Shown here piece by piece: positions 1 through 64,000 of a DNA stretch of 64,000 nt. A model generated the notes under the pieces. That model made no database searches, was not told the origin of the DNA, and worked only from the letters and a program-made list of their open reading frames with translations. The position numbers were made by a program, and so were the translations under genes. Position 1 is the first letter of the stretch. Each line of letters begins with the position of its first letter. The DNA is from Ustilago trichophora (Eukaryota > Basidiomycota > Ustilaginomycetes > Ustilaginales > Ustilaginaceae): contig OOIN01000007.1 in NCBI GenBank assembly GCA_900323505.1, positions 1,116,001-1,180,000 of the forward strand. Direction: 5' to 3'.

Positions 1-3000
1 GTGAGCCCTACTGCAGCTGTCGACGAATGATTCTCAGCATCGTGACCTACACTAACATTTCCTCCTCCTTCTGCGCCGAGATTGTCCAAAATCGCACTTT
101 GTACAGCCGCCCACTTGGCGGCTCCTACCCTACTTTCTGTTGGTTTGAGTAAAGATTTGAAGCGCACCAAGTGGGTTGCAATCAAATCGACGATTTGGGC
201 TGGTGTGAGATGGAATTCAGGGCTGTTGAGAAGTGTCGCTACTGATGGGCCGGTGTAAGTGATGTGGTTGGTGGTAAGTGTGGCTGTAGAGGTGTTGGTG
301 GTGGGTAGGGGTGGGGTTGAGGGTTCGTCGTCGAACAAGTCTCCTTCTCCTCCAGTTGTGCCAGATGTGCTGTTTTTCGCATCTGCAGCACCGCTTGAGA
401 CAGAGGCGGTGGCAAGGGCCAGGATCTGGTCTGCCGGATCGCGCCTCTCTTCCTCGGAAGGTGCGGCACGGATAGCTTGCGCCGCACGAACTAGTCCAAG
501 CACCAATCCATAGATGCGAATAACGCCCTCCATTGCCCCTTCATCTATTCTCGCCAGATCCAAGTTGTGCATGAAGCTCAGCACCGGATGCACGGTCGCT
601 CTGGCGTCATTAGGAGCCACAAGATATAGCCATGACGCCAACCCCTTCTGATCGCGTCCGCTCTTCCCCATTCCAACATCCTTTCCTAGTGCTTGCACCA
701 ACCCATCCACACCCGACGACGTGTTGAGCAGCCAAGGTACAATCCTTGACTCGCCCTCCTTCCCTCCTGCCAAATTCTTCAACCAAGACCCACCACCCCC
801 GCGACTCAATAGCTCCGCCGTCACCCCAGCACTCTCCATCCTACCCTTCAACGAAGACAGATTAAAAGTCTCACATCCGACCTCTAGACCCATACTTCCC
901 TCTGCTGCATGCAGGAAATTCTCAAACGCCCTTGCGACAAGCTGACGCACGATCACCGGACAAGCATCCGTATCCAGCAGCAGCGCCAGAACTTCCAAAT
1001 GGACCGTTTTCGAATTGGCATTCCTCGGCAATCCATTGGCCAGAGTTCCGTCGCTCGAAGGTACGTCGACCACCGAAGCCTGAAGTCCGCATTCTGACAT
1101 GAAATCCAAAATCGGCTGAATGGGGACACGGGTGATCTCGGAAAGGAGCCAGGTGAGGGCTCCGGGGAGGGCAAAGGAGAGCAGGTCTTGGAGAAAGTAG
1201 CTCAACCCACCGCGAAGTGTTTCTAGGTCGATGATGCCGTGTTGGCATGCAGTGATGCTTTGGGAGAAGAGCAAAGGTGATAGACGGAGGAGTGTGGTGG
1301 GAGGTGATGCTTGGATGAGGTCGTCAGAGATTCCTTCGTTGCCGAAAAGGGCGTGGATCCAACGACCGACCAAACCGCATTCGTCTTCAGACAGCGCAGA
1401 GAGCGGGTAGCATACGGAAGAGGTAGCCAAGTATGTTGCTAGGAATGGTGGGTGAGATCGCGAGTCTTGTGGTGTAGCTGAGCCATCGAGTTCCGATTCG
1501 TGATTCTGCACCTGGTACCGAGAGATGCGGGATGGCGGAACGCTGTACCGATAGCAGAGCAGCTGAACAAACAGCAAAATATTCGACAAGGTGGAAGGTT
1601 CATCACTCGTCTGACCCACATCTTGATGATCTAAAACACTCGCCAGCGGATCGACCAACTGTACCGGATCAATATACAGCATCACCGTATCCAATACCGC
1701 TCCACCCTCACACGCATCCTCACCCATCGCCTTGCACCACCTCGCAATGCTCTCCAGATCATGCTGTTCCAACCAGCCCTGCATCTGCAACACGAGCTGT
1801 CGGGCAAAGATGAGATGCGTACCCGGATCTGACGCCACCCTATGCAACAGCTCCATCGGGTCATCTGTGGAAACTCGCGTTTCGAAGAGTGTATTGAGGG
1901 CCAGACCTTCCAGCTGTGCGTCCATGCGGAGGGACTGTGTGAGGCTCTGCACTTCAGATGCGAGCTTGTGGCCGTCGGGGAATTCGTCTGCGATGGCTTC
2001 TGGTCGGGCGAGCGAGTGCTCGATGCAGGCGCGGAGTAGCCATGCTTTGATCGGCTGCGATGGAGATGTGTCCAATCCCAGCACGTCTGGCATCGTGTCT
2101 GCATTCTCATCACCACTCTGCGCAGCGGGCGGTTGGGAAGCAGCGCTCTCACACGTGTTGAGCCGGTCTGCCATGACGAGCAGAGCAGCGCGGAGGGCGC
2201 TCTCCAGTCTAACGTGCGGTGCCTCCAGCCTCTTTCCGCGCAATGGGAGGTCTTGATGCACATCCAACCACTGTTCGAGCTGCAGGACCAGTTCTGGGAT
2301 CATGCCACAGAGCGCATTCCTCCAGATGGCAGCATACACTCCGGCCCCTTTGAAGGCAGGAGGCTGCTGGACGACGCTAGCACATGCATCGATGGCAGCG
2401 ACGAGCAGCTCAAAGTAGAAGGAGGTGAGCGACTTTTCGAGGGTGAGCGAGGGTGCGGCTGCATTGCGTCGTGCGAGGAAGAGCGTCTTGACGGCATCGA
2501 GTTTGTAAGCCCACGCCACGTGCTTGTCGACGAGCAGATGCATTAGGAATGCCATCTCTGGTTCGACGGTCGGCTTTTCTGCGGGGACGATGGCCGAAAC
2601 ATCGAGAAAGTGGTCCCATGTCGCCCTTCGTTGTGCATCCTGCATGGTCTCTGCCTTTTTTCTGCAAGCTTTGACGGAATTTCTCGAGGATGTATCGTCC
2701 AGGAGCGCTTCGCTGATTTGATCAATGACGCCAATCTGGCTGGTCAGCGAGCGTAGGAGCGCAATCTCATCTTTCCATGCTGGATTCATGGTTGCAAGGA
2801 CCGCTTCTATTTCAGAGACGGATGCGGTTGACTTGGATCTTGTCTGCTGCAGCAGTGCATCCTCAGGTTTAGCTTTGAGCTCTTTGGAAGCCTGAGCTGC
2901 AGACAGCTTCTGGATGACGTGTGCGAGTAAGTTCTGTCCGACATTGATGAGCACGGTGATGGCGACACGTGGAGCGAGCAGATTCTGTGGAGCCGAGATG

Positions 3001-3599
3001 TTGGAGTCGGCAGCAAGAGCGAGAAGGCGCAGATTTGAGACGACAAACGCCAGCGCCGCGGGAGCAATGCCGCCATCCTTGGCACTGGAGCTGCTGTGGG
3101 ATGCTGAAGAGCTCTCTGCGAATAAGTGTTGCAGTAGGACGAGGAACGATTGGCTGGAGACGCGGAAAGGGACGGGCGCTTGGAAGGTCATGAGCAGGCC
3201 CTGGCCAATGACTGAAGAGACTGTCTCGATGGCTGGAACATTTGCCGTCGCTGTCCTGACATTGGCGAGTAGGTGAAGAGTAATTGTGATCACATCTGTT
3301 ATAGGACCCTGATCCGGAGTGACGCCGGAGCGATTTGCACTGCCATAGATGAGAGCTTGCAGATACTCGATTAGAAGAGGATCGATGAAAGACTGGGAGA
3401 GGATGTATTTGACGAGGCAGCCAGCGGCGTATGAAGCGGCGAGGGATGTGTTTTCAACACTATCGTCCTGCTCTTGAGCTGCTTCGATCCGTCGCACAAG
3501 TTGATGAAGTAGGGACAGCCATTTAGACTGTGGAAGACGGCGAGAGAGAGCTTGGAGAAGCAACTTCTGGAGGAGCTGCTGTGCTTCGTCCTCGGACAT
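1..3599 (-). CDS. MED5: Mediator subunit 5-like protein, C-terminus cut by window edge
   Basis: An uninterrupted minus-strand frame runs from an ATG at 3597-3599 (protein begins MSEDEAQQLLQKLL) to the left edge without a stop, about 1199 codons. It is almost entirely helical and leucine-rich, as expected for the HEAT-like MED5/NUT1 tail-module subunit of Mediator. Mediator bridges activators and RNA polymerase II in the nucleus. The most family-like stretch lies around residues 783-850, where 'DLETLRGGLSYFLQDLL' is followed by 'ALPGALTWLL'; I recognise this as the core MED5 pattern. An acidic, Thr/Pro-rich low-complexity segment follows at roughly residues 1080-1120. No introns are needed. 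The gene is divergent from the AVT3-like gene across 1.1 kb. The identification rests on motif memory, so a different large helical nuclear protein is the main alternative. Confidence 0.72.
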   Translation of the reverse strand, partial: MSEDEAQQLLQKLLLQALSRRLPQSKWLSLLHQLVRRIEAAQEQDDSVENTSLAASYAAGCLVKYILSQSFIDPLLIEYLQALIYGSANRSGVTPDQGPITDVITITLHLLANVRTATANVPAIETVSSVIGQGLLMTFQAPVPFRVSSQSFLVLLQHLFAESSSASHSSSSAKDGGIAPAALAFVVSNLRLLALAADSNISAPQNLLAPRVAITVLINVGQNLLAHVIQKLSAAQASKELKAKPEDALLQQTRSKSTASVSEIEAVLATMNPAWKDEIALLRSLTSQIGVIDQISEALLDDTSSRNSVKACRKKAETMQDAQRRATWDHFLDVSAIVPAEKPTVEPEMAFLMHLLVDKHVAWAYKLDAVKTLFLARRNAAAPSLTLEKSLTSFYFELLVAAIDACASVVQQPPAFKGAGVYAAIWRNALCGMIPELVLQLEQWLDVHQDLPLRGKRLEAPHVRLESALRAALLVMADRLNTCESAASQPPAAQSGDENADTMPDVLGLDTSPSQPIKAWLLRACIEHSLARPEAIADEFPDGHKLASEVQSLTQSLRMDAQLEGLALNTLFETRVSTDDPMELLHRVASDPGTHLIFARQLVLQMQGWLEQHDLESIARWCKAMGEDACEGGAVLDTVMLYIDPVQLVDPLASVLDHQDVGQTSDEPSTLSNILLFVQLLCYRYSVPPSRISRYQVQNHESELDGSATPQDSRSHPPFLATYLATSSVCYPLSALSEDECGLVGRWIHALFGNEGISDDLIQASPPTTLLRLSPLLFSQSITACQHGIIDLETLRGGLSYFLQDLLSFALPGALTWLLSEITRVPIQPILDFMSECGLQASVVDVPSSDGTLANGLPRNANSKTVHLEVLALLLDTDACPVIVRQLVARAFENFLHAAEGSMGLEVGCETFNLSSLKGRMESAGVTAELLSRGGGGSWLKNLAGGKEGESRIVPWLLNTSSGVDGLVQALGKDVGMGKSGRDQKGLASWLYLVAPNDARATVHPVLSFMHNLDLARIDEGAMEGVIRIYGLVLGLVRAAQAIRAAPSEEERRDPADQILALATASVSSGAADAKNSTSGTTGGEGDLFDDEPSTPPLPTTNTSTATLTTNHITYTGPSVATLLNSPEFHLTPAQIVDLIATHLVRFKSLLKPTESRVGAAKWAAVQSAILDNLGAEGGGNVSVGHDAENHSSTAAVGL

Positions 3600-4729
3600 C
3601 TTGGCTGGAAGTGATGCTCAACAGGAGCTGGTGGAGAGCAGTTGTTGTGCGTTTATTCCTCCATGACGCTGTATCGTCCGTTGAAGGCACGGTGGGTTCG
3701 ACAGCTGCCTGCGGAGTACGAGGGCAGAGTCAGATGATGAGGAGAGCTTTCAAGGTTGTTGATGTGAATGAAGCAAGAAGAACAGCTACAGGGTCCACCC
3801 AGCGTCTTCTTGGGTTGATCTGAGCCCATCGGCGACTTTGGATCAAGATCAAAAGTGGAGCCCATCTTTTCGCGAAATTGTTATGCTTTGTTTTCAAACA
3901 GAATTCATTGGAAAATTTTGTCTAAGAGGGTCACGAGAACAATCAAGCCAAAAAAGTGAAACTTTAGGAGGAAGCTGCAGCATGCTGTCTTGTTGCACCC
4001 TCGACCAGCGAAATGAGGTCATGATGGTCCCTGCGCGAGAGGGTTGTACACCGTCTTCATTGTTCTGCATCGTACATCTAAGTTGTGCGCTCTCTCGAAT
4101 GATGACGATGAGGGCCAACCTGTGGGCCAACACCGGCAACCGTGCTGCTGTAAGTATGGCTCGGAAGTGCGTGTGTACGTGTGCATTGATTGAGCTTCGG
4201 ATGGCGTCGCACCGTGAGAAAGAGAGAGAGAGAGAGAGAAACACAAGAAGCGACGTTCGTTTTGAAATCAATTCGACGCACAAACAGACACGTTTGCCGC
4301 GTTTTCGGATGTGCCGGCTGCTGGGTCACAAGAAAAGGTCACACGGCGGCCAACTGCAACAAGGACAAACAAAGTTAAGTTTTGCGAACAGCTGTCGGTC
4401 CACCTCCGACCGCATTCCAACACTTGACCCTTTTTGAATCAGCATATACTCTACAGTAGTCAACTCGGCACATACCTCCCCACCCTTCTTTCCTATTCCC
4501 ACCATTTCATCTCCCTCTCCATCTTCCATCTCCAAAGCGGCTCAGTTTGGACATTGAACACCTCTACAACCAGCATAACGGCTTACGAATCGTAGACTGG
4601 CTACATCTACATCACACACTACCGCTCAGCAGAGCTTCTGGTGACGTAGCAGCTGATTGATACCATACAAGGTGTCAACCGTGTGGCTCCTCGACCCATT
4701 TCCTCAGTACAGCGTCACTGCGCACAATC
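3600..4729. other. Divergent intergenic region between MED5-like and AVT3-like genes
   Basis: This 1.13-kb stretch separates two outward-facing genes and must hold both promoters. A (GA)n tract lies at about 4215-4240. The last 300 bases before the transporter ATG are pyrimidine- and CA-rich, which fits a 5' leader. I saw no convincing gene; the small open frames here lack protein-like composition. Confidence 0.6.
4215..4240. repeat. (GA)n microsatellite
   Basis: About twelve consecutive GA dinucleotides lie in the divergent MED5/AVT3 promoter region. Confidence 0.85.
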
Positions 4730-7000
4730 ATGTCGACGCACAATGATAACGGTAAGGCCAGGGCTATCCCCTCGCCACGCCCTACAGACGACTCATCAAC
4801 ATCCACCCCCATCAGGTCTCCTGCCCGTGCCTTTGGAGACGGTCTGGGTCACGCATCACCCTCCCTTCCCAACATCCCTCCCCGCATTGGCTCTCCCTCA
4901 GCCGAGCCCCTCAATCTCTATTCCTCCTCGCAGCAGCGTCACGACTCGTCTGCCTTTGCCAGCTCCTTCCAGCGAACCATCTCGATCGAGCCACCCTCTC
5001 GCGATAGCGCCTCTCTTGCCCCTCCCCCGGCCGACTCTGGCATCTCCACCCCTAGCAACATCGACAACCTCGATTCGCTCCCCATCTCGGACGAGCGCAA
5101 AGCGCGCATCATCGAACGTCATCTCGCCCGACCCGATGCTGCCAATCGCGACTCGATTTCAGCTACCTCGATCCCCTCCGATCACACAGATGAGAGCTTT
5201 GCCAGTGAAGACAACCACGGCTCCTCTACGCCCAACGGTGCACCCGGCGATGGATCGGGCGAGTCTCCGTCCGAAATCGTGTTTGAGGACGTAGACGAGA
5301 GCTACCGCGGTCCCCATCAGATGCAGGGTGGTGCCATCACGGATGACGTCTACCGATGGGCTCACAAGAACCGCAGGGTATCGACCCGACGAACCAGGAG
5401 TGAGAGTCTCCACATGCCGCGAACTGCAACCATCGACCCAGAGCTCGATGTACAGGGCATCAAGGAGCCAGGTGGATTCCGTCGCTTCTTTGTCAACAGC
5501 CAAGCTGAGCTGCAGGGCAGGGCGCCGCCAAGGGCGCTTCGCAGCTTCATCGACTTTTTGAGTCTGTACGGACACTTTGCCGGAGAATTCCTCGAGGAAG
5601 ACGATGATGACGACGAGGACGAGGAAGACCTGACCGACGATGAAGATGGGGATGCTCGTGCCATTCCTGGAACGAGCCGAGCGGCAGGCAATGGGGACAC
5701 CGAACGCTCAGGTCTGCTGCGTAGCCGCAGGGGTCTGCACCGCAGCGATACCCAAGCTCGCATGCGCAAGGCCAGCAAGGAACGTCGTCGAGGTGAAGCC
5801 TCGGTGCTTGATGCTGTCATGATGCTGCTCAAGTCATTCGTCGGCACTGGCGTGCTCTTCCTCGGCAAAGCCTTCTACAACGGTGGTCTGCTCTTTTCGA
5901 CCATCACCCTCTGCTCGGTCGCCATCATCTCGCTGGTCTCCTTCCTGCTGCTGGTCAAGACCAACCTCAACTGTCCAGGCTCGTTCGGCGACATGGGCGG
6001 AATCCTTTACGGCCCCCGCATGCGTCTTGCCATCTTGGCGTCCATTGTTCTCTCCCAGCTCGGCTTCGTCGCGGCCTACACCGTCTTTGTCGCACAGAAC
6101 ATGCAAGCATTTGTTCTCGCCGTCACGCAGTGCAAGACGCTCGTACCTATCTGGGTGCTCATCTTGGGCCAGATGGCAGTCTTCCTCCCGCTCTCGCTCA
6201 TTCGACGCATTGCCAAGCTCTCGACTACCGCCTTGATTGCCGACGTCTTTATCCTGTTTGGCATTGTCTATCTCTTCCAGTACGAGATCAAGAAGGTCGC
6301 CAACGAAGGTCTGGCCGACGTGGTTATGTTCAACAGCAAAGACTTCCCGCTCTTCATCGGTACCGCTGTCTTCACTTTCGAAGGTATCGGACTGGTTATC
6401 CCAATCACCGAGTCGATGAAAGAGCCTGAAAAGTTCCCACGTGCACTCACTGGAGTCATGGCGGGAGTCATGGTGCTCTTCGCCTCGGCCGGCTCACTCT
6501 CGTACATGGCCTTCGGATCCAAGATTCAGACGGTAGTCATCACCAACCTTCCGCAAAACTCGCGCTTCGTCCAGGCCATGCAGTTCCTCTACTCGATCGC
6601 CATTCTGCTCTCCACGCCTCTCCAGCTCTTCCCCGCACTTGCCGTGCTCGAGAAGGGCATCTTCACCAAGAGCGGCAAGTACAACTGGAAGGTCAAGACC
6701 GAGAAGAATCTCTTCCGCTTTCTCGTGGTCGCCGTCTGCTGTTTGGCGGCTTGGGCAGGTGCCAACGATCTGGACAAGTTTGTATCGTTGATTGGATCGG
6801 TGGCTTGCGTGCCGCTGTGCTTTATCTACCCTCCTCTGCTGCACTTGAAGGCGAATGCGACAAGGACAAGTACCAAGGCGTTGAACTATGCCATGCTCTT
6901 CTTTGGTGTGGTCTGCGTCGTCTTTGCCGGTAGTCAGACGATCAAGGCGATGCTGGAGAGTAGTCAGCCTAGTGGTCCGCCTAGATGCTCTCCTCGCTAG
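4730..7000 (+). CDS. AVT3: AVT3/AVT4-type vacuolar amino-acid transporter
   Basis: This single-exon gene encodes 756 residues starting at ATG 4730. Residues 1-355 are hydrophilic, Ser/Pro-rich and probably cytosolic, with a run of Asp/Glu near 287-305. From about residue 357 a typical amino acid/auxin permease (Aa_trans) domain begins with 'VLDAVMMLLKSFVGTGVLFL', and roughly ten or eleven membrane segments follow to the C-terminus. Family members of this class export neutral amino acids from the vacuole to the cytosol. The long acidic N-terminal extension is usual in fungal AVT3/AVT4 proteins. The gene is divergent from the MED5-like gene and convergent with the peroxiredoxin gene. Family placement is secure; the exact paralogue and its substrates are inferred. 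Confidence 0.88.
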   Translation: MSTHNDNGKARAIPSPRPTDDSSTSTPIRSPARAFGDGLGHASPSLPNIPPRIGSPSAEPLNLYSSSQQRHDSSAFASSFQRTISIEPPSRDSASLAPPPADSGISTPSNIDNLDSLPISDERKARIIERHLARPDAANRDSISATSIPSDHTDESFASEDNHGSSTPNGAPGDGSGESPSEIVFEDVDESYRGPHQMQGGAITDDVYRWAHKNRRVSTRRTRSESLHMPRTATIDPELDVQGIKEPGGFRRFFVNSQAELQGRAPPRALRSFIDFLSLYGHFAGEFLEEDDDDDEDEEDLTDDEDGDARAIPGTSRAAGNGDTERSGLLRSRRGLHRSDTQARMRKASKERRRGEASVLDAVMMLLKSFVGTGVLFLGKAFYNGGLLFSTITLCSVAIISLVSFLLLVKTNLNCPGSFGDMGGILYGPRMRLAILASIVLSQLGFVAAYTVFVAQNMQAFVLAVTQCKTLVPIWVLILGQMAVFLPLSLIRRIAKLSTTALIADVFILFGIVYLFQYEIKKVANEGLADVVMFNSKDFPLFIGTAVFTFEGIGLVIPITESMKEPEKFPRALTGVMAGVMVLFASAGSLSYMAFGSKIQTVVITNLPQNSRFVQAMQFLYSIAILLSTPLQLFPALAVLEKGIFTKSGKYNWKVKTEKNLFRFLVVAVCCLAAWAGANDLDKFVSLIGSVACVPLCFIYPPLLHLKANATRTSTKALNYAMLFFGVVCVVFAGSQTIKAMLESSQPSGPPRCSPR

Positions 7001-7387
7001 ACAGAGCCAGAGTGGGAGGTTTGCGTCCATCTTGGTATGAGCATCGGTCTCTGACCGTCGCCATTGCATGCTCTGGGTAAATAGAAAGCACAATCGTTGG
7101 TGTTGCGGGTTTGTTTACTGTCACATAGGCACATTTTCTGATTGGTCCGTGCCGGTCTCTGTAAAGGTCGCTTCTCACATAAATTTCACATCCATAGACC
7201 AATTTCATACCTGTCTTGTGTGCATTTGTTGATTCAGCGACGCAACACAGGGTTGGCTTTCACTGCGTTGCCGATTTACAAGCCATGCACTCTGCAAACG
7301 GACATTCAAGCATTAGGCGATTCTTTACTGTCTTGGCCGTATACAAGCGAGCACATTGACTGAACACCAGCATCTTTGCGAAACTGG
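7001..7387. other. Convergent 3' intergenic region
   Basis: About 390 bases lie between the stops of the AVT3-like gene (+) and the peroxiredoxin gene (-). It presumably contains both 3' UTRs and polyadenylation signals; nothing else was recognised. Confidence 0.5.
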
Positions 7388-8279
7388 TTAGAGCTTGGCA
7401 AGAACATGGTCGGCACCCGAGACCTCGACAGCACCCGGGTTGGGCTCGCTGCTAAAGTCGACCACCTTGAGGTCATCGACGATGAGGGCGTAGCGGCCGG
7501 TACGCTCGCCAAAGCCCATAGCGCTGAGGTCGGCGGTGGAGCCGATGCCCTTGGAGAACTCGAGGTTGAGGTCGGTGGCAAAGATGACTTTGTCCTCAGC
7601 CTTGTTCTGAACACCCCAGGCCGACATGACGAAGGGGTCGTTCTGGGCGAGGACGATGATCTGGTCTACACCCTTGGACTTGAAGGCGTCGACCTGCTTG
7701 ATGTATGGTGGGATGTGGTTGACGTGGCAAGTGGCTATGGTTCGGCAGCACAAGATGAGAAAGCGAAAGAGGTAAGAAAGTGGAAAGAGAGGGTGTCAGA
7801 ATGAGTGGGATGCAGTGGGGAAGAGTGGGGTGAAGGCAAGGGGGTGTAAACTTACGAGTGTAGGCACCGGGAACGGCAACGATGACAATCTTCTTGCCCT
7901 TGAAAGCCTCGTGGGTCTGGACCTTGGTGGGAGCACCGCAGGCAGTGCCGTCAGCGAGCTCAGGAGCCCAGGGGACGTACATGAAAGTGGTGTTGGGAAT
8001 CTGGTCGCCCTTGGAGATAGCCTGTTGTCGTGGGGCGGAGGTAGCCATGGTTCGCATTGCATTTTTGTGGATGGGCGAGGTGGAGAATCGATTCCGACCA
8101 GCCGCAGTGCGAATTGAAGCGGTTTGAAGATTTTGACGGGGGAGCGAAAGAGTAGCAGACGAGGAGGAGGAGAGGGAGGAGATGAGTCTCCCAGACGCAG
8201 CAGCAGGAAGCATCGACGACCGCTGAGCAAAGGCAGCAGCTCGAATGGCCGGGACAGAGGTGAAGAGCTTGCTTACCAT
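7388..8279 (-). CDS. PRX5-type peroxiredoxin with mitochondrial presequence and C-terminal AKL
   Basis: There are two exons: 8279-7856 and 7734-7388, with a 121-nt intron (7735-7855; donor GTAAGT, acceptor ATAG). The spliced product is 256 residues. It belongs to the 1-Cys/atypical 2-Cys PRX5 (PMP20/Asp f 3) thioredoxin-fold family that reduces hydroperoxides. The splice junction rebuilds the catalytic 'AYTPTCHVNH' motif with the peroxidatic Cys near residue 144. The first ~75 residues are rich in Ala/Ser/Arg and lack acids, like a mitochondrial presequence. The protein ends in Ala-Lys-Leu, a recognised PTS1 peroxisomal signal. Internal Met75 and Met78 (context ACCATGG) would give a 179-182-residue enzyme, the normal family size. 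Dual or triple localisation is therefore likely but inferred. Confidence 0.92.
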
Positions 8280-8557
8280 TTTTGCGATGTTGCGAAAGCG
8301 AGTAAGTCAGGTTGCAATGGAAGGATTATGAACGTTGTTGGTTGGAAAGGAAAGATGGGTGGAGGGGATCAAGCGATCTTTAGTGTTTATATCTATCTCT
8401 TCTGCGAAGAAGAAGGGCGGGCGGGGATAAAGTGCGGCAGCGAAAAGGCTGGATGGAAGGCCGACCGTTTGCCGAAGGCAACATGCCCACCTTTTTCCTT
8501 TGATGCGCTTTTTTTGTTAGTTGGATGTCCGTGCGCAGCCGAAGAAGAGAGAGAGAG

Positions 8558-8640
8558 GAGTTTTTGCACTCGATGCCCCTCATGCACGACGTTTCTCACA
8601 GACTGCCCCTCCAGCTTGAGATTACACAGAATGCCCTCCA
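8558..8640. repeat. Left arm of inverted repeat
   Basis: Bases 8558-8604 are the reverse complement of 8942-8988 with a single mismatch over 47 bases. A second block, 8625-8640, matches the reverse complement of 8907-8922. The arms are separated by about 266 bases. Each arm lies inside a GA/CT tract on its outer side, so transcription through the region could form a long hairpin. Confidence 0.9.
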
Positions 8641-8906
8641 ACTCCCAGCCATTTTTGACAATCCGAGATTTTAAGACATTTTTCTTTTTTTTCTAAGTCT
8701 TTTCTGGAGATGGTCAAAGTATGCTCCTCCTTCCATCCATCTCCCTGCTTGCAAATGATCTCTTTTGATGCCTGAATTTGACATGTTTTGACAGGGTCCA
8801 CATAGGACTACAGCATTGTGCTTTTCTAGCTTGTCAAAAGCTCAATATTGAGAGATACAGGCTGTCAAAAAAGGTCTCTTCTGGAAAAAGATGCTCGGAT
8901 CCGCAA

Positions 8907-8988
8907 TGGAGGGCATTCTGTGAAGTTGTTTTTTAAGGGCTAGTCTGTGAGAAACGTCGTGCATGAGGGGCATCGAGTGAAAAAACTC
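8907..8988. repeat. Right arm of inverted repeat
   Basis: This is the partner of 8558-8640. The outer 47 bases are matched at 46 positions, and the 16-base block at 8907-8922 also pairs. A (GA)n run continues outward to about 9006. Confidence 0.9.
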
Positions 8989-9267
8989 GAGAGAGAGAGA
9001 GAGAGGGAGCAAAACCCTGAGCTTCTGGCCCCTTCTCTCGAAAAACGCGCCTCGGCATTCGTCCGCCTGCATCCTCGACCAATCGGCTTGCAATCACCCG
9101 ATTCGGATCCAAAGACCAACACTCAGGGTCAAAGATGTCGTCCAACGTTACGCGCCCGAATTTATTGTCAATACCAACCCCACGCACGCTGAACCCGAAC
9201 AAACGCGTCGATGTTTCGGCTACCAACATCATCCATCCCTAACTCGACACTTTGAACGTCACACACG

Positions 9268-10725
9268 ATGCCGCAGCTAGCCAAACGACCACGCCGGTCC
9301 GAAGACTATGAAACCGCAACAACGGGTGCAACAGCAACAGCAGGTTTCTACGACAATGTGCCGGGTACATCCATCACCCGGCCTTCCTCTGGGTCTGGTG
9401 TTAATACTATCGCTGCTGCGACAGCGGCGTATCTGGCGCCGTACACGACTGCTGCTGGTAGTGCTGGGGCCAACGGAACAACGAGCCCTCTTCTCGCCTC
9501 TCACTTATCTACAAGGTCGTTGGGACAAACCGGTTCAACGGGCCACCATCATAGCTCGGGCGCAGAAGACAACGTAGAAGATATGGCCCCTCCCGGAGCC
9601 AAAACATCTTCCTCTCACAGCACTCGCGCGCGGGGTCGAGGCCGTGGTCGTCCCTATGGTCGTGGTCGTGGGCGTCCACGTGGCTCTCTCAGCCGCGCCG
9701 CTGTCGACAGCGCCTCTTACTCGGACGATCCCAGCACCGGCCAACCATACCCCCAAGTCAACGGACACACCGAACTCTTCGCAGAAGAAGAAGACGGAGA
9801 CAACGACCAAGACGACGGCTCCCCACCTAACCCACTAACCTTCCAATGTCGCAAATGCTTCCGCCTACTCGCCGACTCGTTCTCGTTTGTCGCCACTGAT
9901 CCGGATCTCGGATACGTCATCTTATCCCAAACGACCGAATGCGTACTCCAAGACACGACCTATTCCACCTCCACCGATCCAAACCAAAAAGATCTCGGCT
10001 CCACATTCGCCCGTCTCCGCTGTGCCGGATGCAATTCTACCATCGGTCGCAACTACCGCACTACTCCACGAGATCTTGATGACCTGAGAGACTGTTTCTC
10101 GCTCGAAGTCAATGCGATTTCCACCTACCAGCTCGGATCCAACTACACCAAGCAGCTCGACAAGAAGGATGACAGCCGCAACGGGCGAACGTCGCGCGGA
10201 GGAGATGCGAGGCAGAGCATTCAGCTTGGGGAAGCATCAGTAGTGGGAGGGTTGGAGAGCAAGATGGAGCGAACAAGAGCACTGACGATCGAGTTGAGCG
10301 ATCGACTAATCAAGGCGGAACTAGATATTCGGCGGTACAGCGCCCAGGTGCAACAATTGTTAAAGGAGAGAGATTCGAGTTTGATCAGGTTGCCTCTGGC
10401 TGACGTTGAAGAGGGCCGTCTCGCTGACCAAGCTGATGCGTCCCGATCTGCTGCAGAAGTAGTAGTGGTAGAAGAATCAGTAGCAGAAGAAGTTGTGCAG
10501 GAGGAGGTAGCGGAAGCGCAAAAACAACAACAACAACAAGAAGCACAACAACAACAACCAAATCGACGACGAACAACAGCAGAAGAAGAACCAACAACTC
10601 CTCCACCCGCAGATTCACCCAACAGCGTCAAGCAGGAATCGCACCCACGCAAGTCTGCGGCTCAGTCCATAGCTTCCTCGAAATCCCGACGAAGTGCCGC
10701 TCCTGCCGGCGGTGAGACGACTTGA
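9268..10725 (+). CDS. MIS18: MIS18-type centromere protein with AT-hook-like segment
   Basis: This is a 485-residue single-exon protein. Residues about 191-292 form a Mis18/Yippee-type zinc fold: 'FQCRKCFRLLADS' gives the first CxxC and 'RLRCAGCNSTIGRNYRTTP' the second, ending in 'FSLEVNAISTYQLGS', which closely follows the Mis18-alpha pattern. Mis18 proteins prime centromeres for CENP-A deposition. Before this domain, residues ~120-140 contain repeated GRGRP units typical of AT-hooks. After it, residues ~329-375 look like a coiled coil, which in Mis18 mediates oligomerisation. The tail is Gln/Glu-rich, encoded by CAA/CAG runs. At 485 residues it is much longer than the roughly 200-230 residues of fission-yeast or human Mis18. 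DNA binding by the AT-hook segment is inferred. Confidence 0.85.
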   Translation: MPQLAKRPRRSEDYETATTGATATAGFYDNVPGTSITRPSSGSGVNTIAAATAAYLAPYTTAAGSAGANGTTSPLLASHLSTRSLGQTGSTGHHHSSGAEDNVEDMAPPGAKTSSSHSTRARGRGRGRPYGRGRGRPRGSLSRAAVDSASYSDDPSTGQPYPQVNGHTELFAEEEDGDNDQDDGSPPNPLTFQCRKCFRLLADSFSFVATDPDLGYVILSQTTECVLQDTTYSTSTDPNQKDLGSTFARLRCAGCNSTIGRNYRTTPRDLDDLRDCFSLEVNAISTYQLGSNYTKQLDKKDDSRNGRTSRGGDARQSIQLGEASVVGGLESKMERTRALTIELSDRLIKAELDIRRYSAQVQQLLKERDSSLIRLPLADVEEGRLADQADASRSAAEVVVVEESVAEEVVQEEVAEAQKQQQQQEAQQQQPNRRRTTAEEEPTTPPPADSPNSVKQESHPRKSAAQSIASSKSRRSAAPAGGETT

Positions 10726-11093
10726 GGTGTATATCTATGAATCAAGCTTTTCTTCGCGGTTTCTCGTGTACATCACAGCACCGCCTACCGCTTTTTGTAA
10801 GATGCTGAGTCGCTCAGCTGTATTTGTATCTCACCTCAATTTCGACAGTTCGCACACACACAGACACAGACACAGACACAGACACAGACACACACACACA
10901 CACACACACACTCACACAGAAGCCCAAGTTGCACATCTGCAGACGAGCACAAACATTCCTTCGTCACCAAAAGCGTCGTGTGTCCAGATGTGAAAGATTT
11001 ACATTGTTGAATCAACCAAAACGAACCAACAAAGAAACTGTACACATCTTGATTAAAGTTCAACCCAAAAACTTTGTTCTACATAAGAGCAAT
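10726..11093. other. Convergent 3' region with CA-type microsatellite
   Basis: This 370-base region between the MIS18 (+) and DCP1 (-) stops contains the (ACACAG)n/(AC)n repeat. Otherwise it has only A/T-rich 3' UTR-like sequence. Confidence 0.6.
10852..10918. repeat. (CACAGA)n then (CA)n microsatellite
   Basis: A compound repeat: about four hexamer units of the ACACAG type run directly into about twelve CA units, in the convergent 3' region. Confidence 0.9.
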
Positions 11094-12338
11094 CTAAGAA
11101 ACTCGAGAGACATAGGCGCCATACAACTGGGTGACAAATTCTGGGTTGGTGTGAATCATGCTGAGCAGTTCCGTGACGAATTCTCTTCGGGAGAGCGGCT
11201 GTCCGTCGTCGCCTAATCCGATGCGATCGCGAATGTTTTCTTGGACCAGCTCAGACATTTTGGGTGCTTGATCTTTGGCAGTTTTTTGTTGTGATGATGT
11301 GGTGGATGCAAGATTGGGTTGTGGTGAAGTTGAAGAAGGAGGAGGAGGAGGTGTGGGGTTGGAGTTGGTGCTTCCGAGTAGGGAGAGTAAGTTCTGGGCG
11401 TGCGTGGCTTCTGTCGAAGCTGAAGGGGAGGCGGCTTTGGGAGTTTCCGTGGTGGTGGGTGCGGGAGTGGTGTCGAGCGATACGGCGGATTGGAAGAGAG
11501 AGTCGAGTAGGGAGGTTCCGTTGGATGCAGCGGCGGCGACGACAGGAGGTTCTGTCGGTGGTTGCTTCTTTGCTTGCTGAGATTGCTCCTCTTGATGTGT
11601 TGGAGCAGAGGCAGGGGCTAGGGCAGGGGCGCTCCCGAACAGATCATCAAGATTGATCTGCGTGCCTCCCTCATTCTCCGCACTTGTCACTGGTGCTGAT
11701 GCTTCCGCTAGTGCTAGCGCCTCCTTCGCACTCACCTCCTTGTCCTTCTCTGTACCTGATGCCTGCTTTGCCCCCTTCTTTGGCTTCCCATTAGCCTTAC
11801 CCTTGCCCGCCTTCGACTCTTTCCCATCCTTACCCAAAGACCCCTGATCCGCCTTCGCATCCGCATTCCCACTGACAGCATTTGGTGTAGTCATTGATAC
11901 CGCGTCCACCCCTTCCGCCAGTCGCACCGTCTCTTCACTAGGCGCCTCGACCATAGCTTGCAGCTTCAACATCTTGTCCCCCACCGCCATCCTTTGGCTT
12001 GGTTCAAACACCCAGATTCCATACACCTCGTTATCCCCATTCGTCTCTGGTCGATAGATGATGAATTCGGGCGTAATCTCTAGATCGTCTTCCGAGGTGA
12101 CATCGGCACTGAAATTCTCGACGCCGTTACGGTTCATCAAGAAGAACCCATTGTAGGGGGGTAGTCGGCGGCGGAAGAGAAACAGCGGGCCTTCAACGCC
12201 CGTCTTGGTCCACTCACCGCCGTTGTAGTTGTAGAGAACCACAAAGGAAGCCGTTTCCACAATGGATACGATCGATGGATCGTGTCGACGCAACACCTTC
12301 AGGTTGAATGCCGTGCGTGCTTCTGGTATCGATGCCAT
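11094..12338 (-). CDS. DCP1: mRNA-decapping enzyme subunit DCP1
   Basis: This single-exon gene encodes 414 residues from the first true in-frame ATG at 12336-12338. Residues ~5-130 form the EVH1-like DCP1 domain: 'FNLKVLRRHDPSIVSIVE', then 'SFVVLYNYNGGEWTKTGVEG', 'FFLMNRNGVENF' and 'IWVFEPSQR'. The middle is a long Ser/Thr/Pro/Ala-rich linker. The last ~45 residues ('SRREFVTELLSMIHTNPEFV') resemble the C-terminal trimerisation helix found in metazoan and basidiomycete DCP1 but absent from budding yeast. The protein activates DCP2 in P-bodies to remove the 5' cap from mRNA. The gene faces MIS18 convergently. The identification is strong. Confidence 0.93.
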   Translation of the reverse strand: MASIPEARTAFNLKVLRRHDPSIVSIVETASFVVLYNYNGGEWTKTGVEGPLFLFRRRLPPYNGFFLMNRNGVENFSADVTSEDDLEITPEFIIYRPETNGDNEVYGIWVFEPSQRMAVGDKMLKLQAMVEAPSEETVRLAEGVDAVSMTTPNAVSGNADAKADQGSLGKDGKESKAGKGKANGKPKKGAKQASGTEKDKEVSAKEALALAEASAPVTSAENEGGTQINLDDLFGSAPALAPASAPTHQEEQSQQAKKQPPTEPPVVAAAASNGTSLLDSLFQSAVSLDTTPAPTTTETPKAASPSASTEATHAQNLLSLLGSTNSNPTPPPPPSSTSPQPNLASTTSSQQKTAKDQAPKMSELVQENIRDRIGLGDDGQPLSRREFVTELLSMIHTNPEFVTQLYGAYVSRVS

Positions 12339-12995
12339 CCTGCCGCGTGTATGCTCGGTAGCTCTGTGTTGGTTCAATGGGGTTTGCGTTTACTTCCTGA
12401 CGTGATTGAGCAGCAGCGTTGCTGTTTGCGCTACTTTGCGATAGCCAATGATGAGTATCAAACGTTCGCCGTCGAGTGCTGGAGGTGATGAGGCTAATGA
12501 TGACGATGTTGAATGTCGAAAGGTGAGATGATGACTTTTGGCTCGTGCGACTCATCCTTCAGAAAAACAGCGCGCATTCGGATTGTGGAGAAATGAACGA
12601 GATTCCGTCTCTCTCGATTTCCTCTCAGCTCGCGCACACCCCCTGCAGGACGTACGTGCCTTCATCATCCCGATCTTCTCTCCGCATGGGTGCAACCGTG
12701 ACAATCGAATACCTTCTTCTCTGGACTCAGAGATCAAGACTGACTCAGACCGATATCAACACCTTCGTTTCACGCACGCAGAGCGAGTTTGTGCTGGAGA
12801 AAAGCAATCGTGCATTGGAACTGATGATCAATAGAGAGCGAAGCTTGATGTCAAACTACTAGTGTAAGGTGCACTGTTGCAGTTGCGAACTGATAAATCG
12901 GAATCGAGGCGGATAAAGATGTTTCTTATGCGACCACAACGCAGACGTAATTCTAATTCCAAACGGAAGCAAGCTGAAACGAGCTATGCGCTCAT
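12339..12995. other. Intergenic region, upstream of DCP1 and downstream of the bHLH gene
   Basis: About 660 bases between two minus-strand genes. It should contain the DCP1 promoter and the 3' end of the bHLH transcript. No other feature was recognised. Confidence 0.5.
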
Positions 12996-13526
12996 CTAAA
13001 GGTCGAGCTTCATCTCTCCCAAATCAGAGAACGAGGCAGCAGTATGACTCTCGTCGCCAATCAGCTGCATCGGCGATTGAGCTTCAGACGATTGCAATTC
13101 TGGCCAGCTGCCCTCCTGCACCCGTCCCCGTCCCACCTTGTGACGCGACCTTCCGCGCCAGTGGTCGTCGTGCGCATCGTGAATTATGCGTGAGCTCTGG
13201 CTTCGTCCACGACGGCTCAGCTCCTTGTCCTCTTCTCCGCTCTCGTGCTCCTCCTCTTCAATCGGGTCGACCGACGAACGACGTGGGAGACCGGTACGCT
13301 GGTCAAAGCCCTCCAACCAGGCTGCGAGGGCTGGTGCTCCTGCGGCTGTTGCATCGTGGGAGCCCGAGCTCGAGTGAGACATGGGGAGACTGCCCTGATG
13401 CATCGACACAGATGGCTGCTGTGGCTGTGAGGAAGGTTGCTGGTCCATGGGCATGCCCAGACTGAGCAGATTCATTGCACTAAAGTCCTGCGGAGGCTGC
13501 TGATGTTGCTGGTGGTGGTGTTGCAT

Positions 13527-13560
<34 letters not shown>

Positions 13561-15830
13561 TGATCTTGCGAATGGTGCTGCTGGGCTTGCTGTTGCATCT
13601 GACCGCCAAACATGCCCGATACTCCCGTTCCGTTGCCGCTGTTGCCCTGGTCAAAGAAAGCGTGCATCATGCCGAGACCCTGCTGCGGATCGGTGGTGGG
13701 TGGAGCCTGCATACCCGATGCAGCAAGTGCCTGGTGGGATCTCGCAAGCTCTGCCTCGAGGAAACCGATGCGGCCCATCTGCATGTCGAGGAACTGCTGC
13801 AGGTGTCGAATGTACTCGACGCTCTTGCGAAGAATGATACCCTTGTTGGGCTTGGCCTGAGCGGCTGCCAGGGCGGCGCTGTTTGCGTGGACGGGTGCTA
13901 GAGCAGCCGCATATGCCTCTGTGGAAGACTTTGGCAGATTGATGTGCCCATCACCACTGTCAGGCATCATGTCGCCTTTGGCGGCGGCTGCTGCTGCTGC
14001 TGCCAGAGCGGCCTTTGCAGCTAAGGCCGGGGCAAATGTTCCACTGTTGCCGCCCTGAGTCGAGGTTGCGATCGCGTCGAGGAGCATGGCTTCGGGCAGC
14101 AGCGTTGCGAGCTCGGTAATCTTTTCGTTGATGTTGTCTCTCCTGCGACGCTCAACAGCATTATGAGATTCACGGCGCTTGCGACGCTTCTCAGCCAGCC
14201 TTTTTGCTTCCGCCTCGCTTTTCCCGCCGGTGCCAGCAAGCGGCTGTTCATCGTCATCATCGCCAGCATCCTCATCATCATCGTCATCGCCTTGATGTGG
14301 ATCAGAGGGGCTAATAGTCTTGGCATCGGTCTTTGAGGCATCTGATTTGATGTCCTTGGCAAGCCTCTCGCGCGAACTTTGCGACGTGATTTTGCTTGGA
14401 CGTCTTGCCTTGCTGGCCGGAGTGACCTTGGCTTCGCTGGCTTCTGACGCTTCGCTAGATCGTCCTGATGGATTCGAAACACCATTCCTGCTGGCCTGCT
14501 CGAGCAGAACCGTTTGCTGACTGGTCAAGTCGTCGACTTTCGACAAGCCGGAGTGGCTTCTTACTTGAGTATAAGGTGGGAAGAGGAAGGGGTTGAAAGG
14601 TTGATTCAAGTTGGCGTCATCCTCGACTTTGGTGGGCAGGTTGTGCATTGCCGTCGATACGGGCGGCGTCTGAAGATTGAGATGCGCCATGCTGGTGTGG
14701 AAGTTGAGCGGGGTCGGTAGTGATGAGGAAGCCGAGGTGGTCCCCGGGCGGTTTGGATCTTGAGAATGTGTGTTCCAAGACGCTTGATCGTTGAAGTTGA
14801 GATGTAGATTGCCTTGGCCCGATCCATCTGTTCCAAAGAGACTCCAGCGATGGGGCTGAGCCTGGAAACTGGATGACAGGCCCATGACAGAAGTACCAGC
14901 CGAAGCGCCAGAGGCCGCCGACGTAGACGAGCGTGTTGGGGCTGTTGGTTCCGGCTTAGGCTGAAGATTACCGGCGAGCGCAGCAGGTCCAACTGTGGCT
15001 CGGCGGCTCACTCTTGCTCGTGAAGATGGCGCCTTGCCCACGCCTCCTCTCTCGAGAGATGGCGAGCGGTCAGCAGGGCGTCTCTCCGAGGCGCCAGCTG
15101 CGACTCGTGTGCGGCTTCGGCTCAAGCTACGTGCGGTCTTGGATCGATTGGTCGAAGAAGCATTGCTGGTCGAGCGGTGATGGCGTGCGCCTGTGCCTTT
15201 TGGGAGGCTTCCGACGGTGGTGCCAAGAGAGCTAGGCGAAATAACGCTTGTAGCAATAGTGGAAGTGGTCTCGCCATTGGAGCCGTCAGGAGAATCGCCA
15301 TCATCCATGGACGAGGCATCCTTGCTGAGACGACTCAGAGCGTCGTGCGTCGGACGGATAGTGCCAAAGGTGCGGGACTGCAGACCATACATGTCGAGTG
15401 ACGCACTGTGAGGGATGTTGACGTATGATTCACCAAAGGCTCGCTCAGCAGCACCGTCTGTTCTGGCTTGGGTCTCAAGTCCAGCTTGCTGTTGGGCCGT
15501 GTGATCTGTGCCTTCTGGATGCGTGTGGGCGCCGTTGGAAGAGGTATTGGTTGCGGCAGGGGAAAACTGATTCCACAGGTCGTCGTTGAGTAGGATGTCG
15601 GTATCGATAAAGCTACTAGGGAGACCATTTGTGCCAAATGGACCAAAGAAGTTGTTAGTATGGGTGGACTGAGTCGAGTGAGAGCTCATAGCCGAAGCGA
15701 CGTTGGTGTTCGGGCCGGTACCGGTATTGGACAGGCTACCAGATGCGCCGGGATCGAAACCCTGTTGACGCTTCTTGGGCATCATGATGTCGATGCTCTG
15801 AGGCCCCGACGTCTCGACGGATGCAGGCAT
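12996..15830 (-). CDS. bHLH(-zipper) transcription factor with ~77-residue loop
   Basis: This is a 944-residue single-exon protein. The basic region and helix 1 ('ESHNAVERRRRDNINEKI', about residues 545-578) carry the His-Glu-Arg signature of E-box (CACGTG-class) binders. Helix 2 ('KGIILRKSVEYIRHLQQF', from about residue 660) is followed by a short leucine-rich coil. Between LPE at about residue 582 and helix 2 lies a roughly 77-residue Ala-rich loop, where most bHLH loops have 5-20 residues. The N-terminal half is Ser/Thr-rich. An acidic patch precedes the basic region, and the C-terminal part has poly-Gln/His encoded by CAG/CAA repeats. It is a nuclear DNA-binding regulator of unknown targets. 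A 2.9-kb upstream region suggests complex control. Confidence 0.88.
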
Positions 15831-18746
15831 AGACGGAGAGGTGTGCCGCCTGTGTCACGCACTGCGAGCTGTAGACAAAGTGTCGAGATGATGCTGGATG
15901 AGGATGCACAAAGCTGCTTGGGTGTGGATTCGTTCGAGATCGGCTTGACGTTTGATGACGAGACAGACCGGACACCGAGGAATGGGGTTGGAGATGAAGC
16001 TTGCCGCGTTTGCGCTCAGCTCTAGATAGGACCAAAGAGGGTTTGTTGCAGGTCGAGGACCGAGCGAATAAGATGAGATTAAAGGATGGCAAATAAGCGC
16101 CGTTGTCGATGATCGAAGGACGATGCGGTATGGCTTAGCGTGGTCGGTGTCGGAGCAGCGTGCCGATGGTGATGGTGGGAAGCCTAAGCAAAACCAGAAA
16201 GGAGAGTGTTGTTTGGCAACAAGACGGTGTTGATGAGCGAGGCAGAAATGGTGATATAGATGTTATAGAGCAATGAAGAGGAGAGTAGCGTGTAAGTGTG
16301 TGTGTGAGTGCGTGTATGTACAGTATGTTGATGGACCAGGTTGTTGGATGGAACCCAGAGGGCCAGAGGGATGAGGCGGGACTTGTTTGGCGGATCGTGG
16401 AGAGTGAGGCGCGCGAATGGCGCAGAAGCAGAAGCCAGATGCAAAAGAATGCTGCAGCAGGAAGAGGAGCAGGGAAAGTCACAGTAATCAGGGCGCGGCG
16501 ACGCCCCACAGAAGAGCAACAATCACACCAGCAAGGGCAAGATACTGTACTGTAGCAACGAGGGGCGGTCTCCTACCGAAGGTCCATTCCCCACTCGTTT
16601 TGTTCGTCTTTGTTTCGCGAAATGAAGCGAGCGCTGTGCAACTGCGTTCTTTTTTGCGATCTGTGTGACTGTGATGGTGTTGCCTTGTGTGTGTGGATAG
16701 CCTGTGTTCGCTGAATTGTAGCTGCACAGGTACAGGATGTATTGTACTGCATCTGCAAAATGCACAGGACGGGCCGCCGCAAAAGGCGGAGGAGATAGCA
16801 GCACAGTACGGAAAAAGTGGCAGCTAGAAATGATGCTAAGAGCGAACGAAAAATGCGGGGAAGCCGAGAGAAATGGGGTTCAGTGGCCAACTGCGTGTTC
16901 TGCCTTTGTGTGGTGTTGTTGTGTGGGCGCGCGCCGCTGTAGCCTGAATTTGGATCGTTACACAGCCGAGTTGAGCGAGTATGCGTGGATGTGCGCGTTT
17001 CTGTGTGTATCTGTGCCTGTCCATCTACCGTAGCTACAGTACTGTACTGTACTTGTACACATCCGACAGGCTTTGGCGTACGATTGCTGCTTTGTTGAGG
17101 TGGGGTTTCGAGGCTGTACCGAAAAAGAATTTTAATGTTCCAATACAAAATAACACGGACCGGTAATGTTGGCTGGCAACCCTATTCCCCAAAATCTTGT
17201 GTTTCTCTTGCTCGAATAGAAATCAGGCTGATCGAGTCAGCTTCAACGCGTCTGCAAATTTCATTTTTTGATTTCATAAATTTTTATTTTGTAAAAACAA
17301 AAAGCCCAAACTAGAGCGAACCAAACACCCTCCAGACGAGCGAGCGTCTTTGCAGTTTGTTTTGTCCCTGACTGACCCCTCGGTGCTCTTCCAAAGCCGA
17401 TGTTGACTGCAGCCTTGGCATGAAGCAATAATGAAATCGAAGCAAGAGTCAGATACACAGAAAGAGACTCTCGAGAACGTCAGAATGGGATCAGCATGTG
17501 ATACAAGCAGTCTTCGTTTCACGGCAGCAAGTGGTCTGCTGAAGAGCATTGAAGGCCGAATGCCCAGTGCGTTGCCTGGAGACACCAAAAAAAGTGCGGG
17601 GAGCGGAAATTTTTTTCCCGCGTGGCTCCAGCAATTCCGCACGAAACTCACGTCCTGGAAATGCAAGCGCTTTCATAGGCGATCCTCTCGAACTTGCGTC
17701 TGGTTCTCTTCTTCAGCTCCAAGCATCGAGATTGGCTGGAAGTGCTGTTTGGAGTGTACGTTCAAATAGAGTCGATGAAGTCAGAACATCTTCGGAATCA
17801 AACGGTACAGCGACCAGGAGAGCTAGAGCAACCTGGAGCAGCGCTTACATGCTAGCACATTTGGAAGGAGAAGAAAGAGGAGAGTCGGAGTATGCGAAAT
17901 TTGAGAAGAAAGCGTGAGATGGTTTCGTGTGCTGCACTGTTGCAACACTGCACTGTGTTGCGCGGCACAGCAACGAGAAGAATGCACCAAGACAGCTCAT
18001 CCCTGCAGAGACATGGCAGAGCCGAACGTGGAAAACTTCTCGTGACCCTACGTCGTTTTTTGGCGTTTGACTGACATCGGAAGTCTCCGTCTTCCAATCA
18101 TCTTGCCCCAATGTCCGCTGCACGTTGACACCTGACACCTCAGAAGATCGAACTTTTCATGCCTTTGAGGCTATACCAGATTCAGTTCTTCTTAAAGATC
18201 GACGGTAGCAGCAGCGTACTGTAGTTCACCCAGAGACAGGCCAATGCACCGGCCATTTTTGGCAATCAAGCCGCTGGCAGAAGAAAATCTTCCTGTCTAG
18301 TCTTGGCTTTGGCGCTCAAGCAGAGGCACAGCTCAACAAAATTCTCCTCCCGTCTTTCGGGACACCCGACACCTTTGTCACTTCTGAGAGGATACAAAGC
18401 AAAGCCTCACATCACTCCTCTCGATGGTATGGCAATTTGTGTTCGAGGGTCAAGGGTTGCTGACTCACACGCTTCGGGACGCCGAGAGTCAGTTGCAGAG
18501 CTTGGCGTATGCAAAGAGCAAGGCCAGTGTCAAGTAACTGACGTGATTCCGACGCTTACCTTCTCAGCCAGGTGCACTCCAAGAGGCGCTGCTGTCGGGC
18601 ATACCGGAGAGCGAAGGCAATCAAGCTGCAAATGAGACGCATTCGTCTCTCTCAAGCGGCATCAGTCTTCCCACCACCACCACCTGATGGTGTTGTGATA
18701 CCGTCTCCTTCCACGGATACCTGTTCAGCTCTCCTCGTACTTCATC
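15831..18746. other. 2.9-kb gene-poor divergent intergenic region
   Basis: This is the longest unannotated stretch outside the transposon island, between the bHLH gene (-) and the 266-residue ORF (+). Both strands hold only short open frames without recognisable domains. TACTGTAC-type motifs occur at 16543-16550 and, overlapping, at 17040-17052. It may hold a long regulated promoter or leader for the bHLH gene, or an unannotated non-coding RNA; I could not support a specific gene. Confidence 0.5.
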
Positions 18747-19547
18747 ATGAGCAGTTCAAAGGCATCTGCCAAGACCATGTCGGCCGCACCGTCGGCAACA
18801 TCTGATCTCCCGATGCTAACTTCGGATGCGCCTTCAACGCCGACTCCTAGAGCAGTCCAAGCTCAACCGTATCTTGAGAAGCCAAAAGGGCAACAGCGAC
18901 GAAGTGAAACACTAACTGCAGCCGTGCACAGTCTACATGACAGCATGCGTCCAGAGGACCAAAATCCTGACTCCGCTGAAGCTCGCTCTCCTTCATCCTC
19001 ACCCGAAAACGCCAAAGACCCACAGCAGACCCCTGAGGCTTCCGACACCATCCAAAGGTCAGGGAAGCAACATGTGCAGAGGTTGAATTTCACAGCTGAA
19101 GCGTCATCGACTCCTGTCTCTACTCTAAAGCGGGCTGTACAGACTTCCATAGGTGAGCGAGGTGCCAACAAGTCATCTGCTCCTTCCTCTCCGCAAGCAG
19201 GCCCAGATGTTGATCGTATAAAAACCCCCAAAGAAGACACTGGGGCTGACGGTGGTAGTGCTCCATCCTCATACGATTTCGCCGAAGCCAGTAGTGTGAC
19301 GGAAGGCGGCTTACATCTGGCCAAGACTCACGAGCCAGCTTCAGGTGGCGAGGACATCACTCCTTTGACACGCACCAAGTCTGATATCGCTCCGTGGATG
19401 ACGCAAAGACACAAACGAGCCATTCGGCGGAGCCTGGAGGCAGCTGCAGCGTCGTCTTCGCCAATCAAGTCGCCCGCGTCCAAGTCAGCTCCAGCTCCAA
19501 CTCCGGAGAAGAGCGCTCGAGATGGCGACTCGGGAGAGCTAAAGTGA
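18747..19547 (+). CDS. Hypothetical Ser/Pro-rich protein, 266 residues
   Basis: The ATG at 18747 opens a 266-codon frame that ends 318 bases before TOF1. The product is almost wholly low-complexity (Ser, Pro, Ala, Thr), with many SP/TP sites suitable for proline-directed kinases. One more ordered-looking segment lies near the C-terminus ('APWMTQRHKRAIRRSLEAA', about residues 220-238), basic and amphipathic. I do not recognise the family. The composition is coding-like, and the frame is by far the longest in its region. It could be a disordered nuclear or cell-cycle protein, or the last exon of a longer gene. Confidence 0.6.
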   Translation: MSSSKASAKTMSAAPSATSDLPMLTSDAPSTPTPRAVQAQPYLEKPKGQQRRSETLTAAVHSLHDSMRPEDQNPDSAEARSPSSSPENAKDPQQTPEASDTIQRSGKQHVQRLNFTAEASSTPVSTLKRAVQTSIGERGANKSSAPSSPQAGPDVDRIKTPKEDTGADGGSAPSSYDFAEASSVTEGGLHLAKTHEPASGGEDITPLTRTKSDIAPWMTQRHKRAIRRSLEAAAASSSPIKSPASKSAPAPTPEKSARDGDSGELK

Positions 19548-19865
19548 GAGCTTCAAAAAAACAGTCAACTGTCAGAGGTGCAGAATGCACAAATGGCAGT
19601 TGGCAGCAAAAATGCGACGCGTTCCTCAGGCGCGCCGCGTTGAGTGGGTGTTGGATTCGCTGCGCAGCTCCGCGACTGCAAAGGGTGCAGACAACTTCTT
19701 TTTGCCTTTCTGAAACCTACAACGTGCACATCATCATTCCTGTCGACCCTGCCTCACCTTATCTTCACCACAGATTTGATGAATCTCAACCTTTGCTATC
19801 GTTGAAGGACTGAAAACAAGATCCTCGAGAATTAAAGCCTCTTAAGGCTCCCACCTGCCTTCAAA
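19548..19865. other. Short intergenic region upstream of TOF1
   Basis: 318 bases between the 266-residue ORF and the TOF1 ATG. It must hold the end of one gene and the promoter of the next; no distinct motif was recognised. Confidence 0.4.
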
Positions 19866-22800
19866 ATGGCGACCGAGAACGACTACTACTCTGACGACCT
19901 CGAAGGTGACGAGGGCTTCCTTACCGACATTAGCGATGACGACTTCGACAACGACCGCGATGGACCCGGTCAGGACTATGACGAGGCAAACGAGCCAGAC
20001 AAAGAGGAGATCCGCGATGCGGCCAGGGATCTCTGCATGCAAATCGGTCGGTACGACTACGCCGAGGATGCCGACGAACACGACTCAGACAAGGTATATA
20101 CTCGCTGGCAACGCGGTCCAAGAGCGCTGGGTGCTCTACGATCGCTTCGCAAGCTCTGGAAGCTCGACGACGATGATCCTACTAGAAAGGTAGCCCGTGC
20201 CTTTGCAGACAACGAGGTGCTCGAGAACTTCATCGTCCCCGCCTTGCTCGAGAGCGCGGGTCAGGGCAAGGAAGGCGACGCCATCGCATTGGCATGCACC
20301 GACCTGTTGACAGCAATGACCTGGCCTTTCGACGGTGTCGCTGAACTACGCGAACAAGAAAAGCAAGGGTTTGAGTCCGACGAGCTTCGCGAGATCACCA
20401 AGCTGGACAAGGTCCTGATCGACTACAAGTCCGTCATCTTGAGAAGTCAATCGCTCGACAAGCAATACGATGTCCTTGGGGTTGTCATGCGCTACCTTTT
20501 GCTGCCGAATTTGGCAACAAAACAACATCAACGCTCAAGCCTTGTCACCGGCATCATCGGTATGTGCCTCCACCTCTTCCGGAATTTGCTTGCCATCCGC
20601 GATCCCATCACAACCAGTCTAAGCAGCGTGGCTCAGCTCGCCAACGCCAGTCTGCAGAGCAAGCTCGTCCAGGCAATGCACAAACACCACATCCTCGACA
20701 CGCTTCTCATGCTGGCCAGCAGCGCCGAAACATCTCAGTTCAACGCCTGGAACGCCGTCACATCCGAATGCATCTTCCACATCTTTGTCGGCACAAACGT
20801 CAAGGAGATCGCCGAGGTCGCTTCATCTCAGCGACCATCTTCCGTCCATTCTCGATGTTCCACAAATGCCGACAACAACACCGCTCCGGGAACGTCCAGG
20901 CCAATCGTCAGCACCTCACGACCAAGCTCTGCTCTGGCAGAAAGTCTGGCAACCGAAGCAAAGATGAAACGGGCATCCACCACAGGAAAGATGCCTACAC
21001 GACACTCACGATTCGGAACCACGATCAACTTTGTCGGCCCTGATGGCGAGCGACGCGTCGCCCGCAATCAGTCGGCCCTCGTCAAGTCGGTCTCTCAGCT
21101 CGCGGACGAGGCTATGCATAAAGGCAAGCGAAGAGCTCAGAGGCGTAAAGAAGCGCAGGAGAAGGGTGCACCGAAACTGAAATCTGACTGGACGACAGAT
21201 GCCGCTACCATCCTGCAAGAGTGGGCCGACACCTTTGTCCAAGCTGGCTTCGAGCCGTTGGCCAAATCAGTCCTCAAGGATATCCGCTCTGAGCGAGACA
21301 AGCTCGGTGACCTGGATGTGGCCCGAATTCGCATCATGCAATTGGGTGCTTTCTTCCTCGAATACTTTCTTCGGCGCCGTGCAGCAGCCGCAGCTCTTCG
21401 AAAGATGGCAAGCAAATCTACGGCAGCACCGATCGAGCCGGCTTCGAGACAAGACACAGCAGATCTTCTGGAGCCGCACCAGAGAGAAAGCGAAGATCAG
21501 CAGGGTGCACAGCCGACTGAGGATGCGGAGGAGGAGTGGCCATTCGAGCTCGTCAGTCAATGGCTCGAGCCTTGGGCCTTCCGCATGGTGCTCGTCCGTA
21601 CTATCCAAGCTCAAGAGTCGAAAGCGTGGCTCGAGTTTGTCGCTTCAGTCCAGCTCTGGATCGTGCTGCTACGACTAGTAGACGAGCTTGCTAGCAGCAA
21701 AAAGGAGGCAGAAAGAGATGTGGCTGAAGGTCTGCAAGCCGAATTCTACTACATGAGCGAGACGCTTGATGCTTGTCACGCCATCGTGCGCTCCTACAGT
21801 ACACAGAGCTTTGCCTTCCTCGACACAATTATCACCTTCGCTTATGCCATGCCCAAGATGCTGGAGCGCTATGCGTCAAACCGCGATCACATGTATGTCC
21901 AAGCCAAGAAGCAGGTCAGACGATCTCGACAAGTTGGCGAGTTGGACGCAGACGAAGATGAAGCAAGGCAGATCAAGGAGCACCTTCAAGAAACACGATC
22001 CGAACGCGAGTTCCGCTTTGCCGACTTCCAGCGCAAGCTCGCCACCAAGCAACTGGCCAAAGCTTGCATCGACTACTTGGCACGATGGCAAGACTACACC
22101 GATGTGGAAGACCAACTCACCAAGCTGGTGACGGTGATGCATCGGATTGCGATCAAGGCCAACGACTACCGCCAGTTCTTCCTCGGGGGCCACCGCGCAG
22201 CTCTGCGCAAGGTGCTCAGCGGCGACGGGATCCGAATCCTCGAAGCGCGTGCGCCAACCTCGGCGCCGAATCTCAAGAAGCTGATGGACTACATCTTGCG
22301 CAAATTCAGCAAGCTGTCACCTGAGGAACAGTCGATCTACGATACCGGTAAGAAGCCTCCTCGTCCGCCCAAGCCACCCAAGATGCCTTCCGAGATCGCG
22401 GTTCGACCGGGTATGACGAAGGATGAGGAGATTGGTGTTGCTGTCGGCCTCCTGCTCAAGAAGGAGAAGATGCAGGCCGTACTTTGGATCAAGTCAGCTC
22501 TAGAGATGGCGAGCGCAATGCGCACCGAGATTGTCTTACGACATGACGAGGAAGAGTTACAGCGACAGGCAGACGGCGGAAATAGTGAAGAAGGCGGAGC
22601 GCTGCTAGGCGAGCTCGAAAGACAAAACGAATCGCCAGTAGAACGCTTCCAGCCGTATGAGCTGGCTTATCATGGCAACGACGAGCTTCGCACAGACGCA
22701 TCTCTGCTGCCCGAGCTGAAGTTGCTGTGCCGCCTGGTCGGTCTCGAAGCGAATGATGACCAGCTGGTGCACTGGCGATGGAGTGTTCCCAAGGAGATTC

Positions 22801-23597
22801 TGCCGAATCATCTCGACGAGAAGATCGAAGTCATCGAGCGCTTCATTCGCGAACCTCTTGACACCAACGGTCGAGAGCTCACTGCGCTGGTCATGCGGGT
22901 GCGCAAGCCACGATTCGGGGCCGAAGAAGACGGGCAGATGCTCAACCCAGCGGATCTTCCCGATGGCTGGGATGGTGGACAGAGCGACTCGGACGAGGAT
23001 GGTGACTATTTTGACCGCGTTCGCGCCAGTCGTAGCCTGGTTAATGGCGACGAAGCAGCCGCAGAGGGAGGCTTGCTTCGCAGCAGCGGAGGCAAGAAGA
23101 GGTCCAAGCCGACGTCGTCCAAGGGTACAAGAAAGCAAAAGCGAAGGACGGAGCAAGATTTCATCAATGACAGTGACGACGAGTTCGCTTTCGCCATGGG
23201 CGATCTCAACGACGACGTTGGACAGCAAGAGACCAACGAGGCCGATTCGAGTGACGAAGAGGCCGACGAAATGGATGAGGATACTCCACCGACCAGCTCA
23301 GTCGCCGACACGCACGAGCAGCAAGACGACGATGGCAAGTTGAACGCACTCCAAGCGTTGCGCGCTGCCAAGGAAAGGACGAAGAAGACGCAACCTCTGC
23401 AGGATGCCAGCGAGCGTGCCAACCGCCGCGTCGACACCAAGCGTCTCTTCCTTGCAGACAGCGATGAGGACGAGGACGACATTCTCGCCTTGCCATCGCA
23501 AGAGAGTATCTCTGCCAAGATTGGCCCCGACAACAGCAGCTTGAGTATGGCAAAGAAGCGCAGGCTGGCGATCCTGGACGATGAAGACGAAGATTGA
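19866..23597 (+). CDS. TOF1: TOF1/Swi1/Timeless replication-fork protection protein
   Basis: A single exon encodes 1243 residues from ATG 19866. The N-terminal Timeless domain is evident: '[20 protein letters not shown]' with '[23 protein letters not shown]', and helical repeats through about residue 450. A second Timeless/PAB-type helical region spans about 450-900. The C-terminus (about 1030-1243) is acidic and Ser-rich with basic clusters such as 'KKRSKP', plausible nuclear-localisation sequences. With its partner Csm3/Tipin it travels with the replisome, pauses forks at barriers and supports the S-phase checkpoint. Length is in the usual range for fungal Tof1. No frameshifts or introns are seen. 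Confidence 0.94.
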
Positions 23598-24445
23598 AGG
23601 CGTCTAGTCTGAGGTGATAGCTAGGATTCGAAGGCGATATGTATCACAAGTTTACTTTTCTTTTCTTCAGTCAATGAAAGTATATTACCCTTGCTCGTTG
23701 TGCATGACTTTGAAAGAGGAACTCCTCCGCGAAGGCGAGGGCCACCGTGCAATGAAGAAGGATGAACGGCAGTACCGCATCTAGCTGACACCAAAGCTAC
23801 ACGCAGGGCGCAACACACATCGGCGTGACAGCGTGCGTCAGAGTGAGAGGAAGAGAGAGAGGGAGAAGGGAGGAGGGAGACTCATGTCCGGCTAGCTCTC
23901 TGCTTGACTGCCGGACCGGAAAGTGTGGTAACTCAGCGAGAGTCGCGCTGTACGCGCGAAATCAGCGCTTTGTGTGCGGATTTGGAATTGGCACGCGGCA
24001 CTTTACGGTCAGATCAGCTATCGGAAGTCGACAGAGAGACAGCGCACAGATCGACAAACCCCGCAAACTGACACACACACACACACTCACACACTCACTA
24101 CAGTACTTGCTTTCTTCTTTCGACACCATCATCTGCACCTGACTTCATCACACTTTTCGGCATCAGCTCCAACACTTTAGTTGCCAACTCACTCTCTGGA
24201 GTACAGCTTCCCCTTGGCGAATGGGTCCTCTGCATAAGAACTAGCTTGACCGCATCATCGCAGCCATACTCTCTCTAAGCACGCCAGCAGGACGGCTCGG
24301 AGCTCTTGCCCGTACCTCGCTCTTTCCATTCGTTCCTATCGTTGCTACACGCCTATCCTCCCGCCCTTTCCGATTGTCACAATCCTCTCCACTCAGAGTA
24401 AAATCCACTCGTCACCTGGCAACGCCTTCATATCCGACCCCCACC
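23598..24445. other. Intergenic region TOF1 to Nudix gene
   Basis: 850 bases between two plus-strand genes. It includes a short (AC)n repeat at 24071-24096. The 250 bases before the Nudix ATG are pyrimidine-rich, consistent with a 5' leader. No gene was recognised. Confidence 0.5.
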
Positions 24446-26059
24446 ATGGCTTCATCTAGCGTCAACAGCAACAGCGCCATCTTGGCGCACTTGTCACATG
24501 CGCTTCTCCGCATCTCTCGCATCCCGCCACGCGTGATCGCCAGCCCACCCACACAGCCCCGCCGCGCCTCTGTCGCCATCTTGCTTCGAGTTCGCCCGAC
24601 ACCCGAGGACGAAGCCTGGCTTGCACAGCACCACGATCCCGAAGCCCAACATGCAGGGTCGGTGACCGACCCAAGTCAAGAATTGGCTGATTCGGGCGTG
24701 CATGTCTCACAGGCATCGATCGGCCATGCGCAAAACGCCTCTGCAGGGATGTCGTCACTCGCTTCGAGCGTCGCTTCCACCGATCTGTCTTCCGCCTTGG
24801 GCAGCTTCTTTGACCAGCCATGGGTGCAAAGGGGCACACCTGAGATACTGTACATCAAGCGAGCGGCACGTATCGGTGACAACTGGTCCGCCCACGTCGC
24901 GTTCCCAGGTGGAAGGAAGGAGGAAGGGGACGAGAACGGACTGTACACAGCAATGCGCGAGACGTGGGAAGAGGTGGGCATCGATCTTGCCGAAAAGGAG
25001 TTCTCATGCGTGGGCCAGTTGGATGATCGCGAGATCACGACGAGTCTAGGCAAGCGTCTGTTGATGGTGCTCTCGCCCTACGTCTTTGTACAGACATCAC
25101 CGTTCAGCCCGCTCCCTGACCTGCAGCCTAGCGAGGTAGCTTCCGCGCACTGGATCCCACTTTCGCTGCTCTACACGCCCAAGCCCAAGTGGGGCACGAC
25201 CAGCGTCGACATTAGCAGTAGACTTGCGCCCAAGTCTCCTCTTGTAAGATGGGTGCTACGCGCACTGGTGGGAAAGATGGACTTTAAGTGCATCTTGCTT
25301 CCCAACGATCCTGTGGCGATTGCAGAGTACGACGAGAATGAGGAAGATGTGCAGATGCTCGCCGACGCAAGCATCATCGGAGCCGAAAAGGCAGGCTCGC
25401 ACGTCGCACGTACTGAGGAAGGAGGCTTTGTACGACCAGAGTTGCGCCTCTGGGGCTTGACACTGGGGATGACACTGGATCTGCTCTCGCACATGACAAC
25501 GTTCCACAGCAACTCGTCCTTCCGCTCCGGAGGAGACGATGCCATCGAGCCTCCTTCCCCCTCCCGATCTTGGTCAGATCTTCCCTCTGTACCTCCGCTA
25601 CGCGAGGATGCACAGCGCACCATGCCAAGTCCCTCGGAAGTCATTTCTTCGCCTCTCCACTCTCTCAACCGTGTCATCGGCAGAGTGAGAGACGAATTCC
25701 ACCTCAACCCTCCACCGGCATCTCATGCGCTGGCGCCGAGCTTAACATCGGTCTTCCCGCGTTTCAGCTATCCTGACGTTAACTTTTGGATCTGGTTCTT
25801 TGGCTGGCGCTACCGCAATGTCGTGAGGGGTTGGGAGAGTAGTGTAGGTACGAGGATGGAGAGGAAGTTCAACTGGAGCGGGATGGCATTGGGTGCATTC
25901 TACAGCGCGGTGAGAAGGGCGCTTGTTGTAGCAGTAATTTTGAGAGCGCTGGGTATGTTGAGTGCCGGCAGTGTGGCGGCGTGGTTGGTTGGGAGGAAGG
26001 TGAACAGGAGTCGGAAAGGGTTGCCCGGTTTAGGGCTTGAAGAGCTGCTGCGTGCGTAA
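24446..26059 (+). CDS. Nudix hydrolase (CoA pyrophosphatase-like) with C-terminal membrane segment
   Basis: The start chosen is ATG 24446, in the context ACCATGG, giving 537 residues. The N-terminal 300 residues carry a Nudix fold with 'AFPGGRKEEGDEN' and 'TAMRETWEEVGI' (about residues 152-178). It resembles the Nudix box of the CoA/NUDT7-PCD1 group, with a one-residue stretch and Asp in place of the first Glu. Such enzymes hydrolyse nucleoside diphosphate derivatives, often CoA species. A long Ser-rich insert separates the N-terminal helix region from the box. The C-terminus has an aromatic segment ('FWIWFFGWRYRNVVRGW') and a hydrophobic ~25-residue helix, followed by basic residues, which suggests a tail anchor. 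No PTS1 is present. Substrate is inferred only from family. Confidence 0.82.
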   Translation: MASSSVNSNSAILAHLSHALLRISRIPPRVIASPPTQPRRASVAILLRVRPTPEDEAWLAQHHDPEAQHAGSVTDPSQELADSGVHVSQASIGHAQNASAGMSSLASSVASTDLSSALGSFFDQPWVQRGTPEILYIKRAARIGDNWSAHVAFPGGRKEEGDENGLYTAMRETWEEVGIDLAEKEFSCVGQLDDREITTSLGKRLLMVLSPYVFVQTSPFSPLPDLQPSEVASAHWIPLSLLYTPKPKWGTTSVDISSRLAPKSPLVRWVLRALVGKMDFKCILLPNDPVAIAEYDENEEDVQMLADASIIGAEKAGSHVARTEEGGFVRPELRLWGLTLGMTLDLLSHMTTFHSNSSFRSGGDDAIEPPSPSRSWSDLPSVPPLREDAQRTMPSPSEVISSPLHSLNRVIGRVRDEFHLNPPPASHALAPSLTSVFPRFSYPDVNFWIWFFGWRYRNVVRGWESSVGTRMERKFNWSGMALGAFYSAVRRALVVAVILRALGMLSAGSVAAWLVGRKVNRSRKGLPGLGLEELLRA

Positions 26060-26104
26060 GAAGGCGCTTGCAATGTCAAGATATTCAACCTGCACAGCTG
26101 CAAT

Positions 26105-26362
26105 TCAATAACGACCAACTTCTGTTGTATGACTCCCGAAACGTGCTTTTGCCATATGATTGGCATGCTGAGCATCAAAGCTGCCTGTTGTGCGCCAAAG
26201 TGAGTCCTTGTTAGGATCGTTGATGTGAGGAAGGATTTCAGGGCTCGGAACACGGAACACTGGCCAGCCGGCCAATTTTTCGTAGCGTGTGACACCCGAA
26301 ATTAGTGCAGCGGTGCTGAGTCGAAGATTGTTGCGAATCACTTTGTGGACCCTGTCGTTCAT
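26105..26362 (-). CDS. Possible small protein, 85 residues
   Basis: An ATG at 26360-26362 opens an 85-codon frame ending 45 bases beyond the Nudix stop. Its start lies 80 bases from the RTR1-like ATG, head to head. The sequence has a natural mix of hydrophobic and polar residues, with 'GWPVFRVPSPEILPHI' near the middle and an Arg/Lys-rich N-terminus that could be a short mitochondrial signal. I do not recognise the family. It fills an otherwise empty gap exactly, which favours a real gene, but it may be a chance frame or a last exon. Confidence 0.42.
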   Translation of the reverse strand: MNDRVHKVIRNNLRLSTAALISGVTRYEKLAGWPVFRVPSPEILPHINDPNKDSLWRTTGSFDAQHANHMAKARFGSHTTEVGRY

Positions 26363-26442
26363 GGCTTTCGCTGCATGAGACACCTTCCTTCTTGATTGTT
26401 CACATCAACCTTTCAGCCCCTCTTCTGAAGCATTTTGACACT

Positions 26443-27375
26443 ATGGCGATTAAAACAACCAGCCATGACCCTGCCAAGGCTACGGAATCAGATGCGCCTT
26501 CGAAATTTCGCAAAGCGCCAGTCGACACCAACCGTATCCCCGGCTCTGCGGCTTCGATGAAGGTTCAAGAGCATTCCAAGGCAGCCTCATCTTCCTTCTC
26601 CTCTACTGCTGCTGCGGCTGATTCTGCAGAGAGCTCCTTAGCCCAACTCGCAACCTCGACCTCAAGTCTACGCAACAAAAGAGCAATCCAAGCAATGCAA
26701 CCTTTCCTGGACAGCTCCACCACCGCCGACTCGCCCATTCAATCCACCGACATCCAACTGCTCACCACCTCGATCTTATCCAATCAAGAACGGCAGCGAG
26801 TGATCCTTTTCTACCAAGAGAAACTGATCGACTCCTCCCCTTCGTTGGACGATCTCAAAAAGAGCCTGCTCTTTTTGTCGTCTAGCAGCTGGGGCCAGAT
26901 TCTGGAGGAACGCAAGTTGGCCGAGAAATGTTCCTATCCCCCTTGCAACAACCCTTCCCCTTCAACGAGTAGAGCTAATGGAACAAGAGGCAAGTTTCGA
27001 ATTAGTCTCCGGAACAATTCAGTAAAAGCGGTCGAAGACCTTGATCTGGGAGAGGCAGGAAACACGTATAACGATCTGAGGGATTACTTTTGCAGCAAAC
27101 CGTGTTACGCTCGCTCCGAATGGATATTGAGATGGGTGCTGTCGGATAAAGAGATGGGTCTGCTGGAGAGTGGTAATGATGGGAATAAGGGAGGAGGAGC
27201 AGGAGGCGGAGGCGGAGGCAGTGCATTGGGGGGTAAATGGCAGAAATTGACGAGTCAGTCGGGGGACTGGGAGCAGGTGGAGCTGTTGGAGGATATTGAA
27301 AGGGAGCAGGGGGTTAACTTTGCTGATGATGATGCCGATCGGGAGGGGGTTTTGCGTGGTGTTGACAAACTGTAA
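26443..27375 (+). CDS. RTR1: RTR1/RPAP2-type RNA polymerase II CTD phosphatase
   Basis: A single exon from ATG 26443 encodes 310 residues. Residues ~115-235 form the RPAP2/Rtr1 domain. It has a helix 'ERQRVILFYQEKLIDSS', a CxxxxC pair ('CSYPPC', about 163-168), a second Cys pair in 'YFCSKPCYARSEWIL' (about 217-221), and the typical 'W..I..ER....CSYP.C' spacing. Members shuttle between cytoplasm and nucleus, import RNA polymerase II, and dephosphorylate Ser5 or Tyr1 of the Rpb1 CTD. The first ~90 residues are Ser/Ala-rich, and the tail has a Gly-rich stretch followed by acidic residues. A TACTGTACAGTA motif lies six bases after the stop. Confidence 0.88.
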   Translation: MAIKTTSHDPAKATESDAPSKFRKAPVDTNRIPGSAASMKVQEHSKAASSSFSSTAAAADSAESSLAQLATSTSSLRNKRAIQAMQPFLDSSTTADSPIQSTDIQLLTTSILSNQERQRVILFYQEKLIDSSPSLDDLKKSLLFLSSSSWGQILEERKLAEKCSYPPCNNPSPSTSRANGTRGKFRISLRNNSVKAVEDLDLGEAGNTYNDLRDYFCSKPCYARSEWILRWVLSDKEMGLLESGNDGNKGGGAGGGGGGSALGGKWQKLTSQSGDWEQVELLEDIEREQGVNFADDDADREGVLRGVDKL

Positions 27376-27532
27376 AGTTGTACTGTACAGTACCATATCT
27401 TGAACACAAACAGGATAGAATAGCATTGGGGACATCAAGCTGTGGTATTTTTGGCCTTAGGAGGCCTATGATTCAAATGAGTACTGTGCGGTATATAGTC
27501 TTTGATGATCAACAAGAAGAACAGGTTCCAAA

Positions 27533-27534
<2 letters not shown>

Positions 27535-27604
<70 letters not shown>

Positions 27605-27605
27605 A
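27535..27605. repeat. (AC)n microsatellite
   Basis: About 33 uninterrupted AC dinucleotides mark the left edge of the A/T-richer accessory island. Confidence 0.95.
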
Positions 27606-27765
27606 GGTCTGAACCTTGGAAGTAGAAAAAAGTAAGCTGGATCAAAGATAACTCTCAAAATACTGAGTGAAAAGAAGAAGAAAGAAAGGGAGGATGAATC
27701 TTCTGGGAGAAGAATTGGACAAAAAAGAAAAGGTCATGATGACAAACTTTGGAAGAGATTGCACC

Positions 27766-27857
27766 ATTAGCAACCTATATCAGAGGATCAGAACAAAGTA
27801 CATACTGTACAGTAAGTTACTCACAAAAAGGCATCTGGAACACCCAAACCCATCTCA
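27766..27857. repeat. Direct repeat copy 1 flanking the foldback
   Basis: It shares 'ATTAGCAACCTA' at its start and 'GCATCTGGAACACC' plus 'AACCCATCTCA' at its end with 28937-29023, in the same orientation. The middle is diverged. Confidence 0.75.
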
Positions 27858-27885
27858 CACACAGCAAAACCTCCTTAGAAAGACA

Positions 27886-28190
27886 TAATGTATTTCATGT
27901 ACTACCAATGTGCCCGTAGTAGCAATGCAGGCGCATTTTTTTGAATCCAACTGCATTTCAGTCTCTTGTGCAATTTAGCCACTCTACTCTGCATGCTTTC
28001 ATTCATGAAAATTATCCTTGAGCTTCACATTTCAGTGCATAACCTCATACAACTTGGACAATACATTGTGCATTCAAAGCAAGCTCTGCTATTATCTGCT
28101 TCATATCTGTTTGAGGATGGTGTGAGTACAGGTAATGCTGTTGAACAGTGCAATTTAGGCACCTGAGCAGTCAAAGTGCTTGTTTTTAGA
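27886..28190. repeat. Left arm of a ~305-bp foldback
   Basis: The outer 91 bases (27886-27976) pair with 28770-28861 at high identity. The innermost 41 bases (28150-28190) are a perfect reverse complement of 28557-28597. Between these blocks the arms are only partly similar. The arm lengths are equal and the spacer is 366 bases. Confidence 0.85.
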
Positions 28191-28556
28191 CTTTGTGCAT
28201 TTTTTTGCATGGTCCAATGCAGCAACTCTTGAGCACTTGATGATGCCTAGGATCTGACCAAATAATTCTCCATCATCAAGCTCTTTGCGGTGATTGGTGA
28301 TGATTGAAACACAGAAGTTGGTGAAAAAATTCAAGGCAGCAGATCAGTACATGGGATTTTTGTAACTTCAAAATTTACACTGGCAAAGTGCCTGATTTTG
28401 AGATTTCTGCTGTGAACACTTTTGCTTAGTGCTTACATCAATGAGCAGGTTGATAAGAAGATGTTCTGCCTCAGATCCCTTGGTAAGGATCCAAGGAAGG
28501 ATGCTGTCCAGCTTGCTGGTATCCATTGATGCCAGGGTTGTTGCAATTGTATGAAA

Positions 28557-28861
28557 TCTAAAAACAAGCACTTTGACTGCTCAGGTGCCTAAATTGCATG
28601 GTTCAATAACATCATCCATGTTTGCACACTCCCCAAACAGAGGTGAAGCAGCTAATAGTTGCAGAAGGCAATGGATGTGGTCTGTGTTGGTAGTCCCCAT
28701 GCTCAGTAGAAGCACCAGACATCATCAAGTTCAATTCCACAAAGTTGTGAGGTCTCAAAATGAACAGCAAAATTGCACAAGAGACTGAAATGCAGTTGGA
28801 TTTAAAAAAAACGTGCCTGCATTGCTACTATGGGCACGTCAGTAGTACATGAAATACGTTA
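28557..28861. repeat. Right arm of a ~305-bp foldback
   Basis: This is the partner of 27886-28190, with a perfect inner 41-bp block (28557-28597) and a near-perfect outer block (28770-28861). Confidence 0.85.
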
Positions 28862-28936
28862 GCATAAAAATTGAAGCTGCAGCCTGTGTACTGTACTGTA
28901 CAAAAAAACCCTACATGATGACGAAGCCTCTGAACA

Positions 28937-29023
28937 ATTAGCAACCTACAACATAGCATCAAAACCAAGTTATGTCCATACAATACACACAAAAAAGCAT
29001 CTGGAACACCTGAACCCATCTCA
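28937..29023. repeat. Direct repeat copy 2 flanking the foldback
   Basis: A diverged direct copy of 27766-27857, lying just outside the right foldback arm. Confidence 0.75.
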
Positions 29024-30215
29024 TCTTATTGGAAGTTGACTTTGCCAAGGAGCTACCGCAGGCGGCAGACAGCCAGGTATATCAGTCTGTAACTTGTCAA
29101 AGATGCAGGAGCAAGTAGCTAGTTTGCTAAAGGCCTCACAACAGGTGGATTGGCTTGTAGAGCTGAATCAGTTATTATATCATTCCAGATACAATCCATA
29201 GCCCGGGGTGGACAATTGAGTTGACAGGCAGCAGGGACGAAGAAGAGCTGCAATGTAGATAGAGTACTTAGCAATCCAAATGAAACAAAGTCAAGGTATT
29301 GCAGATGTAGTTAGTGATATGGGAAATAGGTAAAGAATCGATTAATTAGAAGATGTTGAGTACTCCGTCAAGACATTTCTATATATATATGTGCAGAGCT
29401 ATCATACATTGTTATGGTTGGTGAAGATGAATGGTAATGCCCGCCAAACATGTAGCAGGCATATAGCGGTGATGTACAATCTCTGAGAAATTGAGTATTG
29501 GGGCTTCAGTTGTGTCAATCGATTGGGATAATAGTGAAATACGCCCGATAGATGTACCTTTAACTGCGTTACCTGACGTTTGGTATTGGTAAAGTCAATA
29601 ATAGATGCTTATAGTTAAATTGGAGCGGTTGATTGCCGGGCAAGAGTCTTGAGTCGCCTTGTAGTTATTATTCCTACGGTATGGTAGCATGCTAAGTCTG
29701 TCGGGCTAGCCTTTGTTGATACTTGGTGTTAGCTTGTAGGTAGCTTGGCACTCTGCAATGGGAAGTGCGGTAGAGATCAGGTTCAAGAATGTGCAATAGA
29801 CAGCGTTTGTGCAACTATCAGGTGTGAGAATGAGAGTTTATGTGAGGAAGAGGGAGTTTATGATTCGATAGGGAAACAATAGATATCTACAATACACTTT
29901 GGTGGTTATATACGCAAGAGTCCTATCTGTGATGGTTACGTTTGTGCTCATAGAGCTTTGTGTGCAAGGCCTCATCATTGCTTAAGGGCCTAGCTCTACC
30001 CACCTTGAGGTGCTCCTACGCAGTCGATCCCCAGAGCGTCACTTGGGCGATTGATTATTGCGCTATAGTGAGTGATTCCTGTGAGAGAGTCCCTAACTGT
30101 GTCATTGTGATGTTTGAAAGGCTCGCACTCGAGTCCTTCTCTTGTTCCCGTATTGTCAACATTCTCTGTTGTATCATGAGTGTTTGGGTATTTACATCCC
30201 TTCCTGTGTTGCCGT

Positions 30216-30590
30216 TGTAATGAGCTACTATTGTTGAGTAGAAGAGGAGAGGATCAAGAAGAAAGACAAACAAAGCTTGGTCATGAGTAACGAAGCAAAA
30301 GAAGATGGTATTACTGAAGAAGGAGGTAACTGAGATACTGATCGCATTTGACACACGCGCGCGCTGCGCGCGCGGGCCACTTTTGATGAGTAGCTTACGA
30401 AAAAAAATTTGCAGTGATCAAAAATATCGGATAGATCTGCTAGATCGGCAGATCTGTGATCGCAAAAAATTATCGCACGACAAAATTGTGAACAAAATCG
30501 AGCGCGATCGGGAGATCGGCTGGATCTGCAAAATCGGAAAAAGAAAAAACCGCGACAAAAACAAGTAGCAAATAACCACAACTCGGGACA
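30216..30590. repeat. Diverged solo LTR of the same Ty3/gypsy family
   Basis: This 375-base copy begins TGTAA and ends GGGACA, and aligns with the 371-bp LTRs of the complete element over most of its length, with scattered substitutions and small indels. The CG-alternating core near 30355-30377 is unchanged. No internal element sequence is attached. It is flanked by CCGT on both sides (30212-30215 and 30591-30594), as expected after LTR-LTR recombination of an older insertion. Confidence 0.9.
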
Positions 30591-30929
30591 CCGTGTGAAA
30601 AGATATCGCCAAGGTAATTGCGCAACCTGCATGGGAGTCTAGACAATCAAGTCTTGACCGCAAAAATGCGCATGTCGGCGTACAGCATGCATAGTGAATG
30701 CTGTTTCTTGCGTTTTCTATCCTGCTAATGCAATTATAGAACCTGATAATGAATTATCAAATGTGCGTGTGAGGATTTCCTTTGCTAAAGCGTGGAATCT
30801 CGTCAAGATTTCCAACACAATCAACCACAGAGACAAAGTCTCCAAGCCTATTGCTACAACTGATTCCCAGAGTAAGATAGTTGTATGAATATAAAGAGTG
30901 TGAGCAGACGATCAAGATGATTGTACCGT
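30591..30929. other. Spacer between solo LTR and full element
   Basis: About 340 bases of A/T-rich sequence into which the complete retrotransposon inserted. No gene was recognised. Its last four bases, CCGT, are the target duplication of the element. Confidence 0.5.
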
Positions 30930-31300
30930 TGTAACGAGATAGTAGAAATGAGCAGGAGAAGATTTGCTCAAGTAAAGGACAAACCGAGATTGTTGACGTG
31001 TATATGGTGTGAGAAGAAGATGGTATTACTAAAGGAGGAGGTAACTGAGCTATTGATCGCATTTGACACACGCGCGCGCTGCGCGCGCGGGCCACTTTTG
31101 ATGGAAAAATTTGTAGTGATCGAAAAATATATCGGATAGATCTGCCAAATCGGCAGATCCGTGATCGCGACAAATTTTCGCAAACAAAAAAATGCGAACG
31201 AGATCGAGCGCGATCGGGAGATCGGCTAGATCTGCAAAAAATCGGAAAAAAGGAAAAAACCGCGACAAAAACAAGTAACAAAAAACCGCGACTCGGGACA
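30930..31300 (-). repeat. 3' LTR of the retrotransposon
   Basis: 371 bases, TG...CA ended on the plus strand (TGTAACGAG ... CTCGGGACA). It is identical by eye to 38232-38602. It contains the CG-alternating palindrome near 31069-31089 and a GATCTGCC/GGCAGATC hairpin near 31139-31159. It provides the polyadenylation end of the minus-strand transcript. Confidence 0.95.
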
Positions 31301-31545
31301 GTGCCTCTTAGAAAGAAGGCTTCGTCCCGAAGCCGGGTAGTGTGAGAAGAGAAGTGACTACGGACAAGAGACAAAAGACCCATGGCCAGTGAGGGTATGA
31401 TACTAAACGGGTATATATGTAATGAAAACAACCGAGGCAAGAAACGAGACTGAAAACGGAACATATTGTCTTTTTAGGATCGAGAGCTGTAACCAAGAGT
31501 GGTAGTGTAATGAGAAAAAAGGTTTTGTTCGGCACTGTGGTAGTG

Positions 31546-34500
31546 TTAATCTCTTAGTTCGTCTTCCCCAGCAAGTACTGCTTGGATGTCTTCTGCCATC
31601 GTGCGCGCCATATGGACAGGAGAGGATTCTCCATTGCGGTTGGCATTGGCGTGCGAAAGAATCGAAGGATAATACCGTTTGAGGCGATCGAGATGGACTC
31701 TCTCTTCCTTGCCATCGATGAGACTCTTGATGAGGTAGGTCTTTCGTTTCTTCGTCATTACCATGAAAGGTCCAACCCACCTTGGCGCGAGTTTTGCTCG
31801 GGTGGAATAGGTCGATTCAAAGAGAGTTTGATGTCGAAGTACGAGATCTCCAAGCTCGATATCCTCCTTGGATGATCTAGGCTTACTCTTTTCTGACCTG
31901 ATCGCTTGGGCTGTCTCGAGGGTGGACAAGGCTTCTACCCGGCGGACGTCAACAAAAGCACGTTGCATCCGTATATCGATCAATTCGGGTGCGCCTGTAG
32001 CAGCGGGCACTCGTTCAGCTATAACATAGCCAAAGAGTAGCTCAGTGGGTGAGAGATTGGAGAGATCGACGATTGGGCGGCGATTAAGTTCTCTCGTGGC
32101 TGTAGAGAGATGCTCTGTCCACGGAAAAGCGAGTTGTGAGACCGTAGGTGCCGTAGCGGCGGCACAGAGACGTCGTAGAGTCTGCAAAATTAGACCGTTG
32201 TTTTGTTCGACAAGTCCATTGACCCAAGGAGCATAAGCTGGTGTGATATGCTGATCAACTCCATGCTCCGTGAGGAAGTCATATACTTCAGCGCAGTCAA
32301 AGTGACTTCCGCCGTCTGTAATGATTGTGGTAGGCAGGGTTGATAGATTGTCGTGAAGTAATTGGAGACTTGCTACGACATCCACTCCACAAGCTTGGGA
32401 CAGGGGGAAAGTCCATAGGTAATGGGAGAAGTAATCGACTATAACCAGGAGCTTTGTCTTGCCATGTGAGTTAGGCAGTGACATAAAGTCCATTGCCCAG
32501 GTTTCCATTGGTACGGCGACAACAATTGGATCCACTTGAGATCGTTGACGTGGGCCATAGACTTGACAGGCCTGGCACGTTTTGAGGACCTCTTTGGCAT
32601 CGGCATATAGCTTGGGCCAAGTGACCATTTCTTGCAACCGTAGCTTTTTGACCAACATGTTAATACCAGCATGACTGAGTTGATGTACCTGCGCTAGTTT
32701 ATGTATTCCTTGAGAGCGTGGTAACACATCGAGCAAAAGACCGTCTTGCTCGTAAACAAGCTTACTATCCTCAAGCCGATATCTCTTCATTCGTCGCATC
32801 TTGTCCCGTAGAGCCTGAGTGCTTGGCATTTCGAGTAAGAGCAGGAAGCGAAGGACTGGCTCGAGTTCATCACCCTTGAATCGTTCCAAAAGGGGACCGG
32901 CTTCTTTGTCAATGACTAGATACCGTTCAACGACATCTCTTGTGAACAGCTGAGGTTCATAGGCGAGTGGAACAGCGGGAAGATCGGTGGTAGCGGGTTG
33001 GTCTTGGCAAACGTGGTAAACAGGGCAAGAAGATTTCAATGCCAGAAGTTCTCTGTCATCCGGAAGGACGGGAGCAACAGGTTCATTGTCGTCTGGAGCA
33101 GCAGGTCGGTGGGACAGTCCGTGTGCCAACTGGTGGCGACGGCCAGCACAATGTTCGACCTTTATGATGTTGTGAGCTAGGAGTTGCTCTCGCCAACGAG
33201 CGTGAGCGACTGGCATCTTGTCATTACGAAGTATGTCTCGGAGCGCAATGCAGTCGGTGACCAGGATGATGGGTTGGCCAAAAGTGAATGCAGAAAACCG
33301 TGTGAGCGCGAACTTAGCAGCAACCAGTTCTCCAAGATGAGCTGAGTACCGCGATTCAGCTTCAGTGCACTTCTTGGAGGCATACGAGATAGGGAATACA
33401 ACCTTTTTCAAAGTAGCACCTGGTACCAAGCCAATATCAACTTGAGGCTCATTGAGCAGGTTCCATCGTCCATTGACGTCCTTTTGCATGACATACTCCT
33501 GGAGCAGTACGGCTCCGATACCTTCAGCACTCCAATCGGAATGGACAATAAAAGGTCGATCCCAGCGTGGTTCTTTTAGCACACGGCTATTAACCAGTGC
33601 ATTCTTGACTCTCAGGAACGCGGCATCATGAGCCGGCGTCCATGCATCGATCAATCCAGCATCATAATCGACGATGCCAGCAGTTAACGAGTCTAGAGGT
33701 GCGAAGACTTTGGCAAAATCCGGTACCTTTGAGCGCAAGTAAGAACATACTCCCCAAAAGGTCATGAGTTCGCGGACCGTTTTAGGAGTTGGCCAGTTTA
33801 AAATCGCCTTTAGTCGAGAAGGGTCTGCACGAATTCCATCGAGTCCGATCAACTGTCCACAGAAACTGATGTTCTCGTGTAGGAATTGACACTTTTCTAC
33901 GGAAAGAGTGAATCCAGTATCGATGGCACGGTCCAGGAAGGCTCGTAGCCAGCAGAAGTAGGAGTCGAAGTCTGGGTGGCCTGACGCTACATCATCCATC
34001 CAGAAGTCTGAGTCTCGGTCAAAGAGATCACCAAACGCCGTAGTGATGAATCGGTAGTAGAGAGAAGGTCCGACTTTAAACCCAAAGGGCATCACCGTAT
34101 AACCAACGAAACCGAAATCTTCAACATAGGTGACCGAAAGAAGAGTTGCCAGTCTAGAGTTGGCCATGATGAAGAAGCCAGCGCAACCATCACCCTTGAA
34201 GAGGAACCGCTTTCCTGAGAACTTGGAAGCTTTGACCTCAATATCGCCGGGTATGAAGGAATTGTCTTTCATGTAATGGTTGATTGGCGCATAATTATGC
34301 ACTAGACGGTATCGACCTTTAGCGACTTCGACGGTTGGAAGAGATACATCCGCGGATGGTGGTGGAAGGGATTCGTCGTACTCCAGGCCTGCTTCTTTGA
34401 GTGCAGCATTGGCCTGTAGCTTGAGCTCCTCAAGAGAGACATTTGAGTCTATTTCTGCTGCCGGTTTCGGGACAATGCGTGTCTCCGAGATCCATCGTAC

Positions 34501-36510
34501 CTCGTTTTCTGGAATCTTAACCATAAAGCTGTTATCGAGCAATTCCCTAACTTTGGAGTGGAGGAAATCTTTTTGCGGAGGTGACAGAGCTTGGGTCTTT
34601 GATCGTCGTTTGGTAGCCGGTGGCTCGCTAGTTAGAATAGGATCACAGATGACTTCCATGTTCTGCTTACACTCGGCAGTGCTCTCAGCAAATGCCAAGT
34701 GTTTGGCGTGTAGAAGGTCTGCGAGATGTTGTCGTTGAGCAGGCGTGCCGACTGATCCAAAGCGGGCGAGTAGATTCTTCAAGACTCTTCCAGACCTCTC
34801 GTCCGAATCGTCATCTGGTTTGCCGTTGACGCAATAAGGACGGAAACGCTTATAGGTCCGTGAACGTGCCTCGAGATAGTCAGGATCGTCGTTGACAATG
34901 GGCAAACGGAGCTGCAAGTCTTTGAGCTCTGGCTTATCGACAGGGAGGTCAAATCGCACGGAGAAAGAGGGCATGGACCAACAACCTGTGTCGACTAACT
35001 CGTCGATAGGAGTAAGACCGAGAGGGTCCTCTTCGTCCTCTGATTCATCTTGCAAGTCATCGTAGAGAGTAAGAGATGACAAATCGAGCACAGTATGCGA
35101 TGGAGAGAGTGCCTCCAACTGCGCAACACTGGCATACGGTTGAGCTGCAATTAAGAGTTTGACAGCCGTCATCGGCGTGTCAGGGACTAGATGAGGATTC
35201 GCTGACTGGTGGGTTGGTATAATTCGAGCCCATCGACGGAATTGCGAACCAGAATCATATTGAGGGATGAAGAACAGGTCGAGCTCGTAGAAATGCAAAG
35301 CTCCAACCTTTACCTTCCAGGGCCGTCCAAGTAGCATCGTTGCAATGGTGCTTGGCATAACCTCATACTCGACTTCAACAGGGTCAGTATTGACCCCATC
35401 TATATCTCGTACTTTGGTCAGCAGCTTGACTACACCAAGGGATTGAACTACTTGACTGCTCGCCATCCTTAAGTAGATATCGGATGGCGTTGGCTTGAGG
35501 CCTGCGGCGGCGGCTACGGCCTGGGAAATCGTATTAACCATTGCTCCTTCATCCACGGCTGCCGTGCAGGTAAAGTCTTCATCATTGTCACTTGTGAAAT
35601 GCACCGCAACTGTGAAGAGTCGATTTTTATTTGCATGTGCTCTATGTTGGAGAGCACGAAGATCGACCTGTGGCCTTGGATGAGCTCGTCGTCGAGGAGG
35701 AGTAACGACAGGCAGAGGAGGTAGTATATGCGGGTCAGGTAAAGGTGGAGTCACCACCGAAGGGGAACGAGAAATGCTCGGCGAAGGGGGTGGTGTCGTG
35801 GGTGAAGTGGTCTCGATGGAAATCTGCGGGCCTAGAGAAATGGACCGCGACGGATTAGAGGTCGTGAGAGTAGAAAGAGGACTCTCGATGACAGAAGGAG
35901 TAGGCTTTTCGTCAGGGAGAGACGACATAGCCAGACCAAAACCAACCGAATCACCAGATCCCATTCGCAAAGCAGAGGAAGGGGAAACAGAGGGGGAGGT
36001 CGGACAAGAACATGATACAGGCTGGATGTGCGACACGGGCGCACCATCCTGCGTTAGAGGCTGGATATGCGTCACAGGCGCATCATCCTTCTTTTTTGCC
36101 AACGGGGCAAATTTATGAGGGGAAGTGTTCGTGCCTTCCACAGCGTCGGCCAAGGTACACTCACTGCTTAATCCGAAGAGCAGAGAATCTCTCCCTTCCA
36201 CAAGGGAAGGGGGCATGGCTCCCACTGCGGTGCCAGCACCAGACAGCGAAGGAGCACCTTTATGAGAAGATGCTCGAGGGAGCAGCGAGTGTTCTTGACG
36301 AACGTATGGAGTGGGCTGAACACTTACCAATTGAGAAACAGAAACAGAACCAGGAGCCGAAACAGAGACGGATGAAATAGGCGAAAAACGAGTCTGCGTC
36401 GATGCAGAAGGAGTAACCGTGGAAGAAGAAGCCATCGACGAAGGGGAGGTGAGACCCAGAGTGGCGAGCACGGCCGAGCGATTAGGGTCTTGATTCGCCG
36501 GCCTTACTGG
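31546..36510 (-). CDS. pol: Retrotransposon pol polyprotein (PR-RT-RNaseH-IN), -1 frame
   Basis: The pol frame is open from about 36577 to the stop at 31546-31548 and overlaps the end of gag. Entry is most likely by -1 frameshifting at GGGAAAC (36510-36516); the first in-frame ATG is only at 36435. About 270 low-complexity residues come first. Then comes a retropepsin-like domain with Asp-Glu-Gly (near 35544-35552) instead of the usual DSG/DTG. The reverse transcriptase follows, with 'WMDD' near 34000 where most have Y/F-x-DD, then RNase H ('SDWSAEGIGAVL', Glu in 'YSAHLGELVAAK', 'VTDCIALRDIL'). The integrase has an HHCC finger (about 32560-32690) and a DDE core: Asp in 'AMDFMSLP', Asp in 'ITDGGSHF', Glu in 'VEQNNG'. 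It closes with a GPY/F-like 'WVGPF' module near 31770. Confidence 0.94.
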   Translation of the reverse strand, partial: PVRPANQDPNRSAVLATLGLTSPSSMASSSTVTPSASTQTRFSPISSVSVSAPGSVSVSQLVSVQPTPYVRQEHSLLPRASSHKGAPSLSGAGTAVGAMPPSLVEGRDSLLFGLSSECTLADAVEGTNTSPHKFAPLAKKKDDAPVTHIQPLTQDGAPVSHIQPVSCSCPTSPSVSPSSALRMGSGDSVGFGLAMSSLPDEKPTPSVIESPLSTLTTSNPSRSISLGPQISIETTSPTTPPPSPSISRSPSVVTPPLPDPHILPPLPVVTPPRRRAHPRPQVDLRALQHRAHANKNRLFTVAVHFTSDNDEDFTCTAAVDEGAMVNTISQAVAAAAGLKPTPSDIYLRMASSQVVQSLGVVKLLTKVRDIDGVNTDPVEVEYEVMPSTIATMLLGRPWKVKVGALHFYELDLFFIPQYDSGSQFRRWARIIPTHQSANPHLVPDTPMTAVKLLIAAQPYASVAQLEALSPSHTVLDLSSLTLYDDLQDESEDEEDPLGLTPIDELVDTGCWSMPSFSVRFDLPVDKPELKDLQLRLPIVNDDPDYLEARSRTYKRFRPYCVNGKPDDDSDERSGRVLKNLLARFGSVGTPAQRQHLADLLHAKHLAFAESTAECKQNMEVICDPILTSEPPATKRRSKTQALSPPQKDFLHSKVRELLDNSFMVKIPENEVRWISETRIVPKPAAEIDSNVSLEELKLQANAALKEAGLEYDESLPPPSADVSLPTVEVAKGRYRLVHNYAPINHYMKDNSFIPGDIEVKASKFSGKRFLFKGDGCAGFFIMANSRLATLLSVTYVEDFGFVGYTVMPFGFKVGPSLYYRFITTAFGDLFDRDSDFWMDDVASGHPDFDSYFCWLRAFLDRAIDTGFTLSVEKCQFLHENISFCGQLIGLDGIRADPSRLKAILNWPTPKTVRELMTFWGVCSYLRSKVPDFAKVFAPLDSLTAGIVDYDAGLIDAWTPAHDAAFLRVKNALVNSRVLKEPRWDRPFIVHSDWSAEGIGAVLLQEYVMQKDVNGRWNLLNEPQVDIGLVPGATLKKVVFPISYASKKCTEAESRYSAHLGELVAAKFALTRFSAFTFGQPIILVTDCIALRDILRNDKMPVAHARWREQLLAHNIIKVEHCAGRRHQLAHGLSHRPAAPDDNEPVAPVLPDDRELLALKSSCPVYHVCQDQPATTDLPAVPLAYEPQLFTRDVVERYLVIDKEAGPLLERFKGDELEPVLRFLLLLEMPSTQALRDKMRRMKRYRLEDSKLVYEQDGLLLDVLPRSQGIHKLAQVHQLSHAGINMLVKKLRLQEMVTWPKLYADAKEVLKTCQACQVYGPRQRSQVDPIVVAVPMETWAMDFMSLPNSHGKTKLLVIVDYFSHYLWTFPLSQACGVDVVASLQLLHDNLSTLPTTIITDGGSHFDCAEVYDFLTEHGVDQHITPAYAPWVNGLVEQNNGLILQTLRRLCAAATAPTVSQLAFPWTEHLSTATRELNRRPIVDLSNLSPTELLFGYVIAERVPAATGAPELIDIRMQRAFVDVRRVEALSTLETAQAIRSEKSKPRSSKEDIELGDLVLRHQTLFESTYSTRAKLAPRWVGPFMVMTKKRKTYLIKSLIDGKEERVHLDRLKRYYPSILSHANANRNGESSPVHMARTMAEDIQAVLAGEDELRD

Positions 36511-36516
36511 TTTCCC
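36472..36516 (-). promoter_or_regulatory. -1 ribosomal frameshift signal at gag/pol junction
   Basis: On the minus strand, the heptamer GGGAAAC (36516-36510) lies in the X-XXY-YYZ phase of gag, two codons before its stop. A six-base spacer, which includes the gag stop, follows. Then GGCCGGCGA (36503-36495) pairs with TCGCTCGGCC (36481-36472) in a 9-bp stem with one bulged U and a 13-base loop. Slipping back one base at the heptamer enters the open pol frame exactly. This is the standard architecture of retroviral -1 frameshift sites; that it works here is inferred. Confidence 0.82.
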
Positions 36517-37775
36517 TGGCCTCGCTGCTGCATGACGGCCTGAGAGAACATTCGGCGATAATTCTGCTCTGCTTGATCAAGAGCTCGCTCATTGGAATCC
36601 TTACAGAACCGGTATTGATGGCCCTTTTTGCCGCAACGGTGACATTCGCCACTTCCCGGGTGCTCTGTGCCCGGGTAGAGAGGATAGGCATAAGTCAAAG
36701 GTGGTTGCAAATGCACACAAGGGTGCTCGAGGCGATATTTCTTTAGAGCCTCCTGATAGTCGCAATGACCTTGATCCGTGTCAGGGAACATGACTTGGGG
36801 AATGGTGGTAACATCGACGGCAGGGGCAGGAGGTGGCATCAAACAAAGAAAATTGCCTTTGCCAGTACTACCCGTGGGGGAGTGTGAAGGAGAGATGGTC
36901 TCAAACCTAGGGCGTTTCTCTTCCGGAGGAGTGAGGGGGAGAGATCCTCGTCGACGGAGGTTGGTTAGAATAACAGCCAGGTCCTCCAGACGCGTGTTAA
37001 CCTTGGCCAGCTCATCATGAGAGGCCACGACCTTGTTGTAGACCGTAGAAGGGAGTGCTCGACAGAGATTAACGGCCTCGGAGATCGATTTTGGCATAGT
37101 GCCAAGGTGAGAAAGAAGTCCTTCAGGCAACGCAGCCCAAAACTGAATTGTCATGTACTCCTCGGAAACAAAGGTAGTATCAACCTTCGTGGCAAGATCG
37201 AGTACAACAGACAACCAAATGCGCCATTCCTTGACATCGCGGAGGTCTTCGATGGTCTTGGGCGTCTTGACCGCTTCCTGGAAATCCTGGTAACGGGTGG
37301 CAGGTGTATCGCGCACCTTTCGTGCATTGCCGTATTGGAGAAGGAAGGCAGCCTGGAGAGCTTCGAACTCTGCTTTCACGGAAGGGCTCAGCTTGTTGAG
37401 CCAGTCTTGCGCAGATTCAGTCATTAAGGCCTTGAAATACTTGAGCTTTTGAGCTGGGTGATCATTGATGCCTCGATCCAGGCAGAAGATCTCGAAGTCC
37501 TCCAACCAAGACTGGGCATCAGCGTCATGAACACTACCCGTAAACTTCGGGATCATAGTGTTGACAGCAACTGACTTGGGGAGAGGAGGAGAGAGAGACA
37601 TTCTGAGGCCTTTGAGCTCTTTGGAGAGCCGTGGAATCGAAAGTGGGAGACGTAGTTCTTGCAGAGGTTCGTGAGACGTGCCGTGATACCGTGGGAAAGA
37701 GTGTCTGCGAGGTGGCGAAAGAGGTGCTACCTCGGGCTTAAGACCTGCGATTCGTCTAGAATGACGATCTGGCAT
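36504..37775 (-). CDS. gag: Retrotransposon gag (capsid/nucleocapsid) protein
   Basis: This is a 423-residue frame from a true ATG at 37773-37775. Residues ~70-190 resemble a retrotransposon capsid domain ('FTGSVHDADAQSWLEDFEIF', followed by 'AQDWLNKLSPSVK'). Near residues 378-391 a zinc knuckle of the form Cx2Cx4Hx4C is complete ('CHRCGKKGHQYRFC'); it would bind the element's RNA. The frame ends just after the slippery heptamer, so most ribosomes would make Gag alone and a minority Gag-Pol. No stops or frameshifts break it. Confidence 0.92.
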   Translation of the reverse strand: MPDRHSRRIAGLKPEVAPLSPPRRHSFPRYHGTSHEPLQELRLPLSIPRLSKELKGLRMSLSPPLPKSVAVNTMIPKFTGSVHDADAQSWLEDFEIFCLDRGINDHPAQKLKYFKALMTESAQDWLNKLSPSVKAEFEALQAAFLLQYGNARKVRDTPATRYQDFQEAVKTPKTIEDLRDVKEWRIWLSVVLDLATKVDTTFVSEEYMTIQFWAALPEGLLSHLGTMPKSISEAVNLCRALPSTVYNKVVASHDELAKVNTRLEDLAVILTNLRRRGSLPLTPPEEKRPRFETISPSHSPTGSTGKGNFLCLMPPPAPAVDVTTIPQVMFPDTDQGHCDYQEALKKYRLEHPCVHLQPPLTYAYPLYPGTEHPGSGECHRCGKKGHQYRFCKDSNERALDQAEQNYRRMFSQAVMQQRGQGNQ

Positions 37776-38231
37776 ACGATGAAGGAATGATGAGCACTTA
37801 AAACAGGATAGCCGTCCTATGAGAGTGGCGACTGAATGACCAAAAGAATGGCGATAGACTAAAGATCGAATCCAGCGGGTGGATTTTTCGGCCTACGCCA
37901 GGAGTACTGCAATCAAAGCAAGGGATCCAGCGATTAGTTCGAAAGATCGTTGGGAGCCCAAAGCAAACGAGTTGACCAGGAAAGATACCGTAAGACCGCG
38001 CCGAGGTTAGAGATTCGTTGATGATCGTCGAAGTAGCCAGATTAGCAATGATAAGCAGGAGACCGTTAATTCGAAGAGAGGGGAAAAGAGAAAGACGCTT
38101 GGAAGAGCCGAGAGAATGGAAAGTGGATGGATGGAGGATCCGACAAAAGTCAGATCGCTAATACTGAGGAAGGAAGGGAAAGGAAAGAGAGCTGGAAACA
38201 GTAGAAGACCGTTTCCGGGTTGGCCCCCCAA
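37776..38231 (-). other. Retrotransposon 5' leader with probable primer-binding site
   Basis: 456 bases between the 5' LTR and the gag ATG. On the minus strand the sequence right after the LTR reads TTGGGGGGCC (38231-38222). A primer-binding site would be expected here and commonly starts with TGG, but I could not assign the tRNA. The packaging signal presumably also lies here. Confidence 0.55.
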
Positions 38232-38602
38232 TGTAACGAGATAGTAGAAATGAGCAGGAGAAGATTTGCTCAAGTAAAGGACAAACCGAGATTGTTGACG
38301 TGTATATGGTGTGAGAAGAAGATGGTATTACTAAAGGAGGAGGTAACTGAGCTATTGATCGCATTTGACACACGCGCGCGCTGCGCGCGCGGGCCACTTT
38401 TGATGGAAAAATTTGTAGTGATCGAAAAATATATCGGATAGATCTGCCAAATCGGCAGATCCGTGATCGCGACAAATTTTCGCAAACAAAAAAATGCGAA
38501 CGAGATCGAGCGCGATCGGGAGATCGGCTAGATCTGCAAAAAATCGGAAAAAAGGAAAAAACCGCGACAAAAACAAGTAACAAAAAACCGCGACTCGGGA
38601 CA
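38232..38602 (-). repeat. 5' LTR of the retrotransposon
   Basis: 371 bases, identical by eye to 30930-31300. For minus-strand transcription it should supply the promoter. A TATATTTTT-type A/T run lies near 38425-38434, between the Asp-rich hairpin region and the CG palindrome. It is followed by the CCGT target duplication at 38603-38606. Confidence 0.95.
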
Positions 38603-39930
<1,328 letters not shown>

Positions 39931-42900
39931 CTACTTTTGAACGACGTCACCCGACGAAACGTCGGATCCGTACCTCTGAAGCTTTGCACCGCCTTCCAGA
40001 GCTCCATCATTGTCCTCGAGCTTGTGACCGTCGTTGGGGTTTCCACTGCCATGTATACCGTGAAAGTCGGCGGGCCTATCTTCGGGCAAGGCCCATTTGG
40101 AGACGTCAAACTCTCTGTACTCAAAGACAGTAAACTTGTTGCCCGTGTATCTGCAGTAGATCCAGGTGAGACCGGCCCTAATGGCGCAAGTGACAAAAGT
40201 CCAACCGAGACTTCCCAGGGGCGCGGCGAAAAAGGCGCCAAGGACGCTGAAATCGTCAATGTAGAGACCGTTGGGGAGACCGATGAGTTTGATTCCGTCC
40301 GATGCGTTTCCGTAGAAGATGGTGCCAAAGAGGAAGACGGTAAAGAATCCTCCTACGGCTCCACCGACAGCGTCGACGCCGTTAAGGAAGTAGAGTTGGG
40401 GTACAAGGCCGAGTAGGAAGGCTGGGATACATGCGATGGCTGCCAAATCGGCGATGAGGAAGACTTCGAGAATGTCAATATTCTTGACGGCAAGAACGAC
40501 CGAAGGCACGTTGATAAGGACCAGGATGGCACGGCACCACCAGATATTGAGACGACCCAGGAAAACGTCGTTCTGAATCGTCGAGATTTGGGCCGATTGG
40601 AATGTATCATAGGCCGAAGAACTGAGACATCCACAGAGCACAATCACGATACCCGTCAACCAGTTGGGCAACGTGTTGAGGATGTAGAAAAAGGTAAGCG
40701 ATCCATCATCCTCGGCAGTGGGACCGTTGAAGAGACCCGACCACCATGCCAAAGGTCCCGCCATACCGACGAGCATGCAGACGGCAAAGAGGGGGATGGT
40801 GGCAAAGATGACAGAGAGATAAAGCGTCTTGTTATTCTTGGAAGCGAACGCTCGCTGCCAGAAACCCTGGTTAAACATCTGACTGAAGACAATGGCGGCA
40901 GTCAAAATGTACCAGAGCTCACCACCGAGTCGCTGGGGCTTGAGCAATCCAGAGGACTCGACGCGAGCATGGTCAATGTCGAGGTTGACACCAACGGCGA
41001 TCGAAGCAATCACGATAAAGGTGAGAATGATGACGGCGTTGACGTTGTCGGTCCAGAGCGAGGCCTTGAATCCACCATAAGCCGTATAGATGGTGGTGCT
41101 AACGGCGACAATGAGGGCGGCAATGGTAGGGTTGACACCACCAAGCGTGTTGACCGCGGAACCGTAGGTATTGAGCTCGACCAGCATGAAGCAGAACATG
41201 AATCCGACAAAAATGACGGCCGAGAGGATACCAACGGGCCAGCCGAATCGGCGGCGGATGTACTCGGCGAGCGTGAATCCATCAGGGCACACTCGTCGAA
41301 TTTGAGGTCCAAGCCAAGCAAAAGCCCATAGCGGAGCCACAGTCGAAAAGCAGTAAGCGACCAGACCGAGAACGCCGGCATTCGGGATGACGGCAAGCTG
41401 AGGGTAACCGAAGAGGAGCGACGACGACATGTCTGTAGGCGAAGAAAAAAAGCAAGTGATCGAAATGAAGAAAAATTGGGCGAGTAAGTGGGTCAGTGGA
41501 GATTGATGGCGAGCATCGAGCAGATCCCGGCATTGAAAGGGGCGGAACAGGGTTGCAAGACCAATCGAGATAGCAGCCGGTCCGAAGCTTGCATGGCATC
41601 CGCGTGTGGCATAGACGCGCGTTCTAGAACTGATCAGCCAGACCGACGGATCAACCATGCAGGAGATGACCACTCTAGCTGACCACTCTAGCAGCATGAC
41701 GTTGCATAACAGCAGACCCCAACAGCGACTTTTCTCGACCACTCTTCCTGTCTGTACCGCCTTCAACGCAGATCTGCGACGACTTCGGCACTACGAAAGG
41801 AGAAATCGGAGCATGTGGAGGGAAACTTAGCTGGCAGAAGGCTTTCTGAGGTCAAGCCAATGTCCATGCTGCCACCGCCACCAGGTGTACCGTTCGTGAA
41901 ACGTATGATAGGTCAGCATGGACACCGGCTGGTCTCAAGAAGACAAACCGCCAGCAGGGAAAGTACAGAGGTGGGATACATGAATGGATGGGATTTGAAA
42001 TGAGCAGGCATGCAGCATTCCCTTCGCGAGTCCTAACTCGATCAGGTAATATCAGCATCCTGATCCGCCGCTGTACGCTGTTCGCCGAACCACCAAAGCG
42101 ATCCGCTTCGATCTCGCAAGCAGCAAGATCTCAGGGATGTTTGGGAGGTAGGTGACAAGACAAAGGTGGACCATTGGATGCCGATGACGGTATGATCTCA
42201 GCCCTTCGTGTCTAGTGGGCCATCTGATGCGAGGAGGAGCTACGAAGCTCCAAGTACGCAGCCAGACTACCGACCCGAGGATTTACAATCTCACAATTGC
42301 ATCGTCAAGAGACGGAGGCAACAGAGACTGCAAATCAGACACGAGAGCACCCGTAGCTGATGCCAAACTGATTGAGTTTGGTCTTTATGAGGCTTGATGT
42401 CCGCCTTGCATCTCGCGATGAAATGGCAAGGGAAAGGAAGGGTTCGAGATCTTGATGGCCACTCGGTCTTGCATGGCGTGAAGGGTTCGTCAGGCTGTCG
42501 TGAAGCCTGATTGGCAGCTGTGGCGTTCGTATTGAGTCGTGCATAGTTTCTTTGCGGCTTGATGGTGGAAATCATTATCTTGTTGGAGTCCTCGAGCCAG
42601 TCCATTCGAGGCGATGGAGGGCGACATGCCACAAGAGGCCAAAATCAAATCAGGGGGAAAGGCGTCGAGCCAAGTAGGTGACAAGAGGAGAAGATGGACC
42701 AATTACGATCGGAGAAAGGAAGGGTCACGAAGGGAACATACCTATTGGAAAGACACGGCGACACTGTTTGAAGCGGCTAGCTCGAGCCTAGCGACTGTAT
42801 TTTGATGGGCACTGCCGGCCGTCTGATTGTTGTGTGTGTGTTCGTCCGTTCAAGTCCGCTGTTTGCAGCGGTGGGACGATAATTATATGTGGGGGGTTGA

Positions 42901-43204
42901 GGTAACTTTAAAATGGGCAGGGCTGGATTGTTGATACTAACTTGATGCGAACCAGTTGAGGGTGAGCGGGAAGACTGTGGCGTCGAACCAGCCGGGAAAA
43001 GAGCGAGGAAAATCAGTCGATCTGATTGCAAAGCTTGCAAATGCGGTGAAACAACAAGATGAAAAGGGACTTACCACTCTGGGTTCGAAGACCAGACAAG
43101 AAGTCGGTGGTGTTGCGAACCTTGTAACCGGCAAAGAGACCGACCAGCATGAAACCGCATAAGGTCGAATAGACCAGAGCGTTGGCTGTATGAACGTCCA
43201 GCAT
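39931..43204 (-). CDS. Sodium:solute symporter (DUR3/urea transporter-like), three exons
   Basis: My model has exons 43204-43075, 42942-42974 (33 nt) and 41432-39931, totalling 554 residues. Introns are 100 nt (42975-43074) and 1509 nt (41433-42941), with donors GTAAGT and GTTAGT and CAG acceptors. The joined sequence restores the SSF family order: 'VRNTTDFLSGLRTQ' from exon 1, 'FPLTLNWFAS' from exon 2, then 'SSSLLFGYPQLAVIP', in phase. About 13 membrane segments follow. The C-terminal 60 residues are hydrophilic and cytosolic. Relatives import urea or other small solutes with sodium or protons at the plasma membrane. The substrate is not determined by the sequence. The long intron is unusual for this gene-dense genome. 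Confidence 0.86.
41433..42941 (-). other. 1.5-kb intron of the symporter gene
   Basis: The intron separates the 33-nt exon 2 from exon 3. It starts GTTAGTATC and ends CTACAG. No gene or repeat was recognised inside it on either strand. Its length is more than ten times that of most introns seen in this window. Confidence 0.7.
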
Positions 43205-43976
43205 TGTTGTAATAATGGATCTGTCTACACGGAAGAGCAGACGGAGAAGATGGTTTAAAGAGAGGCGTTTCTTGATGTTGGTGGGAAGAAAGAAAGCCGA
43301 AAGCAAGCCGGGACAGGCATGTTGCTTCTTATCACCCCAGTGGCTGCTAATTGACGTGACTCCTACAATGAAATTGGGGCGACATTTGCCCCGCGAAAGC
43401 AGAAACAACGGCGTGCGACGCTCTGTGTCTGTCCTCGGCTCCAGGAACCAGATCAGAGACCGCAGCTTGGGATGGCCATCGATACTGTAGAATACTGTGT
43501 ACACTGTATGCACAGAAATCGATTTTTTGTTCTCACCACGTTTTCTTCTCCTCCTTTTCAGCTTATTTGCCAAAACAAGAAAGTCGGCTGCTGCTACTGC
43601 TACTGCAGCTGCTGTGGCTCGTTTGCACAAAATTCGAAGAAAAAAACCCTCGGAAAACTCCGCTTGACCGATCTCAAGCCAAAAAATTTATGATGGCCAA
43701 CTCGCCATTTTTGTCTCACGTTTGGATAGTCTCTTGGCAGCACTTTATGCGCGCGAAACCTGCTCAGTGCTTGCCACACAGCTTCAACGAAGCGCCAATC
43801 CCTTCTCCAATCTTGATCTTGATACATTAATCCGAACCATTGATGCTGTTCAAATATCTTGGTCATTGTACTCAAAAGGTCCATGTGTCATGCTACAAAA
43901 TGCGTGGGTGTAGGTGTGTGTATGTGTGTCTAGTTTTCATGAAAATTGTTGTTAATCAAGCAGAAGAGTCGGTCTT
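43205..43976. other. Intergenic region between symporter start and arrestin-like gene end
   Basis: 770 bases between two minus-strand genes. It should contain the symporter promoter and the arrestin-like 3' UTR. A 'TACTGTAGAATACTGT' stretch lies near 43482-43498. No gene was recognised. Confidence 0.45.
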
Positions 43977-46900
43977 TTAACTGCCCCAAACAGCCCTGAG
44001 ACTCTTTAATTTGTTCTCACCAATAGCCTTTGTGGTTCCCCTCCCACTCATGGCGATCTTTGCCTCTGTACCATCTGCACATCTCAGTGTGGAAAGATCG
44101 TGGTTGGGAGCTTCGACGCTTTGCAGCGCTCCCAAGATGGTAGAGTCGACGGCAACTTTGCTCATCATCTCCCTTACCGATGCATCCTCCTTGGTGTGTG
44201 ACTTGCCCTTTTCGAATGTTGAGAGGAGCTGGGTGCTGATTCTGCGAGAAGGACGGTCTGCCGCTGCGGGAGGGCGCATGGCTGTGGGACGGACCAATTG
44301 GGGTGCAGGGACGGCGCCTGGTTGGAGGACGGGTTTGGGCAGTGGTCGCTTTTCCGCTTTGGCTGGCAATGGCGCTGGGGTGGACTGGTCATTAGGCTTG
44401 GCAAAGATCGGCTTGGATACGCTCGTGTTGAGGAATTGCGGTGCGGTAAAGCTCTTGAGCGATTCGGGCTTTGTCGAGCTCACAGAGCCTCCAAACGTGG
44501 CAGCGATCGTAGTCACACCTACAGAGGCCGAAGAGGTCATGGCCTTCTTGCTGAAATCAAGCGCCGGTGCTCCACCAGCCGCGTTGGACGATCGTCGCGC
44601 CTTGGGCTTGACCGTAGACGCGCTCGAGGGCGAAGCAGAGCGTGGCTCCGAATATGTCTGTGGGGCTGCCAGAGAGCTTCGACCAGCATCAGCTGCATCG
44701 ACCTCGTCGTCACCTGCGATCTTGGACCACAGTTGAGCAACAGAAGCCACTCGTCCTCCTCGTCCACCACGAGCCGATCGTGCATCGTAACCAGGCTCGT
44801 CTGTGGCCCGCGTCGTGCTCTCCGCTGTCGGCGCCATGAGTGATTTCTCCACTCGAGAAGGGATGCCGACTTCTCGCGCTTCGGGGTTGCGGACAACGCG
44901 AGTGCTGTTGTAAACGTTTGAACTTGAGCTCGACGCTGGGACGACAGCAGCAGGCACAGCACCTACGTCCGAGCCAGGCAAACTAGGACGAGGCCAAGAA
45001 GGCATCGAAGTGTGACGCTCCCGCTTAGTCTCAGACGACGACTTGGGGGTGACAGAAGCAGCCGGTGCCACGTTTGAAGCCGTCGTATCCGTCGATCCAA
45101 GACCTGACAGCCTGCGGCTCATCGGGTGCTCCTTGAGCGCCGTACCCGATTTTCGAGCGGGTCGAATATCCGAACTGTCCACGAGCGCCCGCAACTCCGC
45201 CGACAGCTGTGGAATCGGCTCATCCCGCCTTGTTGCTGAAGCTTCAGCCGTGGCAGCAACTGATGCCTTTGTGGAAGTGAGATCTGCCATCGTACGAGAC
45301 TTGGGCATGGCACCCTCATTTGCTTGACAACGAGAAGACTTGCCTTCCCACAGAGGGTTGATCACCTGCGACGGCGAACGGTAAGCAAACGACGATCGAG
45401 CTTCGTCGTTGAGCACAGTGGATGGCTCTGGCTCCTTTCGCATCACCGAGAGAACCGATGCACTGGGTGTACCCGGCGTCTCCATGTGCGAAGGGTTGGG
45501 ACTGGCTGCACTCGACAGCCATCCGTCGATTCGGTGGACTGCTTGTCGCTTGAGCGCGACACGGTCCCGATCGCTCATCTTGCCTGGAGCAGCGAACGTA
45601 GGCGCTGTCGTCTTGGAAGGTACAGAGGGGGCAATCGAGCTAGGTGCGTTGCCGATGGCTGCGTTGATCCTGTCGAGTCGTTCGCTCGCCGTCGACGATT
45701 TGGTTGCTGCGATGTCAGCCAGTCGGCGCGATTCAGCACGCTTTTGAGCAGCCAAAGCTTCGGCAGCTTGGCGTGATCGTCGCTCTGATTCCTCACGCTC
45801 CTGTTCCTGTTCTTGTCGCTTCAGCTCTTGTTCTCTCGCCATCCTTTCGGCTTCCGCTGCCTTCAATCGCTGCTCTTCTTCCTGCTCACGCAACTCTCGC
45901 TGTCTTCGAGCATGCTCTGCGATCCTCTCCCTCTCCAATCTCTGCTGTTCGGCAGCGAAGGTTCTGGCAGCCTCCCGCTGAGCTGCTTCCTTCTCTGCAG
46001 CAGCAGCCTGTCGGGCCTGCTCGGCTTGCAACTGGCGCTCCCGCTCTTCGGCAGCCCGAGCTTGCTCTTCAGCACTCTTTCGCTCGGCTTCCTCTCGGGC
46101 CAGAGCAGCCGCACGAAGCGCACTGTTCTTGCGCGACCTTGTCGAATCATCGTGCCCGACAGAAGGAGACGCGAGCGGGCTCGAAGAGTGGTCGGCTCGA
46201 GCAACGTTGGCCATAGTCACTACCATGCGCGAGCTCGTGGTGATCTTGGGTGTGGTGGATCGCACGAGGTTGGTCTCGAGCGCTTGCAGGCCGATGCCGT
46301 GAGACGAAGACGATCGGCGCAGCGATACTACAGAGGGTCGACGAGGGATGGCGGATTGACTGTCACCTGCTGTCCTCAGCTCTGACGAAGCAGCAGTTTC
46401 CTGCGAGCGGTCGACGTTTGCTTTGACAGTCTCGACAGGTGCAGGAGCGCTCTGGACTTGCTCGGCTGGGGGAGATTGAGGCTGTTGGCCGTGGGAGACG
46501 GTCTGGAAGATGTCGCTGGCGCGCGGCCTATAAGTGCTAGTCGATGATGCCTGCGATGCATCAGTACGCCGGCTCGATGAGGCAGCGTGGGTCTCTATCG
46601 GTGCCTCAGCGGCGACTCTAGAAGCTGGTATGTCCTGCGCGTCACCTCTACGAGAGGCGAAGGCGTCTTCATCAGGCTGCATGCCCATGGCGATCATCTG
46701 CCTCTTGACCTCCTCCTCGTCCTCTTCTGCCTCAGCCATCGCCTCGAACTGCTCGATATTGTTGCGCGAGACGCTATTGCCAGCAGCGCCCTTGGTGCCA
46801 GTCTTACCGATGGTAGGCAACTTTTGAAGCGTCTTGACGGTGCCAGCTTGCGATTCGCTGTCCTCTTCGATGGTGGCTAGGCCCGCAATGGGAGGTGCAG

Positions 46901-49070
46901 GTGAGTAGGCGTTCACCTGAGGTTGCGGTGGTGGTACTGAGTACTGTTGCTGGACAGGAGCCCTGGCGACGGTCTGAGGTTCTGGCATAGGTGGCAGGCT
47001 CTCTTGCGGCGCGTTCTGGTAGGTGACTTGCTGAGGCAGAGAATCACCGTATGGCCCTTGTGCAGGGAGCGACATTCGATGATCACCCATGGGTGCATTC
47101 GGCATCTGTGGGGAAGGCATGCTTGGAGGTGGAGCAAAGTTGGTGTGCTGCACAAGAAGAGCAGGGCCGGGAGAAGCAGACATGGAACGCTGGGTTGCTG
47201 TCCAAGCGGCAACAGGGTCCATGGGCCCTGCTGCAGAATGCGGACGCGCTACATTGTGGAACACATCAGGTGCGGCACTGGCCGACCTCTGGATGCTGGA
47301 ACCGGCTGATGCCGCAGGTGTTATTAGTCGACTGGCGTTCCAGCTGTTTGCGGCCGGGTTCCACTCCAGATGACCATCGGTTCCAAGAGCGAATGGCTGC
47401 GCTTGTGCGGGGAGCTGAATCATTCCAGGAGCGGTGCTGGCAGGTCGTGCGGGCCCGGTGCGGTGGTTGGCATGGAGCATGGGCGCCGGAGACCAGCCTC
47501 GCTCGGCGGCGAGTCGTTCTACTTCGAGCATGCCGGGGTCCATCTGAGGAGCGTGTCCATGTCCATGATGACCATGGTGTCCGTTGTGCCCGTGATGATG
47601 GGCTGGCGGTGCGTGTTGCTGCTGCTGATGGTGATGATGAGGATGATGACGTTGAGGAAGCGATATGTGCGAAAGACCCATCGATGAGTGAGGGCGCGGG
47701 GGTAGTGAATGCATCGGGGGACTTGTGTGAAGGTTGTCGAGGTTGTCTGGAGGCGGCGCTTGTCCGCTGGCGGTATGCGCGACATAGATGGGAATCTCGA
47801 CGGTGAGGTCCTTGGCGAAAGAGCCTAGCAGCAAACTAACGAGGGCAAAGGTACGCACTTCGAAGAGTCTGGTCTTGCGAATTGTGCGAAGATCTCTTGG
47901 TACGTCGACAGCAACCGTGCAGACCGACTCGGCGTTGGGACCAAACTCGTATTCGCGACCTTTGAAGATCTGGTCGTGGACGATCTCGGTGATGCGTGGC
48001 TCGAGCGAAATCTTTTCAGGGCTGTCATGGAAGCCTTCGACGCTGCCGACGGGAAAGATGAGACGCCGAGCGAGTGCAACCTTGATACCGCTGAGATGTC
48101 GCTTGGTGTTGTTCTTGATACCACATCGAACGAGCATCTGGCCTCCACCCCAGAAGAGCTGCTCAGTGACACCAGCTTCGAGCCAGACGGCGCCGTTGCC
48201 GCCCATAAAAAGGCGCGTGTCTCCGACGGCCTCGATGGGCTCACGAAACCTTGGATGAAATTGATCGGACCACTTTTCGAGGACAAAAGCTTCTCGGCGA
48301 GCTGTGACGACCATCTTGTCCTCGTTGTACCATGTCTGCACGGTTGCTTTGAGTCCGTAGCGGAGAGAGGCGTTTCCGGCAAAGGTGATGCAAGATGGAG
48401 CAGAGGAAGGCAAGCGGAAGCTGAACGGGAAAGTGGTGCGACCCTTGCGAGCAGTCCAGTAACCATTGACGGGAGCGGCTGGCAGGACAGCGTTGGAAGG
48501 AGGCAAGTTGTCACCCTGGAACATGGTGCGGTTGTAGAGGAAGAGCTGGGTGGCTGCATGGTCTCGAGAGGTGAGTTGCTCCACTGCTTCGAGTTCGATG
48601 GCGATGTGACCAAGTCGAAGCCTTTGGCTGGTTGTGCAGGTCAACTCCACTTTTCCGCTGATAGTGCCCCCGGCCTCAAAGATGTTGCTCGAGAGGACGA
48701 CATCGATCTTGACCTTTGGATGTTTGGTGACCATATTCATATGATCCTGAGTGCGGTCTCGTTGCTCTGCTGGATCTTCAAGACCACCGAACTCGAGATC
48801 GTAGCGAGATGGGGATCGGACTGCTGGCGACACAGAGCGAGCGCGGGAAGCAGGACGATTATGCGGGATGAGAGCTTGGTCAAGAGAGTCGCCGAGCGCA
48901 TCGATCTGGCTTGGCGGTGGTGGAAGCCCCAGTTCATGCTTCCAGGAGAAGGAGTTGCTTCGGGAAAGACGATTCTCCTGCGGTAATGGCGATCGCGGCA
49001 TATCGTATGGCTGCTGATGAGGGTAGATGTGACCCGCTGACGAAGCCGGACGGCTTGGAGGTGCGAACAT
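43977..49070 (-). CDS. Alpha-arrestin-like protein with long charged coiled coil
   Basis: This single-exon gene encodes 1697 residues from ATG 49068-49070. Residues ~117-270 form an arrestin N-fold ('VKIDVVLSSNIFEAGGTISG' to 'FPFSFRLPSSAPSCITF') and ~290-440 the C-fold. Then come a His/Gln-rich tract (about 470-510), a long Pro/Gln/Ser-rich linker, and a highly charged Glu/Arg/Ala coil (about 990-1120). Ser/Ala-rich sequence follows to a conserved-looking end. Alpha-arrestins usually recruit Rsp5-type ubiquitin ligases to transporters through PPxY motifs; I find no PPxY here. The gene sits upstream of a transporter gene on the same strand, but a functional link is speculative. It is unusually large for the family. 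Confidence 0.83.
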   Translation of the reverse strand: MFAPPSRPASSAGHIYPHQQPYDMPRSPLPQENRLSRSNSFSWKHELGLPPPPSQIDALGDSLDQALIPHNRPASRARSVSPAVRSPSRYDLEFGGLEDPAEQRDRTQDHMNMVTKHPKVKIDVVLSSNIFEAGGTISGKVELTCTTSQRLRLGHIAIELEAVEQLTSRDHAATQLFLYNRTMFQGDNLPPSNAVLPAAPVNGYWTARKGRTTFPFSFRLPSSAPSCITFAGNASLRYGLKATVQTWYNEDKMVVTARREAFVLEKWSDQFHPRFREPIEAVGDTRLFMGGNGAVWLEAGVTEQLFWGGGQMLVRCGIKNNTKRHLSGIKVALARRLIFPVGSVEGFHDSPEKISLEPRITEIVHDQIFKGREYEFGPNAESVCTVAVDVPRDLRTIRKTRLFEVRTFALVSLLLGSFAKDLTVEIPIYVAHTASGQAPPPDNLDNLHTSPPMHSLPPRPHSSMGLSHISLPQRHHPHHHHQQQQHAPPAHHHGHNGHHGHHGHGHAPQMDPGMLEVERLAAERGWSPAPMLHANHRTGPARPASTAPGMIQLPAQAQPFALGTDGHLEWNPAANSWNASRLITPAASAGSSIQRSASAAPDVFHNVARPHSAAGPMDPVAAWTATQRSMSASPGPALLVQHTNFAPPPSMPSPQMPNAPMGDHRMSLPAQGPYGDSLPQQVTYQNAPQESLPPMPEPQTVARAPVQQQYSVPPPQPQVNAYSPAPPIAGLATIEEDSESQAGTVKTLQKLPTIGKTGTKGAAGNSVSRNNIEQFEAMAEAEEDEEEVKRQMIAMGMQPDEDAFASRRGDAQDIPASRVAAEAPIETHAASSSRRTDASQASSTSTYRPRASDIFQTVSHGQQPQSPPAEQVQSAPAPVETVKANVDRSQETAASSELRTAGDSQSAIPRRPSVVSLRRSSSSHGIGLQALETNLVRSTTPKITTSSRMVVTMANVARADHSSSPLASPSVGHDDSTRSRKNSALRAAALAREEAERKSAEEQARAAEERERQLQAEQARQAAAAEKEAAQREAARTFAAEQQRLERERIAEHARRQRELREQEEEQRLKAAEAERMAREQELKRQEQEQEREESERRSRQAAEALAAQKRAESRRLADIAATKSSTASERLDRINAAIGNAPSSIAPSVPSKTTAPTFAAPGKMSDRDRVALKRQAVHRIDGWLSSAASPNPSHMETPGTPSASVLSVMRKEPEPSTVLNDEARSSFAYRSPSQVINPLWEGKSSRCQANEGAMPKSRTMADLTSTKASVAATAEASATRRDEPIPQLSAELRALVDSSDIRPARKSGTALKEHPMSRRLSGLGSTDTTASNVAPAASVTPKSSSETKRERHTSMPSWPRPSLPGSDVGAVPAAVVPASSSSSNVYNSTRVVRNPEAREVGIPSRVEKSLMAPTAESTTRATDEPGYDARSARGGRGGRVASVAQLWSKIAGDDEVDAADAGRSSLAAPQTYSEPRSASPSSASTVKPKARRSSNAAGGAPALDFSKKAMTSSASVGVTTIAATFGGSVSSTKPESLKSFTAPQFLNTSVSKPIFAKPNDQSTPAPLPAKAEKRPLPKPVLQPGAVPAPQLVRPTAMRPPAAADRPSRRISTQLLSTFEKGKSHTKEDASVREMMSKVAVDSTILGALQSVEAPNHDLSTLRCADGTEAKIAMSGRGTTKAIGENKLKSLRAVWGS

Positions 49071-50276
49071 GGTGGTAAGATGTGGTGATCGTGAGAATAG
49101 AGATTTCGTGGTTTTCGTTAGGTCAAGTCGTCAATGTGTCGAGTACGGCAATATCGAGTAGAGCTTGCAGGCTAATCGACTGGTCGTGAAACGGTTGTTT
49201 GCCAAAAGTGGTAGAAGTTGATTGGTTATTAGGTTGGTTGTGTTCGGTGTGGAGGTTGTGAAAGCGCTGTCAAGCTTGACCCCGAAAAGTCAACGTGCTA
49301 AAGCACAAGGCGCAACGTTGGGTTGAGCTTGATCAGGCTAGCGGATATGAAGGTAGTAAGGAGGAAGGAGGAAGGATGAAGAGCAAGCTGCTTTGACAAA
49401 GTCAGGACTCGGTCGTTCTGTGGACTCGAGCAGGACAAAGTGTGGGTGGAAAGCAAATCAACTCCGATTTTGGCTGTCGCACAATTTGGCAGGAGCGTTG
49501 AGTGTTGCGCCAGTGGAGCCCTGCATGCATTTTGGTTTTGGCCCCTATTCTTTTTTGTTTTTTACACATCAAAAATACGAAATTCATCTTCAACTCCACA
49601 GCACAGCACAAAACAACAGCTGGACCAACACTTTGAACCCCTAACTGACTGTACGTACTGTACAGTACAGTACTGTACGTATGACACAAAAAGACGCGCC
49701 AAAACAACGAGTTTATTTCATGTGCGACTTGATCTAGAAGTCAGAGTCAGGGGCAGACCTCCTTTTGAGCGCAAGAATTGCCAAGGCGACGTGGCTTCAT
49801 CTTCTGGCATCACACACATCGAAAATCACACACACCAGCACCAACAAAATGAACTTCGTCCGGAAAAGGCGGCTATCTCTTCGAGCAAAAGCGGTAAAAA
49901 CATCACAGCGAGGAGAAGAATACAATCGATCTGCTTTTTGGGCGGAGGTGTGTGGTGGTGACGGATGTGTTTGTGTGAGAGGATGTAAGGCGCAGAACGT
50001 GTGTGGCGAGTTTGTTTTGGTTTCTGATTGCAGTTCACCATCCTAAAAACGCCCGCACTGGGACGGGATAGAATGAATGAAAAACGGCAGTCAGCGAGAT
50101 GAGCCAAGAAGGGGCATAGGAACAAATAAGAGCGTCTCTGTCTAATGGCGGAGGCTCCACTTTTGATAGCAGCAAGGTGGGATGATGTGGTCGTGTCGGT
50201 CAACGTAAAAGTCTGCATCAGGTTCGTATCGCGACCAAGGGGTTGCTTGCTGACTTGGCGCTCGCGGCCTGGAAAT
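49071..50276. other. Intergenic region upstream of the arrestin-like gene
   Basis: 1.2 kb holding the arrestin-like promoter and the STM1-like 3' UTR. At 49655-49678 two overlapping 14-bp palindromes of the GTACTGTACAGTAC type occur. No gene was recognised. Confidence 0.5.
49655..49678. repeat. Overlapping GTACTGTACAGTAC palindromes
   Basis: GTACTGTACAGTAC (49655-49668) and GTACAGTACTGTAC (49665-49678) are each perfect palindromes and overlap by four bases. This is the densest example of the TACTGTAC motif that recurs between genes in this window. Confidence 0.85.
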
Positions 50277-51395
50277 TTAGGCGAGCGAGGGGAAGGCGTT
50301 CTTGTCGGCAAGGTTGACCGAGGCGTTGGCGCCACGGCCACCACGGCCACCACGGCCACGGCCGGCACCACGCTCACCACGGGGAGCGCCGCCACGCGCA
50401 CCACCACGGCCACCACCACGGCCAGATCGCTGGACAGCGGGCTGGTTGAAGGTCTGCTCAATGTCGAGCAGCTGCTTGCCCTCCTTCTGGGTGCGGGTCT
50501 TGGTCTTCTGGGTCTTGGTCGAGGCAAAGTAGTCGGCCTCCTCCTTCTCGTGCTTGGTGAGCTTGGACCAGGCCGACTCGTCGCTGGCAACCTCACGCGG
50601 AGCCTTGGACTCGATGTTGAGCTTCTTGCCCGCCTTGGCGGCAAGGTACTGGTCGAGGGTCATGGTCTTGTCCTCCTCCTCCTCGGCGACCTTTTCGGCC
50701 TCGACGGGGGTAGCGGCAGCGGCAGCGCCCTCGGCGCCCTCAGCCTGGGCGTCAGCCTCGGCCTTCTGCTCGGCGTCGAGCTCCTTCTTGCCGTCCTCAC
50801 CGCCCCAGCCCTGGGCGACAGCCTTCTGAGAGTCGACACGGTCGGTCTGCGAGTGACGGTCGAAAGCACGGCCACGGGGGGCACCACGGCCATGGCCACG
50901 GCCACCACGGCCACGGCTCTCACCGTTGCGGGCACGGCCGCCACGGGCGTCCTTCTGCTGCTCGCCTTCGACGGCGGCGTCAGCGCCACGCTCGGCGCGG
51001 GGAGCACCGTTGCGGGCACCACCACGGCGCTGGTTGCCGGCACCGGGGATGTTGCGCTGGGGCTGGGGGGCAGCGGCGGGGGCAGCGGCCTGGGCAGGGG
51101 CGGCCCTGGGGGCGGCGACGTCCTCGCCGTCGTCTGTCGATGAGCACAGATGTAAAGAATAGAGGGAAATATAACAGTCAGCATTAAGAGTCGATGAAAT
51201 CGTGATTTGAGCTTGGCGTGCAATGTTGCGGACTCTTCTGAAGTTTTTTTCGTGTCTACGCAATCTCGCGGCAGATTCTCTGGTCCTTAGAAAGAAAAGG
51301 AGAATGGCGTTTGAGGTTGGACATGGTCGAGGTCGTGCGAGGATATGAGACTTACCACCAAGGATGGCGAAAGGGTTTCTGTTTGCGACCGACAT
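50277..51395 (-). CDS. STM1: STM1/SERBP1-type ribosome-associated RGG protein
   Basis: Exons 51395-51356 and 51133-50277 flank a 222-nt intron (51134-51355) and encode 298 residues. Exon 1 gives 'SVANRNPFAILGG/D', the conserved Stm1 N-terminus. The centre has the HABP4/PAI-RBP1 signature ('TDRVDSQKAVAQGWG', 'MTLDQYLAAKAGKKLNIES'). RGG repeats near residues 75-110 and 235-280 should bind RNA. Stm1/SERBP1 proteins occupy the mRNA channel of idle 80S ribosomes and preserve them during starvation. The C-terminus 'KNAFPSLA' is typical of the family. Highly biased GC-rich codons indicate strong expression, fitting its neighbour uS3 on the same strand. Confidence 0.9.
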   Translation of the reverse strand: MSVANRNPFAILGGKSHILARPRPCPTSNAILLFFLRTRESAARLRRHEKNFRRVRNIARQAQITISSTLNADCYISLYSLHLCSSTDDGEDVAAPRAAPAQAAAPAAAPQPQRNIPGAGNQRRGGARNGAPRAERGADAAVEGEQQKDARGGRARNGESRGRGGRGHGRGAPRGRAFDRHSQTDRVDSQKAVAQGWGGEDGKKELDAEQKAEADAQAEGAEGAAAAATPVEAEKVAEEEEDKTMTLDQYLAAKAGKKLNIESKAPREVASDESAWSKLTKHEKEEADYFASTKTQKTKTRTQKEGKQLLDIEQTFNQPAVQRSGRGGGRGGARGGAPRGERGAGRGRGGRGGRGANASVNLADKNAFPSLA

Positions 51396-53874
51396 GGCGT
51401 ACGGTCGTCTTTGATCCTTTCAGGCGTGTACTATAGGTGTAAATGAAGAAGAAACAAAGGTAGGCTGGATGTCAGCTTCTAGTTCTTGACCGAGATGTGA
51501 TTGCGTGTGCTGTGCCATCTGGAGCTTTCCAGGCAGCGAGGAGGATGTGTGCAGGTAGAGACAGCTCTGAGGATGTGTTGGAGGAGGATGACTCTGGTGG
51601 AGACGATGACAGGATTCTCTGCCAGCAGTTTTCGACCAAGGGAGCATCTGGTGCGCATCTGGGTCTGACGAAGAAGCACTGAAGGCCGCTGAAAGTCCAA
51701 AAGGGAGGTAGAAGGCTTAAGAGTCACGCCACGTTGGCAATCTGACTCCAGAGCACGACCAACATCAAGTACCCAACCGGGTGGACGACGTCGAGTGCAA
51801 AGTGAATCTGACCGACTGCAAGGATACCACTCCATCCTTTGCACCGGTGCGAGCTACGATGCAGTCATGGCTGCTTAAGGATGTGCCGGATGTGCGATTC
51901 GATCGCAACGTCGCACGATTCCAAATGTCGAGCGAGCACAAACCTCCAAGCATGTTGTCGAGACGGACACGATGAGGGGGAAGTCGGGACGAGATTGAAT
52001 CTACTAACCTTCTAAAAGTAGCGAAACGCGGGAAGAGTCTGGTGAAGGTGGAATATGAGAAGAGTCGACACGAGAGGATGAGATGTAACACGGGTCAGTT
52101 GGATGTTGCTATGAGAAGGCTGTGAAGTCGACAGTTGTGTTCGGCGGCAGGTCAAGGGAGGCTATAGACACTATTGTTGGCTGTGTCTGTGTGCCGCTCT
52201 CGAACAAAGTATCAAGGTAAGGTTGAATGGACGCGGTTCAGATACAAGTAGCTTGTCGCTCTCTCGACGCAATGCAGTTGCCGCTGTTAATCGCGATTCG
52301 GCTGTGTCTCTTCCTAAGATTGCTAACAGAAAGACGAGCGTGATGGCAGGACGAAGAAGCTAGCTTTTGCGATTTGTCGAGGAGAAGGAGCGTGCTGGGG
52401 AATCTGGTTCTGTGTCCACCACCGCCCCAATACGAAATTGCGCGCTGAAAAGCTGATGTTTGGTTTGATGGATGATGTTGGCAGAAAGCAATTGCTGCTT
52501 GTGCCGGAATGAGCGAGAACGAGACACGTACTTTCCGTGATAGGAAGAAGGTGTAGATACGAAACACCGGGAGATGATAGGGTGAAGGGTGCGAGAAGGA
52601 AGCCTTTGGTATCGAGAACAAGCTACACACAGCCCGCCCGCCCGCCAGCCAGCCAAAGGGGAGCGCAGACGACGACGAAGCTGTTTCTCTGCTCTGCTCT
52701 GCTCTGCTCTTCTGCGGTGCGAAGACTACTGTTTCTTTTTTTGCTCTCTGCTTCTTCGCTTGTCTCGTCACTGGACTCCGCGCCTTGGCTTCAATTCACT
52801 ACAAAACCTGCTGGCAGGATTTCAAGTTTTGTTTTTGTATTCAACGTCTTCTTTGGCTTCTTCTTTCTCTGTGCAACCGAATATTTCTCAATCCGGATTT
52901 CAACCTTTGCCCGCTTTTTTTTCTTCTAATGGCCCAATTCAAAGCCTTCAATCAATGGCCCCACTCAAAAGCAATTTCAAGAGAAGAGCTCTCAATTCTC
53001 GATTCTCAATTCTCAATTCAATTAGCTCCAACTCGATCAGATTTGATTTCCAACAACATCTGTTCGTACGGGACCTGCTTTTTGGCCCATTGATCCTCGG
53101 AATCTTGTACATATGTATGATCAATCAGACGATCACCTTACGATCAACAAGATGCCATCAACATGTGTGATGTCGTTTTGAGCATCGACAAGGTACAAGC
53201 CTGCTGAAACGTGCCTTGTATGGTTGCTGCATGGCGGTAGCGTGTTGAGCGTGTGTGAGCTGATCGCGCGACCTATGGCTCGCATTGCTTCCGGGTCCGC
53301 GCCCAGACATGACCGCAGCAACGTGAATTATCGTTGAAACAAGCAAACGGGCTCGGTCTAACATTATCGGATCCAACCCAAGCTCGTCTTCCCGGATCTT
53401 GTCCACCCAAGCTTCCGACCGATCCGCTACCTTGGGCCGTGCCTGCCGCTCAGATTCATAGACTTTGTTCTCTCGCGCGCAGCCAGATACTCAGCTAAAC
53501 AGAGCCAAACACGGTCTCTGTACTTCAGACATTGCAAGCTAGGTCGATATCAGAGTCAAAGTGGCCCAATGGCCTATGATGATATTTTTCATTCCGAACC
53601 ATGCTTTGGTAGCACGATCGGAAAGTCGCGAACGGCGTACGTCGAGCAGCGATCGCACGATATATGTTTGAGTAGATACAGAGCTATGCAGAAGGCGTTT
53701 GCAGCGTACGGCGAATCGCTGAAAGCTGATCACATGTGAGACCAGCCATGTAAAAAGGTGCAGATGAAACTGCCAACGAAACTAGAAAAGGGGGAAATAT
53801 AGGGAAGCTTGGGGCAAGAGAGAGGGCGAGAGATGCAAAAAAGGGGGGCAATGTGCAGTGTGCATCCAAACTGC
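51396..53874. other. 2.5-kb intergenic region upstream of STM1-like gene
   Basis: No protein gene was recognised. A 5' UTR intron for the STM1-like gene is possible: a GGTTAGT donor at 52008 and a pyrimidine tract with TATAG acceptor ending at 51431 would remove 578 bases, ending about 35 bases before the ATG. A (CTCTG)n run lies at 52687-52711. The rest is pyrimidine-rich sequence without clear function. The part near 53874 is the uS3 3' UTR. Confidence 0.4.
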
Positions 53875-55493
53875 TTAGTAGGCAGCCTCGGGCTGGACCT
53901 CGGCGGCGGGAGCGGCCTGGGCAGGGGCAGCAACCTCGGCGGCAGGGGCCTGACGCGACTCGGAGACGGGAGCGAGGATGGGGGCCTCCTCCTTGGGCTC
54001 GAGGATGGTGACAGCGTCGGGGAGGGGGAAGGGCTTGCCAGCGCGTCCCTCGGGGTCCCAGCCCTGCATGATCTTGACCTTGATACCAAGAACACCCTGC
54101 TTCATGAGAACGTGACGAACGGCCTCGTCAACAAAGTCCTTGACGGGCTGACCGGAGTGGATCATGAATCCGTCGGTGAACTTCATCGACTTGGCACGGG
54201 CAGCACGCAGCTTACCCGAGATGACGACCTCGCAACCCTTGGCACCGGACTCCATAACGAAGCGGAGGACACCGTAGGCGGCACGGCGGACGGCAAGACC
54301 ACCGAGAAGCTTGTAGCGGAGCGACTCGCACTGGGCGACGGCGTGGAGACCACGGTTCTGAACCTTCTCGGCGTAGAGCTCGAGCGAGTTGTCGGGGAAC
54401 TTGAATCGCTTCTGGACGAGAGCGGTGAGCTCACGGATGCGGCGACCCTTGTCACCGAGAACCTCCTGGGTGTGGGTGGCACGGATGATGATCTCGGTGC
54501 GGGCGTGGGTGACACGGACCTCACAGCCGGAGTATCCCTCCTCGGAGAGCTCACGAGTGAAGAACTCATTGAGCTCGGCGGCGAAGACACCGTCAGCGAC
54601 AAACTAATAGCGTTGCAAGATGGAGATGAGAGGAAAAGCAAGAAGGTCAGAATGCTGCTTCAATGGTTGATTCGAGGGAAGTTGCCCTGCTCTGTCTCTG
54701 TGCGCCATAGCAATGGCACTGCATGCTGATCGTGTTCGGGGCCATCTAGTTGTCGGATATGGGGTACGGATGTATATTCGGTTGCGCTGGTCAACATTGT
54801 CGATACAGTGGCTGATACTAGAAGCAGCGGGAGAATCGTTGGGGTTTTCGGCACTGAAGGTCTAAATCATCAGAACGCGACTCGTAGCAGGTGCAGAGCT
54901 GCCTCGATGGTGGAGTATTGCTCGCACAGCATCGCGTCTTCGGTGAGTCTGCCCAGCATGTGTTTGCTATCGAAATGATGCTCCGCTGCTGAAGAAAGTA
55001 TAGGTGACCGCATCGACATGTTCGATGACCCATTTCGAGGTTGTCTGCGCAAATCGCTGAGCCTGCTGGTCGAATGGCTGCAGATCGATGATGCGGCCAT
55101 GTTTTGCTGAGTGCGTAGGACATGATGCGATAGTAACGATGTGGTGCACATATGTTGTGTCGATCAAGCAATGTCACTGCTGACTCTCCATAAATCTCGG
55201 TGGCTGCTGTGTCTGATTCGCTATTCCTGACATGCAGGCGGTATATTGGGTTGTAAAGGCAATTGTGAAAAGTACTGATGATGTCTGATGTCGGAACTGT
55301 GATCATATGTTTGCCACTTTTGAATACCGTCGAGATATAGTTGATGATGGTGTTTCAAGTTGGCCTTTGATACTGGTGAAGATGGTAGGCCTATGTCGTA
55401 TGGCGCGCAGAGAGCAATGCATTGAGCGGTTGTCGTATCATGTCGCTGATGAAACCTTACCTTTCTCTTCTTGGAAATGTTAGCGGAAGCCAT
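53875..55493 (-). CDS. RPS3: 40S ribosomal protein uS3
   Basis: Exon 1 (55493-55461) encodes 11 residues, '[11 protein letters not shown]'. After an 857-nt intron (54604-55460; GTAAGG ... TTAG), exon 2 (54603-53875) continues in phase with '[20 protein letters not shown]', for 253 residues. The KH domain and the C-terminal S3 domain ('[20 protein letters not shown]', '[18 protein letters not shown]') are complete, followed by an Ala/Pro-rich tail. uS3 lines the mRNA entry channel of the small subunit. Splitting the gene after about ten codons is common for ribosomal-protein genes, but the intron is long for this genome. The identification is certain. Confidence 0.96.
54604..55460 (-). other. 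857-nt intron of RPS3
   Basis: The intron interrupts codon 11/12. It contains several short coding-like frames (for example '[20 protein letters not shown]' near 55030) but no ORF with a start, domain and plausible end. I looked for C/D-box and H/ACA snoRNA signatures, since ribosomal-protein introns often carry them, and found nothing convincing. Confidence 0.65.
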
Positions 55494-56286
55494 CTTGAAG
55501 TATGATGTGTTGGTGGTGAGACGACAGTGACGACGACGAGCTCGAATCTTTGAACGTGGGCTGCACACACACTACTCTCTCTCCCTCTCTCTCTGTGTCT
55601 CTCTCTCTCTCTCTCGAGATTCGAGATTGGGCGATGTGCTCAGGTGCTGCTGCTGCTGCTGCTGCTGCGTTGGAGACTTCTGGCTGCAGCTGTGGTCTCT
55701 CTCACTCCGTGCGACCACAATTTGGCGGGGTTGCTTGGTTGCTGACTTTTGGAAAGAATCTCGAAATTCCGCGTTCAGCAGCGCTATGCCCTGACCAAGT
55801 GCCAATTAGACTGCTGAGCTGTCGCTGCCTCAGTGCAAGAAGAAATCGCGCGCCAAATTCGGGGGCTAGATTAAGCTCGGCCGATCTTTGTAATGTATCA
55901 CGTGAGATAGAATTCTTATGCATCGGTGTAGGTTGCCCCGATATTGATGAGATAAAGGATGCGTTGAGGTGCGAGAAGGATCAGACTCTAACACTACGAA
56001 AAGGCCAAACGCACAAGCCAACTGACGTCGAGCTGCAGGGTCCAAGCGCCTGCACTTTTCCCTTTCTCGCATGTGTCGAGTTTAGGGCTCAGTCATGGCC
56101 TAAGCTCATATGGCCGCCATCTTCATTTCAGGCTTGCTAGATCCTCCTTCCTGACCCGCCACCGCTAGCCAGTGCATCGCCTGACACCATAATTGCGAAG
56201 AAGATCACAGCTTTCGAATCGCAGTCCAAATCCAGCAAAACCTGTTGCGATTGAGCTGGCTAGGTAGCTCCTGAAGTGAAACCGCA
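55494..56286. other. Divergent intergenic region RPS3/MEMO1
   Basis: About 790 bases between divergent genes. It contains a (CT)n-rich tract at about 55572-55617 just upstream of RPS3, and a (GCT)n run near 55646-55668. No gene was recognised. Confidence 0.5.
55572..55617. repeat. (CT)n-rich tract
   Basis: An imperfect CT dinucleotide tract with interspersed CCCT and GTGT units, lying about 80-125 bases upstream of the RPS3 ATG. Confidence 0.8.
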
Positions 56287-57333
56287 ATGCCAAAGACGAG
56301 GCAAGCTTCGCATGCGGGCAGCTGGTACACGGACGACCAGTCGGAGCTGGACATCTCGCTCTCAGAATGGTTAGAAGACGTTGATCCGAGTTCACTTCCT
56401 GCACCGCTTTCGGTGTGCGAGCACCCGCTGTCGGCAACTGAATCACTCCCACTACCCATTTCAGGATGTCGCGCCATCATCGGTCCTCACGCCGGATATG
56501 CCTACTCTGGTCCAGCTGCCGCTTATGCCTATCGGACAATCGATGTCAAGGATTTGAGGAGGGTATTTATCCTAGGCCCGTCACATCATGTGTATCTTGA
56601 TGGCTGTGCGGTGTCGGCATGCGATCAGTACGCTACTCCGCTCGGCAACCTCCCCATCGACCGCACGATCACAAATCAGCTTCAAGCCACGGGCAAATTC
56701 AGCACCATGACTCAGAGCGAAGACGAAGATGAGCACAGTATCGAAATGCACCTCCCCTACATCTACAAGATCTTTGAGGGCCGCAACATTCAAATTGTCC
56801 CCATCCTTGTCGGTGCCATCAACACCAGTAAGGAGAACGAATATGGCAAGCTCTTGGCACCGTACTTGAAGGACAATCGAAACTTTTTTGTCATATCGAG
56901 CGATTTTTGCCATTGGGGTAGCCGCTTCAGGTACACCTACTACCGAACCAGAGATTCCAGCTTGGCCACACATCTCACAGCTCGATCTCCGCCTGCGACG
57001 TACGAGACAACTCCCATCCACGAGAGCATTCGCCAACTCGACGAAGCAGGAATCCTCTCCATCACCCATCCTTTCAGCAGCACAGAGGGCAACTCTTCAA
57101 AAACGGCCGAACAGGCGAGAGTCGCATTCGCAGAATATCTACGAGAAACAAAGAATACCGTCTGCGGAAGACACCCAATCGGCGTCTTACTGGCAGCCCT
57201 TGCAGAGCTGGAAAGATCACAAGGAATCAAGAGTGAATGTAGGTTTACAAGGTATGAGCAAAGTAGTCGCTGCTTGAATCCGAAGGATTCGTCTGTTTCG
57301 TACGCTTCTGCTTTCGTGCGCTTCCGCGAGTAA
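56287..57333 (+). CDS. MEMO1: MEMO1/MHO1 family protein
   Basis: A single exon encodes 348 residues. The family core is clear: 'RQASHAGSWY' at the N-terminus, 'AIIGPHAGYAYSGPAAAYAY' (His68), 'VFILGPSHHVYLDGCA' (His100), 'DEHSIEMHLPYIYKIF', 'VISSDFCHWGSRFRYTYY', and 'CGRHPIGVLLAALAELE'. His68, His100 and the Cys of 'CGRHPIG' correspond to the metal-binding His49, His81 and Cys244 of human MEMO1, with the same 32-residue spacing between the histidines. In other organisms the protein binds copper or iron and influences redox signalling and motility. The N-terminal region is about 20 residues longer than in human. It is divergent from RPS3. Confidence 0.92.
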   Translation: MPKTRQASHAGSWYTDDQSELDISLSEWLEDVDPSSLPAPLSVCEHPLSATESLPLPISGCRAIIGPHAGYAYSGPAAAYAYRTIDVKDLRRVFILGPSHHVYLDGCAVSACDQYATPLGNLPIDRTITNQLQATGKFSTMTQSEDEDEHSIEMHLPYIYKIFEGRNIQIVPILVGAINTSKENEYGKLLAPYLKDNRNFFVISSDFCHWGSRFRYTYYRTRDSSLATHLTARSPPATYETTPIHESIRQLDEAGILSITHPFSSTEGNSSKTAEQARVAFAEYLRETKNTVCGRHPIGVLLAALAELERSQGIKSECRFTRYEQSSRCLNPKDSSVSYASAFVRFRE

Positions 57334-57860
57334 GCCCAAGCCACCAGATTCTTGATCCTCAGGGGTATACGTACGGCTTTCTGCTACACTTTCTTTGTCT
57401 TGCTTGCTGGGTTTTTTAGTTGTACAAACTTTTTGATCCCTTGCAAACTGTTCTCGATCCTTGTCCATCGTTTTTCTGTTTCAAGATGCATTCCTCTCGG
57501 TATCCTGCGCTACACCGCTTGGCAGCTTGACACACTTTTATCCAATTTCAATCATCAACATCTTGATTTCTAATGGGTCTCATTCAAAGCATGACCTCGT
57601 ATTCCATCTCTGTTATGTATGCAATTCATAAAATTTTGCATGCTGTCTTGTACGATTTTCTTGTCGGCTTGACTGGGTTCAACGCAAAGTGCCCATCTTG
57701 CACATCGTTTTTTTCTCATCTGCTAAATCAGTCGATATGAATTGCAGGAAAGAGACAAGATGGAGCGATGAAACAATGAATTTCAAGAAAAAAAAAATGT
57801 GTGCATATGGGGTGTACGAGTACTGTAAATTGACATGTCGATGGGATTTGCAAAGGATGC
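57334..57860. other. Convergent 3' intergenic region
   Basis: 527 bases between the MEMO1 (+) and SWIB-protein (-) stops; T-rich 3' UTR-like sequence and no recognisable gene. Confidence 0.5.
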
Positions 57861-60608
57861 TCAAGGTTGACCTGGTTGTTGCATCTGACCCGAAGCAGCC
57901 TGTGACTGGAGCTCCTGCAATTTTTCTGCGAGTCTCTGGGCCTCGTTTACAATCACGGCCTCATCGACCCATGCACCACGGAAGGTTTCGGCCCTGCGCA
58001 TTTCTTCAGCGGTGAAACTGGATACGGAACCTCCAGCTCCAGGAACCGGATTGTTTCCCAATATGGCATCCAGATCGCGAGCCTGGCTTGCGATCCACGT
58101 TCTCAGATGGCCTTGAGGATCCTTTGCGAAAGCCGAGAGGAAATCGCGTGCGCTGGCACGGTTGCGGATGGTGGCGGCAGCCTGGGCGATCTTGTCGTCC
58201 AACTCGGCAATCTCGCGAGAGGTGGCGTCGTTGGCAGTGTCGAATTGGGAGAGAACGTTGTGCTGTTTTTGACGGATGGCGAGGTCTTCCAGGTCGAGTT
58301 CGATGTCGTAGGCGGTAGAGTGCTTGTATTCGGCTTTGTCGGTTCGGATCCAATACTCGATGACGACGGGTTGCGCCGGGTGAAGGTGGCGATTGACCAC
58401 TTCGGGAATGTGATGGAAGTTGATGATCTCGGTGTTGAAGAGGGAGCGGAGGGCCGAGTCGCATTTGACCTTTTTGCGGTCGGTCTCGTCCAAAAGCTTC
58501 TTCTCCTTGATGTAGGACCAGAGGGCCGAGATGACGCCGGCACGAGACTCTTCCCGAATGTCGAGCAAGGTAGCCAGCTCCGGAGCCAAAGAGTAGCGCT
58601 CCGGGGTATATGCGGGATAGAGCACGATCTTGACCTTGGTGGGGACATTGCCCTTGCGCTTGATCTCGAAGCCATCCAACGCTGGCTCGGCACTAGCAAC
58701 CAACGGCGCTTCCATACCTTGGGTGCCTCCGAGACCACCGGCTCCACCGCCTGCCTGCATACCACTAGCGGGCGCGACCGAGGGCACAGGACGATGCCAC
58801 TCGACAATGTTGCTGCCGTCAGGATAGAGCGCAGGATCGCGCATCAGCTCGACCACGCATGTCTTGATCAAATTGCTAAACTTGTGCGCACCGGTACGGT
58901 TGATGCTCGCCTGTGCCGACAGTGCTGTGTTGGCACGCGACTTGAAAGAGGGCTCAAGCAGACGACCTTCGATACGCAAAGTCCAAGAAGGCACAGCATC
59001 CTCCTCCTTGTTGTCTGCTGATTCCGCTGCACCCTCTGCTTTTGCATCATCGGCTTCGCCCGTCTCTGCGCCTGAAGCATTTGCGCCACTCGTGCTCGAC
59101 TCCTTGGCCTTCTTCTCCGCCAACTGGAAAGGCTGGTTGGCGCACGTGTTACTGAGGAAGATACGCAAGGTACGCTTGATCTTGGGAGGTCGCGAGAGTC
59201 CATCGGTGAGCTCGGCTCGTTTTCTGGCCACGGTCCAATCCAGGTTCTTCTCCATACGTTGAAGGTCCGTGTAAAACGCAGATTCTGGCACTTGACGCTT
59301 GAGAGATGGCGGAAGACTGCGGTCGGTGGGTCGACCACGTTTCAAGCCGCGGAATCCCTGACCGACAAGGACGTCCTGTGCATTCTTTCTTCGCAGGTTC
59401 TGAGCCTGCTGCTGTGCTTGCGCTTGCGCTTGTGCCATTTGCATTTGCATTTGCATCTGCATTTGATGCTGGGCTTGCGCCTGTGCCTGTGCGTGAGCTT
59501 GGGCTTGAGCCTGAGCCATCTGAGCCTGACCGTCCATAGCTGTGGAAGTATATCCAAAGCGGTAAGCTGGGTTCGGATGCTGGTATGGTGGATATGGGTG
59601 ATAGGCAAATGCGTGTCTCAGCTGCGGATGTTCACGGCCGATGCTACGGTGCGACGAACTCGAGGATGCTGGGCTGGGACCGAGACGAGACGGATAGGGG
59701 GCTTGTTGTTGGAATGAGGAATTTGGCGCAGAGATGTGGCGCTGCGGGGGGATCTGTCCTGGCTGCGTGGGCGCGATTCCGCCTTTGTGATAAACAGGAA
59801 AGGTCTGGGATACTGGATGCGCAAGGTAGCCACGCTGCGACTGCTGGTACGACTCGTGGTGAAGAGACGGATGCTCTGGAGCGCCAGGAGGACTATGCGA
59901 TGCTGAAAAGACTAGAGATGGAGTCGATCCTCGTGGAAAGGGCTGCGGACTAGGAGCGTTCGAGTAAGCGCGGCCGAAGTCGTTGGTACCCGGTGGAAAG
60001 TTTGCTGGGAACTGAGCTGGTTGCGGCGCTCGCTGATGGTGCAGTGGAGGCCGATGGGACGCGATGGGCGGGCTCGGAAGCGGAGCGCGACTAGGTTCAA
60101 GAGGCGAGGTTGCTGTTCGACCAGGTTCAGTGGCAGCACTTGGGTGGAAGTGACGAGGTGACTGAGAGACAGCTTGGTGAGTACCCGACGCTGAAAAGGT
60201 GGCAGAAGAGCCGAACGAAGATCTGGTGCGATAAGATGCCGTGGAAGCTCGCGATGTAGGCCGAGTAGGTTTTGGTTGCTTGTTTGCAATGGATTGCGGT
60301 GAAGCTACGGCAGATCGCGGCGAGGCTGCAGAAGGACTCGACGAGGGTGCCGGTGAGAGAGAGGAAGAAGAGTCGCGTGCGCGCCGATCTACGATGAGTT
60401 GTTGTTGTTGTTGTTGTTGTTGCTGGTGCTGATGCTGTGATTGCTGCGGTCCTGCTGGTGGATGCGAGGTGGTGGTAGGAGGTGAAGAAGCTTCCGAGAC
60501 GGAAGTGGGATGAGTAGAGATGGGAGTGGACGCGATGACAACGGGTGGTGGGTGAGATGGCTTGGGTGAAGGTTCGGAAGTTGGATCTTGAGCTTGCAAC
60601 ATGGCCAT
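57861..60608 (-). CDS. SWIB-domain subunit of a SWI/SNF-type remodeller (SNF12/RSC6/SMARCD)
   Basis: A single exon encodes 915 residues starting at ATG 60606-60608. The N-terminal 370 residues are Ser/Pro/Gln-rich, and about residues 363-403 consist of Gln-Ala then Gln-Met repeats. A basic stretch ('RGLKRGRPTDRSLPPSLKRQ') leads into the conserved SMARCD region ('ESAFYTDLQRMEKNLDWTVARK'). The SWIB fold is at about 665-745 ('LATLLDIREESRAGVISALW', 'DSALRSLFNTEIINFHHIPE'). The C-terminal helical part is also conserved ('VVIEYWIRTDKAEYKHSTAYDIEL'). The protein is a core scaffold of nuclear chromatin-remodelling complexes. Whether it serves SWI/SNF, RSC or both cannot be told; many basidiomycetes have one such gene. 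Confidence 0.9.
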   Translation of the reverse strand: MAMLQAQDPTSEPSPKPSHPPPVVIASTPISTHPTSVSEASSPPTTTSHPPAGPQQSQHQHQQQQQQQQQLIVDRRARDSSSSLSPAPSSSPSAASPRSAVASPQSIANKQPKPTRPTSRASTASYRTRSSFGSSATFSASGTHQAVSQSPRHFHPSAATEPGRTATSPLEPSRAPLPSPPIASHRPPLHHQRAPQPAQFPANFPPGTNDFGRAYSNAPSPQPFPRGSTPSLVFSASHSPPGAPEHPSLHHESYQQSQRGYLAHPVSQTFPVYHKGGIAPTQPGQIPPQRHISAPNSSFQQQAPYPSRLGPSPASSSSSHRSIGREHPQLRHAFAYHPYPPYQHPNPAYRFGYTSTAMDGQAQMAQAQAQAHAQAQAQAQHQMQMQMQMQMAQAQAQAQQQAQNLRRKNAQDVLVGQGFRGLKRGRPTDRSLPPSLKRQVPESAFYTDLQRMEKNLDWTVARKRAELTDGLSRPPKIKRTLRIFLSNTCANQPFQLAEKKAKESSTSGANASGAETGEADDAKAEGAAESADNKEEDAVPSWTLRIEGRLLEPSFKSRANTALSAQASINRTGAHKFSNLIKTCVVELMRDPALYPDGSNIVEWHRPVPSVAPASGMQAGGGAGGLGGTQGMEAPLVASAEPALDGFEIKRKGNVPTKVKIVLYPAYTPERYSLAPELATLLDIREESRAGVISALWSYIKEKKLLDETDRKKVKCDSALRSLFNTEIINFHHIPEVVNRHLHPAQPVVIEYWIRTDKAEYKHSTAYDIELDLEDLAIRQKQHNVLSQFDTANDATSREIAELDDKIAQAAATIRNRASARDFLSAFAKDPQGHLRTWIASQARDLDAILGNNPVPGAGGSVSSFTAEEMRRAETFRGAWVDEAVIVNEAQRLAEKLQELQSQAASGQMQQPGQP

Positions 60609-62166
60609 CCGCTAATCACCACCAGAGAATGTACAGTACTGTACTGTATTCGAGCTTCGCGCTTTGGATTTGTCTCCCGAAATGTCAGATCGCCGTCGCG
60701 ATGTACGCTGCTTCTGTTATTCGCGCTTTGGTCTGCTGTCAGTAGACTCCTCAGAGAATCTCGCTCACGGTTTGCACTTTTTCGCTCCTCGCGTTGTCTC
60801 TCCACGTTTTTGGCCTCGCGTAGCTAGCTAGCTGTCTCTGTTGCAATACAGGACAAGGTGTTGAGACGATTGCACACAAGGTGACAAGGCAGCGTAGTAT
60901 ATGATGAGGCCTTCTGACGGAGCTATGATGCCCCTCAAGAGCCTTTCGAAGACAACACCGTGTTAGACTTCCTTCTTCGCTTGTACTCGATACAGAGAGG
61001 AGAGAGAGAGAGCTTCCGCTGCCGCGCCTGCTTTGCCAGCGAGCTCGAAAGCTGTCAAAACTCTCCGTATGGAAGAGGAAAAGGATGGCAACAGGGTCTA
61101 GCCAAGGAGCTGTTATAGGTCGAATCGCTGGACAACGTCCAATTCAATCGGGAGGAGGGCACAGCGTGTCCAGGAAGGAATCGAAGGGCTGACAGATCGG
61201 GAAGGGGGCCAAGCGTTGGAGGGCCGCAAGGCCAGTGTAGTGTCAGTGGGGCCCGTGTGCAACGGGGAGAGAGGAGAGAATCCTGAAGAGGGCCTCTAGA
61301 TCGGGGAGCGGCAACGGCAGAAAGTGGAATCTCCGACGTGCGGGTCACCGGAAAGGCTTGGAGGTGCGCTGTGATGCTGATAGCTGATCCTTGGCTGCAG
61401 TAGCGTGATGCTTGCTGAAACTTATGCGAGGTATCTCGGGATGGGATGAGGGAGGCGTTGAGGCTGTAGAGTACAGTACTGTACTGTACCTTGGAGAGAG
61501 CCGCACGCGCAGGGTTGAAGATTCTCTAAGGCGCCATTGGCTGAGGAGCAAAGTGATCGAGAATACTCGTGCAAATGAGATTTCGCTTCGATCTTACATT
61601 TCATCAATTTCACGTCTGTTTGATTTGCTGACCACCACCTTTTGACTCTCTGATGTTCTGTCAGCTTGTTTTGTTTGCTTTCATACGATTCTAGCAGGAG
61701 CATATGCGACCACCGGCAGCCTTAGAGCAATGACTTAGAAACGTCATGCCGGTATCGTGGCCATATTGGTGGTGGGTTGAGGCAGCAGCCAGATCTTTTG
61801 ACGTGAAAGCATGACGGCACTCTCTTGTTGAAATTTCCAACTTGGAGGCTGAGCCCTCCACACGAAAGCCCAGCCCAGGAGGATCGACAAGCAGCACCGA
61901 CGACCGCTTTGCCAACACCCACGAGTGGCAGAGTGTTGTGTGTTGGGCTTTTCTCTCTGCCCCAGACTAAGTTGCTACTGTACTTCTCTCTCTGTGTCCG
62001 TGAAAATTGGACAGGCCGTGCGCACTGTTCAGTCGGATCGAGTTCTCCACGCTCTGCCCCTGCTTCCCAAGCCTGCCCCTTCAACACTTGGGTTTCCCAG
62101 TCACGCTTTCTCCACCAACCTCCCTCCATCTACCATAAACCGTATCTTGATCATTTTCTAAACAAA
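60609..62166. other. Divergent intergenic region SWIB gene/ACBP
   Basis: 1.56 kb without a recognised gene. GTACAGTACTGTAC-type motifs lie at 60631-60644, only 23 bases upstream of the SWIB ATG, and at 61471-61489. A (GA)n run occurs near 60998-61012. The segment before 62166 is a pyrimidine-rich leader for ACBP. Confidence 0.5.
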
Positions 62167-62734
62167 ATGTCTGTCGAAGCCAAGTTCAACAAGGCCGTCT
62201 CCATCGTCGGTTCGCTCCCCAAGGATGGTCCTGTCCAGCCTACTCAGGATGACCAGCTCAAGTTCTACGGCTAGTGAGTTTTGCTCCTTCAATCCAACCC
62301 TGTTTTTTTCTCCCCTTCAATAGGAGAAAGCTGACTTTGGTCTTTTTTGGGCACATCAATCTTGCAATTCGGCCGTTAATAGCTACAAGCAGGCCACCAT
62401 CGGTGATGTCAACACCAAGAAGCCTGGCATGTTCGACTTGACCGGCAAGTACAAGTGGGAGGCTTGGAACAAGAACCAGGGCATGTCCAAGGAGGCTGCC
62501 CAGCAGGCTTACGTTGATGCTCTCCTCGAGATCCTCAAGAAGCACGAGGGTAAGTTCCACCAATCGAGCTCATTTGCGCTAGATTTATGCGAATCATTCC
62601 CTAATCCCCGAATGACTAACACCCTACCTTACTCCTTTCTTCATTCCTCTCCTTCATTCTGTTTCAACATCTGCTGCCGACCCACAGACGAGGGAGACTC
62701 TGCCCAGCACATCAAGGACATTGAGAGCGCCTAA
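62167..62734 (+). CDS. ACB1: Acyl-CoA-binding protein
   Basis: Exons 62167-62273, 62383-62549 and 62688-62734 are separated by introns of 109 and 138 nt with GTGAGT/GTAAGT donors. The product is 106 residues. Joining restores the ACBP signature across the first junction ('LKFYG' + 'YYKQATIGDVNT'), followed by 'PGMFDLTGKYKWEAWNKNQG' and 'AQQAYVDALLEILKKHE'. The conserved Tyr and Lys residues that hold the acyl-CoA are present. The protein binds long-chain acyl-CoA esters in the cytosol and buffers lipid metabolism. Three exons in such a short gene, and its codon bias, suggest high expression. The identification is certain. Confidence 0.96.
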
Positions 62735-63245
62735 ACTCCCTGTCTGTCTCTTCCCTTTGAGATCCAGTTGTAATCCAGTTGATATCTCTCCAGTCCCCTT
62801 CGATCGAGGGTTCGACTACGATTGTAGATGACGACGCGCCTTGAATACATTATACCGAGATATGTATGCCATGCGTTCTTTTGCAACCATGCGCTGTGCT
62901 GTGCTGTGCTGTGCTGTGAGAGCTAGTGGTAGCGTCAGCAAAAGTTTGTGGATTGTGATTGAATGAAGCGGTTCATGTGTTTGGCGAGATGCTGCTTCTG
63001 AGCACACGCATTTTCTCTGCCTCGCTGTGATCAAGCAGAAAAAAAAAGTCAGCGTAAAATTATGGTCTCAAAAAGGGACACCAAAAATCTCGAAGAGAAT
63101 CAGCTCAACCACACTCCGTTCCATGCTACCCACACACCCACACACCCACACTACCCAATCAAAGACAAGCCGGTTGAAACAAAAGCGAGGTTTTTGGGGA
63201 GATTGCAACAGGCCAAGAAGAACACAACACTACTGTATATGTGGG

Positions 63246-63293
<48 letters not shown>

Positions 63294-63344
63294 CACAAAC
63301 ACAACCTTTCCTTCTTTACTGTCGAGACTGAAAAGAAAGAAAAT
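62735..63344. other. Convergent region with (GCTGT)n and (GA)n repeats
   Basis: 610 bases between the ACBP and TPD3 stops, with a (GCTGT)n repeat at 62893-62918 and a (GA)n tract at 63251-63293. No gene was recognised. Confidence 0.6.
63251..63293. repeat. (GA)n microsatellite
   Basis: About 20 GA units, with one GGG interruption near the right end, in the 3' region of the TPD3-like gene. Confidence 0.9.
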
Positions 63345-64000
63345 TTATGCTGTCTGGTTGGCCGAGTCCAAAGCCTTCTGTGCAAAGAAGCGTACATCAG
63401 CGTCCGAATCCTCCTTGAGCTTTTCGAGTGCCGGTGTGATTTTGGCCTTGATCACTTCTTTACCCTCTGGCGTCTTGATCAGGACGCTCGAAAGCACTTC
63501 GAACGCCTTGGCCACGTTGAAGCGGATGTTGGGGATAGGATCCGAGACCATGGGCAGCACAGTTTCTAGAACGTCGCCCGTAATGGCAGGAGTGTCGAGA
63601 GAAGGTGCCATGGTAGTAATGGCGAAAATCGTCGTCATGCGATAGAGGTAGTTGGGGTGGGTACCCATTTGAAGCACCTTGGGGATGATGGTCTGTCTCG
63701 CCCATTCGACGCCAAATACGTCGGTGAGCTTTTTCAGATTGACAGTGGCCGCTTCTCGAATGCTGAATACCGTATCACCAAGCCACGACATGCAGAGGTT
63801 GCTAAGCTGCTCATCAAAGAACTGCACACCAAGCTGGTTGGCAAGCAAAGGGATGTACTCGATGATGGCCTGTCGAACACGCCACTGCTTGTCCTCGGCC
63901 AACTCGACAATGGCGGGCAGCAACGACTGCGAGAGAAGGTCGATCCCAATCACCTCGTTGACCTGCTCCAACTTGGAGATGATGTTGAGACGCACATCGG
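63345..64000 (-). CDS. TPD3: PP2A scaffold subunit A (TPD3), 5' part beyond window
   Basis: The frame is open from the right edge to a stop at 63345-63347, about 218 codons of the C-terminal half. The sequence consists of HEAT repeats of the PR65 type: '[20 protein letters not shown]', '[19 protein letters not shown]', '[20 protein letters not shown]' and '[18 protein letters not shown]'. These match the last five or six repeats of PP2A subunit A, which hold the catalytic subunit. The protein scaffolds the PP2A holoenzyme in cytosol and nucleus. The C-terminus ends '[10 protein letters not shown]'. The start lies outside the window. Confidence 0.95.

Follow-up and report, generated by a model that had tools for sequence, protein, structure and literature searches.

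A probable -1 frameshift signal with a predicted pseudoknot at the gag-pol junction of a young smut Ty3/gypsy retrotransposon

GGGAAAC is listed as the slippery heptamer at the gag-pol sites of FIV and CAEV and at the gag-pro sites of MPMV, SRV-1/2 and JSRV (PMC3835772). The same overview places a spacer of typically 6-9 nt, and then a stable structure, behind the slippery sequence of -1 frameshift sites. PEG10, a mammalian gene that descends from a Ty3/gypsy element, is described as having GGGAAAC and a pseudoknot with a spacer of 5 nt between them (PMC2800197), and G_GGA_AAC is counted among the shiftiest sites in mammalian systems (PMC5009743). An earlier reading of the locus studied here, made from its letters alone (the sequence-only reading), had named lentiviral gag-pol sites as the known home of this heptamer, which is right for FIV and CAEV (PMC3835772) but too narrow, as PEG10 carries it too (PMC2800197).

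In fungi, elements with -1 and elements with +1 shifts have both been reported, and the proportion of +1 to -1 is given as less skewed than in animals (PMC5009743). Ty1-Ty4 have pol in the +1 frame, with frameshifting in Ty3 described as mechanistically distinct (PMC7175516, PMC5009743), and the Verticillium Gypsy elements VdLTRE2-4 have pol in -1 relative to gag (PMC3441728). Given the Verticillium elements and the less skewed fungal proportion, the sequence-only reading overstated how unusual a compact cassette of the retroviral kind is for a fungus. Among the matches listed in a search of open-licence titles and abstract beginnings, none described a pseudoknot at a frameshift site for a Ty3/gypsy element of a smut or another basidiomycete; most subscription papers lie outside this body of text, and the silence is weak evidence for the absence of an earlier description.

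The element and its gag-pol junction

The window, i.e., the whole 64-kb stretch of Ustilago trichophora DNA that was analysed and to which all positions refer, contains an LTR retrotransposon on the minus strand. Its 5′ LTR (38232..38602) and 3′ LTR (30930..31300) are both 371 bp long, run from TG to CA and are the same at 371/371 bp. ACGG stands at both outer ends of the element (minus strand) and is probably its target-site duplication. As the LTRs are identical to each other and ACGG is found at both ends, the element is probably a recent insertion.

The surroundings of the element hold two further repeats. LTR-like stretches that adjoin the 3′ LTR (30299-30388 and 30538-30607) are probably an older partial LTR, and a pure TTCT tetranucleotide array (39349-39526, 44.5 copies, 100% matches) separates the element from a sodium:solute symporter gene.

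The gag ORF (36504..37892, minus strand; 462 aa from stop to stop) carries a CCHC zinc knuckle, recognised by eye, ahead of the heptamer. It matched no gag family in Pfam, and the protein search gave a single database match, from the same genome. The pol ORF (31546..36576, minus strand; 1676 aa from stop to stop) is ordered linker, protease, RT, RNase H and integrase. The profiles of RT, RNase H and integrase are all above their Pfam cut-offs; the protease match, Asp_protease_2, is below its own (19.4 vs 24.3 bits), and its motif reads DEGA. The motif of retropepsin-type proteases is usually D-S/T-G. A chromodomain is absent among the seven Pfam families matched in the pol ORF (E <= 0.01), and the element is thus not assigned to the chromoviruses. 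Among solved structures, the yeast Ty3 Gag-Pol polyprotein (7q5b) is the top match of pol, with RT and RNase H as the best stretch; PFV integrase is a further match, to the integrase region. By its LTRs, its zinc-knuckle gag and the order RT-RNase H-integrase, this is a Ty3/gypsy LTR retrotransposon.

The 3′ end of gag reads CAG GGA AAC CAG TAA, so that the heptamer G GGA AAC (36510..36516, minus strand) fits the X XXY YYZ phase. It is followed by the six-base spacer CAGTAA (36504..36509, minus strand), which holds the gag stop codon. The pol ORF is in the -1 frame relative to gag and is open across the heptamer. GGGAAAC in gag phase, a six-base spacer with the gag stop and a slippage that would enter pol in frame had all been put forward from the sequence, and all of them agree with the frames found here. 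The accompanying claim that pol has no useful ATG near its start needs a qualification, as in-frame ATGs do exist. In this copy, the first of them is 69 nt past the gag stop; its place varies between copies.

Conservation and pairing potential among the family copies

Searched with 300 aa of RT, the genome yielded 27 matches, consisting of 14 family members (near-full 300 aa, 71-100% identity), one 59-aa fragment (73%) and 12 matches at 24-26%. The junction is kept in 13 of the 14 full RT-bearing family copies, and all 13 have GGGAAA(C/T) in phase, NNNTAA and the first stem described below. No recognisable gag junction was present within the 4-kb stretches read around the fourteenth copy (C16:927971) and the 59-aa fragment. 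In copy L038, the gag frame is broken further upstream of its in-phase heptamer. Since three of the 13 junctions are identical to others, ten distinct rows were aligned; these copies share 65-99% identity in RT DNA, and most of them are well diverged at RT silent sites.

The comparison of junction DNA covers copies within one genome, and relatives in other smuts were compared as proteins. Pol protein relatives with 47-60% identity, among the 7991 candidates sharing most words that were scored, include those of Melanopsichium pennsylvanicum and Pseudozyma flocculosa. A viral contig collection contained no relative by protein search or by pattern search.

The spacer is 6 nt long in all ten distinct copies and reads NNNTAA in each, with its first three bases variable. 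How far upstream of the gag stop the pol frame opens varies between copies, from 40 to 235 nt, so that constancy is limited to the last bases. Bare GGGAAAC is frequent, with three occurrences per strand in the window. When in-phase positions are considered (over as many as 330 codons ahead of the gag stop in ten copies), canonical heptamers occupy 11 of 3280, and ten of these 11 are the junction site. The pattern GGGAAAYNNNTAAGGCC has 13 sites in the 38.8-Mb genome, every one of them at a family junction, and the reversed control has none.

Behind the spacer, GGCCGGCGA (36495..36503, minus strand) can pair with TCGC-T-CGGCC (36472..36481, minus strand), leaving the T bulged. This bears out the stem of 9 bp with one bulge and a 13-base loop that the sequence-only reading had proposed. 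The same reading regarded the stimulator as a plain stem-loop within 36472..36516; that stem is present, but half of the likely structure was missed, as AGACCC inside the loop (36485..36490, minus strand) can pair with GGGTCT (36452..36457, minus strand), which starts 14 bases beyond stem 1 and lies past the end of that segment. AGACCC is invariant in 10/10 distinct copies, as is GGGTC, and the last T is found in 8/10, copies L004 and L039 being without the last pair of stem 2.

In this copy, the predicted pseudoknot has loops of 4, 3 and 14 nt and a second stem of 6 bp. Across the ten copies, loop 1 measures 4 nt here and 7-8 nt elsewhere, stem 2 has 5-7 bp and loop 3 has 14-17 nt, and the 3 nt between the stems become 5 in L042. 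Stem 1 of L042 has 8 bp and no bulge, and its GGGTC(T) is found 17 bases beyond the stem vs 14 in the other rows.

The pseudoknot can form in each of the ten distinct junction sequences. For each of them, 0-3 of 200 shuffles matched the real score in an H-type search, and stem 2 as a duplex with a few flanking bases comes to -9.7 to -14.6 kcal/mol. Folding z values were -2.67 for a stretch of 47 nt and -2.46 for one of 81 nt that includes the heptamer, and -1.20 and -0.65 in two other stretches; folding energy alone is only suggestive of a structure. The simple stem-loop without a pseudoknot was the initial reading and was dropped once the junctions of related copies were compared. Judged by pairing potential, an H-type pseudoknot, rather than a simple stem-loop, most likely serves as the stimulator.

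Pairs were counted under two placements of the bulge, which must shift by one base in 3/10 sequences, and 95.3% and 97.3% of 150 cells are paired in the ten copies. Pairing falls to 25-54% when the partner is slid by 1-3 columns. Three pairs are changed on both sides, and shuffling gave as many in 2 and 0 of 500 cases; all three cells lie in stem 1 and come from L042 and L004, and stem 2 has no covariation in any of the ten copies. Further pair types, a weak measure, were matched by 44 and 14 of 500 shuffles. The covariation score under the first bulge placement is about equal in the real alignment (0.080) and in slid ones (0.086 at -3, 0.077 at +1). An alignment of related copies, suggested beforehand as a check and run here on the copies of one genome, thus finds heptamer, spacer and pairing conserved, with a few compensatory changes.

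RNA-level constraint, splicing and internal initiation

In principle, the junction could owe its conserved bases to constraint on the protein or to gene conversion among the copies, with no RNA structure involved, and the pol N-terminus is indeed largely conserved at R-P, D-P, R-S-A and G-L, of which D-P and G-L are the amino acids of stem 2. Invariant pol-frame third positions are, however, interleaved within 60 bases, at 8/11 inside the helices and 0/9 outside, which neither protein constraint nor conversion tracts would predict, and we regard this explanation as very unlikely. In RT, 17/298 third positions are invariant; Fisher's test of the junction vs RT third positions gives p = 8e-8, which is optimistic since the positions were picked after the alignment was seen.

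Further counts give the background for these positions. The third base in RT is invariant in 8/178 amino-acid-invariant degenerate columns and in 0/60 columns of V, A, G, P or T, and early pol has 20/263 gap-free columns with an invariant third base in ten copies. In gag, the third position is invariant in 4/38 amino-acid-invariant columns, three of the four being the CAG, GGA and TAA of the cassette. Part of the conservation of stem 2 could be at the protein level, and the invariant third positions argue against the protein as its whole cause.

A second block that appears to be conserved at the RNA level lies in the pol linker (36279-36132, minus strand) and contains GGTGCTGGCACC; CCATGCCCCCTTCC...GGAAGGGAG would be able to form a hairpin. 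Up to 9/10 third positions are invariant here in nine copies, which is as dense as at the junction, and no long alternative ORF is common to these nine copies. A search by its central 12-base word did not find the block in L042. This block is possibly a packaging, dimer or initiation element.

The joining of gag and pol by splicing is no more probable than protein constraint or conversion. If the GTAAGG of the spacer began an intron, gag and pol would come into one frame, as implied by the public gene model UTRI_03748, of which 1955/1956 residues map exactly to the element, the missing residue being at the splice point of the model. The models P0002 (this copy) and P0003 exit gag after ...QGN and resume in pol 188 and 185 nt on, respectively. 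The sequence at this exit is CA/GTAAGG, a donor-like word, and we infer from the models that their intron begins at or near it. The spacer GT is, however, found in only 4/10 distinct copies and is missing in six, P0007 has a different bridging intron that deletes the zinc knuckle, and P0001 and P0004 represent gag and pol of one copy as two separate genes. Splicing also leaves the conservation of heptamer and helices unexplained. Splicing at the spacer GT was rejected because the donor is restricted to these four copies and the models disagree; their inconsistent introns look like the work of gene finders bridging a frameshift.

The public gag gene model starts at ATG 37601. Another donor-like word, GTAAGT at about 36327 (minus strand), occurs in the pol linker of 8/9 copies, without an identified acceptor.

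Separate production of pol from an internal AUG or a subgenomic RNA, which would make the junction incidental, is the least probable explanation and was rejected, for although the conserved RNA block 285-369 nt past the gag stop holds an in-frame ATG in 9/10 distinct copies and five mapped public models (P0004, P0005, P0006, P0008 and P0011) begin inside pol at an internal ATG, the first in-frame ATG is placed differently between copies, L042 keeps the cassette though its block was not found by the central 12-base word, and separate initiation leaves the in-phase heptamer, the spacer and the pairing unexplained.

We therefore favor frameshifting over these explanations: the junction is very probably a complete programmed -1 ribosomal frameshift signal of a young smut Ty3/gypsy retrotransposon. 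A -1 cassette in a fungal Ty3/gypsy element was also the central claim of the sequence-only reading, which phase, frame, pairing and conservation in related copies support. From the observed sequence, phase, frame, pairing potential and conservation we infer pseudoknot formation, slippage and its efficiency as follows. Ribosomes translating gag would reach G GGA AAC with the pseudoknot six bases downstream. By analogy with known sites, the H-type pseudoknot would help the Gly and Asn tRNAs to slip in tandem, setting a minority of ribosomes back by one base. Slipped ribosomes would continue into pol and make Gag-Pol, with ...RGQGN-PVRPANQDPNR... as the predicted fusion sequence, and the remaining ribosomes would end at the TAA of the spacer and release Gag.

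Other families and comparison with known systems

All 12 weaker RT matches were traced upstream. Two further Ty3/gypsy families, here families 2 and 3, have about 25% RT identity to the main family and are backed by gag and protease profiles, some of the gag scores being near or below the cut-offs. Family 2 has eight copies by DNA search, with GGGAAAT in 8/8. Its gag phase was confirmed in 4/4 frame-checked copies (L045, L047, L050 and L051), and pol is open across the site in three of the four, L045 being without an open pol frame there. A 6-nt spacer precedes a candidate pseudoknot of 6 bp + 10 bp, which outscores 200/200 shuffles in the one copy tested; in 2/8 copies an uncompensated base change, judged by eye, is found in the 3′ arm of stem 2.

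Family 3 (L062 and L063) has GAG GGA AAC in gag phase and pol in -1, with the pol frame opening just upstream. A spacer of 4 nt separates the heptamer from a 14-bp stem, at about 2700-2770 in element orientation, and a second stem of 5 bp is possible; 0/200 shuffles were as good as this candidate pseudoknot in the one copy tested. The Ty3-like L052 has pol in -1 and no canonical in-phase heptamer, with a gag that has no Pfam match, and no gag was seen in the stretches read for L044 and L061. GGGAAA(C/T) is thus common to 3/4 readable junction types, and the structures downstream of it differ.

GGGAAA(C/T) at the end of gag may be an ancestral trait of Ty3/gypsy elements and retroviruses, kept in at least three families of one smut, in PEG10 and in several retroviruses, with the pseudoknot replaced in each lineage, a proposal that we consider doubtful. 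If it were true, smut genomes would display turnover of the stimulator behind a fixed slip site. A single fungal genome contains diverged natural copies of one putative frameshift pseudoknot and, after heptamers of the same type, two further candidate stimulators of different design, material with which one could test what a stimulator depends on. Our observations also suggest that automatic gene models in the U. trichophora genome split or splice gag-pol wrongly at frameshift sites.

The Verticillium elements VdLTRE2-4 resemble the smut element in their -1 pol and differ from it in carrying a chromodomain, which was not found in the smut element; a slippery site or pseudoknot is unmentioned for them in the available part of their description (PMC3441728). 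Budding-yeast Ty3 provides the nearest solved structure of the smut pol (RT/RNase H) but has its pol in +1, vs -1 here. The retroviral GGGAAAC sites share with the smut junction the heptamer and a predicted or known H-type pseudoknot. They differ in host and lineage, and the smut element has a bulged stem 1 and 3 nt between its stems. PEG10, as described, resembles the smut element, with its predicted pseudoknot and probable -1 shift, in having GGGAAAC, a pseudoknot and a -1 shift that leads from a gag-like frame into a pol-like one. It differs in being a mammalian gene that has been domesticated and has an overlap of 61 nt, vs a fungal LTR element with the gag stop within a 6-nt spacer. The mechanism of such a cassette is already known from retroviruses and PEG10, and a -1 pol has been published for fungi; the smut cassette is a well-preserved new example.
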